NCBI GenBank assembly: GCA_012064415.1
Contig: SSNU01000145.1
Location: 111,474-175,473, forward strand
Reading direction: 5' to 3'
Length of the DNA stretch: 64,000 nt
Source: Gyrodactylus bullatarudis
Taxonomy: Eukaryota > Platyhelminthes > Monogenea > Gyrodactylidea > Gyrodactylidae
The notes below the pieces were generated by a model. That model was not told the origin of the DNA and did no database searches. It saw only the letters and a list, made by a program, of their open reading frames with translations. Shown here one piece after another: positions 1 through 64,000 of the stretch. Made by a program: the position numbers and the translations under genes. Each line of letters starts with the position of its first letter. Position 1 is the first letter of the stretch.

Positions 1-1770
1 AGATAGATTTAATAATAAAAGTTGAGTATATAGAATTTCAGGGGAAGGAAATTTTCAAATTTAATACAAAAAGATAATAAACTACTCATAGATTCTATCT
101 TCTTCCAATTAACTCTCTTTCGACGCCAAAACTAAACGAATAACATTTAAAATTTAAAAGAAATTCCGCTTGATCGATCTGTTTACTAATCAGTGATTAG
201 TAATCACTTTTCAACCTCAACATTGTACCACTTTTCCTGATAGAATTATTAAACTAACAAAAAATATAGACCTGATAGAATAGATCTAATTCAGACAGGA
301 AAATAGTAATTTTTTGCATTATATTCCGGGGACTACTTAATAATTCCAACAGTAGTCTTAACTTGAAGTGTCTACAACACCTAGTTAATGTATGAAGATG
401 GGAATTTATGATTTTAACAAAGTCAAAAGATTAGTATGAACTGATTTGGAGTGTCATTTAGATATGCCGCAACAAAATTTATCTTAGCAAACAAAGTGAT
501 AAAAAGCTTTCGCCTATCTGATCAGTTAATGGAGCATAGTTTTTATATTCTAGAATCATTTCTAAGAAAATTACCCTTATCTCAAGCTATAGAAGTTAGG
601 CAATTGTATTTTTGAATGGAAACTATTAAAACAGTTTAAAAAAAACTAAATTTTCTCTGAGTAATGAACTCTTACAGTTTTCAGTAGGGTTGTAGATTTT
701 ACAAAAAGTTGATACAAATTTAAAGAAAAAAATATTAATTTTTCAGATTTCACGAGAAATAGTGTTTATTTGAATTTCCTGAATTATTTCGAGTTGAATC
801 AGCATGATATCTTTTAAAATAACTTCCTCGAAAAATACTCGTGATTAGTCTAGAAGATTCAATTATATAAGATTCAAAATCCCTGACATAACAAGAAGAT
901 CTTTTTGCTCAGACAATTTGAGCCAAGTAGTTAGCGAGTCTCTGACGAAAGATGGCATAGAATTAGTCATCTATTGAAACTATATCAGAGATCTCGAGTA
1001 GATAAGCGTTGTCCGATTGATCAGTCTCATTCAACGTAATAGAAAATACTCTACAATTATAATAATTTATTCTGTCTTGTCTCTAATACTTCGTTTGTTT
1101 GATCGGATTTGATGAGATACTTCTCATCCCCTTTCCAATGATCAATGGAAATCTATTTTAAAATTCTTGGCTTATTTACAAACTTTATTCTTACTGTATA
1201 TAGTTGGACAAATCAATCTATCGTGTATAGTTTGATAAGATATCATTCATCATTCTGATAACTATAATCCAAATACAATTGTATTTCAGACTTGTCTTGC
1301 CTGGGCATTCTCTTGAAGAAAATAGCTGAGGTATATTGGAAAGAGGGGAAAACTATCTTTTCGATGTTATATGGTGATCTAGTTCAACCCTTCATGGCCA
1401 TATTGTTGGAGTCACAAAACTTTCTAGAGCAATAATTTGAACTGAAAGATACATACAGTTCTATTTTCACCCCCTGATTAGAAAGGAAATTTATTCATTG
1501 ATGCTAACCAGAGTTACTTGAAGAAAGGTGAAAATTTAGTCAAATATTTAAAACGTCTTTTTGAAAACTTATTTAAAAATAACTGTAGATTTCAACTATG
1601 CATTTTTCAAAGAAAGACCCATTTTTCAAATTTTGAGTTTGAACTTGGGATAGGGTCCTGCAGAATTCTAAATTTCAGAATGTTTCATAGCTCGGAAACA
1701 TAAAAATCTTGCAGCAATATCTTGATGAAACTTTTTCCAAGTCTACTCACAGTTTATTACTACGTTAAGA
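1..1770. other. Intergenic AT-rich stretch with a palindromic-element stub
   Basis: No open frame here has recognisable similarity or convincing exon structure. Positions about 391-420 carry the words TATGAAGATGGGAATTTATG followed by ATTTTAACA, which is the arm of the palindromic family seen complete at 4390-4937. It is a stub without a partner arm. The rest is unassigned. Confidence 0.5.
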
Positions 1771-1789
1771 CTATGGGAGTATTAAATGA

Positions 1790-1945
1790 TGCCAGACTAA
1801 CGGGAGACTACACTGGCAAGAAGGGATTCCTAGTTCGAATCCTAATAAGGATGAAACGCGTCTACATATGCCATCGTGAGTTGAATGTTATATATAATAT
1901 TCTCATGGTATTGACACTTTCTAGTCCAATTTGTAACACTTAAGG
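1790..1945 (+). repeat. SINE-like dispersed repeat, copy A
   Basis: The right half (about 1855-1940: CGCGTCTACATATGCCAT, then GTGAGTTGAATGTTATAT, then ATTGACACTTTCTAGTCC) matches 9773-9862 with scattered differences. Just upstream lies GTTCGAATCCT, which resembles an RNA polymerase III B box as found in tRNA-derived SINEs. No complete tRNA fold can be drawn. The repeat relationship is seen directly; the SINE label is inference. Confidence 0.4.
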
Positions 1946-2910
1946 GATAATTACAAAAACAAATGGAATACATATTTTATATTTTACAAATGGATAGACT
2001 ATTGCCAATTTGACAAGATATTTGAATCATTCAGATTTTCAATAACACAATATTTGAAATCTCCGCTATACATGATCTTCATACAAGAAGAAGTGTTGAA
2101 AAATATTCTTACAAAATCATCTACATTGGCTTTTCACTGAATATTGAAGCAGCACAAATATGCTCGCACAGGTATCCTTCTATTTTGGGTTGGCTACAGG
2201 AACTATTGTTAGCAGTTAAATCAACATTTTTTAATATTTTGCTTGAATTTTTTCCCACTCTAAAGATATTATCATCACCTGATGGGTTTAAATAGCTTGA
2301 TAGAGTAATCGTGAAGAGCGATCTTAACGTCAGCTACGCCTCGGGAAGAACAAGAATATAAAATACCAATATATTCTTTTAAATGAGGAATTTCCATTTG
2401 TTAATGAAAATAGGCAATGGTCTATCCATTTGTTTTTGTTATTATCCCAAAATTTAATTGTGAGAAGGAGTTAGATTTCTTCTTTAGATAGTCGGGTAGC
2501 AATTTTCTAACTTTAATCGGTTGTTTTATGATGTGGAAAGAATTTTTTCTGCAATAAAGATTTCTACATCATCTATTTTGAGATATAAAACCTTTTCAAT
2601 CGTGTATTGTTAGAAAGAGAGAACAGGTTTCAGCAATTAATTTGCATTTTATCATCTAGCTAGTTAACGATTTACAATCGATAATCCTTTCATTTTTCTT
2701 CATGAAAGGATTCTAGATTTCATTCAGGGAGAACCCTGAAGATAGATCTATTGAACCTCTGAAAAAGTTCAACCTCCTCATAACCAAAGGTTTCTAATAA
2801 TTTCTTTACTTCCCTGGAGCTATCCAATTATTCTCTGTCTAAAAATCAGAAAATCTAGAGAATTGTTGCCGGTTCAATTTCAAAATAAAAAAAATTTAAC
2901 AAGAACTTCA

Positions 2911-3690
2911 ATTCTCAGATATGGACAAAAGGAAAACAAGCCTGTTCTTTTTTTGTCAACTCTTTTATCCTGATTTGAAAGAAAAAATTCCAAATATGCC
3001 AGAGGTAATTACTAGGGCCTCAAAAATAGTAATAGATAAAATAAAAAATCTCATAAACTGAAGAATAAGAAGAAAATAGTCATTTGAAGAAAATTTAAGA
3101 GATTCTGAGTAAAAATCAGTAATTCAGAGTAAATTCTTGCAAAATTTAGGATTTTTTGTTAAATTTTAAATTCTATGGAATAATTTTTGACTTGCTATCA
3201 GCTTACATAGGGTTCTGAACCCATTAAACCCTTTCAAACGAAAAGTCGTTTAACCAATAAAAATGATAGAATTCCAGAACTCTGATTAGTTAACAAAATA
3301 TAATCCAATAGAATTTCAGTAACATGAAAAAATTTCGTTTTTCCTACTGGCTCTATCTGAATGGGTGCAAAGGGTTCGGAACGCTAAGCTTACACGATGA
3401 AATACTGCTAGCTCAGGAATCTCTAGTTAACCATTCATCAATAATTTTGGTTGGTCGTTTACTAGTTTTGTCTAGTTTACTGGTAAAGAATTTATTAGGG
3501 GGAACTGATCTTAACTTCAGCAGGCAGATTTTTTCTTCAGATTATTGCAATTCAGTCAGTCTTTTGTCTAGAGTAAAAATAGACCAAATAGTACCTTTAT
3601 GAGACACTAATTATTACAATTCAACTAAAGGAGGTGTATTTCTAGTTGGAAACTATTCCTGTGGAGGAAAGACGTAACGAAGAGAGTTTT
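2911..3690 (+). pseudogene. piggyBac transposase relic (two short blocks)
   Basis: At 2911-2970 the frame reads ILRYGQKENKPVLFLSTLLS, matching LLRYGQKKNRPVILLSSLHT of the better preserved piggyBac relic at 18785-19497. At 3609-3690 it reads NYYNSTKGGV, then NYSCGGKT, a stop and RR, matching YYNSTKGGVDTLDQ and NYSGKRGTRRWP of the same relic. In an intact DDE_Tnp_1_7 domain these blocks are about 15 residues apart; here about 640 bp of AT-rich DNA separates them. The gene has therefore been interrupted or badly decayed, and it cannot encode a transposase. The short frame beginning at 3324 falls in the intervening DNA and is not considered real. Confidence 0.75.
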
Positions 3691-4389
3691 TTAAAGGTAC
3701 TTTTTAAGCAGCTATCTGGATTATGTTCTCAAAGAACTGGATTAGGCCAAAGATAAGAAATCGGAAATTGAAAAAATCTACCCCTAGCTAGCCTGTTTTT
3801 CTGAGCATAATGACCGTCTGAAAAAAAACATAATTTAAATAATAATACAAGATAATCTTGGAAAAGCTTGGATTGATGTGAAGAAAACGAATGCTTGTTC
3901 AAATCATTTCGGAAATTCTATCATCTGAAGTGCCTTTTTTATATTCTTGCACGAGGATTGTCTAATCAATCAGAGATCAGTTATCGGAGATGATATCGAG
4001 CAGAAATTTCAAGGCAACAGTTTCTTCATATCAATCAACTTTAAATTTCATGAATAAAGTGAAGTAAGAGTAGATTTTAGGAATTCAATTTTGGTAATTT
4101 TGAAATGCCCAACCGTAAAAGTAATTCAATGGTGTAAAATATTTCGAATCGGGTAAAAATTAATAAAAACATATTTCCAAATCCTGCAGTTTTATAGATG
4201 ATCTGACTACTTACGAGTGAACTTTTTTATTCTATAGGTTACTGTTTGATTTTCATATTTTTTTATAACATAAATAAAGAATGCAACACCTTTTGAGGAA
4301 AAATATTTTTTTGATAAAATGAGAATTAAGAAATTTTTCTGTCTATACAGTTAATTACACACGTGATGGCTCACTGGATGAATATTAGG

Positions 4390-4937
4390 CTAGTTAATAT
4401 GAAGATGGGAATTGATGATTTTTTACAAAATTCTTATTTTTTTCATCAAGAAATCGAATTTGATCAAGATTTTTTGGAATCAAGACCATGAGGCCCTCTT
4501 TCACGGTACGGAGAAAAAATTAAAAAAAAAATCAATTTTTAAGAAAAATACGTCAAATTTTAAATCTTGAAGTAGCGCCAAATTCCCATTTTTTTGAACT
4601 TTGAGTTGAAAATTTTTGTTGGTTTCCATGTGAGAGAGTGATCAAAAGTTGATTCTTAGGATCACGATTAGTCAAAGAAATTAAATATGCTGAATCTGGT
4701 TTTAAATCGTGTCAAAATCAAATTTTGATTTTTTCATCATTTTCCCTACTTGAAAGTCGATGAAAGATCCTTGAAATCAACTTTTGATCACTCTCTCACA
4801 TGGAAACCAACAAAAATTTTCAACTCAAAGAGGGCCTCATGATCTAGATCCCAAAAAATCTTGATCAAATTCGATTTCTTGATGAAAAAAATAAGAATTT
4901 TGTAAAAATCATAAATTCCCATCTTCATATTAACTAG
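4390..4937. repeat. Palindromic (foldback) MITE, family 1, complete copy
   Basis: The element begins CTAGTTAATATGAAGATGGG and ends with its reverse complement (CCCATCTTCATATTAACTAG). The arms continue inward for well over 150 bp: ATTTCTTGATGAAAAAA on the right mirrors the sequence after 4437, and GTGAGAGAGTGATCAAAAGT mirrors the sequence before 4800. It has no coding capacity. Only the ends, not a transposase, mark it as mobile. Partial relatives lie at 391-420, 26225-26335, 32556-32600, 37577-37912 and 50203-50277. If transcribed it would fold into a long hairpin. Confidence 0.8.
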
Positions 4938-5687
4938 CTTTATTTCCTACAAAAATTATATTGATACCTCTCTGCTCCTCTTCAGGTGACCAATAATATG
5001 CATGAAAACCAACAACCAATAGGTTTCGAGTAACCCATTTTTCCCTTTAAAGATAGGTTTTGCAAATTATCGATTTTAAGCCAAGGGGAATTTCTGATCA
5101 AGCTTAAAATAGACGCTTCTTATGATATATAGAACGTAAGGTCTCAAAATTTACACGTTTTTTCACGTAGTAGTCAAAGAATTCATTGACAAACGAGCTT
5201 CCTATTTCATTCTTAAGGGAATTGAAAAATCAAACTTTTTCTGTTGAATGTAAGAGGATTGAAACTTTGGGTTTATTATGTCACTGTGTAAGGAACATGA
5301 TCGAATGAAAACTCAATCAAATTCTATTTCAATCGTCTACATTTCTAGTCCAAAAATTTTCGAAAAAGAAAATCCAAAGCCATACTCAAAGCCATTATTT
5401 TTTTTAATTTTTCTCTGTCACTCTAAAATTTTTGTCACACCTGTTGTCTGACAAGAAAACATGATACTAATTTTATTCATCTAAAATAGTTGAACGACTT
5501 CTCGCGAGTTATCACCGTTGAAAGGGTGCACTTCAATGGACTGATGGTTTTATTTAGACTAAAATTATTCTTTAATTGACAACCTGTTACATCACCAACA
5601 CCCATTTTAAAGTTGAAGAAGAATTTCGTTCAAAGTTCATTCAGATATCTCTAGGGCAAGATGTGGACTTCTCTGCATCAAATCTTA
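4938..5687. other. Unassigned AT-rich stretch
   Basis: I see no gene or repeat here that I can support. It separates the palindromic element from the Penelope-like relic. Confidence 0.4.
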
Positions 5688-6451
5688 GATGTCAAACTAA
5701 CTAGGGAGGTGGACTGGACAATTCTAAGAAATATCTACAAGAAGAAGACTGATAATGGAAATATCTCCATTTTGCCAGTTTCAGTCCTCTATCTCACAAA
5801 GTTGGCTTATTAATTGGTCTAGGAAAGAGGATAAGAAGAATTGCTAGTCCAGAGGAATGGCCAAAAGAAATAGAAGAGTCAAAATTACGTCATTCTACGT
5901 TTAAATGAGAATGGTTATCCCAACAGATTTGTAGACAAATTCATCAATATGATGATGTAGATGAAAGGGTCGACAGAGATGAAGGAGAGAAGACAACCAT
6001 CTTCATGAAACTTAATTTTAAAGGTGATGGTTTCAGTAATGATGTAAGGAGACGACTGGTTAATCTTTTTGATCAACATTATGATAATAAACAATTTAAA
6101 ACCCAGAGATTATTCAGTTTGATTCATAAGGATTTACTAAAACCTGAAGAAAAGATTCTTTTAATTTACGAATTCCAATGTGACTGTGGAGCTTCCTATA
6201 TCAGACGTATTATTAGGAAATTGTCAACTAGGTCAAATGATCATCTAAAGAAGGATACAGCAGTGACAAGACATATCAAACAGGAAAATCATGAGGCTTC
6301 GATTTCTAATTTCTCAGTTTTGTATAAAAATGCGGATGATGACAGCACGAATTTGTGGGTGAAGAAAAATTTTTCCATCAACCACTTCAAGCCAAATCTG
6401 TGTGTTCAGAAAAACTACTCTTATAACCTTCAATTACCCTGGCCTATGTGA
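5688..6451 (+). pseudogene. Penelope-like retroelement 3' end (RT tail plus GIY-YIG endonuclease), decayed
   Basis: Penelope-like elements encode a reverse transcriptase followed by a GIY-YIG endonuclease. Here 5688-6004 contains RT-tail remnants (IYKKKTDNG, then after a stop IGLGKRIRRIASPEEWPKEI). From 6005 a 148-codon open frame reads MKLNFKGDGFSNDVRRRLVN, then LIYEFQCDCGASYIRRI and a C-terminal NLCVQKNYSYNLQLPWP. The better copy at 56868-57597 has YIGRT where this one has YIRRI, so the Gly and Thr of the second half-motif are lost. The upstream RT carries stops. The 3' UTR ends around TTGGTGTTTTTTTAGCTCAC, a terminus shared with the copies at 12.9 and 29.1 kb. This is a 5'-truncated dead copy. 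Confidence 0.8.
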
Positions 6452-6499
6452 GCTTTTTCAACTTCTATTCACTGTTGCTAATTATAATTATTGGTGTTT

Positions 6500-7171
6500 T
6501 TTTAGCTCACATTATGTTCTTATATTTTTCTTTACTCTTCAATGAATTTAAAACACTTTGAGCATCGAATCTGATAAATATAATTATAATCAAGAAGTAT
6601 TAAAAAACCTAGATAAATACTAATCTTGTCCTTGTTCTGTTTATCTCATACTCAGAATTTAAATCGGCAAAGCATGGCGAAAAGACATGGAAATATCCCA
6701 AAGATTTTTTTTCGTTAAAAGGAAAATTATATTTAAATGTATAAATGTGTAGAGATAGCATGAAATATAAAAATAAAATCTGGTTTGGTTTAAATTGATA
6801 TAATAAAATCTGAGTTCATGGAGCAAATATAAAAATAGAAAATAAACAAATAAGCCTTTCGAGTAAATTCCCTGATCATTTTGGGAACCTTAATGTTGAT
6901 AGGAGTAAAGAAGACTCTTAGAATAGTCTAATTTAGATCTTATATGTGACATAGCAATTACATTCAGATATTTTGTATTTATTTCAACAATTCAATTAGC
7001 TTCACCCTCAAGTTTTCATCGTATGTTTCTAGCTTTAGACAGAAATAGTTTATCCATAAGACTTTTATCACTTATACTCGATTGAAAATGCCATAAGAAA
7101 AATATATTTTAGCTTTTCATCCTGTTAATTTCAGCACAAAGTTAATGTTTCGATTGTAACCAGTTCATAAG
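6500..7171. other. Unassigned AT-rich stretch
   Basis: Nothing supportable beyond the end of the Penelope-like 3' UTR. Confidence 0.4.
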
Positions 7172-7508
7172 CCTAATTGACATGAAGACGAGCCTAATTA
7201 CAAAAAACTCAATATTTTTCTCCGGAAAGTCAGGAAAAAATTCGTTTTTCGAACTTCATCATAAAATGAGCAGATAAGTAGTGGAAATTAAGAAAAATTA
7301 TGTCTAATGCTCATCTCGAATATCAGTACTTAACTGCTTCAAATCTTTGAAATCGATAGAAATTTTGGATTCGAAAGTTGAAAAAGTTCCACAACTTATA
7401 GGCTCATTTTATGATGAAGTTCGAAAAACGAATTTTTTCCTGACTTTCCGGAAAAAAGTATTGAGTTTTTTGTAAAAAAAGTAAATTCTCGTCTTCATGT
7501 CAATCAGG
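7172..7508. repeat. Palindromic MITE, family 3, complete hairpin
   Basis: It starts CCTAATTGACATGAAGACGA and ends in the imperfect inverse TCGTCTTCATGTCAATCAGG. The arms pair over about 110 bp: CTCCGGAAAGTCAGG and AAAAAATTCGTTTTTCGAAC on the left mirror GTTCGAAAAACGAATTTTTT and CCTGACTTTCCGG on the right. The centre holds ATCTCGAATATCAG, also found in the copies at 12240-12725 and 36955-37425. It has no coding content. Confidence 0.8.
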
Positions 7509-8195
7509 TTTATATAGCAATTTATGAATCAGTTGTTTTATAAATCATTAAAATTTTCCTGGAAATCGATAATTTGCAAAATCAAAGAAGCAAAAATGGA
7601 ATGAGTGCTTTGTTACTTCCCTTTTGAGCCGAGGAAAGAGTTTAGAAGATCAAATTTTTGAAATTTAAATATAAAAAGTGCACTTTTTTTTCAAATAAAA
7701 AAGTTAAAACGCGCTCCATTGTTTTGTACATTAACCCTAGGTTTTAGTTCTAATTTTATATTTTTTTTTATTCTGAATTAGCATAAATTTATTCTTTAAG
7801 ATAACGAAAATTCATGGTAATTGATAAATAAGAGATAGACGAGGCATTGTAAAATATGCTAATTTCAATTCTTTTTTCTTTTGTAAGCGTCTACTCCTAC
7901 CCCCTCCCCCTTAATTGGTACACAAGCTAACACGTAGTGACAAGAGCAATAACCAATTAAAGTCTTCTCAAAAAGTCTACAACCAAAGTAATGGAAAAGT
8001 TATCTTTCTCTGTGTGACAACAGATTAAAGAGTACTTCCAAGAGTTTGATTGACCAGAAGAAGCTTCTTCTAGAATACGATTAAAAACGATAATTCTTGA
8101 TAAAGTTTTTTAATGTTCATTTAAAATTTAACTGATTCTCAGCATGTCAAGATCAGAGAATAAAAGTAACCACATTCAAATAGTATTATAACAAA

Positions 8196-8240
8196 CCTTT
8201 TGAGTGTCATTTTGAGAGAATACTAGATAAATGTTTTCAT
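8196..8240 (+). repeat. Solo terminal repeat of the IS630/Tc1-like element
   Basis: ACCTTTTGAGTGTCATTTTG followed by AGAGAATACTAGATAA matches the two terminal repeats of the nested element at 32603-36262 (ACCTTTTGCAAGTCATTTTG and its inverse). No second repeat or coding sequence is adjacent. Confidence 0.55.
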
Positions 8241-8255
8241 TATCAAAAAATACAG

Positions 8256-8345
8256 CTATTCTCGATGAATTTGGGAATCTACGATTTTTACAAAAGTAAG
8301 AAAAAATGAGATTTATGTTAAAATCATAGATTCCCAACTTTATGT
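8256..8345. repeat. Miniature palindrome related to MITE family 2
   Basis: TGGGAATCTACGATTTTTAC at the left is mirrored by AAAATCATAGATTCCCA at the right, with about 35 bp between. The same leading words (CTATTCTCGATGAATTTGGG) recur at 24540. It is a collapsed version of the family whose full copy is at 37920-38584. Confidence 0.6.
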
Positions 8346-9039
8346 AATACAGTTTTTTTCTTCTTTTAAGAGACGGATGAAATTCTCATGCAATAATAAT
8401 GACCAAAAAATAGATGGAACTGAACTAACCAAAACTTTTAAATTAAAGATAAATGGAATCTCATCCAAGCGTAAGAATAAATTAATTTTGATTATACCAA
8501 GAGAGACATTTGATTTGAGCACTATACTTTTCCTCATAAGGAATATTTTAACTTGAAAAAGTGTGTTCAAAATATATCCACCTAGTTACAGTCATTTTAA
8601 TGCGAAGTTAGTGGACAGATTCCCAAGATAAGAATGATTGAAGGTGTAATTATCAAATGAGTTTCTCAAAATTAGTGTACATTTTCTCGAATTTAGCGGA
8701 CAGTTTTTCGAAATTTGTAAAGAAGCCTAACGTCATTAGTGGAATCCTTTTTTACAAGCTATTTTTGTAATAAATAGATAATTTATAATAACGAAAATTG
8801 CAGCCTTCAATGGTTCTTTTCTCAAACATTTCAGTTTACTCTCATGATATGAAGTAAAATCTTTTTTTTCCATTCTAGCCATAGGAATTTCAGCATTATT
8901 TTATGAAATCAAACTAATCCTTTTCCTTTTGTTAAAACTTTTAAAGTAAACTATGTAAGTACTGATATTTGAGTAAGTTCAGAAGTCGAGAAAAAGGTTG
9001 TTTCATTAACTTACACAACTTTTTAAAATCAAAAAATAA
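8346..9039. other. Unassigned AT-rich stretch
   Basis: I see no supportable gene. The minus-strand frame at 8340-8570 has no recognisable feature. Confidence 0.4.
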
Positions 9040-9290
9040 AAGTCGATTTTGTGAGCCTATAGACGCCCAAACTACCCAATCGATTATAATGAAATTTTAA
9101 CCAGTGGTAGATAACCCCACGGACCATGTTCGTAGCGAAAAAAATCTTTAAATTTGTCTTCAGTTGAGCCGTGTTCTCGATCAGAACCGAAAAAGTGTCT
9201 CACCAATCAGATGGCACCGTTTTTGTTAACACGTAAGCTTGCTTCTCATTGGTCCAATTTTAGTGTATTTTTCCTCTTCATAGCTAGTTT
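9040..9290 (+). repeat. Dispersed repeat, inverted relative at 58670-58920
   Basis: Words such as GTGAGCCTATAGACGCC, ACCAGTGGTAGATAACCCCA and CGGACCATGTT reappear reverse-complemented at 58810-58920 (TTGGCGTCTATTGGCTCAC, GGTTAGCTACCACTGGTTAA). The match continues through CACCAATCAGATGGC and CATTGGTCCAATTTTAGT. There is no coding content. It is probably an old mobile element whose ends I cannot define. Confidence 0.65.
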
Positions 9291-9769
9291 TCTTTAATTC
9301 CATTGAAAAGTTTATTGTTCTTCGGCCTTGTGTGAAGATTATAGCTTTTCGAATTCAAGTCTTATTCTTGAAAAAATTTAATTTTTGGTTCAACAGAAAA
9401 TTCAATTTAGGGGATATTTTTGCATCAACCAATGAGAAACAACCGAAATTCCTGAATGCTACACATTTCCTATCAAGTCCTATACTTTCCTCTTGTGCTC
9501 TGTATTTTTTACCGAGCTTATGCACCCTTTTGATCGATATTTAATTCCTAAGAGTCTCTGGACCCTGTATAACTCTAGTAACTGATTTACTTTCTATAGT
9601 CTGTAAAATATTAAATGAAATATTCAAAAGTATAAACTAGCAGACCTTGTTCTAACACTACTTGTATATATGTTACCGTTAATCCTGTTACTATTGATAA
9701 TTATCCGTTATAACGGAATGGTTTGTAAAACTTGTTACTCGGTAACAAGATTAACATCCAAGTTAGTGG

Positions 9770-9865
9770 ACAAACGCGTCTACATCTGCCAATGTGAGTT
9801 GAATATTATTTGACTCTCTTATGGAATTGACACTTGCTTATCCGAATTTCTAACATCTAGGTGTG
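9770..9865 (+). repeat. SINE-like dispersed repeat, copy B
   Basis: It starts AACGCGTCTACATCTGCCA and carries GTGAGTTGAATATTAT and ATTGACACTTGCT, matching 1853-1940 in the same orientation. The region with the B-box-like word in copy A is not present here. Confidence 0.5.
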
Positions 9866-11722
9866 AGAAGACAATCTCCATCAAGTTAGAGTTCATATGA
9901 CCAGTGACCACGCTTTGCTAGTAGGTTAATTGTCTAAAAAGATTAACTGAAATCTTAAGACTACCTGATAGTAGCAATATTAATTCAGTCAGCCAAACTT
10001 ATTACTGAGTAGCAAGATCAAAGATAGTCTTTGTAATCTATTTAAATATCTTTATCAGACTTTGGTCCTGAATCCAAGGCTTCAAATAATACCTATAACT
10101 GCTAACTAGTGGGAGTTGTGACTCCAAAATCACATGAAATCGAATTATTATTAAAGCAAAACTATACTTTTATAGCTTCATGTTAGGAGATTTCCCCTTT
10201 CATCTGATTGTAAATTTTAGTTTTTTACGAAAGATTTGAATAATACCAGTTTTTAAATTAAATACATAGCTTATTTTATTATTCCAAATAGAGTTGTAGG
10301 ATATATATATCAATACAAAGCTTATTTTATGATCAGTGATCACCTATGGAAAAAAACATTATGTCGATGTAAGTGTAATCTTGATTCTTTTCCAAATTCA
10401 AACATTCAAATTAGGGTAATACAGAATTTTATTTTTCCCAAACAAAGTTCCATGCATTGATCAAATATTGATGTTTTAAAATCACAATGAATAGTTTTCA
10501 TGTTCATCTTTCAACATGTGAAAAAAGACTCAATTTTTACTATATAAGCATTCAAAATGTTGCAAAAAGTCCTTTCTCGTAGTGAAATTCATTGAATAAA
10601 TCTTGGTGCTCGTTCAAAAATTGTCACTTTTAAACTCGAAAACGCATGGTTTAATTGGAAAAAAAGGCTTAGTTTTCGATAATATTAAAAATAAGGCTCT
10701 AATTCAAATATATTTTCAAGCTTATCTTAACGGTTAAATGTCTCAAGATGTTTAGGCAGTTCTCAAATCCCTAGGAAAAGGTTTGATCCAAGAGAAATGT
10801 TACAAAACCATATCCAGAATCATTAGTTATCGAAACATCATTATATATGTAGTCATTTGAGAATAATCGAAAAAGTGTTTTTTTTAAATCTATCCCTAGT
10901 GTATAATCTGTACAGTGTATCATTTATTATTCAATTATCGTAGGATGACAGTAAAGTTGTTTATAATTTAATCAACTACCATTTTGCATTATGTATGAAA
11001 TTCCATTAGTTTTGATAGGAAAATAGGCCTACGTATCTCGGGAACGATATAATTTGAAATTCATCTCATCACTATCGGGAAGGGTAAATTTAAATAATTT
11101 ACTTCACTGATTTTGATCCTGACACTACTTTCAACGAAAAATCATTAATTTTCTCTTCTTATCATGATGAAGGTTCCATTAACTAGGATGAATTTGATTG
11201 GATAATCCCTTTTATTCCAATTGAATTTAGTTTTTATCAAAGAAACATTGAATAGAAAAGGTTTCCGAAAAATTTTCAATCTGACAGAAATATGGCGAAA
11301 TATAATATGTACCTATATCAGAGATTTGTAGCAATTAAATGCTGATTATGAGGAGGAAAAGTTTCCTGATAACCGAAGAATTTTGCTACTTTTTTCCTAT
11401 GAAAACATGAAACCCTTTCTTTCGAACAGGTTCCCCCTTCATATCATATATTTCAGATAAGATTCTTAATAATACTCATTGGTATAATAATATAATATTT
11501 TTCGAGAAATATGCTTTCGGAATTTCTGCCCTAATTATCCCTAAAATTTCAAAGTTGAGAAAATAAAATTTTTGTTTTTTTTTCAAAACATCTCTCAGAT
11601 GTTTCTTTTCTTATAAGAATAATTATTAATACAAAACCTCGTTGGACTCTATCATCGTGGAATTCAAAAGATAACTTTATTCCTACTTTCCGGGGAAAAG
11701 GCCAGAGTTTTTGGCTAATTTA
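9866..11722. other. Unassigned AT-rich stretch
   Basis: No open frame, RNA gene or repeat boundary that I can support. Confidence 0.4.
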
Positions 11723-11830
11723 TAGGACATTTGCCCCCTCTTGTTTTCAGTAATTTTTCTGAATGACAAAGAGACCAAGGGCTTCTTAACATCGATGAAA
11801 GGAAAACGAATCCCTTGCGGAGAGTTTTCA
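11723..11830 (+). repeat. G/C-ended MITE, truncated copy
   Basis: It starts TA-TAGGACATTTGCCCCCTC and continues TTGTTTTCAGTAATTTTTCT, then CATCGATGAAAGGAAAACG and AATCCCTTGCGG. This matches the complete 163-bp copy at 50004-50166, and the inverted copy at 21893-22036. The right terminal repeat is missing. Confidence 0.7.
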
Positions 11831-12239
11831 TGTCAATTAGCTATAATCCCAACACCAGCAGGAATCGTCATTGTTTCAATTTGAAGAAAAAAGTCATTCT
11901 AAAGAAAGTCTTATCTGCAGACTTTAATGAAGGATTTAAGTTAAAGAGAAAGGGATAAAAGGATTAGCTATGAATGTAAGGAAATGGTGTTGCAGGAAAT
12001 TTTTCTTCCTCAAAAAAAGAAGTGGCATTAGTTTTGTTTCCTTTCAAAACGTGGCCAAAAAAGAGCTATGGTATAAAATGAAGATTTATAGTTTAAAAAG
12101 ATCTCGATTTTAGTCATTCGATGAATTTAAGTAAGTAATTTCTGAGTAAGATCTTATCAGAATAGAATAGGTTCGTTCCGATTGTCAAAAATGAGCAAAT
12201 CTAAACAAAATAACCAGTTTTTGTTATTTTAAACTTATT
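11831..12239. other. Unassigned AT-rich stretch
   Basis: I see nothing in it. Confidence 0.4.
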
Positions 12240-12725
12240 ATCTAAACCTAATTGACATGAAGATGAGAGTTTACTATTTTTACAATAAAAATCAAAATGG
12301 AATGAGCTAATAAGTTGTTCATATTCAAAAATAAAATCCGAAAAAAATTCAATCTGACTGAAAATTAGGCCAATTTTCGGATTTCGAAAATACACCAAAT
12401 TTCCACTTTCTCAACTTTTGTACTCAAAACTTCTATCGATTTCAGAGATTTAAAGCAGTTAAGTATTGATATTTGGCTTCATTATCAGACGAAGAATTCG
12501 AATTCACCTGCAGAAGTTCACAGAAAATCGTCATAACTGCGGGAAAACGAACCATTTGAATTTTTCGATTATCACGAAGACAAATTATCCAAAACTTTTT
12601 CCCAGAAATAGTAAGATCTTCGCCATCTCTCTGGCCAAATTCGAATTCTTCGTCTAATCTTGATCCCAAATATCAGTGCTCAACTGCTTCGAATCAACGA
12701 AATCGATAAAAAATTTCGGGATCCA
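12240..12725. repeat. Palindromic MITE, family 3, partial
   Basis: The left end is AACCTAATTGACATGAAGAT. An internal palindrome runs from GACGAAGAATTCGAATTC (12486-12505) to CAAATTCGAATTCTTCGTCT (about 12637-12656), flanked by CAGTTAAGTATTGATATTTG and its imperfect inverse CAAATATCAGTGCTCAACTG. The right outer arm is missing after about 12719. Open frames on both strands here are by-products of the palindrome. Confidence 0.7.
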
Positions 12726-12944
12726 CTCTATTGCTCTATGAATAATTTTTAAATAGAAATAAAAGATATATTGACACCAAATTCAAATTTTTTAAAGGAT
12801 CATAAGTGATATCACTTTAAAAATTGTAAGAATTTAATGAAAATAACAATTTACAAATATGAAAGAAATAGTAAAAGTTTTAGAATTAAGAATAAATGCA
12901 AGCTGAAAAAACACCAAAACTCTCCATTAAAAAAAAGAAAAGTG

Positions 12945-13145
12945 AAAAAGCTCACATAGGCCAGGGTAGTTGAAGATTATAGGAATAGTTTTTCTGAACA
13001 CATAGATTGGGTTTGTATTGATTGATAAAGAATTTCTCCTTTACACATACATCTATGCTGTCATCCCGTAGATTTTTGTATAAAACGGAAAAATTCGAAA
13101 TTGAAGCTGGGAGGTTTTTCTGCTTATTAATAATCAGTCGAGTTC
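12945..13145 (-). pseudogene. Penelope-like element 3' end, fragment
   Basis: On the minus strand this matches the C-terminal third of the GIY-YIG frame at 6005-6451 plus its 3' UTR. GCTCACATAGGCCAGGGTAG mirrors the CTACCCTGGCCTATGTGAGC-type terminus of that copy. Stops interrupt the frame. Only the tail survives, as expected of 5' truncation. Confidence 0.7.
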
Positions 13146-16100
13146 ACTGTTGAAATTCAGTCTAAAGGGTAGTAGAATTTGAAAATAATTCTTACACATT
13201 TTTCAGTTATCTTCCCTCTAATTTCTTGTCCTATTTCCAGCTCATGAAAAATTATTAAAAATTATCTAAAACAGATAAAAACAGTTCCTTCTTTTATTTT
13301 AAGTATGCCATGTTAATAAAGATGGGGGTGTTATTCATTTTTTTATCTATACTCTATTTTTGATTATACAGTAGTCATAAAATATTTATTGATGATGCTA
13401 AGAATTTCATCTGGCGCCAAAAACATCAGGCATTCCATTCTTGTATCTGGTTAAAAATGAAGGATACAGATCTAAAATATTCATCATTCGGAAAATTCTA
13501 TTTTATCATTTGTTCCAAAAATTATTACAACTTTTTTAGTAAAAGTAGATCTAATTGGAATATAAGCAACCTATTGCAAAGGCCTCTTGCAGAAGTTTCG
13601 GTACTGAGATAGTCAAGAACCTTCTTCAGTGGATGAGACGCTTGTAGCATGAACTCTCTTCAATTTTATCTAAAAATCTTTGTACGGAAGTGGCTTTTGA
13701 AAAAAGTGACTTTTATATATATTGAGTATATTGAATCAAAACTGATAACGTTCATTTTCTGATATCTAGTTACAATCATCTATAGTTTACTAAGGTTCAC
13801 AAAGATTCTTATAATTTCCGAATCCCTATGATTTAATTTCAAGTATAAACAAAACATGATTATAAAATATTTGTTCATATTTGTTTTATTTTACAGAATT
13901 TTTTTCGAGTAAACATTTCTAACGTCTAAGCATGCATTATGCTTCACTAATTTTTGATCTATTATTACCAAAGCTGGATGAACGATAAATAGGTCCAGCA
14001 GAGGCGGTTCTTGCGAAGAAGAAGGTATTAAATCACTTTTAGACCTGAGGTAAATTCAATCAATTTTAATTTTAATTATCTTTTCAGTACAAATAAAACA
14101 CTTCACAAGATTATTGATAATTTTATTTTCGGTACCCTTTCGGATTTTTTCACACGGATCCGAATTATCTGAGGAACTCTGCAGGTTTACGCCAAAATAT
14201 CTATTTTTCAAACTTGGCTTCATCCACCCTTTCGTTAGGTTAATTCTACACCCCTCTTTAGTAAAAAAAACAAGAATATCAAAGACTTTATCTTGAGTTT
14301 TGATTGAATCATGCTGTATTCCTCTTAATCCTACTGACTCTACTAAAAGGTAAATTAACCAAAGAGACACGAAAATTTACTTTACTCCTTTAAAGACTGG
14401 TCAATCAATTCAGCTGGGAATTGAAAGGAATCTGTAAATCGATATTTGCACTTTTTTCTTTTATTTATTTAAGATAAACAACACACTTGAGGTTTTTGTC
14501 ATTTTCAAACACTCAAATGCCTGGTAACTCAAAGTCTTATTCTCAAATAAAACCCAACGATCGTGAAAAAAGAAGAATCCTTGGTATTTTCGACAACCAG
14601 AAAAATTAAAATTAAATAAACTTTCGAAGTTTTGCCTGAAGAGAACCGACGAAAATAAAGCTTTATTCATTAATAATCCTTTGTTCGTTCAAAATATTTT
14701 TGTGGAAATCAGGTAACTCTGTTCTTTTTTATATAGAAATATCAATTAAAATTATGTCCCTAACGAAATTAGAAATGAAAGAAAACATTTTCTTGTCGTC
14801 AAATTTGAACTTTTAGGGTTAAAGCCATTTTGAAATGAAAAAATGAAGATCATGAGTAAATTCCATAGGGGCACTCACCTTTTTGACTTTATCAAACATG
14901 TTTCAATAGAAAATCCCGGTATATATTCTTTAATAATTCCGAAAGAGATAGAAAAAAGATAACTTGTTCAACAAATAGATCCCATACCGTGTAAAAGTGT
15001 GGCTGGTATGCGCGTAAGTTTCTCTTGTGTGTGATTTCTCTATTCCTTATTCTACCTAATCTTGAAATGATTTCAGAAATTCATTTTGATTGGTTCTCTC
15101 CTATGATTGGCTGAGATTTATTTCTAATCACAAACGTGATTTGATTGGCTTCATTGAAATCCTACATGTCGTAATATGCACCTTCTTTTATCGTATCAAT
15201 CATATATAACATTGATGATAGCTTTTCTGCATACTTACAAATTATTCAGTTTACGAATTAATTTATTTTTCAGTTCAAAGTTTTTCCAACTTCGTCTAAT
15301 GTGTATTGATTATATCATTATTTTATTGAATAACGTGTATGCAACCTACCAGAAATGAAAGAGAACACCTCCAACAGAACTGGCATCCTTCAAAATATGG
15401 ATATTCAAAAGTCGTAAGACGTCCAAGAAATGATAAATCTGTTACAGTTAGAAACCGTGAATTAGAATTAACTATAGAAAAGCATAAAACTTTCTAAATC
15501 ACTACGAATAAAGATTGAATGTTTGAGGGATAACGCTTAGGTTTTGTAAATTTAAGGGTTTATCATTCGAAGAATAAGAATATTTCATTCTGATAGGTCT
15601 GTTCTTGGCCAAAAAGGATTTTTGTAACTCAATTGGGAAAATATAATAATAATAATTCAAGTTAGAATTAGGAAAGAAAAACTGCAAAAAACTATTTTGA
15701 AAGTTTTGCTTACAGAAATTCCGCAGCGAATTTTAGTGGTATGATTTTGAAATATTTTTGTCATATCGATAGGCGAATTTAGTAAAAGGTTTTTGGAGAT
15801 TCTAAATATGTATTAGACTGGGTCCCTATTTTTAAAACGATGAAAATTAAAAAATCAAATTCATTGAAGCGTAGATTAAGAGTTGCTAGATCTTGTAAGT
15901 CTATCATGTTCAATGAACATTGTTCATTGTAGCTTCTAGTACTTTGACTCTAACTAATCGTATCCGTACTTATAAGTAAAAATATGGAAAAAATATATAT
16001 ATAATTATACTTCAAATCAACTAAACGAGGATTTTAAAAATTCTATAAAATTTAATTTAAAACCCAAAAAAGTTATCCAATTAGATAATCATATTAATTA

Positions 16101-17751
16101 GGTGTAATTCTTTCTCTCCGGAATTCAAATAATAGACATTCGCCATTTCCTTGTTCTTTTTGCTTAAAGTTCAACTCAATTAAAGTAAGGAAATAACAGT
16201 GCATCAGTGTATAGAAATCTGCCTGTCGGGGGTTCCCTCAAGTTAGTTATGAAAAGAGATACTGAAATGCATAAATAAATAGAAACGGATATAAATCAAT
16301 TTTATTGACATTGGATTCGTCTGTAATATTTGAACTATTGCGAGGATTTACATGTCTTTGTGTGGAATACATTTTTATTCCAGGAAATTAAGAACGCAAA
16401 TTCGATTTCTTTAGGTAAATAAATTTTTCTCTGTAGGAACTGACTTGTGGGAATTGGAAGATAAATGCTACCGTATTTGCTGATAGGGAAGGAGAAAAAT
16501 TCGCGTGAATTTTCCAATTAATAAATTCCTTTCAATGGCAAAATTAAATTAGCCTACAGACTCAGAGAATTCCATAAATACCAAATTCTCTCTGCTACCA
16601 GATTCTATCGGAAAGGACCTAAGGATCTAAGCTAGTTGCTACTTTTCCTCCGGATATTTAGGAATATAGGATCCCATTAGGAATTGAACTAACCCATCAC
16701 AGTAATTCCATAGCAAAAATTTTTGAATCTGTTTAAATAGGGTAAAAATAAGTTCATGGGAACAGTTGATTTTTTCGACAAGAGAAATATCGAAGAAGAG
16801 GAAAGGAAATTATGAACTCCTAATTGAATCTTGCAAAACGAATTGTAAATGACAGAGATCAATCTGTCATCGGAATGAAAAGAATTATAAATCTGCTAAA
16901 TCCCATACCTGCTAAATGAAGATAAGATTTTCAACTTATGTGGGGAAAACAGCACCGAATTCCTTCAAGAGTCAAAGATGAAAACGTATTATTTTTGTCA
17001 AAATTTCAATAATCATTTAGGCAATGAATAGTGCAGCACCTATACTTACAAAGATAATAAGATGAAAAACATTCGAAAAATATGTATTTTTTGAAGGATT
17101 TTTCAATTTTTTATAACGCATTTAAAAGAGCTTTGCGGGAGCGCTGAATCCACGTATTACCCATTAATTAAAGCAAACTTTTACGCTCTTTCTAATGGGG
17201 ATCAAATCAATTTCGGATTCCTATGTTTTCATACCAAAAATATCAATCAAGTTCATTGAGCTAGCAATTTTTCATTTTTTTTGGCCATAGTTCAATTATT
17301 CAAATCATTACCCGTATTATCTAAAATTATTTCGTTAGGTAATGTATAATCTATTATATTTCGTCTGATTTGGTAATGCCCAACGCGCGTATATGTCTAC
17401 TTAGATTGTTTCTAAATGCTCTGGGAGTTTCTTTCGTTCAAAACTAGAGAAAAAAACATATGGGATGATTAGGACATAGATAGGGTTAAATACTAGAGCT
17501 TTAGTGATTCAAATACTTTTGCATTCACAAAATTCTGAGATGGAATTCATATTTAAATCTTGATAATTATAGCAGTTATCACTGATACGGAAGAACAGTT
17601 TGAAACAAATAACTAAGCAATGAAATGTTTTTAGACTGATAATTGTTAGAATTCATTTTTATCCTCAATAGACCTTCAAGAAAGAGAAGAAATCTTCAAT
17701 GTTCGTTAGACGAAATTTGCCAAAATTACCTAATTTATCTGTCGGTATATA
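13146..17751. other. Long stretch without a supportable gene
   Basis: AT-rich, with no conserved domain visible. A minus-strand frame at 14056-14370 (104 codons) has somewhat gene-like composition and ends near KCFICTEKIIK, but it has no family resemblance, no clear splice signals and overlaps another frame. I do not call it. A CCAAT-like cluster at 15070-15150 (GATTGGTTCTC, GATTGGCTGAG, GATTGGCTTC) has no attached gene. Confidence 0.4.
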
Positions 17752-18297
17752 AGGGACACCCAATTGAGTACTTGTTTTCAACAATAGTTAATTTAAACTG
17801 ATCAATTTGATCCAGAAGATGAAATCCAATTTCCTTGAAAGTATGCTCAATCGAAAGAACGAAGGATTTCAGTCTAACATAAAGAAGAAAACTATGGAAT
17901 TTCTTTTTATAAAAGCTGTGAGTTTGTTTCAAATGTAAATATTAGTGGATATTTTTGATGATTTTTTCTACCCTCTGAAGTTCATATTCAAAGTTTCTGT
18001 TATTTCTGAGTAGACGCAAAATTGATCTATATACCAATCGACGCAGAATTAATTGCTCTACATAATGAGCCTAGCTATAATTAGGTTTAGTTGCTTTTAC
18101 AAATTGTTTTGAGTGAAAAACTATTCTCAATTTCCCCAAAATTCTCATTTTTCCCCCATATCTCCCAAACTAAACCCAACTTTCTAATTCTAAGACCAGA
18201 TTTGGAATCAGCGTGAAATTTTGGATCGACAACACACGGATCTTACCCAATTACTTTTTTGGAAATTTTTTTCTGATACACAGTGTAATTCAATGTA
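17752..18297. repeat. Diverged solo terminal repeat of the 32.6-kb transposon family
   Basis: From CTGATCAATTTGATCCAGAA through CAATCGACGCAGAATTAAT and GACCAGATTTGGAATCAGCG to GATACACAGTGT this matches, in order and orientation, the right 590-bp terminal repeat of the transposon at 32656-35535, with substitutions and small gaps. The outer tip is near 18290. A shorter stretch in opposite orientation begins just beyond (18352-18395, TTCATGCTGATTCCGGATC). This may be the facing terminal repeat of a related, internally deleted element. No transposase lies between them. Confidence 0.8.
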
Positions 18298-18784
18298 AAT
18301 GCTAAAATCACACGGGGGTCACGGAAAATGTAATTTTGTAAATGTAAAAAGCAAATTTTCATGCTGATTCCGGATCTGTTCTCAGAATTTTTTAAACTAT
18401 AGTGAGATAAATATCACGCTAAAATTTGCGATCAGAATTTCTACTTTCCAAATGATTTAATTAAAAATATTTCCCAAAAATCGTTTTTCCACAGTATATC
18501 TGGAACTGAGAAAGATATCAGGATTCTAACAACAGGTAAGGATTCAGCTTCAAAATTTGATTAGACCTAAAAATAATTATGTAATTTTTTCCATCACCAA
18601 AATGTGAGCATAAGAGATAGATTTTTCCCACTTTCGGTTTTTAACTCTAGTCATAATCTGGTTCAGCTCTTTGAAACGGTTCTAATGATGTATAAAACAT
18701 GGGTCCAAAAACCTACTTTAGATTGAGACATATCATGTTTAAACATGTTTTATTGACTCTCTAATGGACGAGAGAATTGCCTAA

Positions 18785-19497
18785 TCATCATTTATCAACA
18801 ATTTTTTCGACTTTACCTCAATTGAACTCTCTGATTTCCTTGTGACAAAAAAATCATTAGTTGGAATATGTCGTTCTTCAAGAAGATTTCTTCCCAAGAA
18901 CTTTTCTGATAAAAAGATTGATGAAAATATCAAAGGATATCTTTTCGATAATCACAATTTTCTACTCCGATATGGGCAAAAGAAAAACCGTCCTGTTATT
19001 CTTTTATCAAGTCTACACACTAAATTTGATGATAGCGGCTCTAAACCGGAAATAATTCAGTATTACAACTCAACAAAAGGAGGAGTGGATACACTGGATC
19101 AACTTGTTCGCAACTATAGTGGTAAAAGAGGTACAAGGCGATGGCCACTAGCATTATTTTGGAATATTCTAGACCTGGCTGCTTATAATACGTATGTTCT
19201 TTATTTTATGAAATATCCAGCATTTTTTGATGCTAATGGAAAGCAATCTCAAAGAGATTTTTTTGTAGAACCTCAGTAAGAGTTTGCTAACAAGAAGAAC
19301 AAACAAACGGGATCGAAGTTTATTAGAAATCTCTATCAATGATGAACCTCCTTCAAAAATGCCTAAACTTGTTTCAGGTAAAAAGAGATGCACTATTTGT
19401 CCACGTAATCTCGATAGATCAGGTTATAAAAATGTTCCAAGTGTGAGAACTTCCCTTGTAAAGATTATGCTGTAATATGTGAAAATTGCTATAGATG
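18785..19497 (+). pseudogene. piggyBac transposase relic, C-terminal half
   Basis: The frame begins NNFFDFTSIELSDFL (18803 on), matching the end of the DDE core of piggyBac transposases, and continues through KPEIIQYYNSTKGGVDTLDQ, NYSGKRGTRRWPLALFWNIL and LAAYNTYVLYF to a stop at 19279. A +1 shift near 19280 continues as LLTRRTNKRDRSLLEISIND and SGKKRCTICPRNLDRSGYKN. A second shift near 19432 restores the Cys-rich C-terminal finger (KCSKCENFPCKDYAVICENC). The N-terminal half, including the first catalytic Asp, is absent. This copy is 5'-truncated and carries two frameshifts, so it cannot encode an active enzyme. Its last catalytic-region Asp (GGVDTLD) is intact. Confidence 0.9.
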
Positions 19498-21892
19498 AAT
19501 AGATCCTCTTCATTATTCTCTCATTATATTTGCACTTTTTTTTATAAAATTTAATCGCTTTTAGATTGGGGGAGTATACACCCCCGTTTGCAATAAATGG
19601 AATTTTTTGTATTTAACAGAAAAAAATCAGAAACTTTGGCTCTATTATGTCACTATCTAAGAAATCAAATCTTTCAAAAATTTGGACTGAATTTGAAATA
19701 GTTTGCCATGATGTGGAACTTGTGCGGCTTGGCAGTTTGAAATTATCAAAATTAAATTTTTTAAATCTACCCCTAGTGAGCATATATAAACAGATTATCT
19801 ATTATCAAAATTATTATCTTTTCTGTTTAAAATTCTAAATCTCTGCAAATTTATAGAAATAAATTCTCAGAAATTTCCCGAAGCTTATTTTCACACGAAT
19901 ACTTTTGCACTCAAAGTTTAAAAAAAAGGAAAAATCGCGCCAATCCGAAATGATTTGAATTTCTTGATGGAAAATCATAGAATCCTGACTTGCTTCCATT
20001 CGAGCATTATCGTGTATTGCCTGAGTTGTTTTGCTTAAAATAAATAATCTATCGATTAAATTAAATCCAATGGCTCATCTGTCGCCATCTTATACCAGTT
20101 TATTCCAGTAAATACTTTTATTGTAATTCATTAAGAGAACTAACTAGAACTGACTATTGATCGATTATATAAAAATACATATCATGCAAACTCATGTTTA
20201 AATTATTTACTTATTTTTTTCCAATACTCAAAACGGTAAAGGAATAACTAAACATTAAATATACATTTGTTTTTTAAGTAGAACTAGGAATGTTACTTTG
20301 AAATTCCTCAGATACAAAGAGTAGAAACATTTTTGATGCTCTATTAAGTAGGATTTGCTCAAGGTCAAAGATATGAGTTGTACTAAGCGGTGGGCTCAAA
20401 GTACTTGAAATCTATACTAATCTCTCGGATGTTTTGGAGAAAATCCAGATCGCTAAAAAAGATATTCAATCAACTAATGAGGATGGATTATGAAAACTTT
20501 GATGATGTAGATCAAACGAGATCAAAATTTTTTTTCCTTTTTCGAAAGATTAAGAGACAAAACTTTTTCCAGATACAGGATATTCGAGGCTTCGAATAGT
20601 TCTACCATTAGTGGATGAAACACCTCTTCTGAACCTTGATTAAAGGATTCTTTTTCAATGGAAAAAATACCAATTATCGTTAGATTTATCATGAGAAATG
20701 AGTTTTCAAAATAAAAACGTTTTAAATAAAAAGTAACTTTCTTTGAATTATTAGTATGACACGTGTCTGACGAATGATAGTTAGGCGAGATTTTTGCGAA
20801 TTCATAGACTTCTCATCAAAGGGTTTAAATAAAAAAATTGTTCTTTCTAACCAATTTGCATTGCCTCTAGCAATCAAGATAAGAGCTTTGATGTGGGAAG
20901 CAAAATGTTCACGTAAAAGCTGGATTTAAAAAATAACAGGAGATATTCTGTTAACTTTTCAAATTCTCATCCATCAATATAGATTTGTCTAATGGAATTA
21001 ATTAAAAATCAATATGGGGAAACGTTATCTTAAATATCCTTGTGGGAATTGATTTATCCAAAAATAAAAATTTAAAGAGTTAAATTTTAAGATACAGTTA
21101 TTTTCCACTGAGGACTTGTTCGAATTGAAAATCACTAATCGAGAATAATAATGCAATGCAAAAAAACCATGCTTAGTGTATGTGATTACTATTTTCTTAC
21201 GTCGTCAAATGGTCACAGATGATAAAACAGCCCAACGCCAAAGACTCTGACACTCTGACAAATAAGGCAACTAAAATCTATAATACTAAATATAATCCTT
21301 CTTTTATTCAAGTTATATTTAAACTATTTTTCATAAGATCAATAAAAAATAAAATGTAATGAAAAAATAATAAATTATGCATTTTCAGTTATTATTACAA
21401 ACAAACTAGATTTTGCTATCAGCGTATCCTATCGTGCATATCAACCTCAACTTGAATAAAATCTTCAGATGAGTTAAGAGAAATAAAGATTAAGAGTTTC
21501 AGAATTATAGATTCAGAACTATATTGATAAAATTATATTGGAATATTACTTGTTTACTTGCATGTGCTTACTTAGAAGTAGTTATTCGAATATATTTATA
21601 ATAAATATTCTCAGCTTCATATTAAATTAGATTCCAGAATTTCGACTATTAACACTTATATAGTTCTCCTTGTGTTAATAAAACTATCACAGATTATAGT
21701 TCTGCTCTATCAGCTTTGAAGCAGGACAAAATTTATCTTCTGGAAAATTCGTTTTCCACTTCAAAAAGCAACGTTGATTGTAAAATAACAGACTAAACAA
21801 GTTTGAGTAACTATATTTTGAAAATATATCGACTTCAAGTATTCTCATGAAGACCCTTGCACAGTTTTACATGAAAATATAGTTTAAATTCG
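19498..21892. other. Unassigned stretch containing one dispersed repeat
   Basis: About 20701-20850 shares CGTTTTAAA, AACTTTCTTTGAATTATTAG and GACGAATGATAG with 23255-23410. At 19572 there is GGGGGAGTATACACCCCC, a short perfect palindrome downstream of the piggyBac relic. Nothing else can be supported; the frame at 20390-20599 is AT-rich and unrecognised. Confidence 0.4.
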
Positions 21893-22036
21893 AAAAAAGT
21901 TGCCCCTCTTTAATTTCTCTTCAAGTTTGAATCGTGTTGGTCTTTTTATTATCGACGACATCGATGTTAAAAAAAGCCCTTGGTCTCTTTGTCACTCAGA
22001 AAAATTACTGGAAAACAAGAGGGTGCCAATGTTCTA
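21893..22036 (-). repeat. G/C-ended MITE, inverted copy
   Basis: Read on the minus strand it runs from TAGAACATTGGCACCCTC through CATCGATGTCG and TTGAATCGTGTTGGTC-inverse words to AGAGGGGCAACTTTTT. It matches the complete copy at 50004-50166 over its whole length. The TA next to the preserved end fits a TA target duplication. Confidence 0.75.
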
Positions 22037-22078
22037 TAGATTAGTCCTGAAATGTGCACAAAATTGAGTTGAAGTTGA

Positions 22079-22145
22079 AAAGAGACTTTTCCGTATAAAA
22101 AGGCAAAGCCTAACAAGTCGGGTTTTCAGTTTTCACCGAATAACT
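22079..22145 (+). repeat. Short dispersed repeat, inverted relative at 39288-39345
   Basis: AAAAAGGCAAAGCCTAACAA then GTCGGGTTTTCAGTTTTCAC mirrors GTAAAAACTGAAAGCCCGAC and TTGCAATGCTTTGCCTTTTA at 39290-39335. No ends are defined. Confidence 0.55.
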
Positions 22146-22556
22146 CAAAAAATCTATCATTATGGGCAAATTTTTAGGCAGGTTTGAAAGTTTTGAGGGA
22201 TATTTTTTTCAAAAAAGTCAACGAAAGTTGATAATCTAATCGTCTCTCAACCTGTAATTAGCGGAAATAGAAATGGTAAAAAACCTCCACCTGGAATAAC
22301 TAAGAAGGGCAGAAAATGTAATAGTTTAAGAGGGCAACCAAAAATGGTTAGATACGTTAGGAGGAAACAATGATCCTGGAGACAAACAACCAATCCCTCC
22401 TTCCCCTATATTGTGCTCAAATCCGATTAAACCAATCAGAGGATTTTATCTGTTTTCAAATTGTACATATATCTAGGCGGTGAATCAGTCTGATGAGATC
22501 CGGTGAAATATAAGCTTTATCACTAAATATTCACTCATCTTCTGAATCCTCACAGT

Positions 22557-22737
22557 GATATAAAAACCAAAATTTAGCTATCAAGTTATTTAGCCAAAAA
22601 TATTACTAATGCAAGTTCACATTGTGGGCTTCAATTTAAACTTTAATTGATCCAGAATCCTATCAAACTGGTAGAGTTATGAAGGTTCCAAAAAATTGGA
22701 AAATGGAAATATATGTCCATCTGCACCGAAAGGGTTA
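22557..22737 (+). repeat. Dispersed repeat, inverted copy at 29634-29834
   Basis: ATGCAAGTTCACATTGTGGG, CTTCAATTTAAACTTTAATT, GATCCAGAATCCTATCAAAC and TGGTAGAGTTATGAAGGTTC are all present reverse-complemented, at high identity, at 29640-29745. The repeat has no coding content. The high identity suggests a fairly recent copy event. Confidence 0.8.
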
Positions 22738-23254
22738 AGTGTATCATAAGAGAGCTTCTTTGGAAGAGAACTTGATGAATTATTCAAAAACTTTGCTAGT
22801 AACTGAGATATCCAAAAGTCAATGCTGTAAAATGTACAGTTATTATTACTAACTAAAGAGTAATACAGTCACACATTTCAACTGTCTATTATATATTTCC
22901 ATCTGTTTCCTAACTGTAATGAAATATCCCTCTTTTGCTTTTATAGATTTGATCATCTCCTGTTGAGTGTTGTTAGATGTTATCAACTGGATGTATCCAT
23001 CTTGTTTTTTTTATTGACTACAGTACTCTTGATTCCTTTTATATAACAAAATGCTGATACAAATAAAAGGATTTGGATATTAATTTTATGGTACAGATAA
23101 GACGAACCTATTCAGGACATTTTGATCCATTTTTTGATCCAAAATCATGCTATCTTTGAAGCTTTAGCAGATAGAGTTCAGGCGATTGCGTATTTGAATT
23201 CTACAGGTATGATTCCTGGATAAAATTTATCTTACTTTTTATCTATGACCCTGG

Positions 23255-23410
23255 GAAGTAGGTTTTCAAAAAAGCGTTTTAAACAAAAATTAATTTTTTG
23301 AAAAAAAATCAACTCTCTTTAAATTAGTACTGCGCGAGTTTGACGAATGATAGAGCCAAGATGTTTTCGTATTCCAGGAGATTAATAAATTTCCTATCGA
23401 ATGGGTGGTT
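23255..23410 (+). repeat. Dispersed repeat related to 20701-20850
   Basis: Shares GCGTTTTAAACAAAAATTAA, CAACTCTCTTTAAATTAGTA and TTTGACGAATGATAG with 20701-20850 in the same orientation. Ends are unclear. Confidence 0.45.
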
Positions 23411-23792
23411 AACGAAGCATTTTCTGAGGCTTGAATGAATAATAATGAGTTGTTAAAATGACCTGTGATAGAACTATCACTGTGAAACTTTAAGGGTTAA
23501 AAATCAATGATAAACCAAACTTGGCCCTCATGTCCGAAATTAGAAAATTTGTAATTTTACCAAAATGATTCCGAATCAAGATTCTTTTTTGAAGTAGTAT
23601 AAAAGGTTAAAATAGGGATTTTTTGGCTCTAAAATTAGTTATCTTCTAAACTATGGAAGATATCGAGGAGGCAATTGTTTCAAGTAAAATTGGTTAACTA
23701 TTTCAAGTATCTTTCAGTTAAAATACTGTACAATACATTAGAAGCATTTCCATTAAAAATATAGCTTTTTAAATAGTTAATAAAAATGAATA

Positions 23793-24272
23793 CAGTTGTG
23801 CCCCAGTTTTGGTGTATGAGAAATCGTACACCCCAATTTTCCTATGAAAAATAGTTCTTCTCATCAAGACACTGAAACGACTTTTGATAGAATTCGTCAT
23901 TGATTTTTAATTAGACATGAAGCTAACATAGAAAATATTTGAAACTAAATTGAAACCCATAATTATAGACTATAGTTATAATAATTATTGAACTTTTGAA
24001 CATTTGACACATTGCCTTTTTTATCAAGTTTATTTTCAAGAGTTTTCATGCTCATTGGACGAATTCAATAGGGTTTAGTGGTACTGATCGAATCAAGAGA
24101 GGATTCTCTTTAAATTGAGACAAAAAACTAAAATATTGTGAAATTTTGGCCAAAAAATTATCTTTCCAAAGACTTGTTCTACTTTTAAGTAGATCTATTA
24201 TGAGAAAAATCTATGTTTCATAGGAAAATTGGGGTGTGCGATTTCTCATACATCAAAACTGGGGCACAACTG
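23793..24272. mobile_element. Tc1/mariner-type MITE with TA target duplication
   Basis: The left terminal repeat starts CAGTTGTGCCCCAGTTTTGG and continues with GTATGAGAAATCG and ACACCCCAATTTTCCTATG. The right end is its reverse complement, with only a few mismatches over about 60 bp. Both ends are flanked by TA (23791-23792 and 24273-24274), the signature target duplication of Tc1/mariner-like elements. The 480-bp body has no transposase frame, so it would have to be mobilised in trans. Confidence 0.85.
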
Positions 24273-24539
24273 TAGTTAAAACTATCCGCATAGGGAATTT
24301 GAGCATTTGGTCGATAAATTTTGATTAAAATACATATACACAGATTTTTACGTAATACGAGTATGCAAATATTATTAATAAAATAATCTTAGAAATAAAA
24401 TGAGAGAAATTCCCACAGTTTTCCTCATAAGTGTCCACATTCACTCACTCACTTTAAAAGGATTTCTTGAGTGGATTATTATTGAGAAGATGAAATAAGC
24501 AGAGAATTTCTGAGTGACAAATTAAATTCTATTACAGCT

Positions 24540-25234
24540 ATTCTCGATGAATTTGGGAATTCATGATTTTTACAAAAATCTCATTTTTTTATCAAGGTAT
24601 GGAAATTTTCGAAAGTTTTTTTGGTAACAGATTCAAAATGTACACTCTTACTGAATTGAGAAAAAAATTCTGAAAAAGAGTTTTTTTGGAGACATTTTAA
24701 ATTTTGAGATGGCGTGATTTTTAAATTTTTTTTAAAATTGGAGTTGAAAATTTTTGTTGATTTCAAGGTCTGAGAAGAATCATTTCAGGATCATCATAAG
24801 ACAAAGAAAATATTTACTCTTATTCATTTTTTTGAAAAAACACTCCATTCACGTGCAAAAGTCTTCGATCATTTCTACTACTTGGAAATTGATAAACTAG
24901 GTTGATCCAAGATCATTTCAAAATTACGGGTTTAGCTTTAGATGAAAATTCTGGTGATTAAAAAACCTAAAGAGAAAAATAAGAATTAAACTGGATTTTA
25001 GAGCTAGTTATGATTTTTACGAAATTCTCAATTTTTTCATTAAACTGAATTTAATCAAGAATTTTTGGAATCTATGTCACAATATAAATGTTGATAAAAT
25101 CATTTTTTTAGGGAAATAATAGCATATTTCTAATCTTGTAGTAGCGCCAAATTCTATTCTTTTGAACAATTAGTAGAAATTTTATGCTGATTGACGATTA
25201 TATTTTTAGATTCACGATCAGTCAAAGAAAACAA
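24540..25234. repeat. Mosaic of palindromic-MITE arms
   Basis: 24540-24600 repeats the leading arm seen at 8256 (CTATTCTCGATGAATTTGGG, then ATTCATGATTTTTACAAAAA). 25015-25160 contains family-1/2-like words (ATTTTTTGGAATC-type, TAGTAGCGCCAAATTC). The arms are unpaired and the stretch has no gene. Confidence 0.5.
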
Positions 25235-25620
25235 ATGAAGCTAATTGATATGGAGTTGGGAATCTATGATTTTTACAGAAACCTCGATATTTCCATCGAG
25301 AATTCGAATTTGTTAAAGATTTTCTGGAATCCTACTCATGTTGCCCACTTTTACCATTTGAAGAAAGAAAATCTGAAAAAAATTATTTTTATGAAAAATT
25401 ATTTCTTAAAAATCAATGAAATTTTGGTAATTCAAAATCTCTCGAAAATGGGGAAATTTTCGATAATTTGACGGTGCTATTCAGCTTTATTATCTAATCT
25501 TAATTCTGAAGATCAACTTTGAGAATTTGAAAATGACCATATTTTTCATAAAAATAATCTTTTTCTTCAAATGGTAAAAGAGGGCAGCCAACTTTATACT
25601 GAATCAGATTTTGTAAATCA
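25235..25620. repeat. Palindromic MITE, family 2, partial copy
   Basis: From AGCTAATTGATATGGAGTTG through TTTACAGAAACCTCGATATT, CATCGAGAATTCGAATTTGT and TTTTACCATTTGAAGAAAG this nearly equals the left arm of the complete element at 37920-38584. Part of the right arm follows (CTTCAAATGGTAAAAGAGGG, 25565-25584). The 95-codon frame over this segment is a by-product of the arm and recurs at 38303-38584. Confidence 0.75.
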
Positions 25621-25777
25621 CCCCCATCATCGTGTGAAAATTGAATTTTTATTTTTTGATAATTTTCCTCACTTGAAAAGCGATGGAATTTTATGATCCC
25701 TGGAAAACTAAACTTGAAATGCTTAAGTTTTACGGTGATAATCGGTTATTCTAAAAATTAGAATTTTCTACAATATG

Positions 25778-26045
25778 TCCTAAACCTTTTTGACATGAAG
25801 ATGAGAATTTACTTTATATTTTTTCCTCGGAAATTTTTATGGATGATTTGAATCAATAATTATTGATGTGCTGATATTCAAGGTCAGTTGAAAAAAAAAA
25901 GTTGAAAACGTGGAAATTTGGTGCATTTTCGAAATTCAGAAAACGGCCCAATTTTGGTCAGGCTGAATTGTTTCAGAAATTTTTTAAAATGTTTATTTCA
26001 TTATGGAATTCGAAAAATAAATTTTTCCTGACTTTCTGAAGAATT
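25778..26045. repeat. Palindromic MITE, family 3, partial
   Basis: TTTTTGACATGAAGATGAGA then CCTCGGAAATTTTTATGG; the other side ends AAATAAATTTTTCCTGACTT then TCTGAAGAA. Internal words (GTGGAAATTTGGTGCATTTT, AACGGCCCAATTTTGGTCAG) match 37255-37320. Confidence 0.6.
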
Positions 26046-26224
26046 CCCTTCCCTTTCTTTTTCTACAGATAGACAAGCCAAAAGACAACATAGTCAGGTA
26101 ACAAGCGAACAGTTTTATAGTCAATCTATGCCTGAAGAACTACTTGGTTCAATTATATATAATTGAGTTTTGTTTCTTGTAAGATTTGTAATACGCCATA
26201 ATTTATTTTCCAACATTAATATCG

Positions 26225-26335
26225 TGAAAGTGGGCCTCATGATCTAGATTACAGAGAATTTTGATTAGTTTCGATTTTTTGATAAAAGAATTAAGAATTC
26301 CATAAAATTCATAAATTCTTATCTTCATATCAACA
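26225..26335. repeat. Family 1 MITE, right arm only
   Basis: GTGGGCCTCATGATCTAGAT, TTTCGATTTTTTGATAAAAG and TTCTTATCTTCATATCAACA correspond to the right arm at 4830-4935. Confidence 0.6.
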
Positions 26336-27019
26336 GGTGTAGATTTATTCTCACCTGATTAGTAAAATGCAAGCTATGATCTTGATATTTAACTTGAGCC
26401 AATTACAAATAGTAGACCAAGAATTGTGTCTAACTTAAATACACCTTGAGCAGATATTAAATCCTTTTTCAACTGAATATTGATCAGTTTCCTCCCATTT
26501 AATGGCATCGATATTCTTAAAAATAATTTCAGTATCAACAGTTGCTAGAAAATCGTCACCCGGAGTTTATAGAAAATAAAGTCAGAAATAGAAGAGAAGT
26601 TAATTCCAAATGTAAGGTTCAGAAACAGTGGGAGTCTGCATAATTTTTTGTTTTTGTAATATAAAATTAATTTTTATTTTCTGGAGAAAAAAAAGAGTTT
26701 TTTTTGTAAAAATAGTAAAGTTTCATGTCAATTTGGTCACATCAAATGCAAAACTTCTTTCGAGGCCACCTACGAAGATCGTTCAACTCTACTTTCGTCA
26801 AGCATCAGATGGCAGACAACATTGAATCATCTAAATTTTGATCGAGATTCTCTTCCAAGGTTAAGCGTCTCCTGACGAAAATTACTAAGAAAAGTTTTCT
26901 ATTTTTTAAGCTAAATGAGGAATAAAAGTACTTGGTCTGTAGATGGTATTTTTATTTTTGCTTAAAATTATTACTTTCAGAATTACTTGTAAATTTTCAT
27001 CCATGAAATACTGACTGTT
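26336..27019. other. Unassigned stretch
   Basis: I see no supportable gene. 26755-26820 has slightly higher G+C (CGAGGCCACCTACGAAGATC) but no recognisable product. Confidence 0.35.
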
Positions 27020-27200
27020 GAGATTCTTATATCAGACGTACGATAAGAAAATCAAAAGATAACCTCAAGAAGGATACAGCGGTGACCAGACATGTGAAAA
27101 CAGGAAAACCCTGACGCTTCAATTTCTAATTTTTCAAAAATGAGAAATTTTTCATCAATCACTTTAAACCAAATCTGTGTGTTCAGAAAAATTACTCTTC
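27020..27200 (+). pseudogene. Penelope-like endonuclease fragment
   Basis: CTTATATCAGACGTACGATA, AAGGATACAGCGGTGACCAG and CCAAATCTGTGTGTTCAGAA match 6205-6415 of the Penelope-like relic in order, with internal deletions and frameshifts. It is a dead fragment of the GIY-YIG region. Confidence 0.75.
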
Positions 27201-29155
27201 ATAAAATAATTTAAGATTTTTGGGTTTTTATCTTTCTATTCTATTCTTTCTATTTGATAAATTTTTTAATGGATATTTGTCAATCCTTTCCCGTCGGTTC
27301 CAATGGTAGATGACAGAATAGTTGAAATTTACTCCATTGGTTTTAAAATATACCTTGGAGTAGCGAAAATTCGAGAAAAATTACGGAATTTTAGACTTGT
27401 ACGAAGTTTCCAAAACCGCCTTTCGATATGATAAAATTAATTTTCGAGTATTTCCCATCAAATATTTATATTTCTGTATTAAAAATGAACAAAACTATGA
27501 AAGATTTTAAATAAAAAACGTTGTATAATGTTTTATTTTCGAATTCAAATTATTTCTTCAAAAAAAGTTGTAAAAATGATTCAAATTTTAATAAATTATT
27601 TTTCCTGAATATAACAATTCCCTTGGGTCAGAGAACGTTTTTTTTTATTTTCTAAGCTAACCGTAGTGATTGTTTTTTCAACATCAAGTCTCTGGGCTGA
27701 TAGAGAATCTTCTGAATTGTCAAAATTTATATTCCACAATCAATATAAACCATATTATCTTCTTTCTGTCTTTTCCTGATGAAGAACAATATCTTTAAAC
27801 ATATGGAAGGAAAAAAGGAATGCTAGCTTCTATCAAATAGATAACAGCAAGTGTATCCTCTTCCACCATACAAAGAATAAAGGAATCACAAGTGTATGAT
27901 TGTTTAAAACTTGATGAATTCGAGATGTTTCTTAATAAAGTGTCAGAAATATTGGATCATTCGAGATCTTATTTAAACTAATTTTATTTCTCTAAAGTTT
28001 AATCGGTAACAATCAGGTTTCACTTTTTCCATAATTCAGCTAGAATCTTATCAAGCAGATTAGATTGTATTCAGAAATACAATTTCAATGGTTTCTTACA
28101 TGAAAATATTGGAAATTTGTTGTGCTCGAATTTCATTGGTTAGCTTTTCGTCTCCCTATTGGTTGAAGATATTTATGCTTCAGGTGTGAGGCATGATTTC
28201 TAACACTAACTTCAGAGACTGGTAAATTCTGACATTTCTATGTTGGAATCTTTTCTATATATTGAAAGCAGTAACCATTGTAATAGGATATAGTAATAAT
28301 TTTTTTCTATATGCTCTCTCAAGAAAGTATATTTTCATCAATATCGAAAAGTTCACTTAGAACTGCGCTTCAAGGAGAAACTTAATGAGAATTTTTACCG
28401 GAAATCCTGATAGAAATTTCCTCGGGATATGAATTTTTATTTTCAATCTACTCACAATTATTGTGTATTTAAAATATTTCGTTTCGTTAAAAAAATTCCC
28501 ATGAATGGATAACGGATGAGTGATCACGTAAATCTTTATTTAAATTAGAGAAGCCATTGGATTTCGTTTGATTTCAGTGAAGCAAACATATCCCAGATGA
28601 ATAGTACTAAGGATTCTGTAACATCTTGAAAAACATTGAAAAAACAACCGTTAGAGATGTATTTTGAATTACAGCATTTGAAGCTACAGTTGAAATGAAG
28701 ATATTATTTTACTATTCAAAAAAACTCAAGACTGTTGTTAGAAGAAAATAGATTTCCAAAAAAATTCAATCTAACGATTATTTGGTTGTTTTTTGACAAT
28801 GAATGAGAAATCAAGATCAAGAAAGGAACCAATCAGCTTCATTCATTTTCTGTTCACACTTTTTTACTCAATTTTACTATAGACAAGGACGAGCTGTTTT
28901 CATTCAGTAAACCAATCAGAGTTGAACGTTAGATTTAGCAAAAGATTTCAGAAACCTAAAACTTTCTCATTGTCTATTTAGAAATATGTAAGAAAATATA
29001 TTTAGAACCAAAAAAATAATAAAATTTACAATTTACAAGGAAATACAGTATAACTTGAACAATATAAGAGTCATGAATGGAAATAGGAATATTATGTAAG
29101 CTGAAAAAACACCAAAAACTCTTTAATAAATAGCAACAGTGAAGAGAAAAAGGTG
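27201..29155. other. Unassigned AT-rich stretch
   Basis: No gene can be supported. The last 60 bp (29095-29155) are the 3' UTR end of the Penelope-like fragment that follows. Confidence 0.4.
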
Positions 29156-29290
29156 AAAAGGCTCACATAGGCCATGGTAGTTGAAGGTTAAACGAATAAT
29201 TCTTTTGAACACACAAATTAGGTTTATACATGTTGATGAAGAATTTCTCCTTCACCCATCAATCCGTGCTCTCATCCCCTGGGTTCTATT
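29156..29290 (-). pseudogene. Penelope-like element 3' end, fragment
   Basis: On the minus strand GTTTTTGGTGTTTTTTCAGC and the upstream GAAGGAGAAATTCTTCATCA with ACCTAATTTGTGTGTTCAAA match the C-terminal coding tail and 3' terminus of the copies at 6005-6500 and 12945-13145. It is 5'-truncated. Confidence 0.65.
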
Positions 29291-29633
29291 TATCCAAATT
29301 ACATTTTATTGATTTTTTCAAAATTTCACTATTTTTCACATTTATTCGCAAGATTTTAAAATAGGTAACACATGTTCTTTTGAATGGTATAAATTTTACA
29401 TGTTCAAATTGAGTGTTTTTATGAATTTGTATTTTTTAATTTTCCCAAATTATACCAAAACCTAGTAAGATAGGAAACTTCTGAGCACAGATTCGGAATC
29501 CGTACAAAATTTTATATCTCTTAAAGTTTATAAAGATATTTTTTTTATTTTACCACTGGGCGGTCGACATTAGATAAAGAATTCGAATTCGTCAAGCCAC
29601 TGAAATTCTTCTTCATATTTCGGTGGCGATTGA
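29291..29633. other. Unassigned stretch with a faint transposon-terminus resemblance
   Basis: CTGAGCACAGATTCGGAATC then CGTACAAAATTTTA (29483-29515) resembles the CTGAGACCAGATTTGGAATC block of the terminal repeat at 35437-35475. This is a weak, single-block match. Confidence 0.3.
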
Positions 29634-29834
29634 CATATATGTCCATTTTCCAATTTTTTGGAACCTTCATAACTCTACCAGTTTGATAGGATTCTGGATC
29701 AATTAAAGTTTAAATTGAAGCCCACAATGTGAACTTGCATTAGTAATATTTTTGGCCAAATAACTTGGTATCTTCATAGATAAATTTTGGTTTTTATAAA
29801 AATTGTGAAATAGTCTCGGCACTGAAAGGGTTAA
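29634..29834 (-). repeat. Dispersed repeat, inverted copy of 22557-22737
   Basis: GAACCTTCATAACTCTACCA, GTTTGATAGGATTCTGGATC and CCCACAATGTGAACTTGCAT are exact reverse complements of words at 22605-22695. Confidence 0.8.
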
Positions 29835-32550
29835 CTAGGGTTTAGAATATGTCGTGGATGAAAAAAGAATCGTAATCTCAATTTCTAGTGGCCAGTATAC
29901 TGAAACTGCTTTTGTGATGTTGTAAAATTATTCCAAGAAACCTTGCTTAATTGTATATCTTACTGCTTCTAAAACATTTTTTTTGCAATTTCCACGATTT
30001 AACTACCAACAACTGCATCAGCCGTATTTTTATTAGTAACTTTGTCGAATTAATCTAATTAATTGATTTGAAATAAAATCTTTAGAATAAGAAGGTCAGT
30101 TTTCTTCATCTGAGCAATATGTCTTTGCCTGTTCGATTTATTAATAGGATACATTCCTTGATGATATACAATAGAGCACCGCTTTTGTTCTTAAGATATT
30201 TATTCACACGCAAGAATATTCAGGCTACAATGATGAGCTAAAACTTTGTGGGAATATATCTAGATCAGGACACATAATTATATTTTTAGATACATTGTAC
30301 CTGAAAAGCTGTTTGGCTCAGTGTGTATTCTACTCATCAACAGATTGAATCAATTTTTGCAGGTACAGAGTTCGAATCTTCTGCGCGGTAGAATTTGAAA
30401 TTATTTACCATCTTAGTTTACAGCAAAAATTTTAGCATTATTCAATTTTGCAAATTTTCAATTTCTATCCTTGGTCAGAATTTGCGTAGGCTCTTCAAGA
30501 GAATTCGATTGATGTATGGTCCAAAATCTATTCATGAACTGGTTGCAGTAGAAACTATGATTTTGTATTAAAATTAACGTGATGAAAAATTTACTGATTT
30601 AAATTTCGGCCATTTTTCTCATGACAGAAGCTAAAATATTTTTCTCCAAGTCATTTTCAATTACTACTAGAATCGATTAAAATCTTAATTTTGAGCCGTT
30701 TGAATGTAATTTTAAATAAAAATAAAGGTTCTTGAGGTAGTTTTAATTAGCACTGCATATTCCAGTAGAGAATTCCGATTAATTTGGGATTTAACAAATT
30801 CGCATTGCAGTCGAAACATTGTTCGGAAAAAAAAAAATTTGACTGGCCCTAATAGATAATAATCTGTGGATACACTTTATAACTGTTTCTGGTTGAATAA
30901 ATTATAAATTGGCTAGCAGAATTGTGATTAAATCGAGATTCTGTTATGAAATTGTTGTTTCTCCGGTATAACCTCTCTTATGGGTTTATTCCTCAATTTT
31001 CCCACGATAATCGGCTAACATGGATCTCAATAATCTAGCATGAGAATTTAAACCGAAAATCAATTAGTTCAACTTTTTCAAATCAAAATTTGGGTTTTCA
31101 AAGTCAGACAACTAGCGCTACTCTGTTTTATATGATAAAGCAAAACAATAAAACTTCCTTCCAGAGTTGAATGATTGTCTCAAGAAAAGAATGGGAGGAT
31201 ATTTCCGAATTATTTCTTCTTGAGAAGAATAGGAGAAGCAATGTGAAAGAATTGCTCCAGTCCACTTGTTTGTTTCCCAATGTAAAAATGCAAATGTAGA
31301 TTTCTACTCACGAAATGTTTGGGTAAGAAACCGGAATAGAGAAAAGTAAAGTAAGTTTTATTTTACTGGAAATGTTTGATATTCGACACAATTTATATAA
31401 ATCAGAGAGCGATTCTATGATAATCCAGGGACACTTAGATTTTTATCCAAATATGATTGATTAGAAGCTGGGAATTCTCTTTTTATTCATGATCGAAATT
31501 AACTCCTTAAGAGGTCTTAAAATAGGTTGATAACGTAAATGCAATTGGTCTCCAAAACCAACTTTTAGTTTAAAAGATATTGCTCCAAAATACGACCACC
31601 ATGTCCAACTGCTACGGGTTTGATTTCTTTTCTTCGATCGCTGTAAGAGGGGTCTTTCTTAAATAAAAATTCATAGGGGTTAATAAATTATTATTCTCAG
31701 TTTCTTTAAAATAAAATTATGGTGTGATAAAGTTACCTATCCAACACAAATAAACAGGATTGAATAGACGAACCAATAATTACCATTTGGTTGAAGAGAA
31801 TAATTTCTCCAGTCAATGAGCATATCAAAAACTACCGGTCATGGCTCAAAGTGTTGAGACATTGAGATTTCAATCCTTTAGTCTTTAATTATCTTAGATT
31901 TGAGGACTCACACATCTTGTCTTAGAGATAGGACTCAGTTTATTACTCGATTCTAGACTCATGAGGAAGGTTTAAGAATAAGTAAATAATAAGTGCTAAA
32001 CGTTTTACTTCGCCAGGTCTCATCAGACTTAATCTCCCGGACTAAATTTATATTTCTCTCCTTTCATTGGTTCAAAGGTTTGCTGCTCACTGAGGGGGAC
32101 GAGGTAAAAATCCTGTTTCTAGACGGCTTTACTTTTGTTTCTTCTCCAGGCTTGGGCCCTCTTTGCACTTTAGGAATCTATTTATTAGTAACTGCCCGTT
32201 TGCGTCTAATTGCTTGATTCATTTTCAAAGAGTCAGTTTATCTATAACTAACCTAACTATATCAAGTGTAAATATTCAATTTGATCTGTTACGTTAACAA
32301 AATCAAGAGAATGAGAATTAAAACATTGAATGTTTAAATATTAATAAAGACCAGTTAAAATCATTGGAAATTTACAACGTCAGACTGAGAGGCAGAAATT
32401 TAAATAATTAAATAATCATTGCTTGTTAGACGGATCAAATCAGAATCAGATGGCACAGAAATAATACAGCCAGACTATCCGATACTGGCGGGAGAGTTAA
32501 AAAAATACGAACAAGAATTATTCCTTTCATCAAATTTTGGCATACTCAAG
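29835..32550. other. Long stretch without a supportable gene
   Basis: Around 30312-30390 TTTGGCTCAGTGTGTA and, 48 bp on, GAGTTCGAATCTTCTGCG resemble A- and B-box promoter words of a tRNA-derived repeat. No acceptor or anticodon stem pairs, so I do not call a tRNA. The frame at 31993-32217 is more G+C-rich than its surroundings and hydrophobic, but I cannot recognise it. Confidence 0.35.
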
Positions 32551-32555
32551 CTACT

Positions 32556-32600
32556 TAATATGAAGATGGGAATTTATGATTTTTATAGAATTATTGAATC
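32556..32600 (+). repeat. Family 1 MITE, left arm stub
   Basis: ACTTAATATGAAGATGGGAA then TTTATGATTTTTATAGAATT is the family-1 arm. It is cut at 32600 by the IS630/Tc1-like element that starts at 32603, so the MITE is the older insertion. Confidence 0.6.
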
Positions 32601-32655
32601 TATACCTTTTGCAAGTCATTTTGAGAGAAAGTGTTGAAGAAACTGCTAGATAATA

Positions 32656-33245
32656 ACACTGTGTGTCAAAAAAAAATTTCCAAAAAAGTAATAGGGTATG
32701 ATCCATATGTTTTTGATCCAAAATTTCACGCTGATTCCAAATCTGGTCTCAGAATTTAAAAGTTGGGTTCAGTTTGGGAGATATTGAAGAAAATTGAAAA
32801 ATGAGAATTTTAGGAAAATTGAGAGTAATTTTTCGATTAAATTAATTTGAAAAAGCAATTAAACCTAAATATAATTAGGCTCATTATGTAGAGCAATTAA
32901 TTCTGCGTCGATTGGTATATAGATCAATGTCGCACCTACTCAGAACTGGCGAAAATTTTAAATAAGAACTTCAAAGGGTAGAAAAAATCATCGAAAAAAT
33001 CCATTAAAATTTACATTTAACAGAGACTCACGGCTTTAAAAAAATGAAATTTCATATTTTTCTTCAAGATTCTAGACTGAAATTTTTCGCTCTTTCGATT
33101 GAGCATACTTAAAAAGAAATTGGATTTCATCTTCTGGGTCAAATTGATCAGTTTTTATGTCCCGTTTTGTAATGGAAAATTAAAAAAAAATTGCATGCCT
33201 TTTTTGTAGCCAATCAGAATAGAGAACGTCGAAATAACCAATCAC
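32656..33245 (+). repeat. Left terminal inverted repeat (590 bp)
   Basis: Exact-looking inverse of 34946-35535. It contains AT-rich blocks such as ATTCTGCGTCGATTGGTATA and CGATTGAGCATACTTAAAAA and ends inward at AACCAATCAC. A repeat this long is unusual for Tc1/mariner-type elements. Confidence 0.9.
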
Positions 33246-33269
33246 AGCTCTGTATGAATAAAATAAACT

Positions 33270-34863
33270 TTATTTTTTACATATGATCCAACTAAAATCT
33301 GATAGGCAATGAACAATATTATCATCTTTATATCTTTCTTCGATAAACTCCATGTCTTGATGGAATTTTTCACCCTGTTCGTCTGATAATGCGCCTAAAG
33401 GGCCTTCAGGAAAAAGATCAATATGGTATTTGAAAAAGTGTAGTTTCAAATTCATTAGACATCCCAAGTTTTCATAAGAATTGATAAGCTCATTCAAGAT
33501 ATCCATTTCATTATCTGCACGATTATTTCCCAGGAAATTAATACAAACATTTTTAAAAGCGTTCCAACTTCTTAATTCATTTTCATTTAAATAGAGATCA
33601 AAGATATGATCATTCATGAGATCTCTTATATCTGGACCTTTCATGATTCCTTCATTGATTTTGGCACTCGATAGATAATAGAATTTTTCTCTCAAGTAGT
33701 TCATTGCATCTGATTCTGTTGAACATAAACGTTTGATGAACTGTTTAAATATTCCTAGTTTCAAATGCAAAGGAGGAAGAATAATATTCTCTGCATTGAT
33801 TAAAGGTGGTTTAATTCTATTGAAATTGATGGAGTAATCTCTCTCTGGTGGTAAATGGTCAGGTAAGTAATGATATTGTCTTTGTCGAGAATTCCAAAGA
33901 CATTTATAGCAAGGAAAGCTAGTGTTTCCTAATTGTAAACCACAGAGAAGAGCAATAACTTGAAAGTCTGCGACTACTTTCAATTCCAGCTCATAATAAT
34001 AGATTTTCCGTAAAATTAATTCCAAGGATTCATATGTTTCAGTGAGCTTTCTTGAATAGGCTATTGGAACAGTGGGATGAGAATTGTTGTTACTAATGAG
34101 GACACATTTAAGACTTATACTGTTAGAATCAATGAAAAGTCTTTCGTCTTGTAAGACGAATTCAAATCCGAGAGATGAATAAAGTCCTCTAATATCTGTA
34201 CAATATGCCAAGTTATTCTCTTCTTTGAAGTATTTCCAAAATTCTTCATCACGATTTCTGTACCTTGAGACGCAAATACGACCTGACTGCAAATTTGAAT
34301 TCATTAGTTGAGATAATTCGATCGCATTTCTCTTCGACAGAAGCAGTTTTCTAACTATATAATCCATGAGAGGCTGGTCCATATAGAGGTTTGGAGCTGG
34401 TCGGATATTTTCCCCATTAACATTATCGACACCAGGACTTTCTTCATTTTCTTCTATAACTAGTTGTTGAGGCCGTTCTCGATAAAAGTCTCTACTAGTA
34501 CGAAGATTTTGTGGATATATCTAAAAACTTAAAAAAAAATCTTACATGTTTGGCAGGAGTTCTACCTATTAAAACTCGAGTTAAACAGAAATAACATTCC
34601 TCTTCATGATTAAATGGCTCACACCAAAGCTTGATCTTATTCCTGGCAGAGTTGTTATGAGGATTCTGAACTTTGGAATAACAGGGAATACAAGCTTTTG
34701 TCGGAGTAAAATTCCGGTTGAATGGAAAGTTATAACTGAAATAGCCATTTATAACTAATTGGAAATCATCAGTTATTGGCATCATATTCTTCTGTCCGAA
34801 ATAATAACCACATATGTAACAGAATTTTGTAATATCATTTCTGCATTCAAAATTCCGGTTCAT
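33270..34863 (-). CDS. Putative DDE-type transposase of the SDEQGE-F-HQ family, two exons
   Basis: Exon 1 is 34863-34546 and exon 2 is 34520-33270, joined in phase 0 across a 25-nt intron (34545-34521, GTAAGA...TTTTTAG). The product is 522 aa. Exon 1 has a Cys-rich N-terminus: CYICGYYF, then ACIPCYSKV, then ECYFCLT, likely zinc-binding. The core (numbered from the Met at 34382) shows RLFIDS (Asp85), VADFQV (Asp139), a CYKC pair at 158-161, LPPLHLKLG (202-210), FLGNNRAD (283-290) and ALSDEQGEKFHQD (331-343). These blocks occur in the same order in large uncharacterised families in arthropods, cnidarians and molluscs. Asp85, Asp139 and Glu335 or Glu338 would fit an RNase-H triad; this is inference. 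No frame damage is seen. The stop codon lies within an AATAAA signal. The transposase role rests on the surrounding terminal repeats, not on a demonstrated homologue. Confidence 0.85.
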
Positions 34864-34985
34864 GAATATTTGGAAACGTTACGTGATAGGAATGAAATTT
34901 TTGATTACTAATCAAAAATATTGCATGACTCACTGAATGGTAAACGTGATTGGTTATTTCGACGTTCTCTATTCTGATTGGCTAC
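34864..34985 (-). promoter_or_regulatory. Putative promoter at the inner edge of the right terminal repeat
   Basis: Two inverted CCAAT boxes (ATTGG at 34949-34953 and 34977-34981, i.e. ACCAATCAC and GCCAATCAG on the coding strand) lie about 85 and 115 bp upstream of the transposase start. Both are inside the repeat. The left repeat carries the same boxes, so either end could recruit transcription. The function is inferred from motif and position only. Confidence 0.4.
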
Positions 34986-35535
34986 AAAAAAGGCATGCAA
35001 TTTTTTTTTAATTTTCCATTACAAAACGGGACATAAAAACTGATCAATTTGACCCAGAAGATGAAATCCAATTTCTTTTTAAGTATGCTCAATCGAAAGA
35101 GCGAAAAATTTCAGTCTAGAATCTTGAAGAAAAATATGAAATTTCATTTTTTTAAAGCCGTGAGTCTCTGTTAAATGTAAATTTTAATGGATTTTTTCGA
35201 TGATTTTTTCTACCCTTTGAAGTTCTTATTTAAAATTTTCGCCAGTTCTGAGTAGGTGCGACATTGATCTATATACCAATCGACGCAGAATTAATTGCTC
35301 TACATAATGAGCCTAATTATATTTAGGTTTAATTGCTTTTTCAAATTAATTTAATCGAAAAATTACTCTCAATTTTCCTAAAATTCTCATTTTTCAATTT
35401 TCTTCAATATCTCCCAAACTGAACCCAACTTTTAAATTCTGAGACCAGATTTGGAATCAGCGTGAAATTTTGGATCAAAAACATATGGATCATACCCTAT
35501 TACTTTTTTGGAAATTTTTTTTTGACACACAGTGT
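34946..35535 (-). repeat. Right terminal inverted repeat (590 bp)
   Basis: Inverse of 32656-33245 with no difference found by eye. The outer tip is GACACACAGTGT followed by TA. Confidence 0.9.
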
Positions 35536-35717
35536 TATTGCTTTCATCATAAAGATATACAAAATGGAGTATAAAAGTAATGTAATCATATAGAAGTGTA
35601 TGTACAACAGTCCATCCTGATGTATAATTAATGGTATGACGGATTAATAAACAGTACTGTGACTAAAAAATAACTCAAATCAAAAAGAAAGTTTATAATT
35701 CAATTCGAGAGCATTAT

Positions 35718-36043
35718 TTATTCTATTAAACCTTGTTTATTCATTATAATAGGAAAATATTTTTCAATATGTACGGCACATTGAGAAATTTTAGCGGGGG
35801 ATATCTGTCGTATAGCTTGTTCAGCCCCAATTTCTAAAATTCTCATGTTGTATTCACATTTGGAAGATAACCTCCAATTCTTGAATTATCAATAATGTCC
35901 CCCCTCTTGGTAGGGGTAAATCATTTTCAGTACGAACGCAACGGTAGGATGTGGAATAAGGAACATCAGACATCTTGGCATATTCCCTCCAGTTACCACC
36001 GTTCCTATACAAGGCCAAAACTTTTTTTCTCACATTCTCATCA
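35718..36043 (-). pseudogene. IS630/Tc1-like transposase, internally deleted
   Basis: Minus strand. The first block (36036-35890) reads NVRKKVLALYRN then GGNWREYAKMSDVPYSTSYR and CVRTEN, a helix-turn-helix with the G-DW-x-A...TAYRW pattern of IS630/Tc1-type DNA-binding domains. After a frameshift near 35880 a second block reads ILEIGAEQAIRQISPAKISQ then CAVHIEKYFP, which resembles the C-terminal helix that follows the DDE_3 domain. The whole catalytic centre between them is missing. It is a deletion derivative, explaining the size of the outer element at 32603-36262. Family placement is by pattern recognition. Confidence 0.65.
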
Positions 36044-36269
36044 TGTTATGTCATCTTTCACTATCGTAGTAGACACAATGTCCTTAGAAAGTTTGAAAAA
36101 ATTAGTTTGAAAGCTTTAACCAATCAGGGTGAGTTTAACGTTTGACCTTAAAAATTTACGTTGAGACATATAAGTAAACCCCTCTTTTCACGACTTGCAA
36201 AATGAAAAAAATTATCTAGCAGTTTGTTCAACACTTTCTCTCAAAATGACATGCAAAAGGTATAGAGTA

Positions 36270-36571
36270 TATTCGAAGGGCCTACAAGAATGTGATCTGA
36301 TGGGTTCTGCATTTGAATTTTTGAATCTCCCAGTTTATCAACCTTTGAGATCAAATTCTGACCCTGAAACGAACACATAACAAGGCCCAGTTGATCTCAA
36401 GTTGTAAACACTAATGACCATCATAGTTTGAATTCTACAAAAGATTTCATATTGTTTTATGAGCATGAAATCGTTGATGAAATGATTGACAGTATCTTCC
36501 CAGTTCCCCCAGCTTTCGATCGATTTGATTTTCAGAAAAGTTCAACTTATCACGAATTAAATAGCCCATAA
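36270..36571 (+). pseudogene. Coding-like remnant, unrecognised
   Basis: One frame ends SAFEFLNLPVYQPLRSNSD (stop at 36380). In another, an open stretch 36395-36571 reads KDFILFYEHEIVDEMIDSIF then PVPPAFDRFDFQKSSTYHEL. The acidic, proline-bearing composition is unlike translated AT-rich noise. There are no clear splice sites and no family I know. It might be a decayed exon or the N-terminal part of a transposon protein. Confidence 0.35.
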
Positions 36572-36954
36572 AATATGCCGCGATTGATAGCAATTTAAAA
36601 GTAAAATAATTCTTTTCATCTGAGAATTAAATAAGAGATCTTTGAGCAGACTAAATTGAACTTATCCTGGTTGTAAGAACGTATAGTCAGATTTAGATGA
36701 AGACAAGAGAGAAAATAGAGCAATTTCCTTACTCTTCTACTTAATTAATCTAAGGTCAGTTAACGTTACCTTTGCTAGTCTCAAGACTCCCTGGCAATTC
36801 GGTTTCAAGATTATCTGACTGTCTCAAGAATCTCGGAAATCTTGTTACTATAGTGACAAGTTTAGCTGATGCAATAAGTAATTTTTGACTTTTAGAATGG
36901 AAAATCATCCAGTTTGTTAAGCCCACGATTAGACAAGGAGAGTTTTTCGCTGTA
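36572..36954. other. Unassigned stretch
   Basis: I see nothing in it. Confidence 0.4.
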
Positions 36955-37425
36955 ATTTTTTGGGATCTTTACCAAAATAAACGGAAGCAGTTGAATGCTG
37001 ATATTCGAGGTCAGTATTAGACAAAGAATTCGAATTCAGCCATGGAGGAAGATAGGAATCTTCTGTTTTCACTGTTAAACTTTTTAATTTTGGATCATTC
37101 CCCTTTGGGATGATCAATAAATTCAAATTTTTCGATTTCCCACAATAATGACAAATTTCTGTGAACTTCTGCAGGTGAATTCGAATTCTTCGTCTGATGT
37201 TGGTCCCATTACTGCTTAAAATCTTTGAAATCGATAAAAATGTTGGGTTCAAAAGTTGAAAAAGTGGAAATTTGGTGCATTTTCTCAATTCGAAAAACGG
37301 TCTAATTTTGGTCAGATTGAATTTTTTTCGAGAAATAAATTTTTCCCTGACTTTCCGAAGAAAAATATCGAGTCTTTTGTAAAAAGAGCAAATTCTCATC
37401 TTTATGTCAATTAGATTTAGTTGAA
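36955..37425 (-). repeat. Palindromic MITE, family 3
   Basis: It ends CTCATCTTTATGTCAATTAG (37395-37420), the inverse of the family-3 terminus. It contains TTTCCGAAGAAAAATATCGA and the paired internal words CAAAGAATTCGAATTCAGCC and GGTGAATTCGAATTCTTCGT around an internal loop. The long minus-strand frame here (156 codons) is a by-product of the repeat: the same residues appear in other copies with stops. Confidence 0.7.
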
Positions 37426-37576
37426 TCCTTTTCTCGTTTTTCTGTTTTAGCCTATTATCGGATTCGCTATGGGTTGAATATTTAAAATGCGAATTGAATA
37501 ACTTTTTGAAATTGAATAAAAATTATTAAAACAGAGAATGCCAATTATTTGTGATTTTTTCACCGTTTTACTAAAC

Positions 37577-37912
37577 CTAGTTAATATGAAGATGAGATTT
37601 TCAAAACCAGATTCAGCATATTTAATTTCTTTGACTAATTGTGATCCTAAGAATCAACTTTTGGTCACTCTCCCACATTGAAGTCAGCAAAGATTTCAAG
37701 TTCAAAAAAATGGGAATTTGGCGCTACTTCAAGATTTCAAATTTGCCGTATTTTTCTTAAAAATTGATTTTTTCTAAATTTTTTTCTCCATATTGAGAAA
37801 GAGGGCCTAATGATCTAGATTCCAAAAAATCTTGATCGAGTTCCATTTCTTGATGAAAAAATTAAGAATTTTGTAAAAATCCTAAATTCCCATCTTCATC
37901 ATCATTAGCTAG
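37577..37912. repeat. Palindromic MITE, family 1, internally shortened
   Basis: It begins CCTAGTTAATATGAAGATGA and ends CCCATCTTCATCATCATTAG. The right half (GGGCCTAATGATCTAGATTC, CTTGATCGAGTTCCATTTCT) equals the right arm of 4390-4937, and most of the left arm is lost. Confidence 0.7.
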
Positions 37913-37919
37913 GTGTAAA

Positions 37920-38584
37920 GCTAATTGATATGAAGTTGGGAATCTATGATTTTTACAGAAATCTCGATATTTCCATCGAGAATTCGAATTTGTTAAAGAT
38001 TTTCTGGAATCCTACTCATCCTGCCCACTTTTACCATTTGAAGAAACGAACTTTTAGCTGAAAATTTTAATTGATTCGAAAGTGAGAGGCTGATCGAAAG
38101 AGTTTTATCAGGATCAATATTGGACACGAAAATCAATTCAACTGAATCTGATCATATGCCTAACCTTATTATCGTTTGGGAGCGGAATTTTGTTTTTTTT
38201 ATCATTTTCACTACTTGAAAATCAATGAAATTTCGATAATTCAAAATCTCTCGAAAATGGGGTAACTGTCGATAACTTGACGGTGCTAATAAGCTTTCTT
38301 GTCTAATCTTGATCCTGAAAATCAATTTTTGATCCCTCTCCCACTTTCAAATCAACAAATATTTTAAGCTCAAAGTTCGAAAAAATGTGATTTTGGTGCC
38401 AAATGGAAATTTGAAAAAGGACCATATTTTTCATAAAAATAATTTTTTTCAGATTTTCTTTCTTCAACTGGTAAAAGTGGGCAACATGAGTAGGATTCCA
38501 GAAAATCTTTAACAAATTCGAATTCTCGATGGAAATATCGAGATTTCTGTAAAAATCATAGATTCCCAACTTCATATCAACCAA
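37920..38584. repeat. Palindromic MITE, family 2, complete copy
   Basis: It starts GCTAATTGATATGAAGTTGG and ends CCAACTTCATATCAACC. The arms run at least 120 bp: TTTACAGAAATCTCGATATT, CATCGAGAATTCGAATTTGT and CTGGAATCCTACTCATC are all mirrored at 38488-38570. The centre (38150-38300) resembles 62330-62510. Confidence 0.8.
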
Positions 38585-39529
38585 CTTTAGATAAGAAAAC
38601 GTTTCAAGTTGCAGGAAAATAGCGAAACTTCAAAATCAAGCATAGAATTTTCATGTAACCTTAACTGGGGGGGGGGTTGATAAACACTGAAATGGTAATG
38701 TGTACTTGAACATTCACACAACTCTTGTCACTTTACAGAGATTTTACCTCTAGTAGTTTGAGGTGACATTTTTTTTTAAATCACAAAACATAAAGTATAT
38801 TGTCTTGTTTCTTTTTCTTAACCTTGATAAGATGTTATAAATGTTTATCATGACCCTAACCGTAAATCTCTATCATACTTGGCTTATGTTTAAAATTCAA
38901 GAAAGGCGGGAACTCTGCCATTTTGTTGTGTGACACGTGATATACTTATACCAGTTATACTTGGTTAGAAATTATTATTTCAAGGAAACGAAAACGGGCC
39001 TTCGATTGGTACTAAAAGAAGAAATTAGTTAAAGATATGATTTCTAGTATTTCCCAGTCGAGTAGTTCCTTTCAGAGGTGAAATGTTTGTGGTCAAGAAA
39101 AAGTGCAGAAAAAAGAAATGTTTAGAATATTAACAAATTTTTAAAATATTCTTTGTATTTCATCTTAATACCAGTTTTCTATTGAGTAAGAACACACCCT
39201 AGCATGGATAAATTCTACTCAATGATATTTTCCACTTTTGTAGAGAAATTTAAAAAATCTACAGAAGAGAATTTAAAGTCATTCGGTAAAAACTGAAAGC
39301 CCGACTTGCAATGCTTTGCCTTTTAATATAGAGGAAAACATGAATGAGATAGAAAGACAGAAATGATATCATCTTGTTCAGGAATAAATTCTCAACCAAA
39401 AAGTAGGAGGAAAGTTTCCCTTGACTCTCCTAGTTTCTGAGCTATTCAAAGTCAAAGTTAAAAATTAACCTATTTATTTCGAAAATCCTCAACTTCAACT
39501 CAGTTTTATGTCTATTTAAGTACGATGAA
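38585..39529. other. Mostly unassigned, with one short dispersed repeat
   Basis: 39288-39345 is the inverted relative of 22079-22145 (GAAAGCCCGACTTGCAATGC, TTTGCCTTTTAATATAGAGG). A run of nine G at 38669-38677 is unusual in this AT-rich DNA. No gene. Confidence 0.4.
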
Positions 39530-39870
39530 GTATGATTCGAAGCAGTTGAGTGATGATTCGGATCAAGATTAGACGGAGAATTCGAATTTGGCCAAAGAGA
39601 TAGCAAAGATGTTGATGTTTTCGAGAAAAGGTTAGACTTCAAGATTTTGGATAATTTGCCTTCGTGATGATCGAAATATTCAACTGGTTCGATTTCTCAC
39701 AGTAATAACGAACTTCACTGAACTTCTACAGGTGATTACGAATTCTTCGTTCAATGTTGATCCTTAATATCATCACTTAACAGGTTCAATTCATCGAAAT
39801 CGATGAAAATTTTGGGTTCAAAAGATGAAAAAGTGGAAATTTGGTGCATTTTCGAAAGTCCAATTTTACA
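39530..39870. repeat. Palindromic MITE, family 3, partial
   Basis: GGAGAATTCGAATTTGGCC and GATTACGAATTCTTCGTTCA flank the same loop as in 12240-12725, followed by AAAGTGGAAATTTGGTGCAT. The outer arms are missing. Confidence 0.6.
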
Positions 39871-39884
39871 CATAAAGAGTCAAT

Positions 39885-40325
39885 GTCTGACAGAGCTGAG
39901 AGTGGTCTCAATCGAAAGAGCAGAACACTTTGTCAATTTGATCTATTTGAAGCCATGAGTCAATTTGAAAACACAAATTTTATGATTTATTTTCAATCAG
40001 TTTTACTTGATTTTATTTTTCGTCCAAATTTTTCCTCTTCCTCCCGTTTATGCATACACTAATCGATGCAAAATTTAATTTTCTATCTAATGATATCCAG
40101 TTGTTGGGCAATTAGTTGATTTCTTTCTTGGATAATTTTGATGAATTATAGTAACTCCAGTTCTGGGAAAATTCGAAATTTTCGTTTTTTTGCGAACATC
40201 TCCGAAACTGAATAAACAATTCGGAGTTTCTGAGACCAGATACAAGATCTCCGTCAAATTTCGGATCAGGATCACATCAGTTTATTTCGGCTTCTCCAGA
40301 TCGAAAAAAGTGACACGCCGTGTTA
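39885..40325. repeat. Old solo terminal repeat related to the 32.6-kb transposon
   Basis: CTCAATCGAAAGAGCAGAAC, CTAATCGATGCAAAATTTAA, TTTCTGAGACCAGATACAAG and GTGACACGCCGTGTTA follow the same order as CTCAATCGAAAGAGCGAAAA, CAATCGACGCAGAATTAATT, TTCTGAGACCAGATTTGGAA and GACACACAGTGTTA in 35087-35537. Similarity is clearly lower than for 17752-18297, so this is an older or sister family. Confidence 0.65.
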
Positions 40326-40329
40326 TTAA

Positions 40330-42055
40330 AAGCTTATCTTCTGAAGTTTACACAACTACCGTAAACAATTTAATACCGAGTCTCTATTAGGGCTGTTACC
40401 AGAAAATACCGATAAATTAGCTTGAGGTCTCAACTTATCCTATATTTAAAAATTTCATACCAGGATCCTAATAGACCTACTTCAAAGTACAATGACAAGT
40501 TATTTATTTATTCAAAAACTGTGGATATACACAAATGTACACTCCCCAAATACGGTTCCCACCTGTATTCATTTTGGTATACAAAAGTGTGAAATAAGAA
40601 GAAAAAACCTGTGAATAATTCTGTTAAATTTAATCAACAAAAATATGGCTAAAAATGGGTATATTTTTGCATTTTGGAAAATCTTAAAATTTGCTCTCAT
40701 TTTTACAAATCATCATCAGTTAATGAACTAAGACATGGAATGTGTAGAGAATTTTTTATCAATGAAAATCTCTGTTGAAAATTCGAATGAATTTGATTGG
40801 TTCTCTCAAAAAAGAGGTTTTTTTAAAAATGGGTCACAAGAATTGGATTTGGCGACAACTGTATTTAGTGACAACGATCGAAAAATTTAAATTTTCTAAA
40901 ATTAAAAAAAATAGTTCGATAAAATTTTTCTTATTCGCAGGTTTATTTTTTGCTCAAGCTTCGGATTCAGTATGAAATTTACTCTACAATGATGGTCCAA
41001 GCTTTGCAATATTCGAATATTTTGATCTCGATCTATCTACCCCTATATCATTCTGATCAGAATTCAATTTCCTACAAAATGATATGAAAATCTCAAAAAA
41101 CTAACTAATAGACCTACGAAACAGTATGTGGACAGAGGAAAATATGCATGTGGAAAAGTCTGGTGTCCCGTTCCCATTTCAACCTTGAATCTTCAATCCC
41201 TTTCGACGTTAACTGAGTGCTCGTAACGAATAATTTCCAAGTTAAATCCTCTTGGTTGGTCAAAAGTAACTTTTAATTACTCACCAGTAGATGGGAATAT
41301 CAATATTGTAGGTCAGACCCTGTGGAAATTAATTCTATGCGAGAAACAGTAATAAAACTTTCTTCCTTTATCTATGCTATCAAGAGGGTTAATTGAATAC
41401 TCTTATTCACACATTAATTACGTCGTATAATTTATTCATATTTTTCCCTTTCAATTCAATTTTCCAGAAAATTCTTCCCAAGGCGCGTAAAACCTTTCAA
41501 TAGAACAAAGAATCGCAACAAAATTCATTCAAAACTAACGAGAAGTCAACAGACCCAAGCTGTAATTACCGACAAGAAAGGTTGGGAAAAAGTAAAGAGA
41601 AAAACGACGTAGAGACAGTGGACAGCAGAAAATTGATCAGTTTATGAAAAGGCAGAAATAATCAGTTTTGAGCAGAGTCTTTCACGTTGACAACTCCATT
41701 TCTTTCCCCCCCTCCCCTAGTGAGGGCTAAAATACAATCGCAAAAAGGACCAATGGAAGCCAATCGGAATATTTTGCATTGTAATATTAATAGTAGTATT
41801 TAAATGTTACTGGGGGTAGAATCCTTTGATAAAATAAACAAAAAAAAGCTTAAGAGTATTTTTTACAATAATCGAAAATGAATTCAAAACCTTTTAACCA
41901 ATAAATGAACATTGGAATGACCTTTAAAAGAGAAATTCCATTCACTTTGAACTTTTTCATCAGATGATTACTCAAAAGTAACCCTAATCTAATTCTGAAT
42001 TAAAAACCCATCATTAGAGGTGTAACGAAATTTTACCTTTTATTTAAATTCTCAT
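40330..42055. other. Unassigned stretch
   Basis: No supportable gene. Pyrimidine-rich TTCTTTCCCCCCCTCCCCTA at 41699-41718 stands out from the background. Confidence 0.4.
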
Positions 42056-42245
42056 AGTAGGCATAGTGGAATAATAAAATTCGACAGAAATGATCTTAAT
42101 ATGATTCTAATACTATTTTCATTGAAAAACCCTATAGTAGTAAAAATTCATTGAAAATATAGCGGCATTTTTGAAAACGTCTGATCTTGAATATTATCAC
42201 AGACAAGCATTTTGATACTTGATCTTGAATAAAATAATGTCAAGA
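42056..42245 (+). repeat. Dispersed repeat, inverted relative at 49170-49395
   Basis: GTAGGCATAGTGGAATAATA, TTCTAATACTATTTTCATTG, TAGTAAAAATTCATTGAAAA and GACAAGCATTTTGATACTTG are mirrored at 49190-49392 (AATGAATTTTTACTACGTTT, CAATGAAAATAGTAATAGAA, TATTCCACTATGTCTAC). No coding content. Confidence 0.7.
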
Positions 42246-43199
42246 AGTCATACAGTATTATCGATTGAGTAGGTTTCCAAAGTAGGTTGAAAAATTTGAA
42301 AAATCTCTCGACCTTTCCTCATATTTTATTCTCTCTTGGCATTAGAGTGATGAATGGAAAAAGGCAAGAGATTGCATCATCGTGAAGAGAAAAACCTTTG
42401 ACAAAAATCTACCTAGTGACATCTTAACAATTTTTTTACATTTTGAAATACTCACTCAGTGTACTATTGATAGGGTTGATCGATAAAGAAACGAGAAAAT
42501 GTTCTTTTGCATATAATAAAACCTTCAACCGACGTTTGTGTATTTGATCCTCTTTAGGGAAGAAGAATTTGGACTTGAATCGGGGGTTGGGGGGTCTCTG
42601 TTATGATAATCCAAATGAATTTTTCAAGTTTAGTCGGTCTCACTTACGTTTGTCAATTAGCAAAACGAAATCACTGCAGTTAAATTGGGTTGGATTGATC
42701 TAAATATTCTCTTTTGTTAATTAGAAGATTCTAATAAAATTAATTGATGGCAGAAATGTGTGTCTACCAGCAGAGAATAAAAAGAAGAGAATTTTTTGGT
42801 TATGATTTTACATTATTATTTCTGTTTCTTTAAATTTGGACCAATCAAAATTCAGTTTCAAGCTTGATTGACGAATGAAATCATTGAAATTCAACTTTGT
42901 GAAAAAATTTAATTTTTTTGCTATTTCAAATATTGCATATATGTAAAGTATTGAGGAGTAAATGTATTCTTTCAGAAAAATCTCATATAAAGCCTTTATA
43001 ATAAAAGGTGTTCATTTCAGAGTTAATAATCATGAAATGTTATAAACGTTTTTAAATTTCACACTTTGATGGAGAATCATTAGAAATAGAAGCAAATTGT
43101 TTTTTTCTAGAGAGAAATTCGAAAAATTTCTCTCTCTTTAATTTTGCTTATTAAGTTTGAGAATTTGTTTTAATTCATGGATAGTTTCTTACAATTTGA
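42246..43199. other. Intergenic sequence upstream of the kinase gene
   Basis: No gene. At 43109-43135 AGAGAGAAATT and AAATTTCTCTCT form a short hairpin about 65 bp before the kinase start codon. It could lie in the 5' UTR or promoter. G-rich GGGGGTTGGGGGG occurs at 42580-42592. Confidence 0.4.
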
Positions 43200-44155
43200 A
43201 TGAATTCGCCAGGATACAAACCGTTTATCATTGGTGTTTCCGGGGGTGTGGCATCTGGAAAGGTATTTTCAATAAAATTACATTAATTATGACTAGTCGG
43301 AAGCCTGCTTCAAGGTACAGGATGAATTATTAAAGAAAAACCCAAAGAATAAGTGTAATGTTTTGTCTCTATCACTGTTCTACAAGGATCTTTCAGAAGA
43401 AGATATCATGGTTGCAAAGAAAGGAGACTTTAATTTCGATCATCCAAGTAAATTCTTCTACAAATTAATCTTCCTTGTTGATTAGATTCTTTTGACTTTG
43501 ATGAACTCTACGAGGTTTTGATGAAGATTAAAAATTTCCAGTCTGTTGTTCTACGCGAGTACGATCTCAACGAATTCAAGAGGTAAATTAAATCAGATTC
43601 TTCTCAGTCGCTTCTAAACTTTTGCAATCCTTCATTTCCTATTCTTGAATTTCAATTACTGTAGTTAGAACAGTTTTCATTTTTTTCTACATCTATAGGA
43701 CAGATAAAGAGCTAATTGTGCCTGACGATGTCGATGTTGTCATAGTTGAAGGAATCCTAACTTTTCACGAAGCCAAAGTTCGAGATGTCTTTGATATGAA
43801 AATATTTGTTGATTGTGATGCAGATACAAGGCTCTCTCGTAAAGTTCAACGTGATATACAAAATAACCGTAACTTGAATAATGTTCTTGACAATTATTTC
43901 AAATATGTTAAGCCAGCCTTTGAACAGTTTTGTCATCCTGTACGTTTGGATTTTTCTTTATAGAAAAATATAATTCATGCAATGATTTTCCAGACAAAAG
44001 TCTATGCTGATCTCATCTTGCCGAGAGCCCATGAGAACTACGTCGGAGTAGAACTAATCATCGAGCATCTGAATCAGATCATGTACGAAAGTCATTCAGA
44101 TGAAAATTGTCTTACACTGAACCGAATTTCCGATTTAAAAATCAGGCCTCATTAA
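43200..44155 (+). CDS. UCK: Uridine-cytidine kinase homologue, five exons
   Basis: Exons 43200-43262, 43297-43447, 43486-43582, 43699-43939 and 43994-44155 join in frame (introns 34, 38, 116 and 54 nt, all GT-AG) to a 237-aa protein; family members are about 250-280 aa. Family role: phosphorylation of uridine and cytidine in pyrimidine salvage. Walker A is IGVSGGVASGKS (residues 11-22). Further conserved blocks are GDFNFDHPNSFDFDELYE, VVIVEGILTFHE, FVDCDADTRLSRKVQRDI (lid), YVKPAFEQFCHPTK and YADLILPRAHEN. Two active-site oddities: where the family has LSQDSFY this reads LSLSLFY, so the catalytic Asp (Asp62 of human UCK2) is Ser; and the nucleoside-pocket motif YDF-x-x-H-x-R reads YDLNEFKR, losing Phe and His. 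It may be a pseudoenzyme or have altered chemistry. Its 3' end faces DNAL4, 492 bp away. Confidence 0.9.
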
Positions 44156-44647
44156 CACACCGGTGTTTTATCCTCAAAACAAAGTCGAAATTCCACAAAA
44201 ATAACAAGCTGTACTGCTAGAAATGCAATTTATACATTGTGTAAAGATTGAATTTTATCCTCAAACTACTTTTTAGTTGAAAACAATCTCATCCTTCCCA
44301 TAGCTGGACAATGATACAGTCCTTAGAGAAACTACATTACTTCTATTTTATTCAAAATCTATTTATTTACCCTATTTTTTCATATCGAATAATATGATAC
44401 TATTTAATGAACTTGTGTGTCTTCTCTCTATCTCTCAAAAGAATACTTTTTTGATTGAATATTTTGCTATGCAACAGACTAAGCTTTGATTATGAATCGA
44501 GATTTAAATTAACGTTAAAATTTGCATAATATTGGCACACAAAATCAAATGTAATTAATTAATATACGAACACTCTTCTTCAGTTAAAGATAAAATGAAT
44601 AATATTAAAGTGATTGAGAATTAATAAGTAAATTATGATCATGTGTA
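44156..44647. other. Convergent intergenic region between the kinase and DNAL4
   Basis: The two genes end toward each other here. It should hold both 3' UTRs. I see no coding sequence or repeat. Confidence 0.5.
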
Positions 44648-44981
44648 TTAAAAACATTTCCAGACCAAAATGGCAATGTTTCCGCCAAAAAATATGAATA
44701 ACAAATGCTTCGCTTCATGGTTTATCTCAAAACCAAAGCCTTCACCAATTACAACATTCCAGGGGGAGCCATATTTTTTTTCGAGAGTCTTTTTCGCATA
44801 GCAAGACGAATCTTCATAATTGTCAGGATATTTCTCACAAGCCGTTATAACAATCTCAACCACGTCCATACGTATCTCTTCGGGCATATCAGAGTACTAT
44901 ATACAATATTCAAAGCTGTCAAAGTACCTTAATTAGATGGTAGTTGAACTTTTTATTTTGCTTCTCTGTATTTTCAATCAT
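44648..44981 (-). CDS. DNAL4: Axonemal dynein light chain 4, two exons
   Basis: Exon 1 is 44981-44928 and exon 2 is 44896-44648, separated by a 31-nt intron (44927-44897, GTACTT...TATATAG). The protein is 100 aa; vertebrate DNAL4 is 105 aa. Exon 1 gives MIENTEKQNKKFNYHLIK. Exon 2 begins YSDMPEEIRMDVVEI, aligning with HSDMPEEMRVETMEL of DNAL4, and continues VITACEKYP, YAKKTLEKKYGSPWNVVIGE, GFGFEINHEAKHLLF and FGGNIAILVWKC. The GEGFGFE and VWKC blocks separate DNAL4 from cytoplasmic LC8 (which has GRNFGSYVTHE). It is a light chain of outer-arm axonemal dynein, so the organism has motile cilia. The upstream exon and start were chosen because the splice restores the family's N-terminal length and phase. 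Confidence 0.92.
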
Positions 44982-45212
44982 GAGAAAATATTCAATTTAG
45001 ATCATAAAATTTTTACAATTTGAATTTGAACATTTCACACTATATTACCCATAACAACAGACTTTTTTCAATTTATTTAGATTCGATTGTTATAATGCAT
45101 ATATTTATTGAATGTTTTAGCAAATTTGATACATTTTGAGAAAGGCTTATTAGCCAGCTTCCTTCTGAATTTACGAAATAATATCAGAAAATTTTAAATT
45201 CAGAACATTTCA
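44982..45212. promoter_or_regulatory. Divergent intergenic spacer of DNAL4 and the LARP-like gene
   Basis: 231 bp separate the two start codons, so both promoters (and both 5' UTRs) must fit here unless leader exons are further away. It is very AT-rich; TATAATGCATATATTTATTG at 45090-45109 is a possible core element but not distinctive. TTTAAATTCAG (45192-45202), about 10 nt before the LARP start, could be a splice acceptor for a non-coding leader exon. Confidence 0.35.
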
Positions 45213-46497
45213 ATGTCTTTGTTACATCTTCCTCCGGCGGCTTCTACTGATACTTTTGATGCCTTTCAAAAGCCTTTTATTATTTCCAAAGAAAGGTTGC
45301 TCTCTCAGTATTTTTCCGGAGAAAAGGATAGAAGAGATTTCAAAATTTGCTCAATGCTTCCAGATGGGTCTTGTTACGCTCCGGCTTCTCATCAAAATAA
45401 TAAATTCTTTTTATTCCATTCACGTCTGGCTTACATAAAACATTTCTTGAGTCATTATTTTTCCGATGAAAACCTGAAGTATGATAACTATTTGACTCAG
45501 AAAATGAATTCTCAAGGATTTATTTCCACTAAAATATTATTGGAATTTCCTCGTCTCTCAAGTATAAACGTTAACATTGACGAATTAATAAAGGCCATTC
45601 GACAACACCCACTTCTTAATTTATCGACGAATAAAAAACCGAATCTTTATCCAATGGTTGGCCGCAAGGATCGTTATCCAAACAGGAAGTTGAAAGAAAA
45701 TTATTCAACCTTACTTCCGCCGCCTGCTTCGATGATAATGCCAACGTTTTATTGTCCAATTTACAACCAGGCGATGATAAATCAGATTCCTCCTGATCAC
45801 GGGACTTCACAGGCACAATTTTTCTATTACCAGCCTCAGGTCATCTATGGTAAATTCAAAATTGCACCTGTTATCTCTATTATAAGATAAGAGTTGTTAT
45901 TGATTAGATTTTACTTTTTAAATCACATTTACTGAGTTTGATAATCTCAACACGTTAACAGTGTTTTTTCATTTTTTTTGTGTACTTTCAGCATGATTGA
46001 ATTAGTTCCTTGGCTAATTTCTCTTACGTGTAATTTTCTTATTTTTTTCTCTTTCAGGAAACTTTAATGAAATAAAAAACAACACACAAAAGGTTCATGT
46101 ACCATCAAATTACAATAGAAAATATTACAATGAATTTGTTAACTATCCCAACGAGTTCAAACGGAAAAACTACACCAAGGTTTGTCATCAAAATGTAATT
46201 CATCAACTTTACCATAAATTCTACGAGAGAAATTTTAATTAACCTTATTCAAATTGATTTTTTTCACAGCTCTATTCTCATTACATGTTTTTAATTATGT
46301 ATAAATTATTTCTAGGAGAGAAACCACATTCCTGATACAAATCTTAAAAATAGTAAGTGAGAGTCAATGAATTTTGTTAGCATGCCTAACTTTTCTCTCT
46401 AGATTTCAGTTTTAGCGGGAGGAGCAGTTCCAGTGGAATAGGAAGTGAATGTAGCAACACAAATTACAAAACTTTCAATTTTCTCACACCGATATGA
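45213..46497 (+). CDS. La-motif protein, LARP1-like, four exons
   Basis: Exons 45213-45849, 46058-46179, 46316-46352 and 46403-46497 join in frame (introns 208, 136 and 50 nt) to 296 aa. Residues about 72-138 form a La motif: YIKHFLSHYFSDENLKYDNY, LTQKMNSQGFISTKILLEF, then INVNIDELIKAIRQHPLL. HYFSDENL and the x-M-x-SQGFI block are diagnostic. The sequence after it (GRKDRYPNRKLKENYSTLLP) recalls the basic tail after the La motif in LARP1. No RRM follows, arguing against genuine La or LARP7. The rest is low-complexity, rich in Pro, Asn, Tyr and Ser. The expected role is RNA binding and control of mRNA translation or stability. It is much shorter than animal LARP1 and has no visible DM15 repeats. 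It shares its upstream spacer with DNAL4 and precedes the RhoGEF exon by 481 bp. Confidence 0.85.
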
Positions 46498-46978
46498 GAA
46501 ATATGAGTGTCGGGGATTTTTACTTTTATATTTTGAAGTTTCCTTGTGGCAAGCTGCCACTATTTGCTTCATCCTATCAAGAGCGCCAATTATTTCTATT
46601 GTTCTTTCTATTGCCAAGATTTGCAATAAATTTTCTTGATTTGCAAATGTCACTCATTTAATCGAATTTCGAAACTTGTTTAGACTAGAAACTTTCTAAT
46701 TGATGATAATTTATTAATGTTTAGTAGAAATTCACTGTAATAGTGATTGTAAATCATTAAAATATTAGTTTAACTCATTTTCAAAAAAATAAAATTCATA
46801 TCAACGCTCAACAAATTTGTTTAAGTTTAAAAAAATTCAAGTTGTTAATTCTATGTTTTAATCAATCAGCTTACATCAATTTTATAGAGAAGAGATTTAA
46901 ATCCACTTTATGCAAAAATATAATTCCGACTCAAAATTAGATGATAATAAGTTTATTCTTTTTAGAAAATAAACAGAA
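46498..46978. other. Intergenic region before the RhoGEF exon
   Basis: No coding sequence. TTTATTCTTTTTAG at 46952-46965, 13 nt before the ATG, looks like a splice acceptor, so a non-coding leader exon (or trans-spliced leader) is possible. Confidence 0.4.
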
Positions 46979-47636
46979 ATGGACAGCTCTTTCTATAAAA
47001 ATTTTGACGAAGAAGCTATAGCCAAGAATCCAGAGTTATTGCCATTATTAGAGTTGGTATCATCCGAGGAGAAGTACATTGAGAAACTGAGGCATGTTCA
47101 GGAAAATTATATAGTTATTACAGACAATTTTCAAAAAGAAAAAGTCACAAAGCAATCTGAACAAACTGCTCTTCCGATTCCCTCAAACACTCTCATTATG
47201 AAGTGGAGAATGATTTGGGCTAACTGGATGCAACTACTTCAATGGCATGAGATTTTTCTTCGGAAAATAAAGAATCACATTTTGCAGCATAATTTCAGAA
47301 TGATACCAGAACTATTCATTGCCTCAAATGCAAAGTTACGATCAATATACTCGAAATATTGTGAAAATTATAGAAAAGCAGTTCTCATTGTAAATGCACA
47401 CAAAGGATATTTTGAGTCACTCCGATTGTTCTACTCTGATCGTGAAGATATTGTCTCACATCTGATGCAGCCAATTCAGAGGATTATGCGTTATCACTTG
47501 CCCTTATCGGAATGCATTAAAATACTCCAAGACAGAATGCAATCAGCAAAGGACGAAGAGGAAGTTGAATATTGGATTGAGGCCGAAAAAGTGTGCCGGG
47601 AAATACCCAGAGATTCCCAACTCATTCTCGAAGTGA
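46979..47636 (+). CDS. RhoGEF (Dbl homology) domain exon
   Basis: An open first exon of about 219 codons ends at a GTGAGT donor; the reading frame would stop within the intron at 47653. It contains a near-complete DH domain: LPLLELVSSEEKYIEKLRHV (CR1, residues 21-40), central helices 75-150, and HLMQPIQRIMRYHLPLSECI (CR3, 161-180), followed by the terminal helix to residue 218. DH domains catalyse GDP/GTP exchange on Rho-family GTPases at the membrane or cortex and are nearly always followed by a PH domain. No PH sequence follows directly. A phase-compatible exon at 52819-52999 is the best candidate. The exact GEF subfamily is not recognisable. Confidence 0.85.
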
Positions 47637-48204
47637 GTATTATCGAGTTATAAGCCTAATGATTATATAGAAAAGTATTTTATTGAAATTACTCAAATTA
47701 TCACAAAATATAAGATGAGAGTTTGTCGAACAATATTGATCTTGTGAAATTATCTATTGAAATTTTCAAATATAATAATCTCGAATGCCTAATGGTAGCC
47801 TTTGGACTACTGCAGGAGTCTTTTTTACAAACATGTCAAGCCCTAAATTAATTCTCCGCGTAGGAGTGTTTTTACATTCTGATTTCTACCAAAACCTGAT
47901 AGGTCATCTTTGAATCTGAAATTTTGTTCAGTTATCATATTCATTCTTTAAGAGGTTTTACTATTTTGTTACTATCTCGAGATGTCTGACAAGAATCGGA
48001 GAAATTATAAAAGACTCTACAAAATTACATGTAACTAAGGACTGGCCTTAGAGCCTAGAGATCAAAGGTTAAGTGCCAAATTAGATTCTGTCAGACTCGA
48101 TAAGTAGGAGCCATGTTATCCTGAGCCAACCGTTCATTCACTGATTTCCGGTAAAATATAGAATAGAATTTTCTTTATTTAAAATAGTTCTCTGGTTCTC
48201 TGAC
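47637..48204. other. Probable intron sequence
   Basis: Follows the GTGAGT donor of the DH exon. No exon or repeat is recognised. Confidence 0.35.
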
Positions 48205-48644
48205 ATAAGTTATGATAAAAAAAACACATTCTGAAAAATATGGTAATTTTTCAAATTTCGATCTGGCGCCAAAATCCCATTTTTTCAAACTTTGAACTGA
48301 AAAGTTTTAGTTATTTGAAAGTGCAAGCGTGGTCAAAAGAAGTTTTTCAGGATCAGAATTTCAAAATATGGCCAATAAATTTCCGACAGCTCCATCATTT
48401 TCGAGGGATTTCGAGTAAAAATGATCAAAAAACTCGAAATTTAGCTCCCAAATGATTTGAGATTATCGATTAGAGCAGATTTTCCTTGATTTATCTTCTT
48501 GTCTAAACCTCTTTTGGCCACGCTTGCAATTTTATATCCCTGAAAATTTTCAGTTCAAAGTGTGAAAAATCGGATTTTGGTGCCAGATTGAAATTTGAAA
48601 AATTACCATATTTTTCAGAATGTGTTTTTTTAATCATAACTTAT
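48205..48644. repeat. Palindromic MITE, family 4, complete
   Basis: It starts ATAAGTTATGATAAAAAAAA and ends with the imperfect inverse (TTAATCATAACTTAT). The arms pair over about 130 bp (GAAAAATATGGTAATTTTTC with GAAAAATTACCATATTTTTC; TCTGGCGCCAAAATCCCATT with GGATTTTGGTGCCAGATTG). The 71-codon frame over the left arm is a by-product. Related half-arms occur at 38385-38450 and 62195-62300. Confidence 0.8.
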
Positions 48645-49169
48645 CAGAACTTTTTTCATCATACTGTGTGGAGGTAAGCAGGATTTTTGTGAAAAAAAGG
48701 GACAATTGTAAATTTCTTTTGAAGTGGCAGTGATTTTATTATTTTTCTTCTAATGTTTTCGAGTGAGACCGTTAAGGAAACTTGTCTATAGTTTTGAAAT
48801 GAATTCATCTGTACAATTCAACATTAGATTTGTATCTCTAATCATCAGAGATGTCTATCCATTGAATGGCGATGAAAATAGATAGATTAATTTAATTTTC
48901 GTGCATATAACGATATCTCAAATCTGTGTTCAAGTATCCAGTTTGGGATTCTTACTTCCACTACTACTACTACCAGTAGTCTCTTAATCTTTGTCTTCCA
49001 TCCATGATTTGTCTAATCTCCCACGTCTAATTCACTGGATTCTCTCATATCTAAGCTGTTAATCTTTACATACTTGATTATACGATTCCATCCTCTTAAC
49101 TAAAAGTCTGTTCTGTTTTTGTCTATATTCTAACTATTCTAACTACTTTAGCTATCAAGGATATTCTGA
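48645..49169. other. Unassigned stretch
   Basis: I see no exon or repeat I can support. Confidence 0.4.
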
Positions 49170-49395
49170 ACATTATTTTATACAAGATCAAGCATCAAAA
49201 TACTTGTCCGTGATAATATTCAAGTTTGAAGAAAAGACTTTTTTAAAAATGCCGCTAGATTTTCAATGAATTTTTACTACGTTTTCACTGAACTTTTTTT
49301 GCTGAAAAGGCTTTAAGGGATTTTTTCAATGAAAATAGTAATAGAATCATGTTAGGATCATTTCTATTAAATTTTGTTATTCCACTATGTCTACA
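49170..49395 (-). repeat. Dispersed repeat, inverted relative of 42056-42245
   Basis: See the matching words given for 42056-42245. The two copies differ by scattered substitutions and a few indels. Confidence 0.7.
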
Positions 49396-49850
49396 AGAAA
49401 ACTTGGGCAAAATGGGCAATGCACGACTATGCATGGGATTACAAACAAATTTTCAGTTATTTTAGATCTCACACATTATTGTTATCAAAATTATATGTGG
49501 TAATTTAACGGAATACTTTGATTTAAAAAAAAGATCAAAATCCGTTACATCTCTAATCAATATACTCGTCGAGCAAATTGAAATATTTATTAGGATAATT
49601 TCAATGTGGTACACTTTCACTGATTCAAGCCTAGAAGGAAAAATTCCTTCTTGCTAACGGGAGTTTTAATACAAATAGGGGTGTGGATAGATAGACCCCA
49701 AATTTCAAACTAGGGTTAAGAGAAAAAAGTAATTACCGTTTTGGTCTGTCGGACATGCTATTCTCCTAAAATGGTCTGTCTCAGAATGATTATTTCCTCT
49801 AATGGTTAGTCAAATAACACAAACACTGTTATTATGAGAAATAAAGCTAG

Positions 49851-50003
49851 TTGATATGAAGATGAAAAAAAAAACTCGATATTTTTCTTCGGATTCACAG
49901 AAAAAATTCAATCTGACCAAAATTAGGCCGTTTTTCGAATATCGAAAATGCACCAAATTTTCACCTATTCAACTTTCGAATCCAAAGTTTTAAACCTAAT
50001 CTA
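49851..50003. repeat. Palindromic MITE arm, hybrid of families 1 and 3
   Basis: It starts AGCTAGTTGATATGAAGATG and switches to the family-3 words AACTCGATATTTTTCTTCGG and AAATTAGGCCGTTTTTCGAA. It ends where the G/C-ended MITE begins, so that MITE inserted into it. Confidence 0.55.
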
Positions 50004-50166
50004 TAGAACATTTGCCCCCTCTTGTTTTCTAGTAATTTTTCTGAACGACTAAGAGACTAAGGGCTTTTTTCAACATCGATGAAATGAAAACGAATCCCTT
50101 GCGGTGAGACCAACACGATTCAAACTGAACTTAGAGAGAAATAAGAGGGGGGGGGCAACTGTTCTC
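50004..50166 (+). mobile_element. G/C-ended MITE, complete 163-bp copy
   Basis: The left end is TAGAACATTTGCCCCCTCTT and the right end is its imperfect inverse (AAGAGGGGGGGGGCAACTGT, then TCTC), with TA on both outer sides (50002-50003 and 50167-50168). The body carries CATCGATGAAATGAAAACGA and GAGACCAACACGATTCAAAC. Other copies: 11723-11830 (truncated) and 21893-22036 (inverted). No coding capacity. Confidence 0.75.
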
Positions 50167-50202
50167 TAATTTAAGCAAATTTAATTTTCCCACGATGATG
50201 GG

Positions 50203-50277
50203 TCGTGAAAGTGGGCCTCGTGATCTAGGTTCCAAAATTTCTTGATCAAATTCGATCACCATCATTAACTAGGTGTA
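50203..50277. repeat. Family 1 MITE, right arm fragment
   Basis: GTGAAAGTGGGCCTCGTGAT, CTAGGTTCCAAAATTTCTTG and CATTAACTAGG match the right arm at 4830-4937 with an internal deletion. Confidence 0.6.
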
Positions 50278-51560
50278 AATGCATCAGAAAGCTTTAGCAA
50301 TGTTGAAATGAGATTGTTTGGAATGTACCGCCGAGCTTCTTCGACATATTTTTCTGGTTTTAATGAAAGATTCATTAAAAGATTCTCTATGGGTTTGGAT
50401 TTTCTCAAAATACTTTATATTTTTTATAGATTACTTTAAAGCAGATTGTTTTGAGAAAGTCATCCACATATACGACCCGGGAGGACTTGAAGAAATTTTT
50501 TTTCTCTGGCAAGATGTATCACACACATAAATCAAATCTATTTATACAACTTTGCATTAAAAATATTCCCCTATACCCAATCTAACTGACAAATCAGATT
50601 CATTCTTTGATATTGACTTTTGATTACGTCATGCAGCATTCTAGAAGTCTTCAAACCATGCCAAAAGCTGCAACATCTAATAGATAGCATATAGATGAAA
50701 GATTTATGTTTTTTTAACAGAATAAAATAACCATTTTTTGTATTACTTGAATATTATCAATACTTTTTATAAAATTCTTACTATAAAGTATTTGCAAAAT
50801 TGGTGACATTTGCAGATATGGTTACATTAGAAGACCAAAATACAATTTAATTCACTTTTTGGTTCCTTAAATTTGTGATGGAGAATTTTAAATATAGCAT
50901 TTATGATTACTTTTTCCTGTGTTGAAGAAATTAGGTTGCAATCGCAGTCATGGTTAGTTGAATTTTATTTATTTTGTAATTATGCTTTTGCATTTACTCG
51001 AGTTTAAATCAAGTTCTGCATCAATTCAAAATATCATGATTACTCACTACTTTAAAGAAGTCGGCCTAGTTTTTAATTTGAAAGCAGAACTTTTTTTTTC
51101 ATTTAAAAACATCGTGGCGTACCCATCCAAAGATATCAAAGAGTCCTAGTTCAAGAGTAAAATCTGAAATTTAGGGTTAGGGTTATCTTTTGAAAAATTC
51201 TTTAAAATCGAAGAAAAAAGTTGCTAATTCTAATATTCCCCATCGTTCTATTCACCAGATAAAAAAGTAGATGAAAAAAGATTTCAAATGAATGCAACAT
51301 GTGACCAGTTTATTTGTCTTGATGTTTTATGCGCAGTTATGCTTTTATGTTCGGTGAAAAGAAAAACAGATACTCATTATTTCATTACACCACAAGTAGA
51401 TAAGGCATCAATCCCCTTTTCTTCATTCATTCAAGTTACAAAAAAATGTTTGGCACACTCCTCCAGTGGACAATCCCCACATCTGAAAAGTATATTTCCG
51501 TTTCTCAAAGGTTCATCAGTTTGAAATTGATTGAAAATAATATGTTTACAAAGAAATACT
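50278..51560. other. Region with unrecognised short frames, possibly intronic
   Basis: Frames at 50318-50530, 50958-51149 and 51288-51524 have some gene-like composition (for example DYFKADCFEKVIHIYDPGG and MNATCDQFICLDVLCAVMLL, the latter hydrophobic). Splice signals are not convincing and no family is recognised. If the DH exon and the exon at 52819 belong together, this is intron. Confidence 0.3.
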
Positions 51561-51561
51561 A

Positions 51562-51757
51562 CTCCAGTTATAGGAATAAATCATTTCAACACACAAGTCT
51601 GGTTTACATAGATTTATGAAGAATTTCTCCTTAACCCAAACGTCTGTAATGTCATCATTCGTAGTTTTGTACAAAATAGAAAAATTCTAAATTGAAGCCT
51701 CATGAACTTCCTGTCTAAGATGCCTAGTTATCGCTGTATCTTTCTTTAGTTGACAAC
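51562..51757 (-). pseudogene. Penelope-like endonuclease fragment
   Basis: On the minus strand GATACAGCGATAACTAGGCA, TGACATTACAGACGTTTGGG, AAGGAGAAATTCTTCATAAA and CAGACTTGTGTGTTGAAATG match 6255-6415 of the Penelope-like relic, with substitutions and frameshifts. A dead 3' fragment. Confidence 0.7.
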
Positions 51758-52818
51758 CCAAATTTATAAGTGCCCTGTTTATGTAAGAAAAGATAAACTC
51801 AATTGTATTTTGGTTCCCAAATGAAAAAAAAATTTTTCGAGAGATATCGTTTGCATTTCGATATCATCTTTAAGATGTTTCTGATAATTTTAAAGAATTA
51901 AACATCCTTTCAATCAGTCAATTATTGATAGGGAATGACACTTTCATTAGCCAACTAATGGACTTTTCTTGTAAATTTACAGGCTTACACAGTGGTCAAA
52001 ATTTGATACACCAAGAAATTAAGTATCAAGTCTGGTATTTCTCAAAGAAAGCTTGATTTTTTTCCTGTCAAAGATTAAACCTGAGAAATCTAACAAGCAT
52101 CTTTTTACAGCAAGTTTTTAATGGTACAATTCAATTTCTTTTACCAAGTGTAGGAAATTTTTCATTCAACAAACGAACATGTACTCGGGAATATACTTTT
52201 TTATTTTATTGTAAATACATTATAAATTATTCAATATTTACTCATCTCATGATTGTTTCTAAATCACAAATCTATGCATAACTTGATGATATTTATTTGT
52301 GTTACACAATCATGTCATAGACTCAGAATTTACATATTTAAATGGGTAACAAGTCCCTGAACGTGCTCAATCATATGACCCGGATAAGCCTTGAAAAATT
52401 ATTTCCGTATAAATTTATAGAAATCAATCATAGTTTGTTTGGATGTTTCCAGTCTTTAGAATCTAATAAATCTATGTACCTCAAGTGAAGTACGGAGCAT
52501 AGTATTACACGATTTGTATATAATAATAGACTGGAATAGACTACAATAGGAATGAATGTGTAGTACTAACCTTTAATATCCCTAGATATAGATATTAGAG
52601 TAGGCCATACTTTTCAACTCTTCCCAGCCTTAATCTAATTTCGAAGATTATCGAAAACTAAGCATTTTTTTCTATAAAACCATACGTTTTCGAGTTTGTT
52701 CTGGTATACAAAATCTCGATTGAAAATGAAAATTTTTGAACACGTGAATGAATTTTACTACGAAAAAGGACAAAATTAAGATTTTTGAATACTTTTATTG
52801 CATCATTTTCTCTTTCAG
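51758..52818. other. Unassigned stretch
   Basis: No supportable gene. It ends in the pyrimidine-rich acceptor TTTTCTCTTTCAG of the next exon candidate. Confidence 0.35.
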
Positions 52819-52999
52819 GCCACACGGATCGAAGGCTTTTCAAATCCAATCACCACTTTGGGTAACATCAGATTGTACAATATAATATACGTTGCGATGA
52901 CAAATCATAAGAATCTTAAGAAGGCCATTGAAGCCATTCAGCTAATTGAAACAAAACGGGCCACAGTTGAGATTACTTCCGAGGAGGCACTTGCCATGG
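52819..52999 (+). CDS. Candidate internal exon, possibly start of a PH domain
   Basis: An open 181-nt segment lies between a strong acceptor (TTTTCTCTTTCAG) and a GTGAGT donor. It reads ATRIEGFSNPITTLGNIRLY, then NIIYVAMTNHKNLKKAIEAI, then QLIETKRATVEITSEEALAM. RIEGF...LGNIRLYNIIYV resembles the DH-PH junction of Dbl-family exchange factors (GF-x-G...G-x-L-x-L-x-D-x-F-x-V). The acceptor phase (0) matches the donor phase of the DH exon at 47636. Against this: the implied intron is 5.2 kb in a genome of microintrons, and the second half does not look like PH strands. It could belong to another gene. A possible next exon is 53333-53381 (GGFISFTKFHPSLLSRA, phase-compatible, GTAAGA donor). Confidence 0.4.
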
Positions 53000-55900
53000 G
53001 TGAGTTTCCCTAAATAACACACATTCTTTATCTCAGACATTGTGATAGGACTCATTTGACATCGAAATTATCTTGATGCATTTCGTATCATCTTGAGATT
53101 TATGCAGTTATAAATTGTTTAAATTTATTATTTAAATGATTTTTTATGCTTTGGATTTTGAATGTAAAAGGTTAAGACATTTTTAATGAAAATATAAATC
53201 AAGAGAATATTTAAAATTTAAAAATTTCCGAAATTTTGTTTATATGATACAAGAATCCTTTAAAGAGTTGACTCAGCCAGACATGGTGGAATAATTTAGA
53301 AATAGCTCAGAGATTATTTAAACAAAATTACAGGTGGTTTCATCAGTTTTACGAAATTTCATCCAAGTCTACTGAGTAGAGCGGTAAGAATGGTAAAAAT
53401 ATCGTCATCTTTGCTTTGAACAATCGCAGAGAAGTGTCCTTTTCAATTTTAATAGTTCCTTTATTAAATTTCAATTAGTTTATCTATTCGAATTCAAAAT
53501 TAAATAACTTAGAAGAAAATTTTACGGATTGCCTAAATGGCCAGAGACGAAAAAGAAGAAAATTATTCAACTAATACTTTAGTAAAGGCTTACTTTGAAT
53601 AAATTCATCATCAAGTAGAAGGGTAAGAAAAAAATCGCAATCATAAAAATCAAATTTTTATAATTTTCGAATGAGGAAATGGAAACAAGCAACATATCAA
53701 AATTCGTAAATTCATTGCCCTACTTATGAGTAAATAGCAAAAATTTCACAAAAAAAATAAGAATTTTTATGATGAAAAATAGCAATTAAAATGTCACTTC
53801 TTCAGAAATAGGTCATTTATTTGCATGTACTATGGAATATTTGATGAAACTATATTCTTGTCTCGTTGAAACTAGAATTCTGTACACAATGTACCCATTC
53901 ATACGATGAAAACCTATGAAAATCAATGATTTACTCTGATTGGTTTAAAATTATTATCCAATAATATTCGAGTTGAATCAAAAACTTTCTTCGTTCCTAA
54001 AGACGTTTACAGGTTTTAATGGGTTCGTAATTTTAATATTTGGTTATCTGAGAGATTTGAAGAGATTGAAGACAATGATTTTATCATGGATAAGAAAGAA
54101 TGGCTTTTTATTTTTATGTTTGGTGTTGTTTACATTGTTTGGTGAGCAAATTAAGAAGCTAAAAAAAGCAGAATTTTAGCAAAATTATTTCAGAAACTAG
54201 AACTGAGACAGAAGCATGCCTTACATCATTCTAATCAGATTTCATTGCTTATTAACATACTAAAATTAGCAAAAATAGCATTTTGACCGCCCTACTTATT
54301 AGTGATGGGAATGAATCTTTTTAAGAATAAAAAATGATCTTTCTACTTCAGAAGTTTTTGGTTGACAGTTTTGAAGCAACGCATACTGAATAGGGCTTAT
54401 TTGAGGTTTAGATTGGTCAATGATTTTGATCATACCATCATGTTTATCCAAATGTTTCGGGGGACTTACGGAGTCCTGTGAATGCATTGTATAACATTAC
54501 GAACATTAGTCATTAACGACTCATTGCACAATTGATGTGGATAATAACCCCACCCCATGTGAGAAAAATAGCCAGGAAGATTTTCTCAATATTTTATTCT
54601 GATTTTCAATTTCAAGAAGATTTTTAAAGTTGCTTTCTGCAAATTCTATTAGAAACAGCCCTACCAAACATGGTATGGAATTGATAAGCGGAAAAATCTC
54701 TTTCGAAAGGTATTAATTTAGCTGAAAATTAATTTTTAGCTTATTTTTGGGTAAATATGTCTGCTTACAAGTAGTCACGATTTACGAAAGAGATTTTTGA
54801 GGGGTAGAAATTAGGGTGATAACTTTTACACAGTTATTAAAGAGGGAGTAATAGTAAAAATTAACATGAAGGAAAATAAGATCTTTACATTGCAAGGCTT
54901 GTTTTTATAAATTCAAAAGAAGGTCCTTATACTTTTTTTCAAGGCATTATTCTTTTTGTTTAAACCATGACCCCTAGTTTATGACTTAAGAGAAAAAATA
55001 TAGCCAAAAATATGACTTAACGAGGAAAAGCACATGTATATACATGACTTATATGACTTAAAAATTCCGTTAAATTTCGGAATTTTTTTCCGTGATTGAT
55101 ATGAGTAGATTCAGTGTTTGTTGTATATTAACATATCTAAATATGCCAAAATATGACTTAAGTTGCCCTGAGTGTAATAATTTATTACACTGTTCTCTAA
55201 TCTGATTGGACAAAACTGATAGGTATGAGATCATAAAAGTAGTATATAAATATTATTTCGTATTTGACAGACTTGTCGTACCACTGAAGAAGACGTGTGA
55301 AGACAATCACCGTCGAAACATTTGGATGACCATGGCTGAGAATGTTCTTATTCAAGATCAAATGTCACCTGAATACTCTAGAACGATTAATTGAATCGTA
55401 GAAAAATAATTCGATATCAGCGTGATTATTTAAGGGAAAGGTTGCAAATTTTCTCATTTGTGTGATGAAAATATTATAATTTGGTTTTAAGTAAAAATTA
55501 TTGCTATAAATTTGCAGAAATAAAGAATTTTAAACAGAAAATTTAATATTTTTGATGATAGATAATTTGTTCATATTTGCTCACATTTCGGATGATTCAA
55601 TTCTTTGGAATCTAATAAATCATTTTGTGCATCGAAAGAACAATTAATATCTCAACAAATAGTACCTATCTGATGAGTGATTAAATTTCAATCATTTTCG
55701 TTAATATCATTTCCCTTTTTAAGAAACTGAACAAGAATGAAGTCTCAAAATAGTAACTCCTGTACTTGATTGGTCTGAAAGATTCATTTTCCAGCTATTC
55801 AACTTCTCTTTAGTTCACCAGAAATGATGTTTTAATAGGAATATATCAAAAATTAATTTACCATGAAAAACGATACTTGAATCATAGAAGAAGATTTTCT

Positions 55901-56867
55901 AGTAATTACTGTAAGTCATTTACAGATTTTCAAATTTTCGCATTTCTTTGAAAATACCTATGAAATTTCTATATATTAAAATAATTTGAAATTTATTTTA
56001 CAGAATCAAATTTTTTTGCAGAATCAGGAATTTTCCGAAGCTTAATTTTAAGGACCCGACCTAAAAGGGTGTTAGTTTGATTGAATCAGACCTTCTATGG
56101 TACTCTGTCTTGAACTATTCTCGGTAGACCTTTTTACTCCAGCTAATGAAGGCTGGCGTCAATATCTCTGTAGTTAATGGTAAATCAGATCTTTATGCAA
56201 TCCCAATATTCTTTCCGCTGACAGCTAAATTGTTAATTTTTGCTGAGAAAAAAATAAATTTTCTTCTTGTGTAAACAAATGTCAAACGATGGGTATTGCC
56301 TTTCTGTCAAAAGCTACTACTCTTCTCATCTCGTTTCATCAAGCTATGCTCACTCTCAAGTATATGGAGTATATATATAGAAATAATCTGAGAAATTTGT
56401 TTTTTTTAATTTCAAATAAATCAAAGAAAATTAAATTTTTGTTTTCTTTATTTATTTTGTCAGTGTCATGTACGCTAGTTTGAATTTCAGCCAAGAGAGA
56501 CAAAATAAATACAGAGAAAGAGTTGTATCTTGTGTTCTTTTACATGGAATGAGAATACCCAGAGTGTGAGATTATAGAAAGAGTAAAACCTGAAATTCGA
56601 AATTCCAATTTTTCCAAGATTTTCTAGCTGACCAAATTCGGTATCACTATCATGCTTTCTTGTCTAATTGTGAAAGAATTTTTTAATTAGAGAAATATAT
56701 ATTTCGCCAGGTCTTATCAATCTCTAATCCTGGTTCAATTAAATGATTATAAATGTTAGTTCAATGAAATTTATGTTAATGAAATTGTAAAATTCTTGAA
56801 ACACTTCCAATTGATGAAAAACCAAAAAACTTCTCTATTATTAGATGTAGAAAAGAAAAATTAAAAA
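53000..56867. other. Long stretch with weak exon candidates only
   Basis: 53333-53381 is a possible small exon. 55281-55394, preceded by ATTTGACAG, reads PLKKTCEDNHRRNIWMTMAE then NVLIQDQMSPEYSRTIN before a stop and could be a terminal exon (its N-R-N-IW-M helix would suit the end of a PH domain), but its phase does not follow from 53381. 56820-56867 is the 3' UTR of the Penelope-like element that follows. The rest is unassigned. Confidence 0.3.
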
Positions 56868-57597
56868 TCAATTGGGCCAAGGCAACTGCAAATCATGTAA
56901 ATGGTTCTTTTGGATGCATAAGTTAGGATCTTCGTTCATGATTAGAAACTTCTCCCGGATTTTTAGGTCTATAAGTTTGTCGTTTGGGCATTTGAATAAA
57001 ATTTTGAAATTTTCTTCACTTGCTTCACAACCACATTGCTCTAGGTGCTTTTTAATTGAGGAATTCTTTCTGTTGAGGTGTTCTTTTATCCTAACAGCTA
57101 GACGTCTTTGGGTTCTTCCTATGTATTTGGCTCCGCATGTAGCTTGGAAACTATAGATGAGATTTGATTGCTCAGATGGTTCTAGTTTATCTTTAAGCTG
57201 GAATTTGAATAGACTTGTGGTTTTGAATACAACCTTCAATTGTATATCATTATAATTTTCATTTACAAGTTTGGTCAATTTCCTTCTTAAATCATGACTA
57301 AAGCCATCTCCTTTGAACGATAATTTGACATAGATCCGGATGGTTTCATCATTTTGTTCCTCTTGAATATCTTCTTGGTTGTTTGCTTCATCTTCTAAAG
57401 CCTTTTCTATATATTTGCGAACAAAATTTTGAGGATATCCGTTTTCTCTGAGTCTTTCTTTTATCTCATCAATTTCTTTTAGGAATTCTTCCTCGCTGAC
57501 AATTCTCTTGGTCCTCTTGATTAAGCCAATAATTAAACCTGTTTTGTAACTTTTTGGACAGAAACTTGAAAAATGTAGATATTTTCCAGGAATTTTT
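56868..57597 (-). pseudogene. Penelope-like element: RT C-terminus plus GIY-YIG endonuclease, best copy
   Basis: The minus-strand frame is open from 57597 to the stop at 56868 (about 242 codons). It begins with the end of the reverse transcriptase thumb (KYLHFSSFCPKSYKTGLIIG, LIKRTKRIVSEEEFLKEID), a linker (IYVKLSFKGDGFSHDLRRKL), then the endonuclease: LIYSFQATCGAKYIGRTQRR and RLAVRIKEHL. It closes EDPNLCIQKNHLHDLQLPWP. The endonuclease keeps the YIG half-motif and the downstream Arg and Glu-His, unlike the copy at 6 kb. Upstream of 57597 a stop and an unrelated repeat (CTCTAAAACTAGTTATCTTC, also at 23625) replace the RT core, so the copy is 5'-truncated. The family normally nicks DNA with this endonuclease to prime reverse transcription. 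Confidence 0.85.
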
Positions 57598-58669
57598 TAG
57601 CTCTAAAACTAGTTATCTTCTAAACTATGTGAGATATCGAGCTATGTGAAATCTACGGCTATTGTTTTATGATAGAAACTTATTTTTTCCCAAGGCCTCA
57701 GGCTCAATTAATGTTCAAACCAATCTAAAACACTGAGATAATATCCATGGTTATTTTTGGACAATGAAAATCATTTCTCTACCCCAAAAGCATGAGAATT
57801 GAGTTCATTAATATGTAAATGAAATGGTACAATTCCATAATAATAATAATTCCAGAATAATTCATTTTAAGACCTTATTACTTTGAACCCTGATGTCCTA
57901 AAAGAAAAATTTATTGTTTTAGATGGTTTTCAGAACTGAGGGAATAGCATTTTAATACTTTTTTAGTTTCTATTGATTATTAAAATTGAAAAAATTTCAT
58001 GTTCTTATTTCTTAAATTAAAGATTTACTTGATTTCGAGGGATCAAACTGTCGATTTGAACTGATCCTAAAATATCAAAGACCTTGTTGGTTTTACCTTG
58101 AAATTTTACAAAACTTTATGTTGAAAAATCGAAAAGTCGCCCCAAAATGTTTTCAATTTTTTAAAACCGGTAAAAGTGTGATTTTTGAAACAGTTCCCAA
58201 AGTTTTTCTAAATTCATTGAGAATAACGTGAACAAAAATAAAAAAACAAAGCATTTTTCCATTAAAATGTGAAATATTTGATTTTTGCTACAGTAAATTG
58301 GAATTATTAGATTAAACTGAAAGCTTTTTTATTGCGCCTCTAAAATTTAATGCCTGAAAAAAATTCTCTAATTCCGGAAAAATAACATAACTTCCTTTTT
58401 GACTGTGATTGCTGTTATTTATTGCTTCGCGAATGAAACTCTTTATTCCTAGCCCAGTTTTCTGCGCTGTGAGATTTTTTCTACAATAAGGCGGTTATAA
58501 TTATTCAAAATCGGAAATTCACAGTTATTAATAACTTACTAGCCGATCCGAACCCGCTATGCAGGGTCATCTAAAATTGGAGAAGGAATATTTTTGTTTC
58601 AAAGATTTCAATTGAAAAACCATTTCAAGCAACCTAAAAATAAACCTATTTAGATAAACTTTCTCTAAT
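57598..58669. other. Unassigned stretch beginning with a dispersed repeat
   Basis: 57590-57640 (GCTCTAAAACTAGTTATCTT, CTAAACTATGTGAGATATCG) matches 23622-23672. The remainder holds nothing I can support. Confidence 0.4.
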
Positions 58670-58920
58670 GTACTGAAGGAATAGGTAATAGAAATTGAGC
58701 CAATGAGAAGCGAGCTTGTAAGAACGACAAAAATGAAGGCATCTGATTGGTCAGACACTTTCTCAGTTCTGATTGAGATTACGGTTCAACTAAAGTCAAG
58801 TCTAGAAATTTTTTTGGCTACAAACATGGTCCGTGGGGTTAGCTACCACTGGTTAAAATTTCATTAAAATCGGTTGGGTATTTTTGGCGTCTATTGGCTC
58901 ACAAAATAAACTTTTGATAA
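58670..58920 (-). repeat. Dispersed repeat, inverted relative of 9040-9290
   Basis: CATGGTCCGTGGGGTTAGCT, ACCACTGGTTAAAATTTCAT and GGCGTCTATTGGCTCACAAA mirror 9045-9130. Confidence 0.65.
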
Positions 58921-60199
58921 TATAGATTATGTAGGTCTCAACAATACCAGAATTGCAAGTATTTTTCTCGGTAAGTTTATAAATTTGCATATGACTCCTG
59001 ATTTCAAAATAACTATTTCCTTACTTTTGGGATATTTTTTTGTGTGCAGGTATACTCCTACTAGCCAGACTTGAAATAGCCATTGATGTTTTCAAGCAAT
59101 TAAATTTTTATTGGGATCAACTGTTCAATTAACTAATTAGGCATCATTAGAATCGAAATTTAATTTCCTATTTAATGATGATACCAAACAAAAAATTGCA
59201 CGTACTTTTTTGTGCTTTTTGAGTTAATTTTAAGTTCAAACGCTCATATCTTTCAAGAAAAAGAGCTTTCAAAATTCTATGCTCTTTCTTAAAAATTTGG
59301 TTAGAAATTACAAAATCATTTCTTTCTAGTATATTTTTACCCCTTTTAATCTCACACTCAGCAATAGTCATGTTCCCATTTTATAGACTATCGAAGATTA
59401 ATAAAACTTCTACCGCTAGAATTAAGGTGAGATATACATCAAATTGAAGCTAATTTATTTGAGTTTTCACTATAAAACTTTTGGTGCAATTAAAATCTTG
59501 TCTAAGCACAGCAATGCTTCAAGAAGTAACTTAAAATCGCTGTGAGACATGCTGAAGATATTTTTCACGTTATTCTTCTCATTTTTTGTGTTTGTCTATT
59601 TTTTTCTGATTGATGTTTGAATTAATTCGTGAATTTTTTAATTAATATGAGATTTCAATTAAAGGTTTGTGTTTTTCAAAGGTTCTTTTCACTCTCGATA
59701 TATTGAAACAATCAAAAAAATTTTCACACTTGTGAATCGATCAGTCTGTAAACAAATCTGCTATCTACATCATGAGGTTTTAGAACATCGTTGCCTCTTC
59801 ACCAAAAGAAGATCAATTCTAATTTTATCTCATCTTTTCTTTAACCCAGAGAGCATTAGCCAAAAATTTTTGAATTTTAATAGAAAATTAATATAAAATT
59901 TTGAACCAGGAAGCTGTAATTCTTCAGCACTTGAAGGAAAATTGAAATTAGAATAAAATCATTTAGATTATCCTGATATAAAAATGGTTTAGACTCACAC
60001 AATATTTCGAATACATGTCGTGAGATGTTTCTTCTGGCGTGAGATTTTTCAAAAAACCTTGTGTGTCCAAAAATCAGATCTCTTCTCAACTTTAATCAAT
60101 CAATTCTAATCAACGATTTGTAATATTTACAGCTTATTACGGAAGAATTCCTACCCACATTAGGTCGTAGTGAAAGAAATTTTTTTTCTCAGAGTCTCT
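58921..60199. other. Unassigned stretch
   Basis: The minus-strand frame 59168-59371 (ECEIKRGKNILERNDFVISN...) has a charged composition but no family, start context or neighbours to support it. Confidence 0.35.
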
Positions 60200-60400
60200 T
60201 ATCTCGGTCTCAGGACTTTCCAGAAATTTTTCTTAGTCTTATATATTCTGAGAAACTCAGAATTTGTGAAACCAACCATTTATTACCTGTTTTTATCTGA
60301 TTTTAATGACTTGACTAATCTTAAATTGGTCATGTCACACATCAGACTTGCAATTGATTACTCCAAGTATTTGCTTTATTCCAATCTTCAAATGAATTTC
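60200..60400 (+). pseudogene. LINE-type retroelement C-terminal tail
   Basis: TNLKLVMSHIRLAIDYSKYL then LYSNLQ (about 60312-60390) matches NLYSIKTIIKHIRSKIDYTN then SLLYPDLH, the end of the LINE-like frame at 60904-61311 on the opposite strand. The two retroelement tails point toward each other, with a piggyBac block between. Only the last 40-60 residues are recognisable. Confidence 0.55.
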
Positions 60401-60720
60401 GGATTTCTTTCAGACCCTAGTCTGATGTTTCAATGTTTGCAAAGTTATCCATCTTACAACTCTTCCTCCCTGGTTTTTCTCTGGACCTGTCCCTTCTTTA
60501 CCAATATACATCTGAGCATTTAGAAGATATGAATTTTTTGCATCACAAGCTGCCCATATTTTTATTATGCCATATTTGCCAGGTTTTGTAGGAATATACA
60601 TTTTGAACGGACATCTGCCACGAAAAGGAACTAGTTGCTCATCTATAGTGACTTGGTCTGAAGGTTCATACGCTGAGTGATTTTTTTTTGGTAGAAATAA
60701 AATCTGTATTGATCGTATAG
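60401..60720 (-). pseudogene. piggyBac transposase relic, catalytic N-terminal block
   Basis: Minus strand. YEPSDQVTIDEQLVPFRGRC then PFKMYIPTKPGKYGIIKIWA, CDAKNSYLLNAQMYIGKEG and EKNQGGRVV are classic piggyBac DDE-core motifs; the Asp of TIDEQ is the first catalytic residue. The frame breaks near 60410, where the LINE tail begins, and upstream near 60720. It belongs with 61312-61870 as one element split by a LINE insertion; the 110 or so residues between the two parts are missing. Confidence 0.85.
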
Positions 60721-60903
60721 AAAAAGAGAATATTTACAATTTATACAAATAGGAACATAGAAATGAGATATTGAATCTTGAATTGTTTATCAAAATATAT
60801 ATGGAGCACAATAAATGAAAGAGATTTTCAGATTGAAGTTGAGTAATGGTTGACAAAGATGAATGTCTGAAAATTAAATCGTAAATCACCTTGTTTTCTC
60901 TAA

Positions 60904-61311
60904 TTAATGCAGATCAGGATAAAGTAAGGAATTTGTGTAATCAATTTTTGAGCGGATATGTTTAATTATAGTTTTGATAGAATATAGGTTGTTGCAGTTT
61001 AATAGGTCGTATTTCTCGTTAAGTACATTAAAGATCGAGAGTAGGTAACTATTCTCGTAAGAAATATTTCTTAAATTATATGACCTTTCAATTTTGATAG
61101 AAGATTCAGTAAATTTTTTAATTATGAAGGCGTAGCGGCGGACCCATAAGGGACTAAGACCGGACGCTGAAATGCGAGCGTTATATGAGTTGAGTTCAGG
61201 AAAAAGTGAGTAGAGGAATCTACTTTGGATTCTTTCAATATTTCTAGCTTGGTCCTTAGTCAAGTTTATTAGCAAAGGGGAAATATAGTCAAAGTGAAGT
61301 ATATATGGTTC
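60904..61311 (-). pseudogene. LINE C-terminal region inserted in piggyBac
   Basis: Reads EPYILHFDYISPLLINLTKD, QARNIERIQSRFLYSLFPEL and GLSPLWVRRYAFIIKKFTES to the stop at 60904. The IERIQSRF...L-GL-PL-x-x-RR pattern is typical of the region after the reverse transcriptase in non-LTR retroelements. The RT itself is absent. The frame is fused at 61311 to piggyBac residues (RYCVIKKHLRFDKKP) with no stop, which marks the insertion point. Confidence 0.7.
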
Positions 61312-61870
61312 AGGTTTTTTATCGAATCTGAGGTGTTTTTTGATGACGCAGTATCTTGAAAAAGTCATTATTTGGCTTACATCATACTTTCCATGCCTTT
61401 CTGTCCAAAGCTATCCTAATTCCATGTCTTTTTGCTTGCATACTCCAAAATACAAGCTTATGCAAATCCAACTACGCAGCTCTATTCTATTTGTATGAGC
61501 ATTCTTTGATTTCATGTAACCCATGTGAATATTAGTATATAATTTCTTCCAAGAGTTCATCAGATATAAAATGGTTGAAAAAATCAGAAGGATCTATCAA
61601 ATTCTTTGTAGCCCTTTTTAGACCAGAATTGAAATTACAAATATTTCTTGCTGGCGTTATGGTAAAATTATGATTGAGGGAATAGTTGAAAGATCCTCAC
61701 TTTGACGTCATCGCAGGAATATTATCATTCTCCTCTATTTCTTCATCTGATGATTGAAAGTCACCTATGATCAAATCTTCTTCTTCTGAACTAAGGTCTG
61801 AGGAATCGGATGAGCTATATATTTCATGAAACGAAATTCTTTCATGAGAGAATACGTCTTGCTCTTGCAT
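61312..61870 (-). pseudogene. piggyBac transposase relic, N-terminal part
   Basis: It starts at an ATG at 61870 and encodes MQEQDVFSHERISFHEIYSS then SDSSDLSSEEEDLIIGDFQS and SDEEIEEN, the acidic N-terminus usual in piggyBac transposases, to a stop at 61697. Downstream, in shifted frames, come PARNICNFNSG, LIDPSDFFNHFISDELLEEI and RYCVIKKHLRFD (61311-61354), matching the piggyBac N-terminal domain. Several stops and shifts are present. Continues, across a LINE insertion, into 60401-60720. Confidence 0.8.
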
Positions 61871-62194
61871 ATCTGTGTGAAATAATGAACCTAACTTAGG
61901 TTTTACAAAAAATAAAAGCCATATGGGACTTATTTTTTTAGAAATAAGGTTATTTTTAACCCATAGTTACCATGATTGCGATAAAAAATTGAACGTCAAT
62001 TTACCTAGATACAAAAAGTTGTTGAATAAAATAAATAAATGTAATATAAACATCAAATGTCACTAGAGGAATACATGATAAACAACCCATGTTTTTTTGT
62101 TTGTTAGAATAAAAATCTATATTGAGATAATGGTAATAGAGGTTCTAGAGTTAAGATTTTGAATAAAAATTGAATCTTTTTTCACATGTTGAAA
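61871..62194. other. Probable 5' flank of the piggyBac relic
   Basis: I see no gene. The 5' terminal repeat of the piggyBac element should lie here, but I cannot place it. Confidence 0.35.
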
Positions 62195-62590
62195 GAAATG
62201 GCCATTTTTCAAATTGCAATTTGGCGCCAAAATCCCATTTTTTCGAACTTTGAACCGAAAATTTTTATTGATTTAAAAATTGAAGGTTGATCAAAAGAGG
62301 TTTTTCAGGATCTAGATTAGACAAGAAAGTCAATTCAACTGAATCTTGGCTGATGAATAACCTTATATAATAATTATTATCATTTGGGAGCTGAATTTCG
62401 TTTATTTTTTATCATTTTCACTACTTGAAAATCAATGAAATTTCGATAATTTAAAATCTCTTGAAAATGGGTTAACTTTCGGGAATTTCACGATGCTAGT
62501 CAGCTTTCTTGTATAATTCTGATCCTGATCTATTAGCTTTGTATAGAGTATTTTGTAAAATTAGGGAATTCTCATCTTCATGTCCATCTT
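62195..62590. repeat. Palindromic MITE, mosaic of families 2 and 4
   Basis: CATTTTTCAAATTGCAATTT then GGCGCCAAAATCCCATTTTT is a family-4 arm. ACTACTTGAAAATCAATGAA and TTTCGATAATTTAAAATCTC match 38212-38250 of the family-2 centre. It ends GAATTCTCATCTTCATGTCC (family-3-like). Outer arms do not pair fully. Confidence 0.6.
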
Positions 62591-63603
62591 CAAGTTCCCA
62601 GACTAAATATTATTATTAATTTTGAATATAAAAAAGGTTTTCTTGAATCCAGCCTAGACAGATTGAGAGCTTTTTGATATTTTTAAAATGATGTATTCTA
62701 CAGAATTTCTATGGTTCAATATCTTGCTCAGACTTTGGTCTTGAATAATCCAATGTTTCGCGGCCTCCCAATAATACCTAAAATTTCTAAATTTTTTACT
62801 TTGATTCATTTAAAGAGTAGAATCAGAAAAACTTGCCGAGTTTCTCAGATTTGTTCAAGTGACTTTTTTTAATTTTGGCTAACATTTCCAAATCTGTTTA
62901 CAATACAAGTCTATAAAAAGTATGAACAGGAACAGTGTGATAGCAATAAACAATCAATTGGAATACCCTCAAGACTTTGAAGGTGATGTTGCCTTCAATT
63001 TTCAAGTTTCGATTTGGCGCCAAATTAACCAATTTTACTTGAAGATTTCAACTCCGGCCCCAAGGCTGAGTATGACACGAGCAGGGCCTTCATTTCATTC
63101 GAGGAGGGTAGAGAAACCCATGAGAAAAACTTGCCTCTCGTCTTTCCTACATTTGAAAATCAATTTCTTTTCATACGTTTTCAGCGCACACATGACTTTT
63201 TTTGTTTCACTGCGTCTCGTTGATCTAAATCGTTGAATGGGAAAAATGAAGCACAAACAACCCACATTCGCCTAAACTTTTCTTTCTCTTTCAAAAAATT
63301 TCCCTTGTATAAAGCAGTGGAAGAGGCAGGAAGGAAAATAGAATAAATGGTTTTTCCTCCCTCTTAACATCATCAATTGATGATAAATTGTTTCTTCATG
63401 GGATGGAATCAGTATAACTTGAACCCGATTCTTCATCTATTGATTTTCCTTCCCTGTTTCTCATTTTAGCCAATCAGAGATTACACAAGACTTTTGAAAT
63501 TTCATCTAAATTCTCTATATTCAGACATTAATTCCTTTTAATTATCCTACCACTCCCCCCTCTCAATTATGTCAAAAGTTTTGTTAATTTTCCCTACAAA
63601 CGT
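62591..63603. other. Unassigned stretch with a G+C-richer patch
   Basis: 63049-63145 (CAACTCCGGCCCCAAGGCTG, GACACGAGCAGGGCCTTCAT) is more G+C-rich than its surroundings, inside a 104-codon frame starting at 62922. The frame's left part contains the GATTTGGCGCCAAATTAACC word of the MITE arms, so I do not call it a gene. Confidence 0.35.
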
Positions 63604-63834
63604 CATTGTATGTGGGTAACTTGATGAATTACACGGGTAACGCAAGAGAGCTCGTTGAAGAACTTTTGGAATCTTATTCTGAGCTAGGTTGTCTCATGAG
63701 TCTTAAGCTACATTTCTGATGAGCAAGGTGAGAAAATGCACCAAACACTGAAATTTATTCAAGAAAGATATTCACAAGATAACATGGATCATTGTCTGAG
63801 TGACTACTGCTGGCTCATAAAATACCCAGAATAA
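63604..63834 (+). pseudogene. Decayed second copy of the SDEQGE-F-HQ transposase gene
   Basis: ELVEELLESYSELGCLMSLK then LHF matches ILNELINSYENLGCLMNLKL of the intact gene at 33270-34863. After a deletion of about 16 codons with a frameshift (near 63716) it resumes SDEQGEKMHQTLKFIQERYS, then DNMDHCLSDYCWLIKYPE and a stop at 63832-63834. Everything before residue about 283 of the core is gone and no terminal repeat is adjacent. Amino-acid divergence from the intact copy is high, so this comes from an older or different subfamily member. Confidence 0.85.
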
Positions 63835-64000
63835 GAGTCTAAATTTTTACTCAATATTTTTATATTTATAAAAGAGAGTATCATTTTTCTGAAATTAATT
63901 CTAAAACTCAATATATTCTACAAAAATCTAAACAAAAATTTCCACCAATAAAAGTATTCTGTCTAATTCATGCTTTCATTCATCAATATGATTAAACCAA
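63835..64000. other. Flank of the decayed transposase
   Basis: AT-rich, no terminal repeat recognised before the window ends. Confidence 0.4.

Follow-up and report, generated by a model that had tools for sequence, protein, structure and literature searches.

The 64-kb window, the whole stretch of Gyrodactylus bullatarudis DNA that was analysed, contains an element of 2,878 bp that runs from CAC at 32657 to GTG at 35534, tips that were fixed by comparison of copies (Table 1). It is bounded by inverted arms, between which lies a single gene on the minus strand with two predicted exons encoding 522 aa together. The ATG of this gene lies 82 bases in from the right arm, and its stop 24 bases in from the left one. 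Alignment of 32652-33245 with 34946-35539 gave 100 % identity over 594 nt with no difference, in agreement with the original prediction, for which the two repeats had been compared by eye. The long identical arms therefore stand, while the exact length of 590 bp given for them does not, as the outer five bases of each 594-nt repeat are flank and 589 nt lie within the element. The prediction that only one gene lies inside was also borne out, with no second gene seen in the element. The gene is not open throughout, as had been claimed, since its frame is interrupted by a predicted intron that was placed from the frame and from full-length homologues. A search of the window against Rfam gave no match.

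Table 1. Features of the element and its immediate flanks (positions are those of the window)
Feature	Position	Strand	Basis or remark
Left flank, part of the terminal repeat of the older element hosting the insertion	32599..32654	+	Repeat comparison
Left copy of the TWA target (TAA), after A at 32653	32654..32656	+	Sequence read
Left terminal inverted repeat, tip CACTGTGTGTC	32657..33245	+	589 nt, identical to 34946-35534 as reverse complement
Predicted transposase exon 2, 416 aa plus stop, RNase H-like DDE core	33270..34520	-	Alignment, predicted fold
Predicted 25-nt intron, GTAAG...TTTAG	34521..34545	-	Frame and full-length homologues
Predicted transposase exon 1, 106 aa, N-terminal zinc domain, Chapa-like	34546..34863	-	Frame, homologues
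Right terminal inverted repeat, tip GACACACAGTG	34946..35534	-	Arm alignment, 589 nt
Right copy of the TWA target (TTA), before T at 35538	35535..35537	+	Middle base unlike that of the left copy
Right flank, internal part of that older repeat	35537..35835	+	94 % to C360:307111-307410

Distribution of the element in the assembly

A search of the assembly (77.3 Mb, 471 contigs) with the arm returned at least 45 matches (40 of 186 candidates scored), so the arm is not confined to the window. The exon 2 protein gave at least 115 matches with identities from 100 to 29 % (111 of 302 candidates scored). Fragmentary copies and copies interrupted by stops were numerous among both the arm and the protein matches. 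Five among the 115 listed matches began at residue 1-2 and ended at residue 367-370 of the query, which had 370 aa and covered exon 2 only, and were free of stops (the window copy, C119:355724, C252, C428:114435 and C138). Two members of a related family, L065 and L067, showed no difference across 2,591 aligned columns and lie at separate sites with unlike flanking sequence, which indicates that movement in this genome has been recent. The further copies, this identical pair and the homologues support the original prediction of a DNA transposon that is recent and carries a single transposase gene. RNA polymerase I subunit 2 of this genome was closest to that of Cichlidogyrus casuarinus (Monogenea, 64 %), followed by those of flukes and tapeworms (54-60 %), which points to a parasitic flatworm that is probably a monogenean. 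Two equal-scoring distant relatives (29 %), at C119:89432-90235 and C119:98859-99662, overlap copies of the flanking repeat and perhaps represent a nested or duplicated block.

Target duplication and paralogous sites

All eight copies with two tips that were read by script had the form A-TWA/CAC...GTG/TWA-T, in a pattern that itself required the A/T context. Seven of the eight had the same TWA on both sides (TAA in L013, L017, L065 and L067; TTA in L015, L023 and L066). Two further copies read by eye, C23:264420 with TAA and C110:171399 with TTA on both sides, agreed, and TWA was thus duplicated in nine of ten paired copies. The probability of W agreeing in nine or more of ten by chance is 0.011, an estimate in which only W was counted because the outer bases might simply reflect a preference for certain targets. 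The ten-copy count leaves out copies with damaged tips (L008, L011, L012 and C413) and a second, inner pair of L023 that lies inside the arm. CAC/GTG tips were found in the window copy and the nine other paired copies, and also at the single tips of L016, L019 and L025. The A before and T after TWA were likewise present in both pairs read by eye and, on the side seen, at unfiltered tips of L003, L005, L006 and L026.

The original prediction had named a TA target duplication, which would also be a criterion of Tc1/mariner elements. This was ruled out by the paired copies, nine of which duplicate TWA; TA is merely what TAA on the left and TTA on the right of the window copy have in common. A 2-bp AT duplication with an extra base at each tip, as suggested by GATAATTG, was rejected because other copies have the same W at both ends. 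The window copy is alone among the ten in having unlike TWA copies, and this despite its identical arms. A later substitution, or arm-to-arm copying across the shared AATWACAC, is a possible cause.

The element lies at the inner edge of the terminal repeat, TATACCTTTTGC...CTAGATAAT, of an older and abundant element. One copy of the older element, L051, which is partly N, contains a reading frame with NPIEKVW... that resembles Tc1/mariner-type transposases. A further inverted copy of the 56-bp terminal repeat, at 96 %, is located 3.6 kb away at 36211-36266.

Paralogous flank sites without the insertion exist, and other copies of the older repeat run on. At these sites the junction GATAATTG had eight matches, GATAATTATAATTG seven and GATAGTTG one, with some loci overlapping. 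The predicted empty site GATAATWATTG had ten matches, each with two or three mismatches and none base-exact for the window copy, which is attributable to local length variants at the paralogous junctions. The check for empty sites that had been proposed therefore yielded insertion-free paralogous flanks and not the base-exact empty site of the window copy. GATAATTATAATTG could be read as a hairpin-type excision footprint (flank TAA, palindrome TTA, TAA) and equally as a tandem duplication of ATAATT, and was not used as evidence. The empty-site query for L013 found a gapless junction with one TAA in three of three aligned paralogues, with homology ending 4-12 bases beyond, and these sites give modest backing to a TWA duplication. 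In L015 the junction lies within a repeat family, and all three of the copies aligned showed local indels there; queries for L023 and L065 returned only their own flanks and partial other matches.

The transposase and its predicted fold

The original prediction that the protein belongs to a widespread family was supported in animals, and every source that named homologues described them as uncharacterised or hypothetical. Alignment of 51 of 60 homologue matches (leaving out P0042, P0046, P0048, P0051, P0053, P0057, P0058, P0060 and P0061) showed conserved columns D, D, C-x2-C, LH, H-x4-H and E. In the 522-aa protein these correspond to D237, D291, C310-x2-C313, L357-H358, H467-x4-H472 and E487/E490. 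The zinc-domain residues of exon 1 are C15, C18, C58, C61, H86, C90 and C93.

No Pfam model matched the core, and no sequence match to it was found in the PDB. A Pfam scan of 52 members, with E values up to 0.1, gave 11 families matched by any member. Among these, zf-AD was matched in eight of the 52, with a best E value of 6.8e-5, and was below Pfam's cut-off in the one shown; zf-AD was also a close competing match for the N-terminal part, with an E value of 0.061. The best PDB match of the N-terminal part was RAG1, with an E value of 9.6e-4 for a 7-sequence profile and a weak 0.42 for a 52-sequence profile; the best single stretch was also weak (i-E 0.031). RAG1 residue numbers are given in PMC4914335.

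RAG1/Transib was the nearest fold to an AlphaFold2 model of the core, which is predicted to have a RAG1-type RNase H fold with a split C2/H2 zinc site. Fold scores were 13.2, 13.1 and 12.7 for the Transib chains 6pqr, 6pqn and 6pqy versus 12.8 for P element transposase, so that some Transib chains scored no better than the latter. A fold search of viral models gave no matches at E≤0.001 (best 0.064). One scan of viral contigs detected no relative, although PMC4079192 lists a bracovirus copy.

In PMC4411706, Chapaev3 is placed in a Transib superfamily with RAG1 and is described as carrying the Chapa zinc domain of the RAG1 N-terminus. This published link is consistent with the fold predicted here and with the weak match of the N-terminal part. 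In contrast to Transib and RAG1 (PDB 6pqx and 6xnx), the element gave no match to a RING domain and contains no visible second gene, and its core has no detectable sequence match in the PDB. A 5-bp duplication is given as typical of Transib in PMC4411706, whereas the 3-bp TWA of the element sets it apart from Transib proper.

Relationship to known transposons

Chapaev3 elements, as described in PMC4079192, have CAC/GTG tips and a TWA duplication, always with A before and T after, and their transposases carry the motifs C(2)C, LH and H(4)H. All three motifs were found in the window transposase, which has two predicted exons, as in Merrow and Garfield. Its 522 aa compare with 461-562 aa in the six full Chapaev3 entries of the first table of PMC4079192, which gives 556 aa for the transposase of Garfield_BM, while its predicted exons of 106 and 416 aa differ from the 77-78 and 477-484 aa of Merrow and Garfield. 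With these hallmarks present, save for the window copy's own TWA, and with the fold and N-terminal match agreeing, the assignment to Chapaev3, made against published descriptions of ends, target and motifs, is very likely. The whole reading is held with high confidence: a Chapaev3 cut-and-paste transposon of 2,878 bp with 589-bp identical ends and one gene of two predicted exons. Its transposase, RAG1/Transib-like by prediction, would cleave at the CAC tips and insert the element at A-TWA-T. Among the papers listed in literature searches, none reported Chapaev3 in monogeneans.

The original prediction could name no superfamily for the element and held that a known superfamily with the same ends would make it a described one; the hallmarks published for Chapaev3 in PMC4079192 are in substance such a match. 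A new DNA transposon superfamily with a TA duplication would accord with a core that lacks Pfam and PDB sequence matches, and with the TA at both tips of the window copy if the outer A/T is assigned to the element. With TWA in nine of ten pairs, ends, target and motifs equal to those of Chapaev3, and a predicted fold of the RAG1/Transib type, this is highly improbable. The kind of element is already described and no new superfamily is opened.

A clade beside Chapaev3 with a common target and common ends, such as Chapaev proper or a sister group that has no name yet, is suggested by arms far longer than the six published Chapaev3 entries have room for, and by a likeness that was drawn from descriptions rather than from alignment with named transposases. 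Against it, TWA between A and T is reported for all Chapaev3 examined and duplications of 3 to 4 bp for Chapaev generally in PMC4079192. Such a clade is considered highly improbable. Harbinger elements duplicate TWA, as does the element here, and a PIF/Harbinger-like origin has a negligible probability because DDE_Tnp_4 is absent from the 11 Pfam families matched, the tips are CAC/GTG, and the transposase, with its fold nearest to RAG1/Transib, contradicts it.

Arm length and a model of transposition

Galileo, of the P superfamily, and long-TIR Mutator-like elements have another transposase and another target duplication than the element here. They share with it very long inverted ends. In Chapaev3 (Merrow, Garfield and Conan), each arm could measure no more than 240-383 bp, versus 589 bp here; this ceiling was taken from total length minus coding, with introns ignored, for the six full entries of the first table of PMC4079192. 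The better-kept copies in this genome have arms of about 400-900 bp (541-548 bp in L065-L067, 543 bp in L017, 589 bp in the window copy, 622-625 bp in L016 and L021, 718 bp in L015, about 890-900 bp in L012 and L013, and 389 plus 98 bp in L023). Shorter arm matches, of 41-499 bp, occurred at 13 other loci (L010, L011, L014, L019, L020, L024, L025, L028, L031, L032, L033, L035 and L038) and may be decayed, cut by the end of the locus or truly short. Within the first 330 bp of the arm, modules near 64-98 and 236-263 aligned in four of five families, the exception being L065, and a third module at 517-552 had short matches in seven other loci, wherever placed in them. These modules are candidates for transposase-binding sites or a promoter.

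By analogy with RAG1 and Transib, the transposase would pair the element ends, and its Chapa-like N-terminal domain would contribute to contacts with DNA or with partner proteins. Nicking beside CAC would fall to the RNase H-like core, by means of D237, D291 and E487 or E490. RAG1 and Transib make hairpins, and PDB titles refer to a 'hairpin forming complex'; the flanking DNA of the element might be hairpinned in the same fashion. The freed ends would then be joined to the target with a 3-bp stagger at A-TWA-T, which would account for the duplication of TWA. Binding sites may also lie inside the tip, within the long arms, and the modules at 64-98 and 236-263 are candidates for these. A more speculative and rather doubtful extension is that the genome has undergone a burst of Chapaev3 elements that amount to stripped-down, still moving RAG1s, with Chapa and a RAG1-type core and no RING or RAG2, in which the 400-900 bp arms carry a second recognition layer and are kept identical by arm-to-arm copying. 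If such copying occurs, one TWA of the window copy would have been copied over.

The locus is sound as a transposon observation and ordinary in kind. It allows a widespread family without a Pfam core model to be assigned to a described transposon group that is kin to the V(D)J recombinase. The small genome of this animal also provides copies whose ends are exact, a number of which moved recently, and these would be good material for the study of RAG1-like transposition without RAG2.

Other reading frames in the window

Elsewhere in the window, open frames were present at 45198-45890, 46973-47653 and 56868-57596, which by eye we take to resemble a La-related protein, a RhoGEF domain and a GIY-YIG-like nuclease, respectively.
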